Shown: positions 1 through 39,951 of the stretch, one piece after another | How positions within the stretch are numbered: the first letter of the stretch is position 1 | Layout: every line of letters starts with the position of its first letter | DNA from: Deltaproteobacteria bacterium | GTDB lineage: Bacteria; Desulfobacterota; Syntrophobacteria; Syntrophobacterales; Syntrophobacteraceae | Length of the DNA: 39,951 bases | Assembly: GCA_021777755.1 (NCBI GenBank) | Contig: JAJYDE010000025.1 | Coordinates: 1 to 39,951 of the forward strand | Direction: 5' to 3' | Made by a program: the position numbers and the translations under genes | Notes under the pieces: model-generated | What the model was told of the DNA's origin: nothing | Databases searched by the model: none | Seen by the model: only the letters and a program-made list of their open reading frames with translations

Positions 1-245
1 ACGCCGGGGGGGGTGCGCAAAATGGTTGTTTGATAAAAGATTAAGATGTAGTGCCACTGGCGGAATCTTTAAAGCCTAACTTATTGTTATTGTTTTTTGT
101 TTTTTCATGCGTGTTAAACTTGGGCTAGCGGCCGCTAAAGAGGGGTGCCGGGGCCGTTAATCCTCCGCTAAACCCGGTTGAACTTTTCCGGATGCGGCTT
201 GAGTCTCCCATGGCGATCCCGCCGGATCGAAAAGGGACCGTCGGG

Positions 246-728
246 CTATCGGCAGCCGGGGCAGTTCCACCACTGTGGCAGCGCGAGATCTGCGGGAACT
301 GTACTGACAACTCCGCGAAAGCCTTCATAGTCGAGGCTGTATTTGTGGTAGAACGGGCATGCACGGCAAGTGGTGGAAAGCGGGGTTGAAGCAATAAGGG
401 AATAGCCCCTGCCGCGCATGCAGCAAAGATACAACTCCACCGTTTTTGCATTTTCCGCCATCTCTTCGCAAATATTTGCCCCCATACCCCCCTTGGTGCG
501 TCTCAAGGCCCAATTGCGGCAGGTTTGCGAATCCGCGTTGAATAGATGCGGTCCCGTGCAGTGGCGCATCCAACGGGCGTTTGCGAATAAAGCCGGATCG
601 GCGGCCGCGCAACGTTCGGAAAACCCCGGGATACAGCGTCCCGGCATGCAATCGATTCCCTGGCCTAACGCCGTCCCGGTGATCGCCATGACGAGGAATG
701 CGAGGTGAAGTGCTGAAAGCCGTTTCAT
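246..728 (-). CDS. Secreted cysteine-rich protein, unknown function
   Basis: A 160-residue protein of unrecognised family. The start at 728 is chosen because AGGAGA (734-739) sits 5 bases upstream; a longer reading from 779 has no such site and would bury the signal peptide. Residues 1-22 form a typical Sec signal (MKR, then a hydrophobic stretch ending near TALGQG). The mature part holds 12 cysteines, including CC, CRAC and a C-terminal CPGC, which suggests several disulphides in an exported protein. It lies downstream of the tRNA-fMet gene on the same strand, but a terminator separates them, so it is probably transcribed alone. No catalytic motif is seen. Bases 1-245 beyond its stop hold no convincing gene. 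Confidence 0.6.
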   Translation of the reverse strand: MKRLSALHLAFLVMAITGTALGQGIDCMPGRCIPGFSERCAAADPALFANARWMRHCTGPHLFNADSQTCRNWALRRTKGGMGANICEEMAENAKTVELYLCCMRGRGYSLIASTPLSTTCRACPFYHKYSLDYEGFRGVVSTVPADLALPQWWNCPGCR

Positions 729-862
729 AAATCTCTCCTGTGATGAGAAGGTTTCAGAAAGGTTTCCATCGGCTGGCAAAATCTACCGGGAAGATAAGTT
801 GTTCCTGAAGGTTCGAAAGATTCAATCGGGGAAAATAACGGTCGGTTTTTGAGAAAAAAGGG

Positions 863-897
863 CAAAAAGAAAGGGCCCGGAATTTCTTCCGGACCCT
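863..897 (-). terminator. Rho-independent terminator of tRNA-fMet
   Basis: On the minus strand, an 11-bp stem (887-897 with 872-882, one G-U pair) closes a GAAA tetraloop and is followed by a T-rich tract (871-863). It begins 12 bases after the tRNA 3' end, so it ends that transcript. Confidence 0.8.
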
Positions 898-909
898 GGA
901 TTCTCAGAG

Positions 910-986
<77 letters not shown>

Positions 987-998
987 ACAACAAAAAGG

Positions 999-1027
999 AG
1001 TATAGCCTGCTTGAACCGCAATGTCAA
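999..1027 (-). promoter_or_regulatory. Sigma-70-type promoter for tRNA-fMet
   Basis: A consensus -35 TTGACA (1027-1022) and -10 TATACT (1004-999) are separated by exactly 17 bases. The predicted start lies about 5 bases upstream of the mature tRNA. Near-consensus strength fits a stable RNA gene. Confidence 0.85.
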
Positions 1028-1130
1028 CAGGGAAGAACTCTCGCGGGGAAGAACTCCCGATGGGCCGGGGATCGTCCTTGGATCGAAAGCTCCCGAGGGG
1101 GGCCAAATGGCCGATGTCAAAGCCCGAAAT

Positions 1131-2396
1131 TCAGGGTTTCATATTGACCTCGACCCTCAGCCTGAGAGCGTTTCGCTCGATGAGAAGATTTCCGCGGGGG
1201 CCACCGGCGGCGAGCGCACGCCGCAGCTCGTCCACATTTCCTACCGGCTTGCCGTTAACACCGACAATTATGTCCCCCTTGTGAAGGCGGGCGGCAACCG
1301 CCGGGGACCCCGGCAGGAGCTCCGAGATTTCCACCCCGCGCCCCGAGGGCGCCCGCTCCACCAAGACACCCAGGCGAGGGGGGTGATAAGGTGCGGCCGG
1401 GCCGGTTACGACCACGTAATCCGCCAGATTGGGGCCGAGCTTGTCAGCCGGATAATCGACCGGAACGGGCGCCACCGTCGCGAAGGTCGTCCGGGGCCTT
1501 CGAAGCAAAGTGAGATGCGGGACGCCAAAGCGCTTGTTCATATGCCCTCTGCCAAGAAGGACCACAATTTGACACTGCGTTTGGCCCTGGCGCCGGGCCA
1601 GTGTTTGGGCCATCGTTTCCTCCCAGGCCAGTTGGGCCTCGAAAAAGGACTCGAAATCCCTGATCTCATATTTCCCGTGCGATCTGAAAGCCTCTTCGAC
1701 GCGTTGGCGATCGCCCGGATCGTTCAAATGAAACTCCCTGGCCACCTGCGAACGCTCCATTGGCGTTAGCGATTTGAGGCCGTGGCGCGCTATCTTTCCA
1801 ACAATGGAATCGGGCGCGTTTAGACCCACGACCGGCATGCGCCTTTGTTTTTGCCAGTCGATCAGCCCCTTGTAGAGCGAATAGGGATAGCCCCAAACCT
1901 CATCCCATTTAACCTCACGCAGGAAATCGGCCTCCGACATCGGCCCGTCGATATAGCGGTCGAGGATCTGTTGTGCGTTGGCCGCAAACATCTCCATCGC
2001 AAGCTCGACGCATCCGCCGTCGCGGGAGAGCCGCTTAAGAATTTCGAGCTGGACCTCATGGTCTTGAACGCTTGTGTGTATTTCCCCGATGTATACCGTT
2101 TGGACTTTGGAGAGCTTCCGGATCAGCCGATTCATGCCAATCACCCGGCCCGTGGCGGTCTCGATGATCTCCCCCTGGCGCAGGGCGCGGGGCGGACCGG
2201 TCCGCGGGGAGCCGGTCGTAATTGCCGTCTCGCAACATCCGGCCAAAATGAAAAAGAGCGCGCAGGTCGCGCAGACCCTTGCCGCCCTCAAAGTGCCCCG
2301 GCTCGAATAGAGCCGGGCACCGGTTGTTGCCCCTGCCCGATGTGTGAGGTTTTTGTCCTCGATTTCGAGTAGAGCTGCCGAGCGTTTGGCCACCAT
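1131..2396 (-). CDS. ChaN-like (DUF399/Tiki-fold) lipoprotein with C-terminal PDZ domain
   Basis: A 421-residue reading. The central region has the ChaN/DUF399 pattern: YIGEIH, a second His in QDHEVQ, and a late LGRGH. This fold includes haem-binding ChaN and Tiki-type proteins. About 80 C-terminal residues form a PDZ domain (GVEISELLPGSPA, then GDIIVGVNGKPV), usual for peptide binding in the envelope. A lipobox (ILAGC) at about residues 50-54 predicts a lipid anchor. The start is uncertain: ATG at 2396 has GAGG 7 bases upstream but leaves a long N-region, while TTG at 2291 gives a compact 19-residue lipoprotein signal but lies just after a strong hairpin (about 2294-2317). It is divergent from the PilZ gene. 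Haem or iron handling is family inference only. Confidence 0.8.
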   Translation of the reverse strand: MVAKRSAALLEIEDKNLTHRAGATTGARLYSSRGTLRAARVCATCALFFILAGCCETAITTGSPRTGPPRALRQGEIIETATGRVIGMNRLIRKLSKVQTVYIGEIHTSVQDHEVQLEILKRLSRDGGCVELAMEMFAANAQQILDRYIDGPMSEADFLREVKWDEVWGYPYSLYKGLIDWQKQRRMPVVGLNAPDSIVGKIARHGLKSLTPMERSQVAREFHLNDPGDRQRVEEAFRSHGKYEIRDFESFFEAQLAWEETMAQTLARRQGQTQCQIVVLLGRGHMNKRFGVPHLTLLRRPRTTFATVAPVPVDYPADKLGPNLADYVVVTGPAAPYHPPRLGVLVERAPSGRGVEISELLPGSPAVAARLHKGDIIVGVNGKPVGNVDELRRALAAGGPRGNLLIERNALRLRVEVNMKP

Positions 2397-2431
2397 CGCT
2401 TCGCCTCAAGGACTCCCGCAAGAATTCGCTT

Positions 2432-2462
2432 TTGAAATGTTCATTTTCCGGTATACTATAAT
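2432..2462 (+). promoter_or_regulatory. Possible promoter for the PilZ gene
   Basis: A perfect -10 TATAAT (2457-2462) follows a -35-like TTGAAA (2432-2437), but the spacing of 19 is long. If used, transcription starts near 2469, which favours the downstream ATG at 2515 as the translation start. Confidence 0.35.
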
Positions 2463-2514
2463 CATTAACATGATAGAAGCGGATGGAAGAGAATTTTCGT
2501 CGGGAATCCAGATT

Positions 2515-3138
2515 ATGGTCTACAAAAAAATCCCTTTTCAAATTGGTGCGGAAATAATGCTCCGCTCGTCTTCGAACCGTTCCCACAAAGCTAAGAGCAA
2601 GATTATTGGAGTTGTGAATAGAGAACTGATATTGATTGAAAAACCTGTTTTTTCAATCAGCGATAATATCACTGTGATCGTCGACGAAGATTTAATGGTT
2701 GCATATTTGCACGAAGGTTATCTATTCACATTCGATAGCCGCTTTGGAAAAGAGCTTATCAAAAATATTGTTTGCATTGATTACCCTGCCACTTTTCAGG
2801 TGGAGAACCTGAGAGAGGCGCCAAGAATCAAGGTGAATCTGGATGCGGCAGGAAGCGTAAGCGGTTCCCAATTTACGGGAACTATTAAAGATCTTAGTGA
2901 AACCGGATGCTTACTGGAAATCCCCAAGATAGTCTCCTTTTATAAGGGCGTGGAATTTACAGTTACTTTCACCATGCCCAACGATCAATTGGTCAAAAAC
3001 GTCCAATGCAAAATAATGAATATGAAATTTAACCAGATTTACAGGAAAACGGACGTAGGGATTATGTTCCAAGGACCACCCGAAGAGGTCGCCAAAATCA
3101 GGGAACTGATAAAATTTTGCATGCGGTTCAAAGTTTGA
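2515..3138 (+). CDS. PilZ-domain protein (YcgR-like, putative c-di-GMP effector)
   Basis: A 207-residue protein with an N-terminal PilZN/YcgR-N-like domain (about 1-95) and a C-terminal PilZ domain. The c-di-GMP-binding signature is visible: REAPR (RxxxR) followed by DLSETGC (DxSxxG). It is clearly paralogous to the PilZ protein at 31682-32392 along its whole length (NIVCIDYP here, DIVCIEYP there). ATG at 2515 starts where the paralogue similarity starts and has GGGA 9 bases upstream; ATG at 2470 and 2344 are in-frame alternatives. It probably binds c-di-GMP in the cytoplasm and acts on motility, adhesion or a partner protein; the output is unknown. It is apparently monocistronic. Confidence 0.88.
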   Translation: MVYKKIPFQIGAEIMLRSSSNRSHKAKSKIIGVVNRELILIEKPVFSISDNITVIVDEDLMVAYLHEGYLFTFDSRFGKELIKNIVCIDYPATFQVENLREAPRIKVNLDAAGSVSGSQFTGTIKDLSETGCLLEIPKIVSFYKGVEFTVTFTMPNDQLVKNVQCKIMNMKFNQIYRKTDVGIMFQGPPEEVAKIRELIKFCMRFKV

Positions 3139-3234
3139 CCCCGCCCGCAGTCCGCTCTCCAAGCAAGCAAACCGGAAAATAGGGCAAAAATTCGCAATCC
3201 CCAGCTCAATTTCGGGCGGTCCCCGAGAAAAGGG

Positions 3235-3381
3235 CTATTTTATTTGTTTTTTGCGTTCCTTCGGGCGCTCCGCGCCACAGGAGTCCGCCATTCAGGTGGG
3301 TACGCCAAGCTTGGGCAGTATCCATTTGTTTAAAACGATGTAGAGCACGAAAATACCGAGAATGAGAAGTCCCGTGTGCAT
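3235..3381 (-). CDS. Candidate small membrane selenoprotein (in-frame UGA at codon 30)
   Basis: ATG at 3381 has GGAAAGG just upstream. Codons 1-29 encode a single-TM protein (hydrophobic about 4-17, then LNKWILPKLGVPT). Codon 30 is TGA (3294-3292). Reading continues for 18 sense codons (MADSCGAERPKERKKQIK) to TAG at 3237-3235. Read as selenocysteine, this gives 48 residues with U30 and Cys35 in a UxxxxC arrangement after the membrane segment and a basic tail. A SECIS-like hairpin follows the UGA directly (3289-3264). A plausible promoter lies upstream. The membrane-anchored redox role is inference. The alternative is a 29-residue protein that simply ends at TGA; the hairpin, the nearby Cys and the open frame argue against that. 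Confidence 0.6.
3264..3289 (-). promoter_or_regulatory. bSECIS-like hairpin after in-frame UGA
   Basis: Starting 3 nt after the UGA, a 4-bp lower stem (GGCG/CGCC), a 2-nt GA bulge and a 4-bp upper stem (CUCC/GGAG) close an 8-nt apical loop (UGUGGCGC). G is the second base of the loop, and a GG lies 16-17 nt from the UGA. This fits the general bacterial SECIS description: a hairpin just 3' of the UGA, a short upper stem, and a G at the start of the apical loop. The stems are short, so folding and SelB binding need testing. Confidence 0.5.
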
Positions 3382-3713
3382 CTTGATACCTTTCCAACAG
3401 GTTTTTGCCGGGGCTTTCGCCCCTAAAGAGATCCAGTGGTTGGCCCGCCTTGCAATTCCTTCAATATTACTCTCAATTCGCCATTATTCAAGGTGGAATC
3501 CTCCCGCCCGGATTCGACGGTTCCCCGGGCAAGCCTCGCGTACATCCCCGCAGGGGGGCTTTCAGTTTACTGTGTTTGCCCCCGACGTTTGATGCTAAGA
3601 TATTGCACGGTTTTTTCAGACACTGAAAAAATCTGGACCACAAAGCCAATGGATCTGAAAACGCCTGGCCCGTAATTGCGCGTCGCGGGTGCGGGGCTAG
3701 CCGGAAGTGCGTC
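3382..3713. other. Intergenic region without a recognised gene
   Basis: This 332-base gap holds the leader and promoter of the minus-strand small gene and the upstream region of the 1014-residue protein. A perfect 9-bp inverted repeat with T/A-rich arms (TTTTTTCAG-ACA-CTGAAAAAA) is at 3611-3631. I see no coding potential in it. Confidence 0.5.
3464..3491 (-). promoter_or_regulatory. Possible promoter for the small selenoprotein gene
   Basis: TTGAAT (3491-3486) and TAATAT (3469-3464) are spaced by 16 bases on the minus strand. The predicted start near 3457 leaves a leader of about 75 nt that contains a GGGGC-GAAA-GCCCC hairpin (3424-3411 region). Confidence 0.4.
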
Positions 3714-6700
3714 ATGAAAAGGGGAATCCCCGCAATTTTTTTCGATCGTCGCGACTACGATCTTTTGAACCTGGTAAACGAGGTGCTCGAGGGCCGGGAT
3801 TCCCTGCGGTACTTGAAAGATCTGCTCTATCCCTGGTTTCACCCGCACGGAATAAAGGAACTGGCGGCTTCCCCCGCCCAGCGAATGGCCTACGCGGCCC
3901 TGAGGCTTCTGGAGCCCCAAGGGGCCGCAAAGGCCGGGGAGCGGCTGAGCGCCCTGCGCTCGCTTCGAGACGAAGTGATGAGCAGCGGGGAAGTGCATAT
4001 GCGAAAAAACGCCGCCCGGGTGCTGCTTGAAATCATGAAGGAGTTGGTGCGAAAGCCCGGGGGGAGGCTTAAACAACTCCAACTGGCCCATGATTTTCGA
4101 GCCGCTGTTATCGGCAGGCCGCGAGCGATCCGCTCGCTTCTGCGCCGCCATCATCTTCTGGAAATGCCCGAAGAGTGGAACCAGGTCTCCTTCGACGATC
4201 ATATTCACGATTCGAGCACCAAGGGGCGAAAGTCGCCCTCCCATCTTATAATGGATGCCTGGATCAAGGGAATTCGGCGCCTCACCGTGGTCTACTACAA
4301 TTACGTGCCCGCCCTGGCGGCTGAAGAGCTTTTGGAAGCCGGCGCCATAATGGGCGTTGGGGTGCGCATTGGCATAGGGTTCTCCGTCAGGTTCAACGGG
4401 GCCTACATTCAGCTCCTCTATTCTCCGGCCGGCTTGTCCGATGCGAAGGATTTTCTCTCATTTCTTTCCGACCGGCGCACAATGGCCTTCATGGAGGAGG
4501 CAAAGGCCGTTTCGGCCTACCAGGGCCGCTATGTCCTCGCTGTGCTCGACGAATTCAACCGGCGCCGCCTTGCGGAAATCAACCGAAGATACGGTCTGCA
4601 CCTGGAGAGCTTCGACCGGTCCGCTTTCCTTGCCTATGTCGGCGAGGGGCAGCCCTCCATACTCCATCTTGCAAGGTTCATTCATCTGAAACTATTTCGC
4701 GCCATGCGCGAAAGGGTCGCGCAACTGGTGCCGGTTTTCGGTGCGGCATCGGGCGAGGAGGGCCAAAGGCTGGCCGCTCTGGTTGACGAGATGGACCGGC
4801 TCGATTCGGAAGAAATCGTCGACCGGTATCTTCGGCCTTCCCAAAACCCGGGAATTCCCGACCCCCACGTGCCCGGTGATGGCCCGGATGTCCCGCCTTT
4901 GCTCAGATTGAACGCACCGGAGCTGGCCGAGCGGCTGAGCGATTTGAGCGCGGTGTGCCGAATTACGCTCAACCTTACCGGCTTGAGGGCCGAGGATGTG
5001 CTCGAACTGCTCTACGTGTGCAAGGGGGCCATAAACGATCTGGAGATTTTCAATTTAAAGGATTTTGCAACCGGAAAAGGGCGAAACTATCGTGAAATCA
5101 CCCAACTGCAAAGGGCCATAAACGATCAGGATACGGTCGGTCTGAAAAAGCATATCCTGGCTATGATCGCTCGGATGGAGGAGGCCGGCGGGAGCGGTAC
5201 ACAACGAAGGGCCAGGTTCCATGAGATCCTGCGAAACATCCCGAAGCTTCAGTCCTACTACCGGAAAGGGCCGCTTCGCTCAAAGATCGGAAGTGATTCC
5301 ACCGGCCATTCCCACCGGTTGCACGGAATGGGGCTGGCGATTCTGGAGACGCTTCCCCCAAGGGCCAGGAGGGTGGTGCGGGGCTCGAAAGGGTCGCAGA
5401 GGGTTGTAGTTCCGGTTCGAATGGACGCTTTTTTCCGAAAAACTTACCTGCCGGAGAAAAGGCCGCACCTTTTTCCCCGCCTGCTTTACTCGACGCTGCG
5501 CCGGCTCCCGGGGTTCGGCCTGGTGGGGCGAAAGCGCGAAGAGGGATGGAAGGTGGGCGAACTCTCGACCCGGATCGAGGAGAAGGGCAACGTGGTGACC
5601 CTCGGGGGGATAGGCCGGCCAAGCGACTGCCTGGCCGATATGCTCGAAACTTCCGGGCCGTCTCGAAGCTATATTTCCAGCAACTACCTCAACGAGATGA
5701 TCAAAAATGGTCTGAAGATTGCCGCGGGTTTTGTCCCCGCATTCCTCAGCTTTTACCTGACCAAGAATTGGTGGGTGCTTGCATGGTTGGGCGCACCGAT
5801 CTGGTTTGCCATCACCGGTATTAGAAACATCATCCAGTCGGTCTTCGGGGCGGGAGGCTTTCACCCCTCGGATTTCATCAAATGGGACAGCTACCTGAGT
5901 TGGGGCAGGATCAGCGATTCCCTTTTCTATACCGGCCTGTCCGTCCCCCTGCTCGACTACGTGGTAAAAGCCGTGATTCTCGATCGGGCCCTGGGCATAA
6001 CAACCGCGACCAATCCGGTATTGCTCTATGCTTTTATCTCCCTTGCCAACGGCTTGTATATCTTCAGCCACAATAAGTGGCGCGGGCTTCCCGAAGGCAC
6101 GGCGACGAGCAATCTGCTTTTTCGCACCGTCCTTTCCATCCCCCTGGCCTTTTTGATAAATATGGCCGCCGGTAGCGTGCTGGGTGCTTTCGGGGTTCCA
6201 GACATTCAGGGCATGCTTCAAAAGTGGGCGGCGATAATATCCAAGGCCGCATCGGACACGGTGGCCGGAGTGATCGAGGGGCTCGCGGACCGCAACGAAT
6301 ACATCGAAATAAGAGCCGACGATTATGCGGGCAAACTCAAGCAGTTGTTCGAGGCCTATGCGCAACTGGAGTTGCTCTATCCGGAAGCCGATGTTTTGAA
6401 GATGCTCGAATCTCCGGGAGATTTCATGACCCGGCTTGGCTCCGAGGCTCGCGATCTGGAAAAGATCATCATTGTAAACGCACTCGATCTTCTCTATTTC
6501 TGGATGTACCAGCCAAGAGCGCGCAGTGAATTCCGGATGCTCTTTGACGGGATGTCTGCCGGGGAGCGGGAGATTCTCGTTCGCTCCCAAATGGTTCTCA
6601 AGAGAAAACAGGAAGTCGGCCAACTGCTGCGGGACGGGATTGTCGGGAAAAATTACGAAAAGGCCCTTTCTTTTTATCTGGACTGTTCCGAAGACTACCT

Positions 6701-6758
6701 TAACGTGTTAGAAAAGCGTCAAGTGGTAAATGGCATCCCCGTCCGGACTCGACGATGA
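3714..6758 (+). CDS. Large unrecognised protein with a C-terminal membrane domain
   Basis: A 1014-residue protein I cannot assign to a family. GGAAG precedes ATG 3714 at about 7 bases. Residues 1-660 are soluble, mixed and helix-rich, with no obvious catalytic motif. About 665-828 carry roughly five hydrophobic segments (around 668-686, 690-707, 733-755, 766-784, 800-826). A soluble, charged, helical tail follows (about 840-1014). The stop overlaps the start of the PgpH-like gene (ATGATGA, 6755-6761), so the two are translationally coupled and probably work together at the inner membrane. A sensor or partner role for the phosphodiesterase is inference from this coupling. Confidence 0.85.
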   Translation: MKRGIPAIFFDRRDYDLLNLVNEVLEGRDSLRYLKDLLYPWFHPHGIKELAASPAQRMAYAALRLLEPQGAAKAGERLSALRSLRDEVMSSGEVHMRKNAARVLLEIMKELVRKPGGRLKQLQLAHDFRAAVIGRPRAIRSLLRRHHLLEMPEEWNQVSFDDHIHDSSTKGRKSPSHLIMDAWIKGIRRLTVVYYNYVPALAAEELLEAGAIMGVGVRIGIGFSVRFNGAYIQLLYSPAGLSDAKDFLSFLSDRRTMAFMEEAKAVSAYQGRYVLAVLDEFNRRRLAEINRRYGLHLESFDRSAFLAYVGEGQPSILHLARFIHLKLFRAMRERVAQLVPVFGAASGEEGQRLAALVDEMDRLDSEEIVDRYLRPSQNPGIPDPHVPGDGPDVPPLLRLNAPELAERLSDLSAVCRITLNLTGLRAEDVLELLYVCKGAINDLEIFNLKDFATGKGRNYREITQLQRAINDQDTVGLKKHILAMIARMEEAGGSGTQRRARFHEILRNIPKLQSYYRKGPLRSKIGSDSTGHSHRLHGMGLAILETLPPRARRVVRGSKGSQRVVVPVRMDAFFRKTYLPEKRPHLFPRLLYSTLRRLPGFGLVGRKREEGWKVGELSTRIEEKGNVVTLGGIGRPSDCLADMLETSGPSRSYISSNYLNEMIKNGLKIAAGFVPAFLSFYLTKNWWVLAWLGAPIWFAITGIRNIIQSVFGAGGFHPSDFIKWDSYLSWGRISDSLFYTGLSVPLLDYVVKAVILDRALGITTATNPVLLYAFISLANGLYIFSHNKWRGLPEGTATSNLLFRTVLSIPLAFLINMAAGSVLGAFGVPDIQGMLQKWAAIISKAASDTVAGVIEGLADRNEYIEIRADDYAGKLKQLFEAYAQLELLYPEADVLKMLESPGDFMTRLGSEARDLEKIIIVNALDLLYFWMYQPRARSEFRMLFDGMSAGEREILVRSQMVLKRKQEVGQLLRDGIVGKNYEKALSFYLDCSEDYLNVLEKRQVVNGIPVRTRR

Positions 6759-8929
6759 TGAAAACGATTCTCGCAACCCTCTTCATAGCTGTCAGCCTGC
6801 TAGCCTGTTTTGCGCAAAATATCAGTCTGAGGTTTTCCCGCCTGCGGCCAGGGGATTCCGCCCCCATCACTTTTCGGGCCTATCGGCCCTTTATATTCGA
6901 CCAGGCCAAGGCTTTCGGCGGAAAGCGCAACCTGGCCCTGTCCAAATATGTGCCGCTATACATTTTTTCTCGCGGGGCGGTTGATTCGGGCAAAAAACAG
7001 ATGGCCGCTCTGCTCGCCGCTTTATCGGTGCCCCCGGGTGGCACTCCAATGGATGCCGGTGCGTTTGCCGCCCGTGTCAAAAAGGAATTCGCCGTGGCGC
7101 TTGCCCCCGATGAAGCCGTGCGGCTCATGGGATATCCGGGGCTGCAAAATTTGCTCGAAGGCATGCGGGCCATTTGCAACTCGGTTCTTGAAAGCCTGAT
7201 TTTAAAGGAACCCGGGCCTCTTGAGGAAAAGGCCGCCGCCGAAGTGCGCTACCCCGAGCCGATGGGCACGGTGACTTACCCCTCCGCCCGGTTCCTGACT
7301 GTAAATGAGGCCCGTGATTTGCTTCGAAAACAGGCCGAAAAGATCTTCTGGCAGGTCGATCCGAAGGTGCTGGGCGAGGTCGTAAAGATCGCTTCGGCCA
7401 CCATCACCCCGAATCTGATTTATGATCAAAAGGAAAACGAAAGGCGCATTGAAGAAATTATCCAGCGCTACCCCTCAAATAGCATACGCTACGGTTCCGG
7501 GCAGGTCCTGGTCCCCGCGCGAAAAATAATTACCGAACAGGATGAGCTGCTGATTGCCGCAAACCGGCGGGCCGAGCGGGCGGACTTTCTTTCGAACGTC
7601 TCCTGGGTTGGCCTGGCGGTTGTTATGCTGACCGTACTCTACGTTCTGACACTCTCGAAGGTGTGCGGTAATCGGAAGGGGTTCGGGCAGCCCCAATCGA
7701 TCCATTTTACGGTCCTGATCTTATCCATACTGGTTTTTGAAGCCGCACTGCTTCTCACCCCCCTGCCAGTCTATTTTCTGCCGATCGCCTTTGTGCCGCT
7801 GCTGTTGGTGCTGCTTGGCAGGCGCCCGGGCCCCGCGGCGGCAACCACCCTCATGGCCGCGGTCATCGCCGCCCTTATTTCCGGGCGAAGTGTTCAGATG
7901 CTGATCTACTTTCTGATCGGCGGGCTGACCGCCTTGCTATGTTCCGGGAAAATACGGAAAAGGTCTCGGCTGCTCGTACCCTGCTTTGCGGCCGGAGCTG
8001 TCTGCGCTCTAATGGCCCTGTCTTTTGGTCTCGACTGGCAGTCGCTCGGGCAGGTTATCCCCGCGCGGTTGAACTCGGGTTCCTTCCTCCCGGATCCGTC
8101 CCGATTCGGCCTGGTGCGAAACGCCTGCTGGGCTGTGGCCGGGGGACTCGCGGCCGCGCCCCTTGCCGCGGCGCTCCTGCCCGTGCTCGAATTGACGCTT
8201 CGCGCCAGCTCCACCATTCAGATCAGCGCCTGGACCAATCTCGAACATCCCATTTTGAAGGAACTGTTGTCCAGGGCGCCCGGGACTTATCAGCACGTGA
8301 TGTCCGTGGCCAATATCGCCAGTGCCGCGGGCGAGGCCGTGGGGGCCAACGTGGCGCTTTTGCGGGCCGGAGTCTACTACCACGATATAGGCAAAATGTT
8401 TGCGCCCGCTTACTTTACCGAAAACCAGGCAAACGGAATCAATCCTCATGACGGACTTATGCCCGCCGAGAGCGCCCGCATTATCATCGACCACGTGAAA
8501 AAGGGGTTGATCACGGGCAAGAAGGCGAAGCTGCCCAAGGAAATCCTGGATTTTATACCGCAGCATCACGGGACGATGATCCTGGAATGTTTCTGGGACA
8601 AGGCCAACCACGGCGTGGAAACTCCCCCCGTGGAAGTTGACTTCCGCTACTCGGGGCCCGTGCCCCAGAGCAAAGAGGCCGCGATTCTCATGGTGGCCGA
8701 CGCCGCGGAAGCCGCTTCGAGAACTCTTCCCGAGCGCAGCCGGGCGGCCGTGGAGGCGCTGGTTCGCCATATAATCGAAAAGCGCATGAATGACGGCCAA
8801 TTCGACGAGTGCGATTTGACCACCGAGGAACTGGCCCTGATCAGAAACTCCCTGATTGAGGCCCTCGCGGCGGTTTTCCACAGCCGCGTCGTCTATCCCT
8901 GGCAGGAACAAACCGAGGGGTCCGAGTAA
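6755..8929 (+). CDS. 7TM-HD (PgpH/YqfF-type) phosphodiesterase, probably c-di-AMP
   Basis: A 724-residue membrane protein with PgpH architecture. It has an N-terminal anchor (about 3-21), an extracytoplasmic 7TMR-HDED region (about 25-280), a block of transmembrane helices (about 285-490) and a cytosolic HD domain (about 500-700). HD-domain residues are intact: GTYQH, YYHD (H543-D544) followed by IGK, a later IDHV, PQHHG, and ADAAEAASR. PgpH enzymes hydrolyse c-di-AMP to pApA, so the expected job is to lower c-di-AMP. It overlaps the upstream gene by 4 bases. Here its neighbours are an unknown membrane protein and alanine racemase, not the phoH/ybeY set often seen elsewhere. Confidence 0.88.
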   Translation: MMKTILATLFIAVSLLACFAQNISLRFSRLRPGDSAPITFRAYRPFIFDQAKAFGGKRNLALSKYVPLYIFSRGAVDSGKKQMAALLAALSVPPGGTPMDAGAFAARVKKEFAVALAPDEAVRLMGYPGLQNLLEGMRAICNSVLESLILKEPGPLEEKAAAEVRYPEPMGTVTYPSARFLTVNEARDLLRKQAEKIFWQVDPKVLGEVVKIASATITPNLIYDQKENERRIEEIIQRYPSNSIRYGSGQVLVPARKIITEQDELLIAANRRAERADFLSNVSWVGLAVVMLTVLYVLTLSKVCGNRKGFGQPQSIHFTVLILSILVFEAALLLTPLPVYFLPIAFVPLLLVLLGRRPGPAAATTLMAAVIAALISGRSVQMLIYFLIGGLTALLCSGKIRKRSRLLVPCFAAGAVCALMALSFGLDWQSLGQVIPARLNSGSFLPDPSRFGLVRNACWAVAGGLAAAPLAAALLPVLELTLRASSTIQISAWTNLEHPILKELLSRAPGTYQHVMSVANIASAAGEAVGANVALLRAGVYYHDIGKMFAPAYFTENQANGINPHDGLMPAESARIIIDHVKKGLITGKKAKLPKEILDFIPQHHGTMILECFWDKANHGVETPPVEVDFRYSGPVPQSKEAAILMVADAAEAASRTLPERSRAAVEALVRHIIEKRMNDGQFDECDLTTEELALIRNSLIEALAAVFHSRVVYPWQEQTEGSE

Positions 8930-8988
8930 ACCGTTTTCGCGAAGAAATGAGGCGGGGAGCGAGGTTTGAATATTTTTGTGGGGTTTCT

Positions 8989-10110
8989 ATGAAGTTTAGA
9001 ACGTATGCGGAAATAAACCTGGATAACCTTGCGTGCAACCTGAGGAGCATCCGGGAAATAGTCGGGTCTCGCGGTGTCATTCCGGTGATTAAGGCCGATG
9101 CTTACGGCCACGGGGCGGTGGTTGTGGCCCGGCGGCTGGTTCGGGAAGGTTGTTCCATGTTCGCGGTCGCGCGGTTCGAGGAAGCCATGGAGCTTAGAGA
9201 GTCCGGGATTTGCGCGCAAATCCTGGTTTTGGGCCGGCTTTTTCCCGACCGGATCTCGGAGGCCCTCAAGGCGGGCCTTAGTATCTCCATTTTCGACCCC
9301 CTGGATCTAGACTGGATAGAAGAGGCCCTGCGCCGCCTGCCCGGTTTGACCGCCCGTGTGCACCTGAAACTCGATTCGGGAATGGGCAGGGTGGGGCTGC
9401 TTTTGCCCCGGGCCGCGGATTTGTTCGACCGTCTTTCCAAATGCTCCGCCTGCTGCTGGGAGGGGCTCTACACCCACTTCGCAACCGCCGACGAAAAGGA
9501 CAAAACCTTTGCCAATCTTCAGCTTGCAAGGTTTGGCAAGGCCATCTCAATCATTTCGGGTCTGCCAAGAAAGCCCGGGATCATTCACATGGCCGCAAGC
9601 GGTGCGATTCTCGATCTTCCCGGGAGCCATTTTGACGCCGTAAGGCCCGGCATATTGATGTACGGTCATTATCCCTCCAAGGAGACCTCCCGGTCCATGA
9701 CGCCAAGGCAGGTGATGTCCTTTAAGACCTACGTGGGGCACCTGCGCGAGATGCCCGGCGGGCATCCCGTAAGCTACGGCAGGAGGTGGACGACCCCCGG
9801 GCCAACCCGGATCGCGGTGCTTCCGGTGGGCTATGCCGATGGCCTTGGCCGCAGGTTCACCAACAATGGAGAGGTTCTCATTAGAGGCAGGCGCTATCCG
9901 ATGGTCGGAACGGTGACCATGGACTACATCATGGTTAACGTCGGAAGCGGTCCCGTCGAGGTGGGTGACGAAGTGCTCCTGTGGGGCGAGAGCGAACAGG
10001 GCAGTATTGAGACCCTCGATGTGGCCGAAAGGATCGGTACGATTCCCTACGAGCTTACCTGCGGGCTCTCCCGGCGTGTCCAGCGCATCTATATCGGAGA
10101 CCCCGGCTGA
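8989..10110 (+). CDS. alr: Alanine racemase
   Basis: A 373-residue PLP enzyme that interconverts L- and D-alanine for peptidoglycan. The PLP lysine is K35 in VIKADAYGHG. LDSGMGRVG follows in the TIM barrel. The catalytic tyrosine is Y263 in SYGRRW, and the C-terminal domain has VGTVTMDYIMV. Length is normal for the family. The start at 8989 fits the family N-terminus (MKFRTYAEINLDNL) although only a weak GGGG precedes it; an in-frame ATG at 8947 would add 14 unlikely residues. It lies 59 bases after the HD phosphodiesterase on the same strand and is probably co-transcribed with it. Confidence 0.96.
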   Translation: MKFRTYAEINLDNLACNLRSIREIVGSRGVIPVIKADAYGHGAVVVARRLVREGCSMFAVARFEEAMELRESGICAQILVLGRLFPDRISEALKAGLSISIFDPLDLDWIEEALRRLPGLTARVHLKLDSGMGRVGLLLPRAADLFDRLSKCSACCWEGLYTHFATADEKDKTFANLQLARFGKAISIISGLPRKPGIIHMAASGAILDLPGSHFDAVRPGILMYGHYPSKETSRSMTPRQVMSFKTYVGHLREMPGGHPVSYGRRWTTPGPTRIAVLPVGYADGLGRRFTNNGEVLIRGRRYPMVGTVTMDYIMVNVGSGPVEVGDEVLLWGESEQGSIETLDVAERIGTIPYELTCGLSRRVQRIYIGDPG

Positions 10111-10466
10111 GAAGTCCGTTCATTGTCTTGAACAAGAGAGAATGTAAAAAGAATACCATTGCGACTCGATTTGCAAATGTAGTAGTATAAGTACGGGATG
10201 CGACGGCCATATTGGTTTGAAACGAGCTATCAACCCGTTGACCGCTTGACATGCTTAAGCCGCTACAATTGGCGAAGCCCAACCCCAATCCCCCCCTCCA
10301 CTTCGAGCTACCCGTTCAGTACTTTAGCAGCCGTTCAAACGCGAGGGTGCCATTGATCCGAAGTCCTGGAGCTGGTAGCAGGTCGAACCGGTCCTTCTGA
10401 ACCGGTGAGGCCGGCTGAGTTGAAAGCATTTCGGGAACTGATCGAGCTTGCCGTGCGGAGGTGGAG
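10111..10466. other. Intergenic region upstream of the cNMP-PilZ gene
   Basis: I see no gene in this 356-base gap. A direct repeat GAACCGGT occurs at 10385-10392 and 10399-10406 (14-base period), about 60 bases before the next start, and could be an operator. TTGACA (around 10246) and TACAAT (around 10264) are present but only 12 bases apart, so I do not call a promoter. Confidence 0.4.
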
Positions 10467-11492
10467 ATGGAAAACTTGGCCGAGAAAAATAGACTGGTGC
10501 AAACCTTCCTCGATCAAGGCAACAAGTCGGCTGCGATAAAGACACTCTTCGAACTTGCCCTTCAGTGCGCCAGGAACAATAACTTCGAAGAGGCTGAAGC
10601 AATAAGGGCCAGGATCTATGATATTGACTCGCTGGCCGTTAGCGAGATAGTGCGCTGCGGCGAGATTATCGAACATGAAAAAGAACAGGCCATAGACCGG
10701 CGTCACAGGGGAATTTGGGCAAGGCTCTACGACGGCCTGAGCGTCGAAGAAGCCAATGCGCTCTACTTCTCATGCACAAAAGCAACTTATCGGACAGGCG
10801 AGACGATTTTCGAGCAGGGACAATGGGGACCCCGTCTCTACTTCATCAACAGCGGCCGGGCCGGGATCGCCCATTTCGACGGCAATGGCCAAACCCTTTT
10901 GAAGACCCTTGAGAGGGGCGATGTCGCCGGCCGGGACGCCTTCTTCTCTTTCACCATCTGTACTACAAGCTTGATCGCGCGGACCGATGTCGAGTTGAGC
11001 TATCTGGATTCGGAGGTTCTCAAGACATGGAAGACCACCCATCCGGTGCTCGAATCCAAATTGGAGAGCTTTACGGGCGAAGCTGAAAACATCGGCGATG
11101 TTCTAAAAGCGATGAAAGTGGACCGAAGGGGATTGAAAAGGATTGGACTCACCGCAAAGGCATCGATCAGCCTTCTCGGACAATCGGAAAAACCGACCGG
11201 CACCTCTTTCAAGGTGGATGCGTGCGACCTGTCGCGGGGTGGGGCTTTCCTCATGGCGAGAATGCCCAATAAGGCGGCTGCCGGCCGCTTGTTGGGAAAG
11301 AGGGTGCTTATAACCTATTTTCATCCATCCAAGGATTCAACAAAAGAGGTGAAAATAAACGGGACCGTGGTGGCGGTTCGGCTGCGTCCCTTCGGGGATT
11401 GCGCGGTGAACGTGAAGTTCGATTCGCTCTGGCCCGAAGAGCTGATAAACAAGATCGCATTAGTCGATACGCCGGTCCAGTTGAGCAGTTGA
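10467..11492 (+). CDS. Cyclic-nucleotide-binding domain / PilZ domain fusion protein
   Basis: A 341-residue cytoplasmic protein. A perfect GGAGG (10457-10461) 5 bases upstream fixes ATG 10467, although a GTG at 10461 is in frame. Residues about 1-75 are helical and TPR-like. About 85-205 form a Crp-type cNMP-binding domain (TGETIFEQGQ, LYFINSGRAGI, LERGDVAG). About 215-335 form a PilZ domain with RRGLKR (RxxxR) and DLSRGG (DxSxxG). There is no DNA-binding HTH. The fusion could integrate a cyclic nucleotide and c-di-GMP; whether either pocket binds ligand is not shown. It appears monocistronic. Confidence 0.88.
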   Translation: MENLAEKNRLVQTFLDQGNKSAAIKTLFELALQCARNNNFEEAEAIRARIYDIDSLAVSEIVRCGEIIEHEKEQAIDRRHRGIWARLYDGLSVEEANALYFSCTKATYRTGETIFEQGQWGPRLYFINSGRAGIAHFDGNGQTLLKTLERGDVAGRDAFFSFTICTTSLIARTDVELSYLDSEVLKTWKTTHPVLESKLESFTGEAENIGDVLKAMKVDRRGLKRIGLTAKASISLLGQSEKPTGTSFKVDACDLSRGGAFLMARMPNKAAAGRLLGKRVLITYFHPSKDSTKEVKINGTVVAVRLRPFGDCAVNVKFDSLWPEELINKIALVDTPVQLSS

Positions 11493-14129
<2,637 letters not shown>

Positions 14130-14252
14130 GGCGATAGCCGAGGTGGCCCGAACGGGTCTGGGCGTGACGGGGCTTTTGCCGGAGTCGAGCCTGTCAGGAT
14201 GAGGCCCCTTAAGTTCCATGATATTCCAAACGGTCAAAAGGTGGATTCGATG

Positions 14253-14284
14253 GTTGGTGGGTATGGATTTTCGTGCCCACCAAC
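14253..14284 (+). repeat. Inverted repeat downstream of katG
   Basis: GGTTGGTGGG-type arm (14253-14261) pairs perfectly with CCCACCAAC (14276-14284) across 14 bases. It lies in the 235-base gap between the convergent katG and carboxypeptidase genes and may act as a transcript-end hairpin, but no T-tract follows. Confidence 0.35.
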
Positions 14285-14364
14285 GTTTGTCTGTTTCCGG
14301 CAAACCCGGTCGCCTCACCACAGATCATTGCCGGGGAACTGCTCGTACACCCCGGGACGCATGC

Positions 14365-15891
14365 TCATGGGGCGTTCGCTCCAGCCAACCAGTCGTTTTT
14401 CTTCTCGATGTAATCGATAAAACAATCCACCTCCAGTTCTCCGCCTGTGGCCCTTCTTACCAGGTCGCGAGGCAGAAACCGGCTTCCCTGTGAGTGAACG
14501 TTTTCTCGCAGCCACTGGAGAAGGGGAGAAAACTCGCCGGCAGCAAACATTTGCCGCGGATCCCCCAACTCCTTTTGCGCCTTGGCGTAGAATTGCGCCG
14601 CGTAAAGATTTCCCAGGGCGTAGCCGGGAAAATAGCCGAAAGCGCCCGACGACCAGTGGACATCCTGCATGACCCCTTCCGAATCGTTTCGGGGACGGAT
14701 ATGAAAATAGCCTTCCATCGCCTCGTTCCAGGCCTGCGGAAGTTCGTCGGGTTCGAGTTGTGCGCCGATGAGCATCCTTTCAAGCTTGAATCTCATGATG
14801 ATGTGCAGATTGTAGGTGACTTCATCGGCTTCGGTGCGGATCGGGCTGGGGCGGATTTCGTTCACGGCGAGCAGGAACTGCTCCTTTCCGGTTTTTTTAA
14901 GCCACGGGAAATGTTTGCATGCCACCGGGTAGAAGTGGTCCCAGAATCCGGTGGACTTTCCAACCATGTTTTCCCACAGGCGGGACTGCGATTCGTGGAT
15001 TGCCATGGAAATCGGTTCGCCGCGAGGCGTCCCCCAGTGGTTTTGCGGAAGTCCGTGGGCGTAGAGGGCGTGGCCTGCTTCATGAATCGAACTGAAAAGG
15101 CCCTTGATAAAGGAGTCGGAATCAAACCTTGTGGTGATGCGCACATCTCCGGGGCCGATACTCGATGTAAAGGGATGGGCCGAAAAGTCGAGCCTGCCCG
15201 CCTCGAAATCAAAGCCCAGGCCGCCGATAACCTCCCTTATGAAGGCACTCTGGGCCGTAGCCGGGCAAGGGCCGCGCAGGAGGTCCGGGTCGGGTTTGTG
15301 CGGCGCGGACTCGATTTTTTCGAGCCATCTTAACGTCGCGGCCTCGAGTTTGGTGAAAAGCCCCTCGATTTTCTCGGCGGTTTCCCCCTGATCGAAATCG
15401 TCTATGAGGGCGTCGTAGATCTCCCCCTCGCCTCCATGGAGGGCTTGGGCCTGCTCGCGCTTAAGCGCTACGATATTTTTGAGGAAGACAAGAAAGCCCT
15501 TCCAGTCGTTTGCCTTTCTTGCCGCCTGCCATGCGAGTTGCCCCTGCGACCCGGCTTTTGCGAGTGCAACAGCCAATCCTTCAGGTATCCTTGTGCTACG
15601 ATCGAAGCTCCTGCGCCACCCGCGCAGATTTACCGCTTCATCGGATAGATCGTCGCCCGCGCTTGCGCCTGCTTCGGCCTCCCCCAAAATCTCTGCGAAG
15701 TGCGGGTCCGTGGTGCGCCGGTAGAGCAGGGAAGTCATGGCCGCGATTTGCTCCGAGCGATGGGCGCCGCCCGCCGCGGGTAAACAGGTGCGCTGGTCCC
15801 AGTGTAGAAGCCCCAGCGCCGATTCGTAATAAGCGGTTGTCTTGGAATAATCTAGCAGCCATTGGTAGGCTTCTAAATATTTCATGTTCAT
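14365..15891 (-). CDS. Carboxypeptidase Taq (M32 family metallopeptidase)
   Basis: A 508-residue zinc carboxypeptidase, the normal length for family M32. The zinc motif HEAGH is at residues 270-274 (SIHEAGHALYAHG). The third ligand region ESQSRLWEN follows about 30 residues later, and the family HIIMRF and IRPSP motifs are present. It trims C-terminal residues from peptides; cytoplasmic, as there is no signal peptide. ATG 15891 and ATG 15885 are close alternatives. It lies 118 bases downstream of the His-rich gene on the same strand and could share its transcript. Confidence 0.95.
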   Translation of the reverse strand: MNMKYLEAYQWLLDYSKTTAYYESALGLLHWDQRTCLPAAGGAHRSEQIAAMTSLLYRRTTDPHFAEILGEAEAGASAGDDLSDEAVNLRGWRRSFDRSTRIPEGLAVALAKAGSQGQLAWQAARKANDWKGFLVFLKNIVALKREQAQALHGGEGEIYDALIDDFDQGETAEKIEGLFTKLEAATLRWLEKIESAPHKPDPDLLRGPCPATAQSAFIREVIGGLGFDFEAGRLDFSAHPFTSSIGPGDVRITTRFDSDSFIKGLFSSIHEAGHALYAHGLPQNHWGTPRGEPISMAIHESQSRLWENMVGKSTGFWDHFYPVACKHFPWLKKTGKEQFLLAVNEIRPSPIRTEADEVTYNLHIIMRFKLERMLIGAQLEPDELPQAWNEAMEGYFHIRPRNDSEGVMQDVHWSSGAFGYFPGYALGNLYAAQFYAKAQKELGDPRQMFAAGEFSPLLQWLRENVHSQGSRFLPRDLVRRATGGELEVDCFIDYIEKKNDWLAGANAP

Positions 15892-16009
15892 CCGATTTCT
15901 TCAGAACAACGGGTGAAAGTGCGGCCCTTTATTTGCGGTTCTTGGAAGATGGCTGCTCGCCTTGTTTTCCATAATGGCCCGGATGTGGTGGTCAATTTGA
16001 ATGAAGTTC

Positions 16010-16270
16010 TTAATGCGCGTGCTCATGGGCCTCCGACTGATGCGTCGAATGGTCATGCTCATGCGGCCCGTGTTCGCCGGAGTGGTCATGCTCATGGGCC
16101 TGCGTCCCCGCGCCATGCGAGTGGTCATGGCTGTGTTCGTGAAGATGCTCGTGAGCGTGCAGGTGCGTGTGCTCGTGTGAATGCGTCCTGTCCCCGTGCG
16201 AGTGTTCATGGGAATGGAGGTGTGCGTGCTCATGAGCGTGGTGGTGTTGGTGTTCGTGTTTGCCTTCCAT
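16010..16270 (-). CDS. Extremely histidine-rich small protein (putative metal-binding)
   Basis: An 86-residue low-complexity protein with 35 histidines (41 per cent), mostly alternating with Glu, Ser, Ala, Asp or Leu (HEH, HSH, HAH, HDH). ATG 16270 is fixed by a perfect AGGAGG (16283-16278) 7 bases upstream; an in-frame reading from 16354 would add 28 unrelated residues. No signal peptide or other domain is seen. Such tracts bind Ni, Zn, Co or Cu, so storage or buffering is likely but inferred. A degraded P-type ATPase fragment lies just upstream, which hints at a former metal or ion-transport locus. Confidence 0.8.
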   Translation of the reverse strand: MEGKHEHQHHHAHEHAHLHSHEHSHGDRTHSHEHTHLHAHEHLHEHSHDHSHGAGTQAHEHDHSGEHGPHEHDHSTHQSEAHEHAH

Positions 16271-16325
16271 GATTATTCCTCCTTCGCTAAGCCTTGGCAT
16301 CGCCTTCATGGGGATCTTTTCTATA

Positions 16326-16354
16326 ATGTTAAGTTGAATGGAGGCCTGGGTCAA
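16326..16354 (-). promoter_or_regulatory. Possible promoter for the His-rich gene
   Basis: TTGACC (16354-16349) and TAACAT (16331-16326) are spaced by 17 bases on the minus strand, placing the start about 50 bases before the AUG. Confidence 0.4.
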
Positions 16355-16540
16355 CTATGCGTTGCGGGGGCGCGAAAACGTCCTTGACAGCCTTGCAACG
16401 GCGCCCGGACAGGCAAGATCGCCCGGTCCCGCGATGGCCGGGAAAAATTGCCGGCGAGGGCCGACACGTCCGTGCTCAGGTATTCCATCCGCCGGGATGA
16501 TGTCGCCCGGGCGAACGCCCATGAGGTCTGCGGGGACCGG
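16355..16540 (-). pseudogene. Degraded fragment of a P-type ATPase (A-domain region)
   Basis: In one minus frame that ends at TAG (16357-16355) the translation reads VPADLM, GVRPGDIIPADG, then IAGPGDLACPGAV. This matches the actuator-domain path of P-type ATPases (VRPGDxIPADG, then GPGDxxxxGxV), particularly the proton or general cation types. The conserved VDxSxLTGE segment between them is missing or scrambled, and there is no start codon context or remaining ATPase. It is therefore a relic of a lost pump gene within the 429-base gap between the His-rich gene and nuoE. Confidence 0.55.
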
Positions 16541-16636
16541 TTTGTTTAGGCATCGCCAAAAGCTCCGGGCTACCGGGAATTGGCAACGAGGCGGCTTCCG
16601 TGTTGACTTTTACCTACCCTGATTTAGCTTGCACGT

Positions 16637-16644
16637 GATATAAA
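16637..16644 (+). promoter_or_regulatory. Possible extended -10 promoter for nuoEFG
   Basis: An extended -10 (TG-A-TATAAA, 16636-16644) has no good -35 partner. It would start transcription about 50 bases before nuoE. This is the only promoter-like element seen in the otherwise GC-rich gap. Confidence 0.3.
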
Positions 16645-16699
16645 ATATCGCCAACCCTTTCAATAAACAAATGATCCGGAAACTCAATGAAGAGCTGTT

Positions 16700-17191
16700 A
16701 TGCTGCCTGACGAATTGAAAAATAAACTGCGCAAGATGATCGCCGGCGCCGAATCGCCCCGCGAAAAGGCTATAGACGTCATGTTTGAAATCCAGGAACT
16801 CCAGGGATGGATGAGTGACGAGGCCATGGTGGAAGCGGCCGAATTGCTCGGCATGACGCCCCTGCAACTCGAAGAGCTTGCAACTTTTTATGACTACATC
16901 TACCGGAGTCCGGTTGGAAAATACGTGATAAAGGTCTGCGACAGCACGGTGTGCTGGCTCGAAGGCCATCAAAGGGTAGTCGATTACATCTGCTCGCGGC
17001 TTGGCATTCCCCTGGGGGGCACAACCGCGGACGGTCTCTTCACCCTTCTGCCGGTTTGTTGTATCGGCTATTGCGATCGTGCGCCTGCGATGGTGATAAA
17101 CAAGCGGGTTTTCGGAGAACTCACTACTGAAAAGATCGACAGGGTCCTGGCTCAACTGGCGCAAACGGCCGATTTTAGCGGATGGGAATAG
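16700..17191 (+). CDS. nuoE: NADH dehydrogenase subunit NuoE ([2Fe-2S] 24-kDa type)
   Basis: A 163-residue thioredoxin-fold subunit. The [2Fe-2S] ligands are visible as CDSTVC (Cx4C) and CIGYC (Cx3C). An N-terminal helical part (about 1-70) with GWMSDEAM and ATFYDYI is typical of the family. It passes electrons near the FMN of NuoF. GAAGAG precedes ATG 16700. NuoF begins 4 bases after its stop, so the genes are one operon. Only the E-F-G diaphorase module is present, without membrane subunits. Confidence 0.95.
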   Translation: MLPDELKNKLRKMIAGAESPREKAIDVMFEIQELQGWMSDEAMVEAAELLGMTPLQLEELATFYDYIYRSPVGKYVIKVCDSTVCWLEGHQRVVDYICSRLGIPLGGTTADGLFTLLPVCCIGYCDRAPAMVINKRVFGELTTEKIDRVLAQLAQTADFSGWE

Positions 17192-17194
17192 ATC

Positions 17195-18484
17195 ATGCCC
17201 GTTTATCCTCAGGTATTGTTCAAGAACAGGAAGCCCGACCGGGTCGCGACCCTCGACGAGTACCGCGAAAGCGGAGGGTATGAAGCGGTCGAAAAGTTTA
17301 TCGGAGGCGGGATTGCCCACAAGGAGGTCATCAGGCTGGTGGGCGAATCGGGCCTTTTGGGCCGGGGGGGCGCGGGTTTTCCGACCGGGATGAAATGGGC
17401 CGCGGTGCCCGATTCCAGCCCTTTCCCGCGCTATCTGGTGGCGAATTGCGACGAAATGGAGCCGGGGACTTTCAAGGACCGTGTGCTGCTCCACGTTGAC
17501 CCGCATTGCGTGATCGAAGGCATGATCCTGGCCGGCTATTCCTTTTCGGCCTCGAAGGCCTTCTTTTTTGTGCGCCCCTCCTATGAAAGCGGCGCCCTCA
17601 TTTTGGAGCGTGAACTCGAAAATGCCCGCCGGGCCGGTTTTCTTGGAAACCGAATTCTTGGAACCGATTTTTGCTTCGATATCGTCGTTCATCGAAGCGG
17701 GGGCAGGTACATTTGCGGAGAGGCCTCCGCTCTTTTAAACGCTATAATGGGCAAAAGACCCAATCCGGTAAAGCCGCCGCCGTACCCCACCGAAAAGGGC
17801 CTGTGGGAAAAGCCGACCGTTGTAAATAACGTCGAAACGCTGGCAAATATCCCCCATATTCTGCGAAACGGGCCCCAATGGTTCAAGACCTTGAGCGCCA
17901 CCCCGCACGGGACGGGCACCAAGATTTACGGCATTAGCGGCAAAGTGAGTCGGCCGGGGGCGGTCGAACTGCCAATCGGAACGAGGCTCAGCGAGATCAT
18001 CGAGCAACACTGCGGTGGCATGGCGCCCGGTTCGAAATTCAAGGCATGTCTTCCGGGGGGTGCCTCGACCAGGTTTTTGACCGGTGAGCATTACGATATC
18101 CCGATGGATTTCGAGGATCTGAAAAAAATCGGCAATCGCCTCGGGACTGCGGCTATCATGGTTTTCGATCAAAATACCTGCCTTGTCGGGGCTACCTTGA
18201 ACCTTTTGGAGTTTTTCGCCAGGGAGTCCTGCGGCTGGTGCACGCCCTGCCGGGAGGGACTTCCCTACATGCGGGAGTTGCTGCGCAGAATCGAAAACGG
18301 GGAAGGTAAGGAAGAGTACATCCCCAACCTGAGGCTGCTCTGTAAAGAGGTCTGGAATTCCTACTGCGCGCTTGCCCCGGGGGCGGCCGAGCCCGTTGTG
18401 AGCCTGCTTGATTTTTTCGAAGACGAAGTCCGACAACATATTAGCGAAAAGGGATGTCCTTTCCATGCCAAGGCTGATCATTGA
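17195..18484 (+). CDS. nuoF: NADH dehydrogenase subunit NuoF (NADH/FMN, [4Fe-4S])
   Basis: A 429-residue flavoprotein that oxidises NADH. The nucleotide-binding segment GRGGAGFPTGMKW and the FMN region (CDEMEPGTFKDR, GRYICGEASALL) are present. The N3 [4Fe-4S] cluster has SCGWCTPC plus a later Cys in NSYCAL. There is no extra N-terminal thioredoxin domain and no C-terminal ferredoxin extension, so it is a plain NuoF rather than an HndC/HydB-type subunit. It overlaps nuoG by 20 bases. Confidence 0.96.
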   Translation: MPVYPQVLFKNRKPDRVATLDEYRESGGYEAVEKFIGGGIAHKEVIRLVGESGLLGRGGAGFPTGMKWAAVPDSSPFPRYLVANCDEMEPGTFKDRVLLHVDPHCVIEGMILAGYSFSASKAFFFVRPSYESGALILERELENARRAGFLGNRILGTDFCFDIVVHRSGGRYICGEASALLNAIMGKRPNPVKPPPYPTEKGLWEKPTVVNNVETLANIPHILRNGPQWFKTLSATPHGTGTKIYGISGKVSRPGAVELPIGTRLSEIIEQHCGGMAPGSKFKACLPGGASTRFLTGEHYDIPMDFEDLKKIGNRLGTAAIMVFDQNTCLVGATLNLLEFFARESCGWCTPCREGLPYMRELLRRIENGEGKEEYIPNLRLLCKEVWNSYCALAPGAAEPVVSLLDFFEDEVRQHISEKGCPFHAKADH

Positions 18485-20930
18485 CGAACGCGAAATTGAG
18501 GTTCCCGAGGGGACCAAAGTAATCGATGCGGCGGAAAGGCTTGGCATCGTCATCCCGCGCTTTTGCTACCACGAGGCGTTGGGGTCGGTCGGCGCCTGCC
18601 GGATGTGCGCGGTGAAGTTCGTGCAGGGACCGTTCAAGGGCGTTCAGATGAGCTGCATGGTCGATGCCCGCGACGGGATGGTGGTTTCCACTACCGATGA
18701 GGAAGTCGTAGGGTTTCGAAAAAGAGTCATCGAACTGCTGATGAAAAATCATCCCCTGGATTGTCCGGTATGCGACGAGGGCGGGCAGTGCCTGCTGCAG
18801 GACGAAACGGTGTCGGGCGGCCATGGCCTGCGCCGATTTCCCGGTCCCAAGCGGACCTATCGCGACCAGTACCTGGGGCCCTACATAAAGCATGAGATGA
18901 ATCGCTGTATCCACTGTTACAGGTGTTCGCGGTTCTACCAGGAGTTTTGCGGCTATTACGACCTCGGCCCCATGCAGATAGGCGACCGGCTCTATTTCGG
19001 AAGATTTTCGGACGGCGCCCTGGAAAGCCCTTTTTCCGGCAATCTGGTCGATATTTGCCCGACGGGGGTCTACACGGACAAGACCGCCCGGTTCAAGCTG
19101 AGAAGATGGGATTTGCAAAGGGCCCCTTCACTTTGCAACCTCTGTTCGCTTGGCTGCAATACGGTGGCGAACGGGCATTACCGCGGGGTTATGCGGATCG
19201 AGGCCCGTTTTAGTAGCGAGGTCAACGGTTATTTCCTCTGCGATGCCGGAAGATTTGGATTTTCCTATGCGAACGGCGCTGAAGGCGCACGGGCGCGTCC
19301 ACTTTCGCCCGCGATCGCAGGCGCCCCCGCTTCGGCCTCGGCCGCCCTTGACCGGGCGAGGGAAGCCCTGAACGATATTGCCGCGAAATTCGGCCCCGGG
19401 GCGATTGCCGTGGCCGGTTCCGGGCGAAACAGCCTTGAGACGCAGTCCATGCTCGACCTTGTGTGTAAAAAGCGCGGTTGGTCGGGGCCGGTCCTTTTCC
19501 CCACCCCTTCGGTTCGCCGCAAGACCCTTGAGGCCGTCAAAGGGTTGGACTCGCGGATCGCCGTCTCGATGGGCGATATCGAAAAATCTGATTTCGTTAT
19601 TATCGCCGGGGCCGATCCTTTGAACGAAGCGCCGATGAGCGCCCTTGCGCTAAGGCAGGCGGCAAGAAACGGCGCCCCCGTGGTCACTATCGATTCGCGC
19701 CCTGTGGCCTTGCCCTGCGGCTTCGACCATTTCCCGGCCGCTCCTCGGGATATCGAGCGTTATCTGGCCGCGCTCGTCGTGAAGGCTGTTGAAAGTGAGG
19801 CCGCGGGATTCGGAAAGGACGCCGAAGCGTTTTACCGACATCTAAAAGAGGTCCATGAAAATTTCGAGCCGCCGCTAGGACTCGCCCGGCTTTGCGAACT
19901 TCTGCGCGAAAGCAAAAGACCGGTCATTCTCTGCGGAACCGATGCGATCCCGGAATCCACTCCCGCATTCGTCTCAGGTTGCGCACGCCTGCTTGGGCTT
20001 GCCGGAAAAAAGGCCGGTCTTTTTTACCTTTTGCCGGGAGCTGGTTCTTTCGGCGCCGCGCAACTTTGCGGAACCGAAGACAAAACTTTTTTCGAAATCC
20101 TCGAAGATATCGAACAGGGCCTTGTGCGCGCCCTGGTAGTTGCGGAGTGCGACCCTTTCCATGACTACCCCGACCGCGCAAGGCTTGAGAGCGCCCTCTC
20201 CAAGCTGGAGCTTCTTGTTGCCATCGATTATTTTGATTCCCAGGCCGTGGGGTGTGCATCCATTTTTTATCCGGCCTCCACTATTTTTGAAACCCGCTCT
20301 ACCTATATTAACCAGGAGGGGCGGGTGCAAGTCGCGGAGCGGGTGCACTGCGGTGGCGCGCCGATCCGGGGAGGAAACCACCCTCCGCGTATTTACTCCG
20401 GCCTTGTTCCGGGAGGCGACCACCTGCCGGCCTGGAAGGCGCTCGGGCAAATCGCCGGCTTGATCGGTGCCGATGAAGCCTCTGCCCAAACCTTTCTTCC
20501 CCCGGCGCTTTGTCCCGGAGAGGGGAAAAGAGTGCCCATGGCAAAGGCCGGTTTTCCCGAAACACCGGGCTTTGCTGGAGGCAGTGACGGGAAGGCCGCC
20601 CTAAACGGTGATCTTTTCGATCTTTTGACGGTCGAGTGGATGTTTGGGACCAGTGAATTTTCGGTTTGGTCCGATTCGCTCGATGCCGCGGTTTCCCCCC
20701 CGCTCATGTCGATAAATAGTAAGGACGCCGCTCGCATCGGTCTTTGCGACGGCGACAGGGTATCGGTTGAACTGGAGGCGGGGGCCTTCGAAATCGCGGT
20801 GTCGGTCTCGGATAAAACGGCCGAGGGGGTTTTGGTCGTTCCTCGCCACAAGGAGCTGGAATGGAGAAAGATGAAAGATTTCTCCGTTTCGGTTGCCGCC
20901 GATAAAGTCCGCAAAATTGGCGCAAAATAA
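18465..20930 (+). CDS. nuoG: NADH dehydrogenase subunit NuoG (iron-sulfur, molybdopterin-fold)
   Basis: An 821-residue protein. The N-terminal [2Fe-2S] ferredoxin has CYHEALGSVGACRMC and a fourth Cys in SCMVD. The His-ligated N5 cluster has HPLDCPVCDEGGQC, N4 has CIHCYRC and CPTG, and an N7-type cluster CNLCSLGC with CDAGRF is retained, as in E. coli. About 290-700 is the molybdopterin-oxidoreductase fold and about 740-815 the dinucleotide-binding-like barrel, both catalytically silent in NuoG. ATG 18465 lies inside nuoF; an in-frame 18408 start would add 19 residues. No nuoH-N or hydrogenase gene follows, so its electron acceptor is unclear. Confidence 0.94.
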   Translation: MPRLIIDEREIEVPEGTKVIDAAERLGIVIPRFCYHEALGSVGACRMCAVKFVQGPFKGVQMSCMVDARDGMVVSTTDEEVVGFRKRVIELLMKNHPLDCPVCDEGGQCLLQDETVSGGHGLRRFPGPKRTYRDQYLGPYIKHEMNRCIHCYRCSRFYQEFCGYYDLGPMQIGDRLYFGRFSDGALESPFSGNLVDICPTGVYTDKTARFKLRRWDLQRAPSLCNLCSLGCNTVANGHYRGVMRIEARFSSEVNGYFLCDAGRFGFSYANGAEGARARPLSPAIAGAPASASAALDRAREALNDIAAKFGPGAIAVAGSGRNSLETQSMLDLVCKKRGWSGPVLFPTPSVRRKTLEAVKGLDSRIAVSMGDIEKSDFVIIAGADPLNEAPMSALALRQAARNGAPVVTIDSRPVALPCGFDHFPAAPRDIERYLAALVVKAVESEAAGFGKDAEAFYRHLKEVHENFEPPLGLARLCELLRESKRPVILCGTDAIPESTPAFVSGCARLLGLAGKKAGLFYLLPGAGSFGAAQLCGTEDKTFFEILEDIEQGLVRALVVAECDPFHDYPDRARLESALSKLELLVAIDYFDSQAVGCASIFYPASTIFETRSTYINQEGRVQVAERVHCGGAPIRGGNHPPRIYSGLVPGGDHLPAWKALGQIAGLIGADEASAQTFLPPALCPGEGKRVPMAKAGFPETPGFAGGSDGKAALNGDLFDLLTVEWMFGTSEFSVWSDSLDAAVSPPLMSINSKDAARIGLCDGDRVSVELEAGAFEIAVSVSDKTAEGVLVVPRHKELEWRKMKDFSVSVAADKVRKIGAK

Positions 20931-21004
20931 CCGGGGAATTAAAATTCCGCGCTTTAGGTCTTGGTTGCCCCTTTGTTTTACGGGGAGTTGGAGGAATAGT
21001 TTTC

Positions 21005-21703
21005 ATGGCCATTATCACCATTTCCAGGGGTTCTTACAGCAAGGGAAAAGAGGTGGCCGCGCTGGTTGCCGAGGAGTTGGGCTACCGGTGTATTGCCCGT
21101 GAGGTGGTTCTGGATGCCTCGAAGGAATTCAATATCCCGGAGATCAAACTGGTGCGGGCGATCCATGACGCCCCTTCCATCCTCGAAAGGCTTACGGGGG
21201 GCAAGGAAAAATATGTGGCCTATATTCGCTCGGCCCTGCTGAAACAATTGAAGGCGGACAATGTGGTCTATCACGGTTTGGCTGGCCATTTCTTTCTGGG
21301 CGGCGTAAAGCACGCTCTGAAGGTCAGAATCATTGCCGATATGGAGGACCGGGTAAGAACGGAGATGCGGCGCGAGAGGGTGTCGCGCGAGGAAGCTTTG
21401 CGCGTTTTGACAAGTGATGATGAAGAACGCAGAAAATGGAGCCGAAGCCTTTACGGAATCGATACGGCCGATCCCTGTCTCTACGACCTTATTATCCACA
21501 TTCGGGATATCACGGTTGATAACGCGGTCTTCCTGATCGCCCGGGTTGCCCGGATGAAAAGGTTCGAGACCACGCCGGAGTCGCAGAAAATGATGGAGGA
21601 GCTTTCCCTTCAGGCAGATATCGGAGCCGCGTTCCCTGGAACTCCCGATGCCGGCCCCGGGGTGGAGGTTGCACGCTCCTGCTCGGGGGCCAGGATTCGT
21701 TGA
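21005..21703 (+). CDS. Cytidylate-kinase-like family protein (copy 1)
   Basis: A 232-residue P-loop-type protein of the cytidylate kinase-like family (PF13189 type). It starts MAIITISRGSYSKGKEVA, equivalent to the ISRxxGSGGxxIA nucleotide loop, followed by YRCIAREVV and VVYHGLAGHF. The lid-like region has MEDRVRTEM and RRKWSRSLYG. It is closely similar to the next gene through about residue 190, so the two arose by tandem duplication; the C-terminus diverges. GGAGG precedes it. It lies 74 bases after nuoG and may share that transcript. The substrate is unknown; a true CMP kinase role is not implied. Confidence 0.85.
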   Translation: MAIITISRGSYSKGKEVAALVAEELGYRCIAREVVLDASKEFNIPEIKLVRAIHDAPSILERLTGGKEKYVAYIRSALLKQLKADNVVYHGLAGHFFLGGVKHALKVRIIADMEDRVRTEMRRERVSREEALRVLTSDDEERRKWSRSLYGIDTADPCLYDLIIHIRDITVDNAVFLIARVARMKRFETTPESQKMMEELSLQADIGAAFPGTPDAGPGVEVARSCSGARIR

Positions 21704-21731
21704 TCGAGGTGCAAAAACCGAGGAGGCCGAA

Positions 21732-22559
21732 ATGGCCATTATAACAATATCGAGAGGCTCCTACAGCAAGGGCAGGGATGTTGCCCTGAAGGTGGCCGAG
21801 ATTTTGGGATATCGCTGTATTGCCCGCGAGGTCGTCCTGGATGCCTGCAGGGAGTTCAACATCCCTGAAATCCAGCTCCGCCGCGCGATTCACGATGCTC
21901 CTTCCATTCTTGAAAGATTTACCCACGGCAGGGAAAAATACATAGCCTATTTCAAGGCGGTCTTCTTAAACCACTTGCTCATGGACAACGTCGTCTACCA
22001 TGGCCTGGCGGGACACTTTTTCGTCGAGCCCGCCGTGCGTGTTCTAAAGGTCAGGATTATGTCTGACATGGAGGATCGTGTCCGATGCGAGATGGAGAGG
22101 GAGGCGGTGTCGCGGGAGGAAGCCCTGCGTGTCCTGACCGACGATGACGCCGAGCGGCGAAAATGGAGCCTCGGTCTCTACGGAATCGACACCGCCGACC
22201 CCGGTCTTTACGATCTGGTCATCCATATCAAAAACGGGACCACGGTGGAGGATGCCGCGAGCATGATATGCGAAGCCGCCTCCTTCCCTGTGTTTAAAAG
22301 AGATGCGAGGGCGCAAAAGGCCATGGAGGCCATGGCGTTCAGGGCCAGGGTGAAGGCCGAGCTCGTTGGCGTGGAGCCCGATTTGGAGGTGAGCGGCAGT
22401 AACGGATTTGTGCGTCTGAACGTCAAGGTCGCCCTGGAAGAGGAAGAGGATATAGTCGCGGAGCTTCGCCGGATAGCTGAATCCATCCCCGGGGCAAGCC
22501 GGATCGATATAAAGGTGACCCGCAGGGTCAAATGGAGCGACGGAAGGCTTTTCCCTTGA
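21732..22559 (+). CDS. Cytidylate-kinase-like protein with extra C-terminal domain (copy 2)
   Basis: A 275-residue paralogue of the preceding protein (MAIITISRGSYSKGRDVA, YRCIAREVVLDAC, VVYHGLAGHFF). A perfect AGGAGG (21721-21726) 5 bases before ATG 21732 fixes the start, so the longer in-frame reading from 21648 is rejected. It adds about 75 residues with a BON/ACT-like alternation (VSGSNGFVRLNVKV, then IPGASRIDIKV) that copy 1 lacks. The extra domain may bind a ligand or partner. The pair is 28 bases apart, consistent with co-transcription and possibly a heteromer. Confidence 0.84.
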   Translation: MAIITISRGSYSKGRDVALKVAEILGYRCIAREVVLDACREFNIPEIQLRRAIHDAPSILERFTHGREKYIAYFKAVFLNHLLMDNVVYHGLAGHFFVEPAVRVLKVRIMSDMEDRVRCEMEREAVSREEALRVLTDDDAERRKWSLGLYGIDTADPGLYDLVIHIKNGTTVEDAASMICEAASFPVFKRDARAQKAMEAMAFRARVKAELVGVEPDLEVSGSNGFVRLNVKVALEEEEDIVAELRRIAESIPGASRIDIKVTRRVKWSDGRLFP

Positions 22560-22608
22560 GGGAAGGCGCGGGCACTATTCCGACCGCAAACAACTCTATC
22601 GGTAAGCC

Positions 22609-22649
22609 CGCCCTTATATTCTTTGCCTGAAGGGCGAATCCTATTTTTT
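22609..22649 (+). terminator. Possible terminator after the cytidylate-kinase-like pair
   Basis: CGCCCTT (22609-22615) pairs with AAGGGCG (22630-22636) across a 14-base loop, followed 7 bases later by a run of six T. The delayed T-run weakens the call. Confidence 0.35.
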
Positions 22650-22735
22650 CATTCCCATTGACTGGAATCGGTCCAGGGGTGCGAGAACTCCTTCATGGCG
22701 CCAATCGGCATCCCGCTCAACCTGTCGTATAATTC
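22649..22735 (-). pseudogene. Short remnant of a histidine kinase gene
   Basis: The minus-strand frame reads RLSGMPIGAMKEFSHPWTDS and matches the intact kinase at 23366-26671 (RISGIVGAMKEFSHPGTDS). At DNA level 22663-22715 is nearly identical to 23855-23905, with a few substitutions and one 3-base insertion. Nothing else of a kinase is left, so it is a relic of a duplicated or lost paralogue. It lies directly upstream of an AT-rich gene. Confidence 0.65.
22705..22733 (+). promoter_or_regulatory. Possible promoter for the AT-rich membrane-protein gene
   Basis: A perfect TATAAT (22728-22733) lies 17 bases after a partial -35 TCGGCA (22705-22710). The start would be about 35 bases before ATG 22775. 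It lies inside the kinase remnant. Confidence 0.45.
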
Positions 22736-22774
22736 GACCATACTGCTGATGTTGCCACTGGAAAGGAATAAGGA

Positions 22775-23251
22775 ATGAACGCTCCATTCCCGCCTCGAAA
22801 TATGGACAAGATTTTAGAACCTAAAATCAAGAAAAGTGGTGCATGGCAAAGAAAGCCTGATTCTGAAATTGAAATAATCAAGGTGAAATTACGCAGGTCA
22901 TCATTTGTTAATCCAATAATGCCATTATCAACATTCATTATTTTACTTGGTGTGTTGTTTGCTGTTACATCAAAAAGCCGAACGTTTCCACAAGCGCATT
23001 TAATGCCATATAGATCACCTATTTGTATATCAATTGCAATATTCGTTAGTGTGGTAACATATGTATATCAAATATTTAAAGGGAGAGCCCTGGCTTCTAG
23101 CCCGTCATTTAAGGTATGTAATAAATGTTTCGAGGAAGATCGTATCGGGTTAAAGATGTGCCCTTGTGGTGGCACCCTTGAGCCTCCAGAGTTCTATTCG
23201 TTTATCGAAAATCGCGAATTGAATTCCAATAAAGCGCCAGCGGGAATATAG
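22775..23251 (+). CDS. Hypothetical membrane protein with C-terminal zinc-ribbon-like motif
   Basis: A 158-residue protein of unrecognised family. ATAAGGA lies directly before ATG 22775 and AAGGA just upstream. Two hydrophobic segments (about 46-66 and 83-101) are followed by a cytosolic tail with CNKC and CPC (about 118-134), a possible four-Cys metal site. Base composition is clearly more AT-rich than its neighbours and rare codons such as ATA are common, which suggests recent transfer. It is flanked by a kinase remnant and convergent with the intact kinase gene. Confidence 0.6.
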   Translation: MNAPFPPRNMDKILEPKIKKSGAWQRKPDSEIEIIKVKLRRSSFVNPIMPLSTFIILLGVLFAVTSKSRTFPQAHLMPYRSPICISIAIFVSVVTYVYQIFKGRALASSPSFKVCNKCFEEDRIGLKMCPCGGTLEPPEFYSFIENRELNSNKAPAGI

Positions 23252-23288
23252 CTCCTGTCACGGTTGAACACGAAATTCCGGCAGGAGC
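23251..23288. terminator. Hairpin between convergent genes
   Basis: GCTCCTG (23251-23257) pairs with CAGGAGC (23282-23288), with a short inner CGG/CCG extension. It could terminate from either side, but no strong T-run follows. Confidence 0.35.
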
Positions 23289-23365
23289 CGAGTCCCTTTC
23301 GTTTTCCCTTTTGCATCGTTGCGATAAGCGGAAGGAATGCCCAACCGGGTTTCATCCTTTTACTC

Positions 23366-26300
23366 CTATTTATCCCCCGGGCTGTCAAGCGGCAGTCGGA
23401 CGACAAAAACCGCGCCTCTGCCGACCTCGGAATCAACAGTGATGGTCCCGCCGTGTTTATCCACGACAACCGAGTGCGATATGGCCAAGCCCTGGCCCGT
23501 ACCCTTTCCAACATCCTTGGTGGTAAAGAACGGATCGAAAATTCTCGACCTTATATTTTCCGGGATTCCGCACCCGGTATCGGTGATGCTTATCCGGGCA
23601 TATTGATCCAGGGTGCGGGTGGTGATGGTGATGGTCCCCTTGTGTTGGGCCCCGTTTCCCTTCGCCGCTTCGGCTATTGCCTGGCTGGCGTTCATTATCA
23701 GGTTGAGGAAAACCTGGTTGATTTCTCCGGGCAGGCAGGGGACCGGCGGTAGTGCTGGGTCAAGGTCTGTGACCATCTCGGCGACATATTTCCACTCATT
23801 TCTGGATACCGTGATCGTGCTCTGGAGCGCCCTGTTGAGGTCTACACAAACCTTGGAATCGGTCCCGGGGTGGGAGAACTCCTTCATGGCACCAACGATC
23901 CCGCTTATGCGCTGGAGCCCGTCCAGCGACTGCGCGAAAGCTTTGGGGATCTCTTCCCTCAAGTATTGCGAATCGATTTCGGTGCAGACCTCTTCGATCT
24001 TACCCGCCAGCTCTTCCACCTGCTTGCGCTCCTTCAACCTCCCGAGCAGTTGGTCCTGAAGGGCGAAAACACGCTCCATATCGGCGCATGCATCCCTCAA
24101 AAACCTGGTGTTATCCCCCACAAACTGGGCCGGGGTATTGATTTCGTGGGCAATTCCAGCGGCAAGCTGGCCAATGGATTCGAGCTTTTGCGCCTGGGCA
24201 AGTTGGCTCTCCAGGATTTTTTGCTCAGTCAGGTCATGAATTATGGAAAAATTCACTGTGCGGCCTTCCACAGTTATCGAAGAGGAGTGCACTTCGACGG
24301 TGCGGATTTGGCCATCTCTTAAACGGTGAGGAAAAACGAAACGGGTTTGCTCTCCCGTCTCGATGCCACGGCTTACGGCGGCAGCTTGCTCGGCGGACAA
24401 TTGATTCAGTTCGGTTATTTTCATTGCCCTCAATTCTTCTCGGGCATATCCGTAAAATTCCGCCGCCGCGGGGTTTGCATCTCGTATTTCGAAAGACTTC
24501 GGGTCAACGAGTAACATGATCGCGCGATGATGTTCGAAAAGTGAGCGAAAACGCTGTTCGCTCTCGCGAAGAGACCTCTCGGCCTTCGTCCTCTCGTCGA
24601 TTTCGGTCTTAAGTTGCAGATTGCTTGCGACAAGCTCCGAGGTTCGCTCCTCCACGCGAGCTTCGAGTTTGGAGAAATGGTCCGAGAGCAGGGTCTGGCG
24701 CTCCTTGTAGTAGTCGATCTTCCTTCGCAGTTCGGTGGGGCCGAGTTGGAGGTCTTGAAGTATCCGGGTGTAGAGGCCCGTCAGTTCGGCTTCTTCCCGC
24801 ATGTCTAATACAACTCCCTGGCGCAGCGCCCTGTGGGCGGAGGAAGCGCCTATGGAGCCGGCCAGGCGGGCTTCGATTTCTTTTAGAAATTCCATCAGTT
24901 CCGCCATGGAAACCAAGGTTTTTGCCCTTATGCCGGTGGCCTCAAGGCATTGATCGATTGCGGCGCCTGCCTCAGAGTCGGACAGATACTGAACAAGCAC
25001 CTGCTCGACCTGCTTTCTCCTGGCGCCAAGGTCGATATGGGCTTCTCCGTACGTTGAAAGTGGAGTGTGGGAGCTAACGGACATGTCTTCCATGAATTCC
25101 TTCGCCATCCCCTGCTCCTCTTCGCTTGCGGCAAAATAGAGCGAGCCCGCCATATACAGGCCGACGTTGAAAACCATGGACCAGAAGACTCCGTGGTTGA
25201 GGGGCGTCATGCCCGAAATTCCGAAGAGTCTCTCGGGTCTGAGAAATCCGATGCCCAGGGGGCCGTTTCTGAGCAAAGCCTCGGAGAGCCACCCGCTCTT
25301 GACAAATGTTGGAACGAGCAGGGTATAGCTCCAGACGGCAAAGCCGGCGCTCATCCCCAGGATGGCGCCCTGCTTGTTTCCCCGGGGCCAAAAAATCCCC
25401 CCCACAATGGCGGGGGCGAACTGGAACACGGCTGCGAACGCCAGTATCCCCATGTTGACAAGCATATATGATTCGCCAACGCAGCTCTCGAACCAGTGGC
25501 CCAACATGATGATGGCCGCAATGGCGGCCCAGCGGCACTTCAACAGATGTTTTCGCAGAAACCTCAGCTTCCTTGTACGTTCCAAAACGGGCAACAGAAG
25601 GTGGTTGGTCACCATAGTCGCCAGAGTCATGGAACTTACGATTATCATGCCGGTTGCGGCGGAAAATCCGCCTATGAAGGCCGCCATGGCCAGCCATGGG
25701 CCCCCGTAATGAAGCGGAAGACTCAGGACGAAAAAATCCGCCTTCATCCCGGTACCGCCTTTGAGAAGTCCGCCCATGGCGATGGGCATGACAAAGAGGT
25801 TTATGAGAAGCAGGTAGAGCGGAAACATCCACATTGCTTTGAGGATGTGTCTTTCATCGGAGTTTTCAACCACTGCGATGTGAAATTGCCTGGGAAGAAA
25901 CAAAACGCCGAACATACTGAGCGCCAGGTAGGTTGGCCACTCCGGATTGGACAGCGATTTGCCGATCTCAAGGCCCCGGAACGCCACCGTTTGGGAAAAG
26001 CGCTGGAAAATGTCGCCGAAACCGTTAAAGAGAACGAAGGTGACAAAAAGCCCGACGGCCAGAAAGATCGCGAGCTTTATGACGCACTCGACGGAAAGCG
26101 CCACCACCATGCCCTCGTGACGTTCGGAGGCGTCCAGCCGCCTTGCGCCGAAGATGATTGCGAACAGGCTCATGAGCACCACAACCAGGAGCCCCATGTA
26201 TTCCTTGAGCCAGAACTTTTCGCTTTTGGCCGTAATAAGGAAGAAAGTTGATGTAACGGCTTTCAATTGCAGGGCTATGTAAGGTGTGATCCCGATCAGC

Positions 26301-26671
26301 GCTATGAGCGTGACCATTATCGCCAGTGTCTGCGATTTGCCGTAGCGGGCGGAAACGAAATCGGCGAGGCTGGTTACGTGATACTTGTTCTTGATTCTGA
26401 CCATTTTTCGCAGCACAACCCACCACAGGAATATTCCAAGGGTTGGGCCGAGGTAAATGGTCAGGAAAATCCATCCGCTGGTGGCCGCCTTCCCGACGCT
26501 GCCATAATAGGTCCAGGCGGTGCAATAGATGGCCAGGGAGGCCGAATAGACCGCCGGGTTGCGTGCTACGCTCCTGCCCGTTGAAGCGCGCCGCTCCGCC
26601 CAGGAAGCCACGCAAAACAACAGCCCCATGTAGAGGCATATTATGGTGATGGTTACCGCTGGATCGAACAC
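23366..26671 (-). CDS. Sodium/solute-symporter-type sensor histidine kinase (SSF-PAS-HisKA-HATPase)
   Basis: An 1101-residue inner-membrane protein. About 1-510 form a 13-TM SSF transporter module (TAWTYYGSVGKAATSG, FVSARYGKSQTLA, SAATGMIIVSSMTLATMV). A coiled coil (about 610-690) and a PAS domain (about 690-810) follow. HisKA has the phospho-acceptor in GIAHEINTP (about residue 845) and HATPase_c has NLIMNASQA, DTGCGIP and GTGQGLAIS. No receiver is attached, so it must signal to a separate regulator. This is the CbrA-like architecture that may couple solute transport or binding to phosphorylation. GTG 26671 is chosen because it overlaps the upstream small gene and begins the first TM; the ATG at 26782 would add 37 non-membrane residues. 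Confidence 0.92.
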   Translation of the reverse strand: MFDPAVTITIICLYMGLLFCVASWAERRASTGRSVARNPAVYSASLAIYCTAWTYYGSVGKAATSGWIFLTIYLGPTLGIFLWWVVLRKMVRIKNKYHVTSLADFVSARYGKSQTLAIMVTLIALIGITPYIALQLKAVTSTFFLITAKSEKFWLKEYMGLLVVVLMSLFAIIFGARRLDASERHEGMVVALSVECVIKLAIFLAVGLFVTFVLFNGFGDIFQRFSQTVAFRGLEIGKSLSNPEWPTYLALSMFGVLFLPRQFHIAVVENSDERHILKAMWMFPLYLLLINLFVMPIAMGGLLKGGTGMKADFFVLSLPLHYGGPWLAMAAFIGGFSAATGMIIVSSMTLATMVTNHLLLPVLERTRKLRFLRKHLLKCRWAAIAAIIMLGHWFESCVGESYMLVNMGILAFAAVFQFAPAIVGGIFWPRGNKQGAILGMSAGFAVWSYTLLVPTFVKSGWLSEALLRNGPLGIGFLRPERLFGISGMTPLNHGVFWSMVFNVGLYMAGSLYFAASEEEQGMAKEFMEDMSVSSHTPLSTYGEAHIDLGARRKQVEQVLVQYLSDSEAGAAIDQCLEATGIRAKTLVSMAELMEFLKEIEARLAGSIGASSAHRALRQGVVLDMREEAELTGLYTRILQDLQLGPTELRRKIDYYKERQTLLSDHFSKLEARVEERTSELVASNLQLKTEIDERTKAERSLRESEQRFRSLFEHHRAIMLLVDPKSFEIRDANPAAAEFYGYAREELRAMKITELNQLSAEQAAAVSRGIETGEQTRFVFPHRLRDGQIRTVEVHSSSITVEGRTVNFSIIHDLTEQKILESQLAQAQKLESIGQLAAGIAHEINTPAQFVGDNTRFLRDACADMERVFALQDQLLGRLKERKQVEELAGKIEEVCTEIDSQYLREEIPKAFAQSLDGLQRISGIVGAMKEFSHPGTDSKVCVDLNRALQSTITVSRNEWKYVAEMVTDLDPALPPVPCLPGEINQVFLNLIMNASQAIAEAAKGNGAQHKGTITITTRTLDQYARISITDTGCGIPENIRSRIFDPFFTTKDVGKGTGQGLAISHSVVVDKHGGTITVDSEVGRGAVFVVRLPLDSPGDK

Positions 26672-26898
26672 TGGTCGTTGCTTCCTTCCACAGGGGCGGT
26701 ATTTGATACTTCTGCGCGGCCAATTAGAAAGAGAAGGAAAATGAGAATCGCCCAGAGCAGAAAGAGCCAGATAAAAGCGCATTGAGGGCGTTCAAGCCAG
26801 GACATGCCCAGAAGGGGCCAGTTGAATAAAACCAGGCCGAAGCAAAAACACAATACTTGAAATTCGATCTGCCTGAGAAGTCTTGCCGATCGTTCCAT
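26653..26898 (-). CDS. Small two-TM protein paired with the SSF-kinase
   Basis: An 81-residue protein with two hydrophobic segments (about 14-31 and 41-61). AGGAGA 6 bases upstream fixes ATG 26898 over an in-frame ATG at 26913. Its 3' end overlaps the symporter-kinase start by 19 bases, so translation is coupled. Its size, topology and position match small proteins often encoded just before SSF symporters (solute:sodium symporter small-subunit type). It probably assembles with the symporter module; its function is not known. Confidence 0.75.
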   Translation of the reverse strand: MERSARLLRQIEFQVLCFCFGLVLFNWPLLGMSWLERPQCAFIWLFLLWAILIFLLFLIGRAEVSNTAPVEGSNDQCSIQR

Positions 26899-26979
26899 CT
26901 CCGTTCTCCTCAAGTCATGGGCGGTGGAAACATTGAACCCTTGAAGTCCAGGGCGGATTCAGCCGATTTCCGGCCGTCT

Positions 26980-28140
26980 TCAGCCGGAGGTCTCCGCAGA
27001 GTCCTTGGGCACGAGGACCGCGATAGGTTCCTTTATGCCGGGGTTTTCTGAAAAACTTCTCAAACGCTCCCGCAGACTGCGGTTGATCTTGTAGCCCCTG
27101 GGGGCGAGCAAACGCCCGTCGAGTAGATTTACGTCTTCGAACAGGACCATGCCGTCTCGCAATCCCGAAGCCGGAAGAGATGCTTTTGTAAAGGATTCCT
27201 CGGTCTTGATCACTTCGGCCAGCGCCTTCAACGCCACCGGATCGTAAAGGCCGGGTCTGGCCATCAAAATTTCCATCGACCCGAATTTGTCCTGCTCTTG
27301 GGCCAGCAGAGTGTCGAAGTCCAAAACAATCCGCAGGATCCGCGCTCCCAAGGGAACCTCCTCTCCTTTGCGGGGATCGCCGGGGATTCCGGAGCCATCG
27401 AAATTTTTCTGCTGAAGGGAGATTATTGCCGACACGACCTCCATCCTCGGGATATTGGCCAGCAGATCCGAGGCGACAAAGGGGTGCATGGAAAAAATCT
27501 GAGCCTCTTCCCCGGTTAGTTCCTGCCCAAGATAGAGCTTTCTTAGCGCGTCCTGGGGCAAGATGACGCACCCTATCTGCGACAGGGAGGCCGCCGTGTC
27601 GAGTTGCCACAGGTTGTCCACCCTCAGCCTCTTTCCCACCGCGCGCACGTAGTGCCTGATGCGCGACGCCCTGCCGAAGGCCTCCGGATTGATGAGCTGG
27701 AGTATCTCCGAGAGCACTTTGATGCTGCCGCGCAAGGTGTTTTCGAGTAACTCCCGCTCAGCTACAACCAGGCCATACTGCTTTACGCCATCGGAGATAG
27801 CTTTGAGGAGATCTTCGAGTTTGCACGGTTTGGTCAAAAAACGAAAAATGTTGCCCTGGTTGATTGCCTCTATGGCGGTTTCCATGTCGGCATAGCCGGT
27901 GAGCAGAATGCGCACGGTCTCGGGTGCGGCTTCCCGCGCCCTGGAAAAAAAATTGATCCCGTCCATCCCCGGCATGCGAAGGTCGGAAACTATGACTGAA
28001 AAAGGGCCTTCGCGCTCTATGACTTCCAGGCCCTCTTTGCCGCCGGGGGCTGTCGAAATGGCAAAAGTTTTTCTGAACTGGCGCCTGAATCCGTCAAGGA
28101 TATTGACGTCGTCATCAACAAAAAGGATTTTTGCAGGCAT
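26980..28140 (-). CDS. Response regulator with degenerate HD-GYP domain
   Basis: A 386-residue cytoplasmic protein. Residues 1-120 are a complete receiver (FVDDD, phospho-acceptor in VSDLRMPGMDG, LLTGYA, FLTKP). About 140-310 align with HD-GYP phosphodiesterases of the RpfG type, but the metal ligands are gone: LHDIGK is LSQIGC, and HHExxDGSGYP is QQKNFDGSGIP. It is therefore unlikely to hydrolyse c-di-GMP and may act as a binding or scaffold protein. ATG 28140 begins the receiver; the longer in-frame reading to 28506 overlaps the REC-HDOD gene. It is 29 bases downstream of that gene. Confidence 0.9.
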   Translation of the reverse strand: MPAKILFVDDDVNILDGFRRQFRKTFAISTAPGGKEGLEVIEREGPFSVIVSDLRMPGMDGINFFSRAREAAPETVRILLTGYADMETAIEAINQGNIFRFLTKPCKLEDLLKAISDGVKQYGLVVAERELLENTLRGSIKVLSEILQLINPEAFGRASRIRHYVRAVGKRLRVDNLWQLDTAASLSQIGCVILPQDALRKLYLGQELTGEEAQIFSMHPFVASDLLANIPRMEVVSAIISLQQKNFDGSGIPGDPRKGEEVPLGARILRIVLDFDTLLAQEQDKFGSMEILMARPGLYDPVALKALAEVIKTEESFTKASLPASGLRDGMVLFEDVNLLDGRLLAPRGYKINRSLRERLRSFSENPGIKEPIAVLVPKDSAETSG

Positions 28141-28169
28141 GAGGCGGCACCTTTGCAATGGAGTTGGGC

Positions 28170-29336
28170 TTATATCTCGGGGTTTTCGCAAAGCTTGTCG
28201 GAGACCCCGAGTTTGTTCAAATACTCGATATCCAGTCTGCCCTTGTTGTGTTCTCCCCTGGCGCGGTGTTGGGCACAGTCGGCCAGGTGAACCAGTGTCA
28301 GGGAGCAGAAGGAGTTGTTGGAGGACTTGGCGGGGCAGTGGTGGAAGGCGATTGCTTCCACCAGGGAGCTGGAAAGTCCCCATATTCCCATGAGATAGCC
28401 GCCGACCTGTGCGTGTGTTGCTCCCAGCACCCTTTGTTCGGCTTCCCAGCCCGGCAGGTCGGCGGCCGAACTCAGGGCCGAGGCCTCGGAGAATTTTTCC
28501 GGGCATTTATCAAGCAGTATGAGTTTGCCCACATCGTGGAGAAGACCGGCGGTGAAGGCTTCGTCGATAATCTCCTGCCCAGGGTTCTCCCGTGTGGCTA
28601 TTTTTTTGGCGATCATGCCGGTTTGAAAACAGTGGTCCCACAGGTCTGAAACGGAGGCCAGCCCTGGCCGGTCGAACTGCGAGAAGATATTTACCGAAAG
28701 AATCAGTGCCTTGATGGTTTCGATCCCCAGCAGGTTGACCGCCCGGTGGATGCTGCCCGCTTTTGCCGGAAGGCCGAAAAAGGCCGAGTTTACCAACTGG
28801 AGAAGTTTTGCGGACATTCCCGCATCCCTTGAAATGAGCGATGCGATCTTCTCCAGAGACCCCTCTTCGGAATTGACCTCTTCCATCACATCTTTGTAGA
28901 GCGAGGGCAGACTGGGAAGTGAACCGATGCCGGAGACCATCTTGATGAGACGCTCATCTTCGAGCAACTCCCGCATGGCGCACGCACGGGCCACAGTGGC
29001 CTTGAGAGTATCCGCGTCACAGGGTTTGGACAAAAACTGATGGGCCAGTCCCGCCGAACCCAAAATCGAATCTTTTTCGAAAGATCCCGTAAGAATTATG
29101 CGCACGACTTCGGGATGGAGCAGCTTTACATTTTCCAACAGTCGGCGCCCATCCATACCGGGCATGCGAATATCGGTCACAAGCACATCGAACGGTTTTT
29201 TTGCGATGATCTCGAGGGCCTGCCTGCCACTGCCCGCAAACTCCACCTCCCACTCCGAGCGCATTGTCCGAAGAATCCTGCGCAGGCCGTCGAGCACGCC
29301 GGCTTCATCATCGACGAAAAGGATATTCTTTTTCAT
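28170..29336 (-). CDS. Response regulator with HDOD output domain
   Basis: A 388-residue protein. The receiver (about 1-120) has FVDDE, the acceptor in VTDIRMPGMDG and FLSKP. The HDOD domain (about 140-335) has SLPSLPSLY, ISRDAGMSAKLLQLVNSAFFG and AVNLLGIETIKALIL, with a late LLHDVGK. HDOD proteins are non-enzymatic hubs that tune regulators and second-messenger pathways. ATG 29336 has AAGG at 5-6 bases; ATG 29348 is an in-frame alternative without a site. It sits in the signalling operon between the hybrid kinase and the degenerate HD-GYP regulator and is a candidate target of their phosphorelay. Confidence 0.93.
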   Translation of the reverse strand: MKKNILFVDDEAGVLDGLRRILRTMRSEWEVEFAGSGRQALEIIAKKPFDVLVTDIRMPGMDGRRLLENVKLLHPEVVRIILTGSFEKDSILGSAGLAHQFLSKPCDADTLKATVARACAMRELLEDERLIKMVSGIGSLPSLPSLYKDVMEEVNSEEGSLEKIASLISRDAGMSAKLLQLVNSAFFGLPAKAGSIHRAVNLLGIETIKALILSVNIFSQFDRPGLASVSDLWDHCFQTGMIAKKIATRENPGQEIIDEAFTAGLLHDVGKLILLDKCPEKFSEASALSSAADLPGWEAEQRVLGATHAQVGGYLMGIWGLSSSLVEAIAFHHCPAKSSNNSFCSLTLVHLADCAQHRARGEHNKGRLDIEYLNKLGVSDKLCENPEI

Positions 29337-29406
29337 TCCAGCCTTCATTTCAGTAGTCGATTCATTCCTTAAGACGAGATTTTTCCTTAATGGATCGCGC
29401 CGCTTA

Positions 29407-31668
29407 TCATGGCGATTTCCTTCCGTCCAGCACCGCTCGCACAGTCACGGCGAGTTGTTTTATAGTCACCGGTTTTAGAATAAACCCGGCGATACCCATA
29501 TTTCCGGCAAGATTGTCATGGATTTTTTCGCTGTAGCCCGTCATGAGGATGATCGGGATTTCTGGGCTCATGGCCGTAAGCTCGCGGGCAAGTTCCAGGC
29601 CCGTAAAGCGCGGCATGGTCATATCTGTGAGAACGAGGTCGAAAGCCTCATCGGCCGGTTGTTCCCGGAAAGTCCGCAGTGCCTCCAGGCCGTTTGTTCG
29701 GAAAATAGCCTCGTAGCCGAGTTCGGCCAGCATCTGCCGGGTCATTTCGGCCAGCACCGGTTCGTCGTCCACCACAAGGACCCGTTCCAGTCCGCGGGGC
29801 GCATCGACGGACTCAATATTTTCAATTGGCCCGCGGTCGGTTTCCATGACAGGGAAAAGCACTTTGAATGTGGCGCCTTTTCCGGGAGCGCTTTCCACAC
29901 TGATGGCGCCCTGGTGGCTTTTAACGACTCCGTGGACGACGGAAAGCCCCAGCCCCGTCCCTTTTCCCGGCTCTTTGGTGGTAAAGAAAGGGTCGAAAAT
30001 GAAATCGACGATCGAGGGGTCGATGCCCTGGCCGGAGTCTTTCACCATAAGTTCAACGTAACGCCCCGGCTGGAGGCCTTTTTCGGATGCGGTCCGCCCG
30101 GGGCAAAAATCGAGGTCGGCCAGGCCGACTTCAAGAATTCCTCCTTGGTCCTCCATCGCGTGCGCGGCGTTGGTGCAAAGATTCATCAGCACCTGGTGCA
30201 TCTGGGTCGGATCGGCAAGTATCGACGCGTTGCTTGCCAAACGAGTCTTTATTTCGATGGTCGAGGGCAGGGAGGGGCGCAAAATGCCCATGGCCTCCTT
30301 GATTATAGTGCACGGTTGCAGAGGCTGTTTTTGCTGTTCGGACCCGCGGCTGAAGGCCAGAATCTGCCGCACCAGTTCCTTGGCCCGGTAGGTTGCCCTA
30401 AGTATTTCTTCGAGTTTGTACTTCGTGGGTTTTCCCGAGTCCGAATAGTAGAGTGCCAGTTGGGTATAACCCATGATGATTCCTAGAATATTGTTGAAAT
30501 CGTGGGCGATGCCTCCTGCAAGAGTGCCGAGCGCCTCCATTTTTTGAGACTGGCGAAGCTGGTTTTCCAGTTGGGATTCCCGGGTTACGTCTCTGTGAAT
30601 CGAAATAAAATGTCTGATGGACCCCGCTTCGTCTCGAATCGCCGCGCCGGTGGCCTCGGCTTCATATTCGCCCCCGTCTTTTTTCCTGTTGACTATGCGC
30701 CCCGACCAGATGTCGCCTCTGCCCAGGGTCTCACGAATATTTTTAAAAAAACTCTCCTCGTGCCGGTCGCTTTTTAGTACCCGTGTGGGCATTCCGATGA
30801 TTTCATCCGCCGAATACCCGGAAATGCGCTCGAACGCGGGATTTGCATATTGAATATGCCACTTTGCGTCAGTGATGATTATGCCTTCGGAGACCTGTTC
30901 TATGGCTTTTGCCAGGAGCGCATGCTCTTCCGCGGCCCGCCTGCGCTCGCTGATATTGCGAACCACGCCGTCGAGGCCAAGGATTGCGCCATTGCTGTCC
31001 TTGCGAAAAGCGCTCGTAACCGATGCGTACACCGGCGAGCCGTCCCTGCCGCGCAAAGTGACTTCGAAGTCGCGCACCACGCCGTCTCGCCCGAGGATTT
31101 CCATCATTTTCGCCCGCTCCTTGGGGTCTATCCAAAAATCCTCGATGTTCCTGCCAAGGAACTCCTCGATAGGTCCCCCATACAGCTTGACGGCCGAGGG
31201 GCTTACCATCGTAACAAGACCGGCCCGGTCGGTGCGGTAGAAAACATCCTGCATGTTCTCCACGACGCTGCGGTAAAGTTCCTCGCTTTCCCGCAGTTTT
31301 TCCCGCGATTCTATAAGTTCCTTTTCAATCCGCTTGTGCTCCCTGATGTCGCCTGGAATACCAAGCACGTACTGAAAGTCTTCTCCCGTGTCCACACCGG
31401 GTTCCGAAAAATTGCCGTCTTGCCCGGCCCTCTTTGGTTTGCGCTCTTGCCCGCTAAGCACGAGGGGAAAAAAGAGCCCGAAAGAAATTAGTCCCGCAAG
31501 CAAGGCCGAGAGCAGGGCCGTGTGCAAATCCGCGGAAAATCTCGCAGCAGGGGAGAGTTTCCAGCCAAATCCCAGCAAAGAAATCATGGCGCCCAATGCG
31601 GCCGCCGCCAGGGAGGCCGCACACACCTGCCCGGTGGTCCATTGCGGGGGTCTTTTCCTGCGGCTCAC
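29407..31668 (-). CDS. Hybrid sensor histidine kinase (2TM-PAS-PAS-HisKA-HATPase-REC)
   Basis: A 753-residue kinase. GTG 31668 has AGGAG (31680-31676) at 7 bases; the longer in-frame TTG at 31716 has no site and overlaps the PilZ gene. Two TM helices (about 12-35 and 50-72) enclose only a short loop, so it likely senses within the membrane or through its PAS domains (about 120-365). HisKA carries GGIAHDFNN (His at about 388). HATPase_c has NLCTNAAHA, DSGQGIDP and GTGLGLSVV. The C-terminal receiver (about 630-750) has VVDDE and LTDMTMP. It follows the PilZ gene by 13 bases. Confidence 0.94.
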   Translation of the reverse strand: MSRRKRPPQWTTGQVCAASLAAAALGAMISLLGFGWKLSPAARFSADLHTALLSALLAGLISFGLFFPLVLSGQERKPKRAGQDGNFSEPGVDTGEDFQYVLGIPGDIREHKRIEKELIESREKLRESEELYRSVVENMQDVFYRTDRAGLVTMVSPSAVKLYGGPIEEFLGRNIEDFWIDPKERAKMMEILGRDGVVRDFEVTLRGRDGSPVYASVTSAFRKDSNGAILGLDGVVRNISERRRAAEEHALLAKAIEQVSEGIIITDAKWHIQYANPAFERISGYSADEIIGMPTRVLKSDRHEESFFKNIRETLGRGDIWSGRIVNRKKDGGEYEAEATGAAIRDEAGSIRHFISIHRDVTRESQLENQLRQSQKMEALGTLAGGIAHDFNNILGIIMGYTQLALYYSDSGKPTKYKLEEILRATYRAKELVRQILAFSRGSEQQKQPLQPCTIIKEAMGILRPSLPSTIEIKTRLASNASILADPTQMHQVLMNLCTNAAHAMEDQGGILEVGLADLDFCPGRTASEKGLQPGRYVELMVKDSGQGIDPSIVDFIFDPFFTTKEPGKGTGLGLSVVHGVVKSHQGAISVESAPGKGATFKVLFPVMETDRGPIENIESVDAPRGLERVLVVDDEPVLAEMTRQMLAELGYEAIFRTNGLEALRTFREQPADEAFDLVLTDMTMPRFTGLELARELTAMSPEIPIILMTGYSEKIHDNLAGNMGIAGFILKPVTIKQLAVTVRAVLDGRKSP

Positions 31669-31681
31669 AATTGCTCTCCTG

Positions 31682-32392
31682 CTAAACAAACCTGCAAATT
31701 TCGCAAAAATCGGCAACCTTTGTAAACTCTTTCATCTCATTGTTAAAGGACAGCCCTATTTCGGTGGTGTTGCCGATGTGGCGGGTTTTTGCTATGACAG
31801 CCTCCAGATTTTCCACAGGGACTTCGTTTGGAAGCTCGAAAGTCAACCTCAGGCCGGTTCCCTTGCTCATTTGCAGGCGTCTTTTGAAGGTGAGGCGGCA
31901 TCCGCCTCGGCTGATATCGGTCATTTTGGCTGAAACGCTTTTATCCGTATCTAAGGAGACCTCTGTTTCGAGATCGACGCAGATCCTTGTGTGCTCACGT
32001 ATCCGCCGGATCTCCAACTCCCTGGGGTATTCTATGCAGACGATGTCCCCCATCACCCGGTTGCGATATCGGCTGTAAAATATATAGAGATAATCGTCAC
32101 AAATGCAGGAACATAAGAGAATTTCGTCGATGACCTCGAAAACCCGATCATTTATCTTGATTGCCGGTTCGGTAATCAGGATGCACTTGCCGTGCACCGC
32201 TCCCACGACCTTGCAGGAGGCGATGCGTGCGGGAGCGGCGGGAGACCTCACCGCCATGGTGTCGTCTATTTTCAACGGAATCCTTACCTGTTGCGGCTCG
32301 TCCGGGTCGGAGTTCCTGTCGGGCGTTTGGCTCTGTGTCGCATTTCTCAATGCCATTTTCTTGTCAACTCCGTCTTTGATACTCTGCCTCAT
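31682..32392 (-). CDS. PilZ-domain protein (YcgR-like), first gene of the signalling operon
   Basis: A 236-residue protein paralogous to the one at 2515-3138: a PilZN-like domain (about 40-130) then PilZ with REHTR (RxxxR) and DISRGGC (DxSxxG). The c-di-GMP signature is intact. About 40 residues at the N-terminus are polar and variable. The ATG at 32392 has no good ribosome binding site; ATG 32356 with GGAG upstream is an alternative. It heads the minus-strand run of kinase and regulator genes, so c-di-GMP binding may feed into, or be an output of, that pathway. Confidence 0.87.
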   Translation of the reverse strand: MRQSIKDGVDKKMALRNATQSQTPDRNSDPDEPQQVRIPLKIDDTMAVRSPAAPARIASCKVVGAVHGKCILITEPAIKINDRVFEVIDEILLCSCICDDYLYIFYSRYRNRVMGDIVCIEYPRELEIRRIREHTRICVDLETEVSLDTDKSVSAKMTDISRGGCRLTFKRRLQMSKGTGLRLTFELPNEVPVENLEAVIAKTRHIGNTTEIGLSFNNEMKEFTKVADFCEICRFV

Positions 32393-32493
32393 GGGCGATC
32401 GGCTTCGAAAGCTTCCCTGGAATACACTTCCGGAATGGTAAATCGGAAAAAACCGCGGATGCCTTGAGAACTTTCAAAAATAGAAGCGAAGAT

Positions 32494-32522
32494 TTGCCAT
32501 TATAATGCCATTGGGCTATAGT
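32494..32522 (+). promoter_or_regulatory. Sigma-70-type promoter for the hemerythrin gene
   Basis: TTGCCA (32494-32499) and TATAGT (32517-32522) are spaced by 17 bases. The leader would be about 80 nt. No FNR- or NsrR-like palindrome was noticed. Confidence 0.5.
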
Positions 32523-32609
32523 GCGAATATTATCCCTCATCCTTGATAAAGTAAGTCTCCTATAAAGTTTTGTTCAGCAATAACCGAATATCAACAGGGA
32601 GGTGAAACC

Positions 32610-33188
32610 ATGATCCCCATTGGCCCACTCATGAGAGAGCACCGGCTGATCGAGCATATGATCTCGCTTATGAAAACCGAGTTGTCGACCATCTCGGCGG
32701 ACCGGCGGGCCGATCCGGCTTTTCTGGAAACCGTCGTTGATTTTTTCAGGACCTACGGGGACCGCTGTCATCACGGTAAAGAAGAGGAGATCCTCTTTGC
32801 CCGATTGAGAGGCAAAAAGCTCAGCCAAGCTCACGAGGCAATCATTGCCGAACTTATTGACGAACACCGGGTCGCGCGACAGTGTACCCATCAGTTGCTG
32901 GAGGCCAACGAGCGATGCAGGGGCGGCTCCATTTCGGCAATGGAGGAAATAGCAAAAATATTGAACTTCCTGATTGTGTTTTATCCCGCGCATATCGCAA
33001 AAGAGGATAAATCTTTCTTCTACCCCTGCATGGAGTATTTTACTAAACAGGAACTCGGCTCCATGCTCGCTGATTTTTGGGAATTCGACCGGAAGCTGAT
33101 TCACGAAAAGTATGGCCGAACCGTATTGGAACTCGAAAAGAATCGGGTCACAGGTCCAGGGGCTCCTCCGCCTTTCAGGGACATTTGA
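32610..33188 (+). CDS. Hemerythrin (HHE) domain protein
   Basis: A 192-residue four-helix bundle protein. GGAGG lies about 7 bases before ATG 32610. Likely di-iron ligands are spread over the helices: MREHRLIEH, CHHGKEEEILF, DEHRVAR and YPAHIAKEDKSFFYP. The HHE order and spacing fit a hemerythrin-like oxygen, nitric oxide or iron binding protein rather than a redox enzyme. It is cytoplasmic. The next clear gene is the T6SS ATPase about 290 bases on, so a functional link is unproven. The role in anaerobes is often oxygen sensing or detoxification, which would match the nearby KatG. Confidence 0.92.
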   Translation: MIPIGPLMREHRLIEHMISLMKTELSTISADRRADPAFLETVVDFFRTYGDRCHHGKEEEILFARLRGKKLSQAHEAIIAELIDEHRVARQCTHQLLEANERCRGGSISAMEEIAKILNFLIVFYPAHIAKEDKSFFYPCMEYFTKQELGSMLADFWEFDRKLIHEKYGRTVLELEKNRVTGPGAPPPFRDI

Positions 33189-33279
33189 ATTTAGTGGCTT
33201 TTGCCTAACTGTCCCTAGCAAAAATAAATTTTCTTAACTCTGGATTGTGGTAGATTAACTGCGCGGTAGTGTCGAAGGG

Positions 33280-33441
33280 GTGCAAATAAAACCGCCTTCT
33301 GATCTAAATAGACGATATGTTATCGAGAGCGCGGCGGGCAACCTGATCGCGAAGGTGCATTCTTGCCCCGATGATCATGCATGGCGGTTTTCGTGCGCCT
33401 TTCCGCCCGGCGGCAAGTTTGGGATGGCTTTGCAACGTTGA
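33280..33441 (+). CDS. Possible small ORF in the tssH leader
   Basis: A 53-codon frame from GTG 33280 to TGA 33439-33441. The translation looks protein-like (RRYVIESAAGNLIAK, HAWRFSCAFPPGGKF), with alternating hydrophobic residues as in a small beta-sheet. The AAGG before the GTG is too close to be a good site and no promoter is obvious. It would lie 37 bases before the ATPase start. The product is not recognised; it may be a remnant. Confidence 0.35.
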   Translation: MQIKPPSDLNRRYVIESAAGNLIAKVHSCPDDHAWRFSCAFPPGGKFGMALQR

Positions 33442-33478
33442 AAATAATGAATCATTCGGAATCGGGAGTAAACTGCTT

Positions 33479-36238
33479 ATGATCATTGAAAAATTCAACA
33501 TGAAAGCACAGGATGTCATCGAGAAGGCTTGCCGTCTGGCCGTGAAAAAGGAACACAGGTATGTCACGCCATATCATCTGGTTTTTGCGATACTTCAGGA
33601 TGGCGGTGTCATAAAGCCTTGCCTTGTTGATGCCAAGGTCGATCTTGACAAGTTTGGCGCAAGGATGGACGGTCAACTTCTAACGCAGCCCAAGGCCCTG
33701 GCCCAGAGCCAGCAGACGCCCATAAACCGCGAACTGGAGCGCGTATTCATTCATGCCGAAGAGATCGTAACCGCCTCGGGCGACAAATACATTGGCGTGA
33801 CTCACATACTCCTCGCCCTGCTTGAAATCGAGGATATCCTGGCGGCCCTGACCGAGGCCGGCTGCAACAAGGATATCCTGGTCATGTCTTTGAAACGGGC
33901 CTCTTCGGGCGCCTCCAAAGGCGGCGAGAGCGCGCGGGAGGAGTTCGAATACCTCGCCACCTACACCACCGATCTTACGCAAAGCGCTCGTAACGGGGAA
34001 CTGGACCCGGTGATCGGACGAGATGACGAGATACGGCTGGCCATTGAAGTGTTGAGCCGGAGGATGAAGAGCAATCCTATTCTGGTAGGAGACCCCGGAG
34101 TCGGAAAGACCGCCATTGTCGAGGGCCTCGCACAGAGGATCGTTAACGGCGATGTGCCAGACGATCTCAAGTCGTTCTCGATTTTGTCTTTGGACATGGG
34201 GCAACTGGTGGCTGGCGCAAAATACCGGGGCGAATTCGAGGAGCGGTTTAAAAGAGTCATACAGGAGATTCTGGACGCCGGCAATATCATCACTTTCATA
34301 GACGAGATTCATAAGATAGTGGGGGCGGGGGCTTCGGAAGGGGCCATGGACGCTTCAAATCTTCTAAAGCCTTCGCTCGCGCGCGGAAAACTCCGTTGTT
34401 TCGGGGCAACCACGACTGAGGAATATAGAAAATATATCGAAAAGGATGCCGCTCTCATGCGTCGCTTCCAGGTGGTTTCGGTCTGCGAGCCGAATCTGGA
34501 GCAGACCGTTTCCATTTTGCGCGGTATCAAGCAAAAATACGAAGTCCACCATGGGGTTCAAATCACGGATGCGGCCCTGGTGGCTGCCTCGAAGCTTTCC
34601 CAAAGGTATATCTCCGGCCGGTTCCTTCCCGACAAGGCAATCGATCTCATCGATCAGACCGCGGCCATTACCCGTGTTGGTCTTTCTTCCAAACCCCTTG
34701 AAATCGACGGCCTCGATCGTCAGATCATCCAGTTGGAAATCGAGTTGCGTGCGCTTCAGGGCGAATCGAGCGAACGGTCGCTGGAACGTATGGCGGTGAT
34801 CGAGCGTGAACTGGAAGGTCTGCGGCAAAAGAGCCTGGAACTTACCGGGCGATGGGATAGGGAAAAGGGGGCGCTCTCGCTTGTGCAGGAGGCCAAGAAG
34901 ACCATCGAGGAAGCCAGGATGGAGATCGAGCAAAGGGTTCGCGAGGAGGATTTCTCAAGGGTCGCCGAGCTTCAGTACAAGGTGATCCCGCAGGCCGAAG
35001 AGATACTCAAGGAATATGCCGATGTGGATCTCTCGGGTACCGAGTTGCTCTCCAAGTCGGTGACCGAGCAGGAAATCGCCGCCACCCTGGCCAAGCTCAC
35101 CGGAATACCCGTGGCCAAAATGATGGAATCGGAGAAGGAGCGGTTGCTAAAGCTCGAAGACCATCTGCGAAACCGGGTCGTGGGGCAGGAAGACGCCCTG
35201 GCGGTGGTGGCAAGGGCCGTTCGCAGGTCGCGCGCTGGAGTCCAGGACCCCAAACGCCCGCTTGCCTCCTTTCTGATGTTGGGGCCCACGGGCGTTGGAA
35301 AGACCGAACTCGCCAAAGCCCTTGCCCAGTTCATGTTCGACGATGAGCGCTCGCTTATAAGAATAGACATGAGCGAATTCATGGAAAAGCATTCCGCGGC
35401 CAAGTTGACCGGGGCCGCCCCGGGCTACGTGGGCTACGAGGAGGGCGGGGTCCTCACCAATAAGGTCAGGCAAAAGCCTTACAGCGTGGTTCTTTTCGAC
35501 GAGGTCGAAAAGGCCCATCCCGACGTGTTCAACCTCTTCCTGCAAATTCTCGACGACGGACGTCTCACCGACAGCCACGGCCAGACGGTCAATTTCGCCA
35601 ACACCATCATCATCATGACTTCCAACCTCGGGGCCGATCGCATCGAGCCCACCGAAAACGAGGAAGAGGTCTCTCTGATGAAGGCCGCAATCATGGATGC
35701 CGTGCGCGGCTTTTTTCGGCCCGAGTTTCTAAATCGCCTCGATGACATCATCATTTTCCGACAATTAACCATGGACGTGATGCGGCCCATTGTCGAAATC
35801 CAGTTGAAAAACCTGTCGGCTCTTTTGAAAGACCGTGACATCGGGCTCCATGTTGCCGAAAGGGCGGCAAGACTTCTGGCCGAGGTGGGTTTCAACCCGC
35901 TCTACGGCGCCCGGCCCCTTAAGAGGGTCATTCAAGCCAAGGTTCAAGACCCTTTGGCCGAGGAGATCATCGCCGGGCGCATTCGGGAAGCTCAGACCGT
36001 GGTCGTGGATGCAAGCGAGGGAGCCTTGTCGATAAAGGGAGTCGAACCGGCCGATCTGGAGTGGGCCATCGCTGAATGCGAGCGTGAAATACCCGGGGAG
36101 AAATCGAGCGGGGATGGGGCCGGGATGGCCGATACGGTGGAGCAGAATGAAGACCAGTCCGCCGAAGCGGAGAGGGAAACAATCGCTTCGACTTTGCGCA
36201 CCGAGCCTTCCGGCTCTTCGGGCGAACCTCTCGAATAG
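33479..36238 (+). CDS. tssH: ClpB-like AAA+ ATPase, probable T6SS TssH/ClpV
   Basis: A 919-residue protein with a Clp N-domain (about 1-150), AAA-1 with Walker [13 protein letters not shown] (about 204-215) and FIDEIHK, a full-length M-domain coiled coil (about 405-530), and AAA-2 with [12 protein letters not shown] (about 601-612) and a ClpB-type C-terminus ([11 protein letters not shown]). Sequence details are closer to ClpB ([12 protein letters not shown]) than to classical ClpV, but the next gene is tssM, so it probably recycles contracted T6SS sheaths. A polar, acidic tail of about 60 residues after the AAA domain is unusual. GGGAG lies 10 bases before ATG 33479; an upstream in-frame ATG (33371) adds unlikely residues. 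Confidence 0.88.
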
Positions 36239-36261
36239 AAGCCGAAAAGGGCAAGTGACAA

Positions 36262-39200
36262 GTGGAAGCTCTCAAGCAAATTAAACCCGGCTTCTTCGCA
36301 AAGTTCATCAATAAGGCTTATTGGCCCTATTATCTCCTGATTTTGGCCATAATCCTCGTTGTTGCCCTGGTTGCGTTGTATGTCTTCCTGCGACGCGGGA
36401 AGATTAAAGCCTCCGCGGTGTCCTTGCCGCCGGAAAAGAAAAAACCAACCTTGGCGCCCGGGTGTCTTGTCCTCTCCTGGCGGAGGTTTTTGGAGCAACT
36501 GCCAGGCGGTTTCCGACGCTCCTTGGGGATCTATCAGCCCTTTGTGGTCCTTGGCGAATCGGGCAGCGGCAAGACCACCCTTATAGACAGTTGCACGGAC
36601 TGGCAGGGACATTCGGCCCAATTCCTTCCAAGCTACGCGAACGACCCCACTCTACAGATTTACCTTGGTTCCACGATGCTGGTGATCGAGGCGCCGGCCG
36701 CGCTTCTAAACGATACATCCAAGGAGGCGCGAACAGCCTTCATCAGGCTGTGGAAAAAGATCCCCCGGAAAAAAGACCCCATGGTGGTGCTTGTCCTCGA
36801 TGGCTGGTCGCTTTCCGGGCAGGTGCCCGAGCAACTCAAAAGGTGCGCCCAGTTGATGCGCGGCAAGATCAACACGATGGCCCGGGTTTGCAGAAAACCG
36901 GTGAGGGTGGGGATTGCGCTCACGCATATGGATCTTCTGGAAGGCTTTGACGAATTCACAACCTTTCTTAAAGACAACGCCATTGCCCTCAAACTCGAGT
37001 TCAACTCCGAGGCGGATCTCAAAAATATCCAACATTGCCTCGAACCCTATGAATCCTATCTGTCCCTGGCCCTCACAACCTTGAGCGCCGAACGGTACCT
37101 CAAGATCATTTCCTTTTTCCGTCAAATCCCCGATGTCCTCAAGCAGGTTGCCGCCTTTACCCGAATCCTTCGGGCGCGCGATCCGATGTCTCCCGAACCG
37201 GAGATGGTTCGGCTAAGCCTTGCTTCGCCCGGCACCGGTTCGGCCGAGGTCTGCAATCCCTTCGCCTCGTCTATATCGGTCCAGGATGTCGAAAAACTCA
37301 AGCCTCATCTCACGCACCAGATCGCTGCGGCGGCGCTGCTCCTTCTGGGAATCGCGTATTTTTACGGTGGATATGTCTACGAAAGAGCCCTGCTCCTGGA
37401 AGTTCGAAAGTCCCTGGAGCGGGTCGAAGCCGCCCCCCCAGCCTTTTACAACCAAAAAATGCATCAACTGGTCCTGGATTTCAGCTTCAGCTTGAAAAAA
37501 GATCCGGAATTGGCCTTTCTGCCAAATTATTTCCCCTACGCCGATCGAAGAATCAAACGCAGGATCATGGAAGACATTCGCTCGTTTTATTTTACCCCGA
37601 AGCTGACACAAATCCTTGCCCAACCGAATCCACAGCTGAAGTCGCTCTATCTCGCGGCTCTTACATACGCCGACAGCCAAAACGAGCTTGGCAGGCTCGT
37701 GCTTGGCCGGATCGTTGACTGGACCGAAGTGCTCGGATTTCCAAAGACCCTCATCCGTGACTACGTTTCCTATAACAATACGGAGGATGTGAAAACCAAC
37801 ATCGACTTTTTCCACATAGTTAAGCCGACCGGGGTTTCCCCAATCGAAGATCCCCTTACCTGGCTGACTTTTCTCCATAATGTGGTGAACGCCGAAAAAC
37901 AGCCCCTGATTACCACGAGCTATCTCGATTTCCTGCGGCGGGAGGCCAAGTCCCTGCTCAAGGCGAGCGACTCCGTCACGCGTTATGACCAGGCAAGCGA
38001 GGTGGCCGCGGCATTGATGAAATCGGTCAAGGGGTGCCCGAATTTTGGTTGGATACAAAGGCGTCAGTCGCGGGTGGGTCAAAAGGCGCTGCGCGAGGCT
38101 TTAAAGCAGATCGAGCATACGGGTATAGCCTACCCGCCGCCGGAGGGGATGCAACTGTCTCAGTTGATGGAATCCCTGGGTGTTATGAACACCCTTGCCA
38201 AGCGCTCGAAAAACGATAAACCCTATCAGTTCCAGCTTGCCGGGGAGCAGTTTTCACTAAGTCCGGGGGAGTGGAAAGCCCTTGCAAACCGCAGCCGCAT
38301 GACCCTTTTCATTAAGGATTTCGTGGCCCTGAATCGGACCAACAGCGGTTTTATTTTTTTCCAAAAGCAGAGTCATTATCCCGAAATCATCTTAAACCCC
38401 GGCAATGATGGACAGCTTTTCTTCGCAGGGAAAGCTCGAATCGACGGCAGGCTTACCAAAATGGCCTTCGAGCAGGATGTAAAGCCGGTGCTCACAAAAA
38501 TGCCCGAGCTGCTAAAGAGCCTTCCGATTGCCGAACAGTACAAAAGATGGTTTTCCACCTTTATCTCCAGCCAGACGGAGGCCTATGCCGGCAAGTACGC
38601 GGGGGCGTATACCGCCTACTACCAGGCGTTTCATATTCAGGCCGCCAACCAGGGGGAACTGAGTTTCCTGCTGGGTCAATTGCCGCTATCCACCTCGCAG
38701 TTCCAGGACCTGTTCAACACGATGAAGGAGAATACGGTTCTGGATTTGGGCGATAGTCCCTATCTCAAAGTATTTGGTCAAAAACTCGCCCCCTTCGATT
38801 TCATACGGCGCCTTATGGCCGATAAGCCCGGCACACCGCCCGAACTGGACCGCTATAAGGCTCTCATCCAGCAGCTCCATGACCAGATCGAAAGCACGGA
38901 ACCCTACGTTGCCAAGGACAAGGCCGACGACGCCGCCGCGCTCAAGAGTCTGCTCTCGCCCCTGGGCCGCGTCAGCCTCGCCATGCTTCGAGGAGAAAGC
39001 GATTCCTATCTGAACCTGGTACGAGCATGGCTGAAAAGCACCGGGATCGATCCGCAATGGCAAACCCCGTTTCTTGAACCGGTTCAGCTTGCCTGCGGGT
39101 TGGGTAGAAGCGATATCGAATCGACCGTGAATAAGGTTTGGAACGATCTCGACCTCACCTGCATCCAACCCGTTTTGCACAAGTTCCCCCTCGACCCGGA

Positions 39201-39858
39201 ATCCGAAGTGGAGGTCTTGCCCGAGGAGTTGGAGAAGGTCATTAGTCCCAACGGCACCTTCTGGAAGACCTTTCGGCAATATCTGGCTCCGGTCTGCCAG
39301 GAGGCCTCGGGGAAATGGTTCGTGCGCGTTCCCCCTTATGGCGTGATCCGTATTCCGGAGCGGATGTTAAAAGTTGCCAACCAGTTGTCCGTGATCTCCT
39401 CCAGCCTCTGGGATGCCAAGGGACTTCCAATTCCTTTTTCGATAACCGTTAAATCCTCTCCGCTGCCGCCAAGAGTCGAAAAGGGCTTGACTCCGGTCCT
39501 TGCCTATCTGAAGTGCGGAAAGGCCACGGCGCTTGGATTCAATCAGCAGCCAATGGGGCAGACAATGAACATCGAGTGGTGGAAAAGCCAGTCGGCGTCC
39601 GTGGGGCTGGAATTTCAAGACGCAAAAAAAGGTGGCTCCAAGACATACAAGGAAGTCAGTGTGCCGGAAAGCTTTTGGGGGTTTTTTCGCCTCCTGCGAA
39701 AAGCGGCCTGCCCCGAAAAGGGTGTCTACTCGTGGCAATTCGCAGACCCCGGCAACTCGCTTGGCGCAGTACAAATCGAGTATTCGATGAAACCCGATCC
39801 ATGGGCGGTCTTCCATCCCGGTCCAGAGAGCTTGGACAGGACTGACCGGATTCGGTAA
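36262..39858 (+). CDS. tssM: Type VI secretion protein TssM (IcmF family)
   Basis: A 1198-residue inner-membrane protein of the T6SS membrane complex (with TssJ and TssL). An N-terminal TM (about 20-43) is followed by a cytosolic NTPase-like domain with Walker A GESGSGKTT (about 98-106) and VLVLDG. A second TM (about 355-375) leads to a large periplasmic region (380-1198) with IcmF-related and IcmF C-terminal domains. Only one helix is visible before the NTPase domain, where classical TssM has a hairpin of two. It starts with GTG 36262, 23 bases after tssH, with AAGGG about 11 bases upstream. It is full length. Confidence 0.9.
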   Translation: MEALKQIKPGFFAKFINKAYWPYYLLILAIILVVALVALYVFLRRGKIKASAVSLPPEKKKPTLAPGCLVLSWRRFLEQLPGGFRRSLGIYQPFVVLGESGSGKTTLIDSCTDWQGHSAQFLPSYANDPTLQIYLGSTMLVIEAPAALLNDTSKEARTAFIRLWKKIPRKKDPMVVLVLDGWSLSGQVPEQLKRCAQLMRGKINTMARVCRKPVRVGIALTHMDLLEGFDEFTTFLKDNAIALKLEFNSEADLKNIQHCLEPYESYLSLALTTLSAERYLKIISFFRQIPDVLKQVAAFTRILRARDPMSPEPEMVRLSLASPGTGSAEVCNPFASSISVQDVEKLKPHLTHQIAAAALLLLGIAYFYGGYVYERALLLEVRKSLERVEAAPPAFYNQKMHQLVLDFSFSLKKDPELAFLPNYFPYADRRIKRRIMEDIRSFYFTPKLTQILAQPNPQLKSLYLAALTYADSQNELGRLVLGRIVDWTEVLGFPKTLIRDYVSYNNTEDVKTNIDFFHIVKPTGVSPIEDPLTWLTFLHNVVNAEKQPLITTSYLDFLRREAKSLLKASDSVTRYDQASEVAAALMKSVKGCPNFGWIQRRQSRVGQKALREALKQIEHTGIAYPPPEGMQLSQLMESLGVMNTLAKRSKNDKPYQFQLAGEQFSLSPGEWKALANRSRMTLFIKDFVALNRTNSGFIFFQKQSHYPEIILNPGNDGQLFFAGKARIDGRLTKMAFEQDVKPVLTKMPELLKSLPIAEQYKRWFSTFISSQTEAYAGKYAGAYTAYYQAFHIQAANQGELSFLLGQLPLSTSQFQDLFNTMKENTVLDLGDSPYLKVFGQKLAPFDFIRRLMADKPGTPPELDRYKALIQQLHDQIESTEPYVAKDKADDAAALKSLLSPLGRVSLAMLRGESDSYLNLVRAWLKSTGIDPQWQTPFLEPVQLACGLGRSDIESTVNKVWNDLDLTCIQPVLHKFPLDPESEVEVLPEELEKVISPNGTFWKTFRQYLAPVCQEASGKWFVRVPPYGVIRIPERMLKVANQLSVISSSLWDAKGLPIPFSITVKSSPLPPRVEKGLTPVLAYLKCGKATALGFNQQPMGQTMNIEWWKSQSASVGLEFQDAKKGGSKTYKEVSVPESFWGFFRLLRKAACPEKGVYSWQFADPGNSLGAVQIEYSMKPDPWAVFHPGPESLDRTDRIR

Positions 39859-39905
39859 GCAAAGTGGGGCGGTAAAGAAAGTCGAAACGATAGATGGAGG
39901 AAGTC

Positions 39906-39951
39906 GTGCGCAAGCTGGGCGTTGTTATGTTTTTGCTTGCCATCGCCGGCA
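39906..39951 (+). CDS. Start of an exported protein, cut by the window edge
   Basis: Only 15 codons are visible: GTG start, then RKLGVVMFLLAIAG, a clear signal-peptide beginning. AGGA precedes the GTG. It follows tssM by 47 bases and is probably another T6SS component such as the TssJ lipoprotein or an accessory periplasmic protein, but identity cannot be determined from this stretch. Confidence 0.5.
   Translation, partial: MRKLGVVMFLLAIAG

Follow-up and report, generated by a model that had tools for sequence, protein, structure and literature searches.

Among described bacterial selenoproteins, the closest to the gene reported here are thiol-redox proteins with a UxxC or CxxU motif, which in the inventory of PMC13188914 comprise Trx, Grx, DsbA/G-like, and Prx-like proteins. 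Shared with them are a UGA-decoded selenocysteine (Sec), a SECIS element downstream, a partner Cys close by, and, at part of the loci, redox-type genomic company. In contrast, the family described below lacks the thioredoxin (Trx) fold and consists of one transmembrane (TM) helix and a tail, with UxxxxC spacing, a length of ∼48 residues, and rare Cys homologs. Eukaryotic SELENOK and SELENOS are likewise small and have a single TM helix, past which Sec sits in a flexible tail. The likeness seen to them is one of architecture (size, one TM helix, Sec past the helix); the family has a bacterial SECIS, and its Sec lies close to the helix end rather than near the C terminus. Two Sec forms of the FmdB zinc-ribbon family (COG2331) are listed in Table 4 of PMC2398784. 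These are a different protein, although FmdB-type genes flank members of the family, and three such neighbors that were checked proved to be ordinary PF09723 proteins. The "FmdB" of PMC4807772 was set aside as irrelevant, since in the part concerned the name denotes formylmethanofuran dehydrogenase. The Tso and Sao families of Haft and co-workers, named in Table 1 of PMC13188914, are also genome-defined bacterial selenoproteins with characteristic neighbors, but none is listed there with a UxxxxC motif, and no NCBIfam model matches the protein studied here. That table of the 2026 review inventories 119 prokaryotic selenoprotein families and subfamilies; compared by description, none is presented in it as a UxxxxC single-TM protein. 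No published description of such a family was found in the literature searched, which comprised papers available without subscription.

The window, i.e., the whole stretch of 39,951 nucleotides from a Deltaproteobacteria bacterium that was analyzed, carries a short gene on its minus strand. Its features and the two flanking genes are as follows.

3235-3381, minus strand: complete selenoprotein open reading frame (ORF) of 48 residues, ATG to TAG via UGA codon 30 (ORF reading and homologs)
3381-3379 and 3237-3235, minus strand: ATG start and TAG stop, respectively (ORF reading)
3389-3395, minus strand: Shine-Dalgarno-like GGAAAGG, 7 nt before the ATG (read from the sequence)
3310-3375, minus strand: predicted TM helix, residues 3 to 24 (AlphaFold2 helix)
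3292-3294, minus strand: UGA read as selenocysteine 30 (TGA site conserved in the family; five Cys homologs align Cys here)
3253-3288, minus strand: SECIS element with apical stem 3276-3264 and loop GGA (own fold and family analyses)
3277-3279, minus strand: Cys35, the proposed resolving Cys of UxxxxC (Cys at +5 in most relatives)
3238-3261, minus strand: basic C-terminal tail (translation; at Sec +12 to +15 the family most often has K)
2344-3138: PilZ gene, convergent with the selenoprotein gene
3714-6758, plus strand: 1,014-residue ORF diverging from the selenoprotein gene, with no Pfam-A match at E ≤ 0.001

Translation yields MHTGLLILGIFVLYIVLNKWILPKLGVPTUMADSCGAERPKERKKQIK. Behind a single predicted TM helix at the N terminus, members of the family share the sequence type [NQ][KR]W[IV]LP[KR]xG[VI]xT-U-MSxxC, followed by a short basic tail. 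An AlphaFold2 model of the window protein, built with 66 relatives in the alignment (A3, retained by a filter from 86 named sequences), showed one helix at residues 3 to 24 and then an unstructured tail (mean pLDDT, 69.7; pTM, 0.40). No Trx model was among the Pfam matches. An earlier note, made from the letters alone, had described a 48-residue single-TM protein with a good ribosome binding site, an in-frame UGA at codon 30, a Cys five positions later, and a basic tail, and each of these parts was recovered here. In the family, Shine-Dalgarno-like words precede the chosen start in 113 of 139 genes, a count made without a control and with start codons picked by rule. An ordinary gene caller would stop the protein at 29 residues or skip the gene. 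Judging by the gene and its relatives, the element is almost certainly a real selenoprotein gene, in which Sec would be inserted at UGA 30.

Whole-genome searches with the read-through protein matched 8 of 10 congeners through the TGA to residues 45 to 48 (E values of 2e-20 to 3e-7); the other two (G006 and G009) gave no match. Among 59 relatives, the own genome counted, 52 had a match at E ≤ 1 and 47 at E ≤ 0.001. All 47 of the latter contained TGA, and the weaker matches were partly due to chance, that of G056 having TAA there. Across the phylum, 102 of 297 genomes matched at E ≤ 0.001 (own genome counted) with TGA inside every match, and reading of the fetched loci revealed the TGA always at the same site. 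A 74-member profile recovered 126 of the 297 genomes at E ≤ 0.01, at least 2 of them by chance. Of the odd rows that were read, G065 and G140 were chance matches, G262 looked degenerate, and G321, G260, G056, and G082 had the TGA just past the matched stretch. The underlying alignment (A2) held 74 of 80 diverse sequences, with L136, L140, L144, L168, L172, and L175 left out and L058 excluded earlier. Loci identical around the UGA were merged into one, and 139 distinct phylum sequences were kept after removal of L057 (a chance match with TAA); L289 (not a member) was also dropped. In all 139 of them the Sec site was TGA, never TAA or TAG. P at position −7 and G at −4 were each present in 138 of these sequences, and T at −1 and W at −16 in 125 each. 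Cys was located at +5 in 118, at +6 in 12, and at neither position in 9. In A2, P23, G26, and U30 were invariant, and W14 and C35 reached at least 90%. Most commonly 29 residues precede Sec (77/139), and 11 to 36 follow it. Conservation beyond the UGA, which the earlier note had proposed as a check, was thus seen in congeners, phylum loci, and profile matches; relatives match through the TGA instead of all ending at GVPT. A UGA kept in frame at a single site, with homologous sequence before and after it, is one mark of a bacterial selenoprotein.

Seven congeners differed before the UGA by 143 nonsynonymous versus 156 synonymous codon differences and after it by 101 versus 57 (54, 62, and 118 differences at codon positions 1, 2, and 3, respectively). 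The excess of nonsynonymous differences indicates that the part after the UGA is loosely constrained and evolves faster than the head. Only up to about Sec +10 is it well constrained, and part of this conservation, at Sec +6 to +10, may reflect constraint on the RNA, because the SECIS stem overlies the codons of the Cys and later residues.

A further mark, Sec machinery in the host, had been named as a check as well; two of its components, SelB above the cutoff (360.7 bits) and tRNA-Sec (selC; 74.0 bits), were found in the window's own genome. SelB exceeded the cutoff in 263 of 297 phylum genomes. With 119 of 126 family-positive versus 144 of 171 family-negative genomes, its presence separates the two groups only mildly. 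The seven family-positive genomes without it (G063, G066, G092, G113, G139, G159, and G219) contain tRNA-Sec at 74.3 to 79.2 bits, and six of them show partial matches to the SelB profile below the cutoff, many probably to other GTPases. The tRNA-Sec in all seven and the partial matches in six suggest that SelB was probably lost to assembly. Under stricter filters, tRNA-Sec was detected in 23 of 26 Sec-form, 0 of 4 Cys-form, and 12 of 20 family-negative genomes. In another survey, it was present in 24 of 27 Sec-form genomes, and these, like the 26, come from other phyla. Overall, one of five Cys-form genomes, the fifth, has one. Control genomes gave a tRNA-Sec signal in 3 of 14 cases (E. coli, Thermus composti, and M. 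jannaschii). Sec-form genomes without tRNA-Sec (3/26 and 3/27) are assumed to be incomplete or misbinned assemblies.

The hairpin after the UGA of the window gene folds with −16.9 kcal/mol and consists of a 5-bp apical stem (3276-3264, loop GGA) within an outer bulged stem. Since its z score is −1.46, a stability equaled or exceeded by 15 of 200 shuffles, the window sequence alone does no more than suggest a SECIS. The earlier note had seen a SECIS-like hairpin immediately behind the UGA; such a hairpin is present and is supported by the family, but its placement had to be corrected to the apical stem at 3276-3264 with the outer stem reaching to ∼3253. In the family, the fold after the UGA had a mean z of −1.39 (138 sequences) versus −0.12 for 408 control windows from the same loci. 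The best-stem score averaged 6.19 versus 3.28 ± 0.10 for the shuffled stretch (118 sequences), and a G was among the first two loop positions in 114 of the 118 hairpins. Several registers occur (innermost pairs 26-30 in 46, 24-28 in 25, and 19-24 in 10 of 118), which indicates that the structure is kept although its position moves. Within register-based groups the innermost pairs are partly paired by construction, and the whole 118-sequence alignment served as the unselected test. There, 58.5% of cells were paired versus 28 to 39% with the partner slid by 1 to 3 columns. Cells changed on both sides numbered 152 versus 79.8 in shuffles, and the covariation score was 0.312 versus 0.184, values reached by 0 of 500 shuffles in either case. 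Among the same 118 sequences, neither pairs with change on both sides (8 versus 7.6 shuffled) nor further pair types (27 versus 26.5) were in excess. Outside Desulfobacterota, 48 Sec loci, picked by hand by record title (L341 is titled Deltaproteobacteria and L350 just "bacterium"), had a mean stem of 6.08 versus 3.54 shuffled and a G in the loop in 47. The SECIS in the family is far beyond chance: the hairpin stands just after the UGA, has a G in the apical loop, and shows compensatory changes, as is typical of bacterial selenoprotein genes.

The reach of the family was assessed with a DNA pattern permitting TGA, TGC, or TGT, which was derived from Sec members and is matched by 92 of the 139 known members. 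In the genome collection it hit at least 117 genome contigs, and 116 of the matches listed were members. Among these, 115 have TGA and 1 has TGC (a record titled Verrucomicrobiota), a proportion in which Cys forms may be undersampled by a pattern made from Sec members. By record title, the members listed span at least 11 phyla. The titles include Deltaproteobacteria/Thermodesulfobacteriota, Acidobacteria, Planctomycetota (including a Kuenenia MAG), KSB1, KSB3, Spirochaetes, Armatimonadota, Eisenbacteria, Zixiibacteriota, Sumerlaeota, one Actinomycetota (Solincola), and one "Cyanobacteria" MAG, and doubtful bins among the listed records include L327 and L274. Geobacter sp. OR-1, Desulfocicer vacuolatum, and Thermodesulfatator autotrophicus are among the hits that carry a species or strain name. 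L327, titled Margulisbacteria, is probably a misbinned contig, as its neighbors group with those around the Desulfobacteraceae locus L326 and no tRNA-Sec was detected in its genome. Two IMG/VR contigs filed as viral (L238 and L239) hold TGA members and may be host DNA or proviruses; plasmid and phage records searched with the window protein gave no match. Profile surveys found the family in 57 of 247 Acidobacteriota genomes (1 with Cys and 56 with TGA, located within the match or directly behind it; 16 of the 56 were read) and in 23 of 246 Planctomycetota genomes (3 with Cys and 20 with TGA, of which 10 were read). In Verrucomicrobiota, 6 of 145 genomes matched at E ≤ 0.01, and the Cys form alone is credible among them.

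Homologs with Cys at position 30, another check proposed earlier, were thus obtained: five align Cys at the UGA site, with CxxxxC replacing UxxxxC. Their best stems scored 4.5, 2.1, 3.5, 2.0, and 2.5, versus 2.9 to 3.7 for shuffles, and four of the five lay below their own shuffled mean (only L389 was above). The Cys forms are therefore without the SECIS hairpin, their stems being at or near chance level. This is the classical pattern of Sec/Cys homolog pairs in selenoprotein families, here with Cys rare.

Gene neighborhoods were compared at 243 distinct loci, within 1.5 kb of the gene (669 kb) versus 3 to 7 kb away (797 kb). FmdB-type zinc ribbons were encoded at 57 loci within 1.5 kb versus 2 at 3 to 7 kb, Trx-fold genes at 30 versus 1, CcdA at 12 versus 1, and ArsR at 18 versus 2. 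At least one of the four lay within 2 kb at 93 of 243 loci and at least two at 19, while 150 had none. These four families were chosen after the neighbors had been inspected, using shorter ORFs and profiles; since the choice was post hoc and many loci are related, the enrichment overstates the independent evidence. The 14 named FmdB loci nevertheless represent six phyla by record title, which argues for repeated association, and FmdB shares the strand of the selenoprotein gene in 56 of 57 loci. L103, L108, L133, and L158 have all or most of the arrangement ArsR, selenoprotein, FmdB, Trx, and CcdA, and a Pfam scan of example neighbors returned PF09723 (3 proteins), PF00085 (2), PF02683 (1), and PF01022 (2). 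An operon partner common to all members was sought in the first neighbor clustering, which found none; the commonest neighbor there was a convergent gene, D-Ala-D-Ala-carboxypeptidase-like as named from its sequence (27/139). At the window's own locus, partners of the FmdB, Trx, CcdA, and ArsR types are absent, the flanks being only the convergent PilZ gene and the diverging ORF. At eight loci (L123, L141, L246, L252, L281, L294, L305, and L340), a sigma factor-like ORF (RpoE type by sequence) lies immediately downstream on the same strand and overlaps the tail of the selenoprotein gene as called.

If the UGA were a true stop, the product would be a membrane peptide of 29 residues with GVPT at its end, and the tail would be accidental. 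The low significance of the window hairpin alone (z of −1.46) and the quick drift of the tail within the genus fit this reading. Strong evidence against it comes from the Sec site, which is TGA and never TAA or TAG throughout the 139 distinct members retained, from the +5 Cys of 118 of them, and from the hairpin, for which three of five measures show covariation. In addition, the five Cys forms, which have Cys where the others have the UGA, continue through CxxxxC, and most hosts possess tRNA-Sec. We give it practically no weight. It is also highly improbable that the element is a leader or sensor in which UGA and SECIS tie Sec supply to expression of the following gene, with a functionless peptide. 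Sec-dependent readthrough would suit a sensor, and FmdB follows on the same strand in 18 loci; however, FmdB is more often upstream (38 loci), and there is no consistent following gene: the next one has the opposite orientation in 125 loci and shares the strand in 106. Moreover, protein residues and the Cys are conserved, and the Cys forms keep the peptide without a SECIS. A chance ORF was rejected, and tRNA-Sec, SelB, and SECIS make a reading by another genetic code unnecessary.

Taking the gene as a selenoprotein gene, we considered where its active residues would lie. The mean net charge is −0.35 before the helix and +3.35 for the stretch that starts 12 residues ahead of Sec and runs to the C terminus, and the tail is more positive than the N-terminal side in 125 of 139 members. 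By the positive-inside rule, the positively charged flank of a TM helix faces the cytoplasm, which together with the charged tail suggests a cytoplasmic C terminus. We infer that the N terminus is outside and that Sec and Cys are cytoplasmic at the membrane surface. There, Sec30 would attack an oxidized partner, a lipid-phase oxidant, or a disulfide or sulfane sulfur substrate, Cys35 would resolve the Sec30 intermediate as a selenenylsulfide, and cytoplasmic thioredoxin would reduce the latter and reset the protein. CcdA passes thioredoxin reductant across the membrane, and in some lineages the selenoprotein may exchange electrons with it; in some, a neighboring ArsR-type repressor may regulate the selenoprotein. 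As a whole, a selenoprotein of an uncatalogued family that acts as a membrane-anchored selenol/thiol UxxxxC relay served by thioredoxin is the explanation we favor, with reservation. For the Trx-linked relay role itself, our belief and doubt are evenly matched. The redox role proposed earlier draws on partner genes that adjoin other family members; the window's own neighbors contribute none, and for this protein the role is only presumed.

Two other functions of a real selenoprotein compete with this relay. The protein might serve a membrane electron-transfer complex as a small accessory subunit. Such subunits have a similar size and a single TM, the helix end with its conserved W and [NQ][KR]W could act as a docking face, and most loci are without a Trx-type neighbor. 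Set against this, no membrane-complex gene except a CcdA-like one was recognized among the 40 commonest neighbor clusters (14 sequences seen), and Trx, CcdA, FmdB, and ArsR are enriched nearby, so we regard a subunit role as doubtful, though worth keeping in mind. Alternatively, it might handle metal(loid)s or sulfane sulfur together with FmdB and ArsR rather than reduce an oxidant. ArsR proteins commonly sense metals or reactive sulfur, and of the 243 loci, 18 have ArsR nearby and 57 have FmdB; but members of the ArsR family also sense redox state, and most members of the selenoprotein family conserve just U and one Cys. This function appears rather improbable to us.

The family is absent from the protein-family catalogs searched and set apart from the reviewed families by description. 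The window protein had no match in NCBIfam 20.0 (June 2026) and none above the cutoff in Pfam-A (2025), where DUF5337 reached 11.7 bits (cutoff, 27). At E ≤ 1, the 74 members gave weak matches to NCBIfam (best E value, 0.0053) and to Pfam (best E value, 0.0052, for PF04602, weakly matched by 22 of 74). According to the passages of PMC12013277 on candidate selection, deep-Sep accepts candidates that have a known Sec homolog or whose top hits include Cys homologs, and Cys homologs seem to exist for every known selenoprotein. A family like the present one can slip through such a search. It may have stayed unseen since its proteins have ∼40 to 66 residues, would be annotated as ending at their own UGA, and rarely have the Cys homologs that usual searches use. 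Sec:Cys ratios were 115:1 among the matches listed (with the Sec-biased pattern) and 56:1 and 20:3 in the profile surveys, and homology-filtered searches are biased against such a family. This suggests that bacterial selenoproteomes are undercounted for microproteins. The family also offers a case in which Cys forms coincide with SECIS loss and, for the most part, tRNA-Sec loss, and it points to a concrete candidate redox cassette in cultured relatives. What the earlier note had described as one protein is real but is actually a widespread family across many phyla. That it ranks among the most widespread bacterial selenoprotein families, with near-obligate Sec, and forms part of a previously undescribed membrane redox or metal(loid)/sulfur stress module with thioredoxin, CcdA, FmdB, and ArsR is a view that we hold and question in equal measure.

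Some members depart from the common type. The related L136, L147, and L153 have two in-frame UGAs, the first in ...LPSUGAPVD..., then a basic insert and [IV]PTUDGxSCSIG; the Sec motif is thus duplicated, and these proteins have about 66 to 70 residues. L042, L044, and L050 end in ...GLGCUQ, where adjacent Cys-Sec replaces UxxxxC and no Cys follows just downstream. In L216 to L218, L220, and L221, the Sec region is shifted (GIRGUG, GIHLGUG, GIHGUQ, and GVPVUG), and L220 and L221 have Cys residues far downstream (SSRCCR and NCACS). Second, weak profile matches occur alongside a family member in G198, G108, G143, and G171. In G071, a second, diverged copy in the same genome (L219) was read, with a TM helix and VVPRLKPPTSFGCPTUATKK; copies of this type are probably paralogous Sec microproteins.
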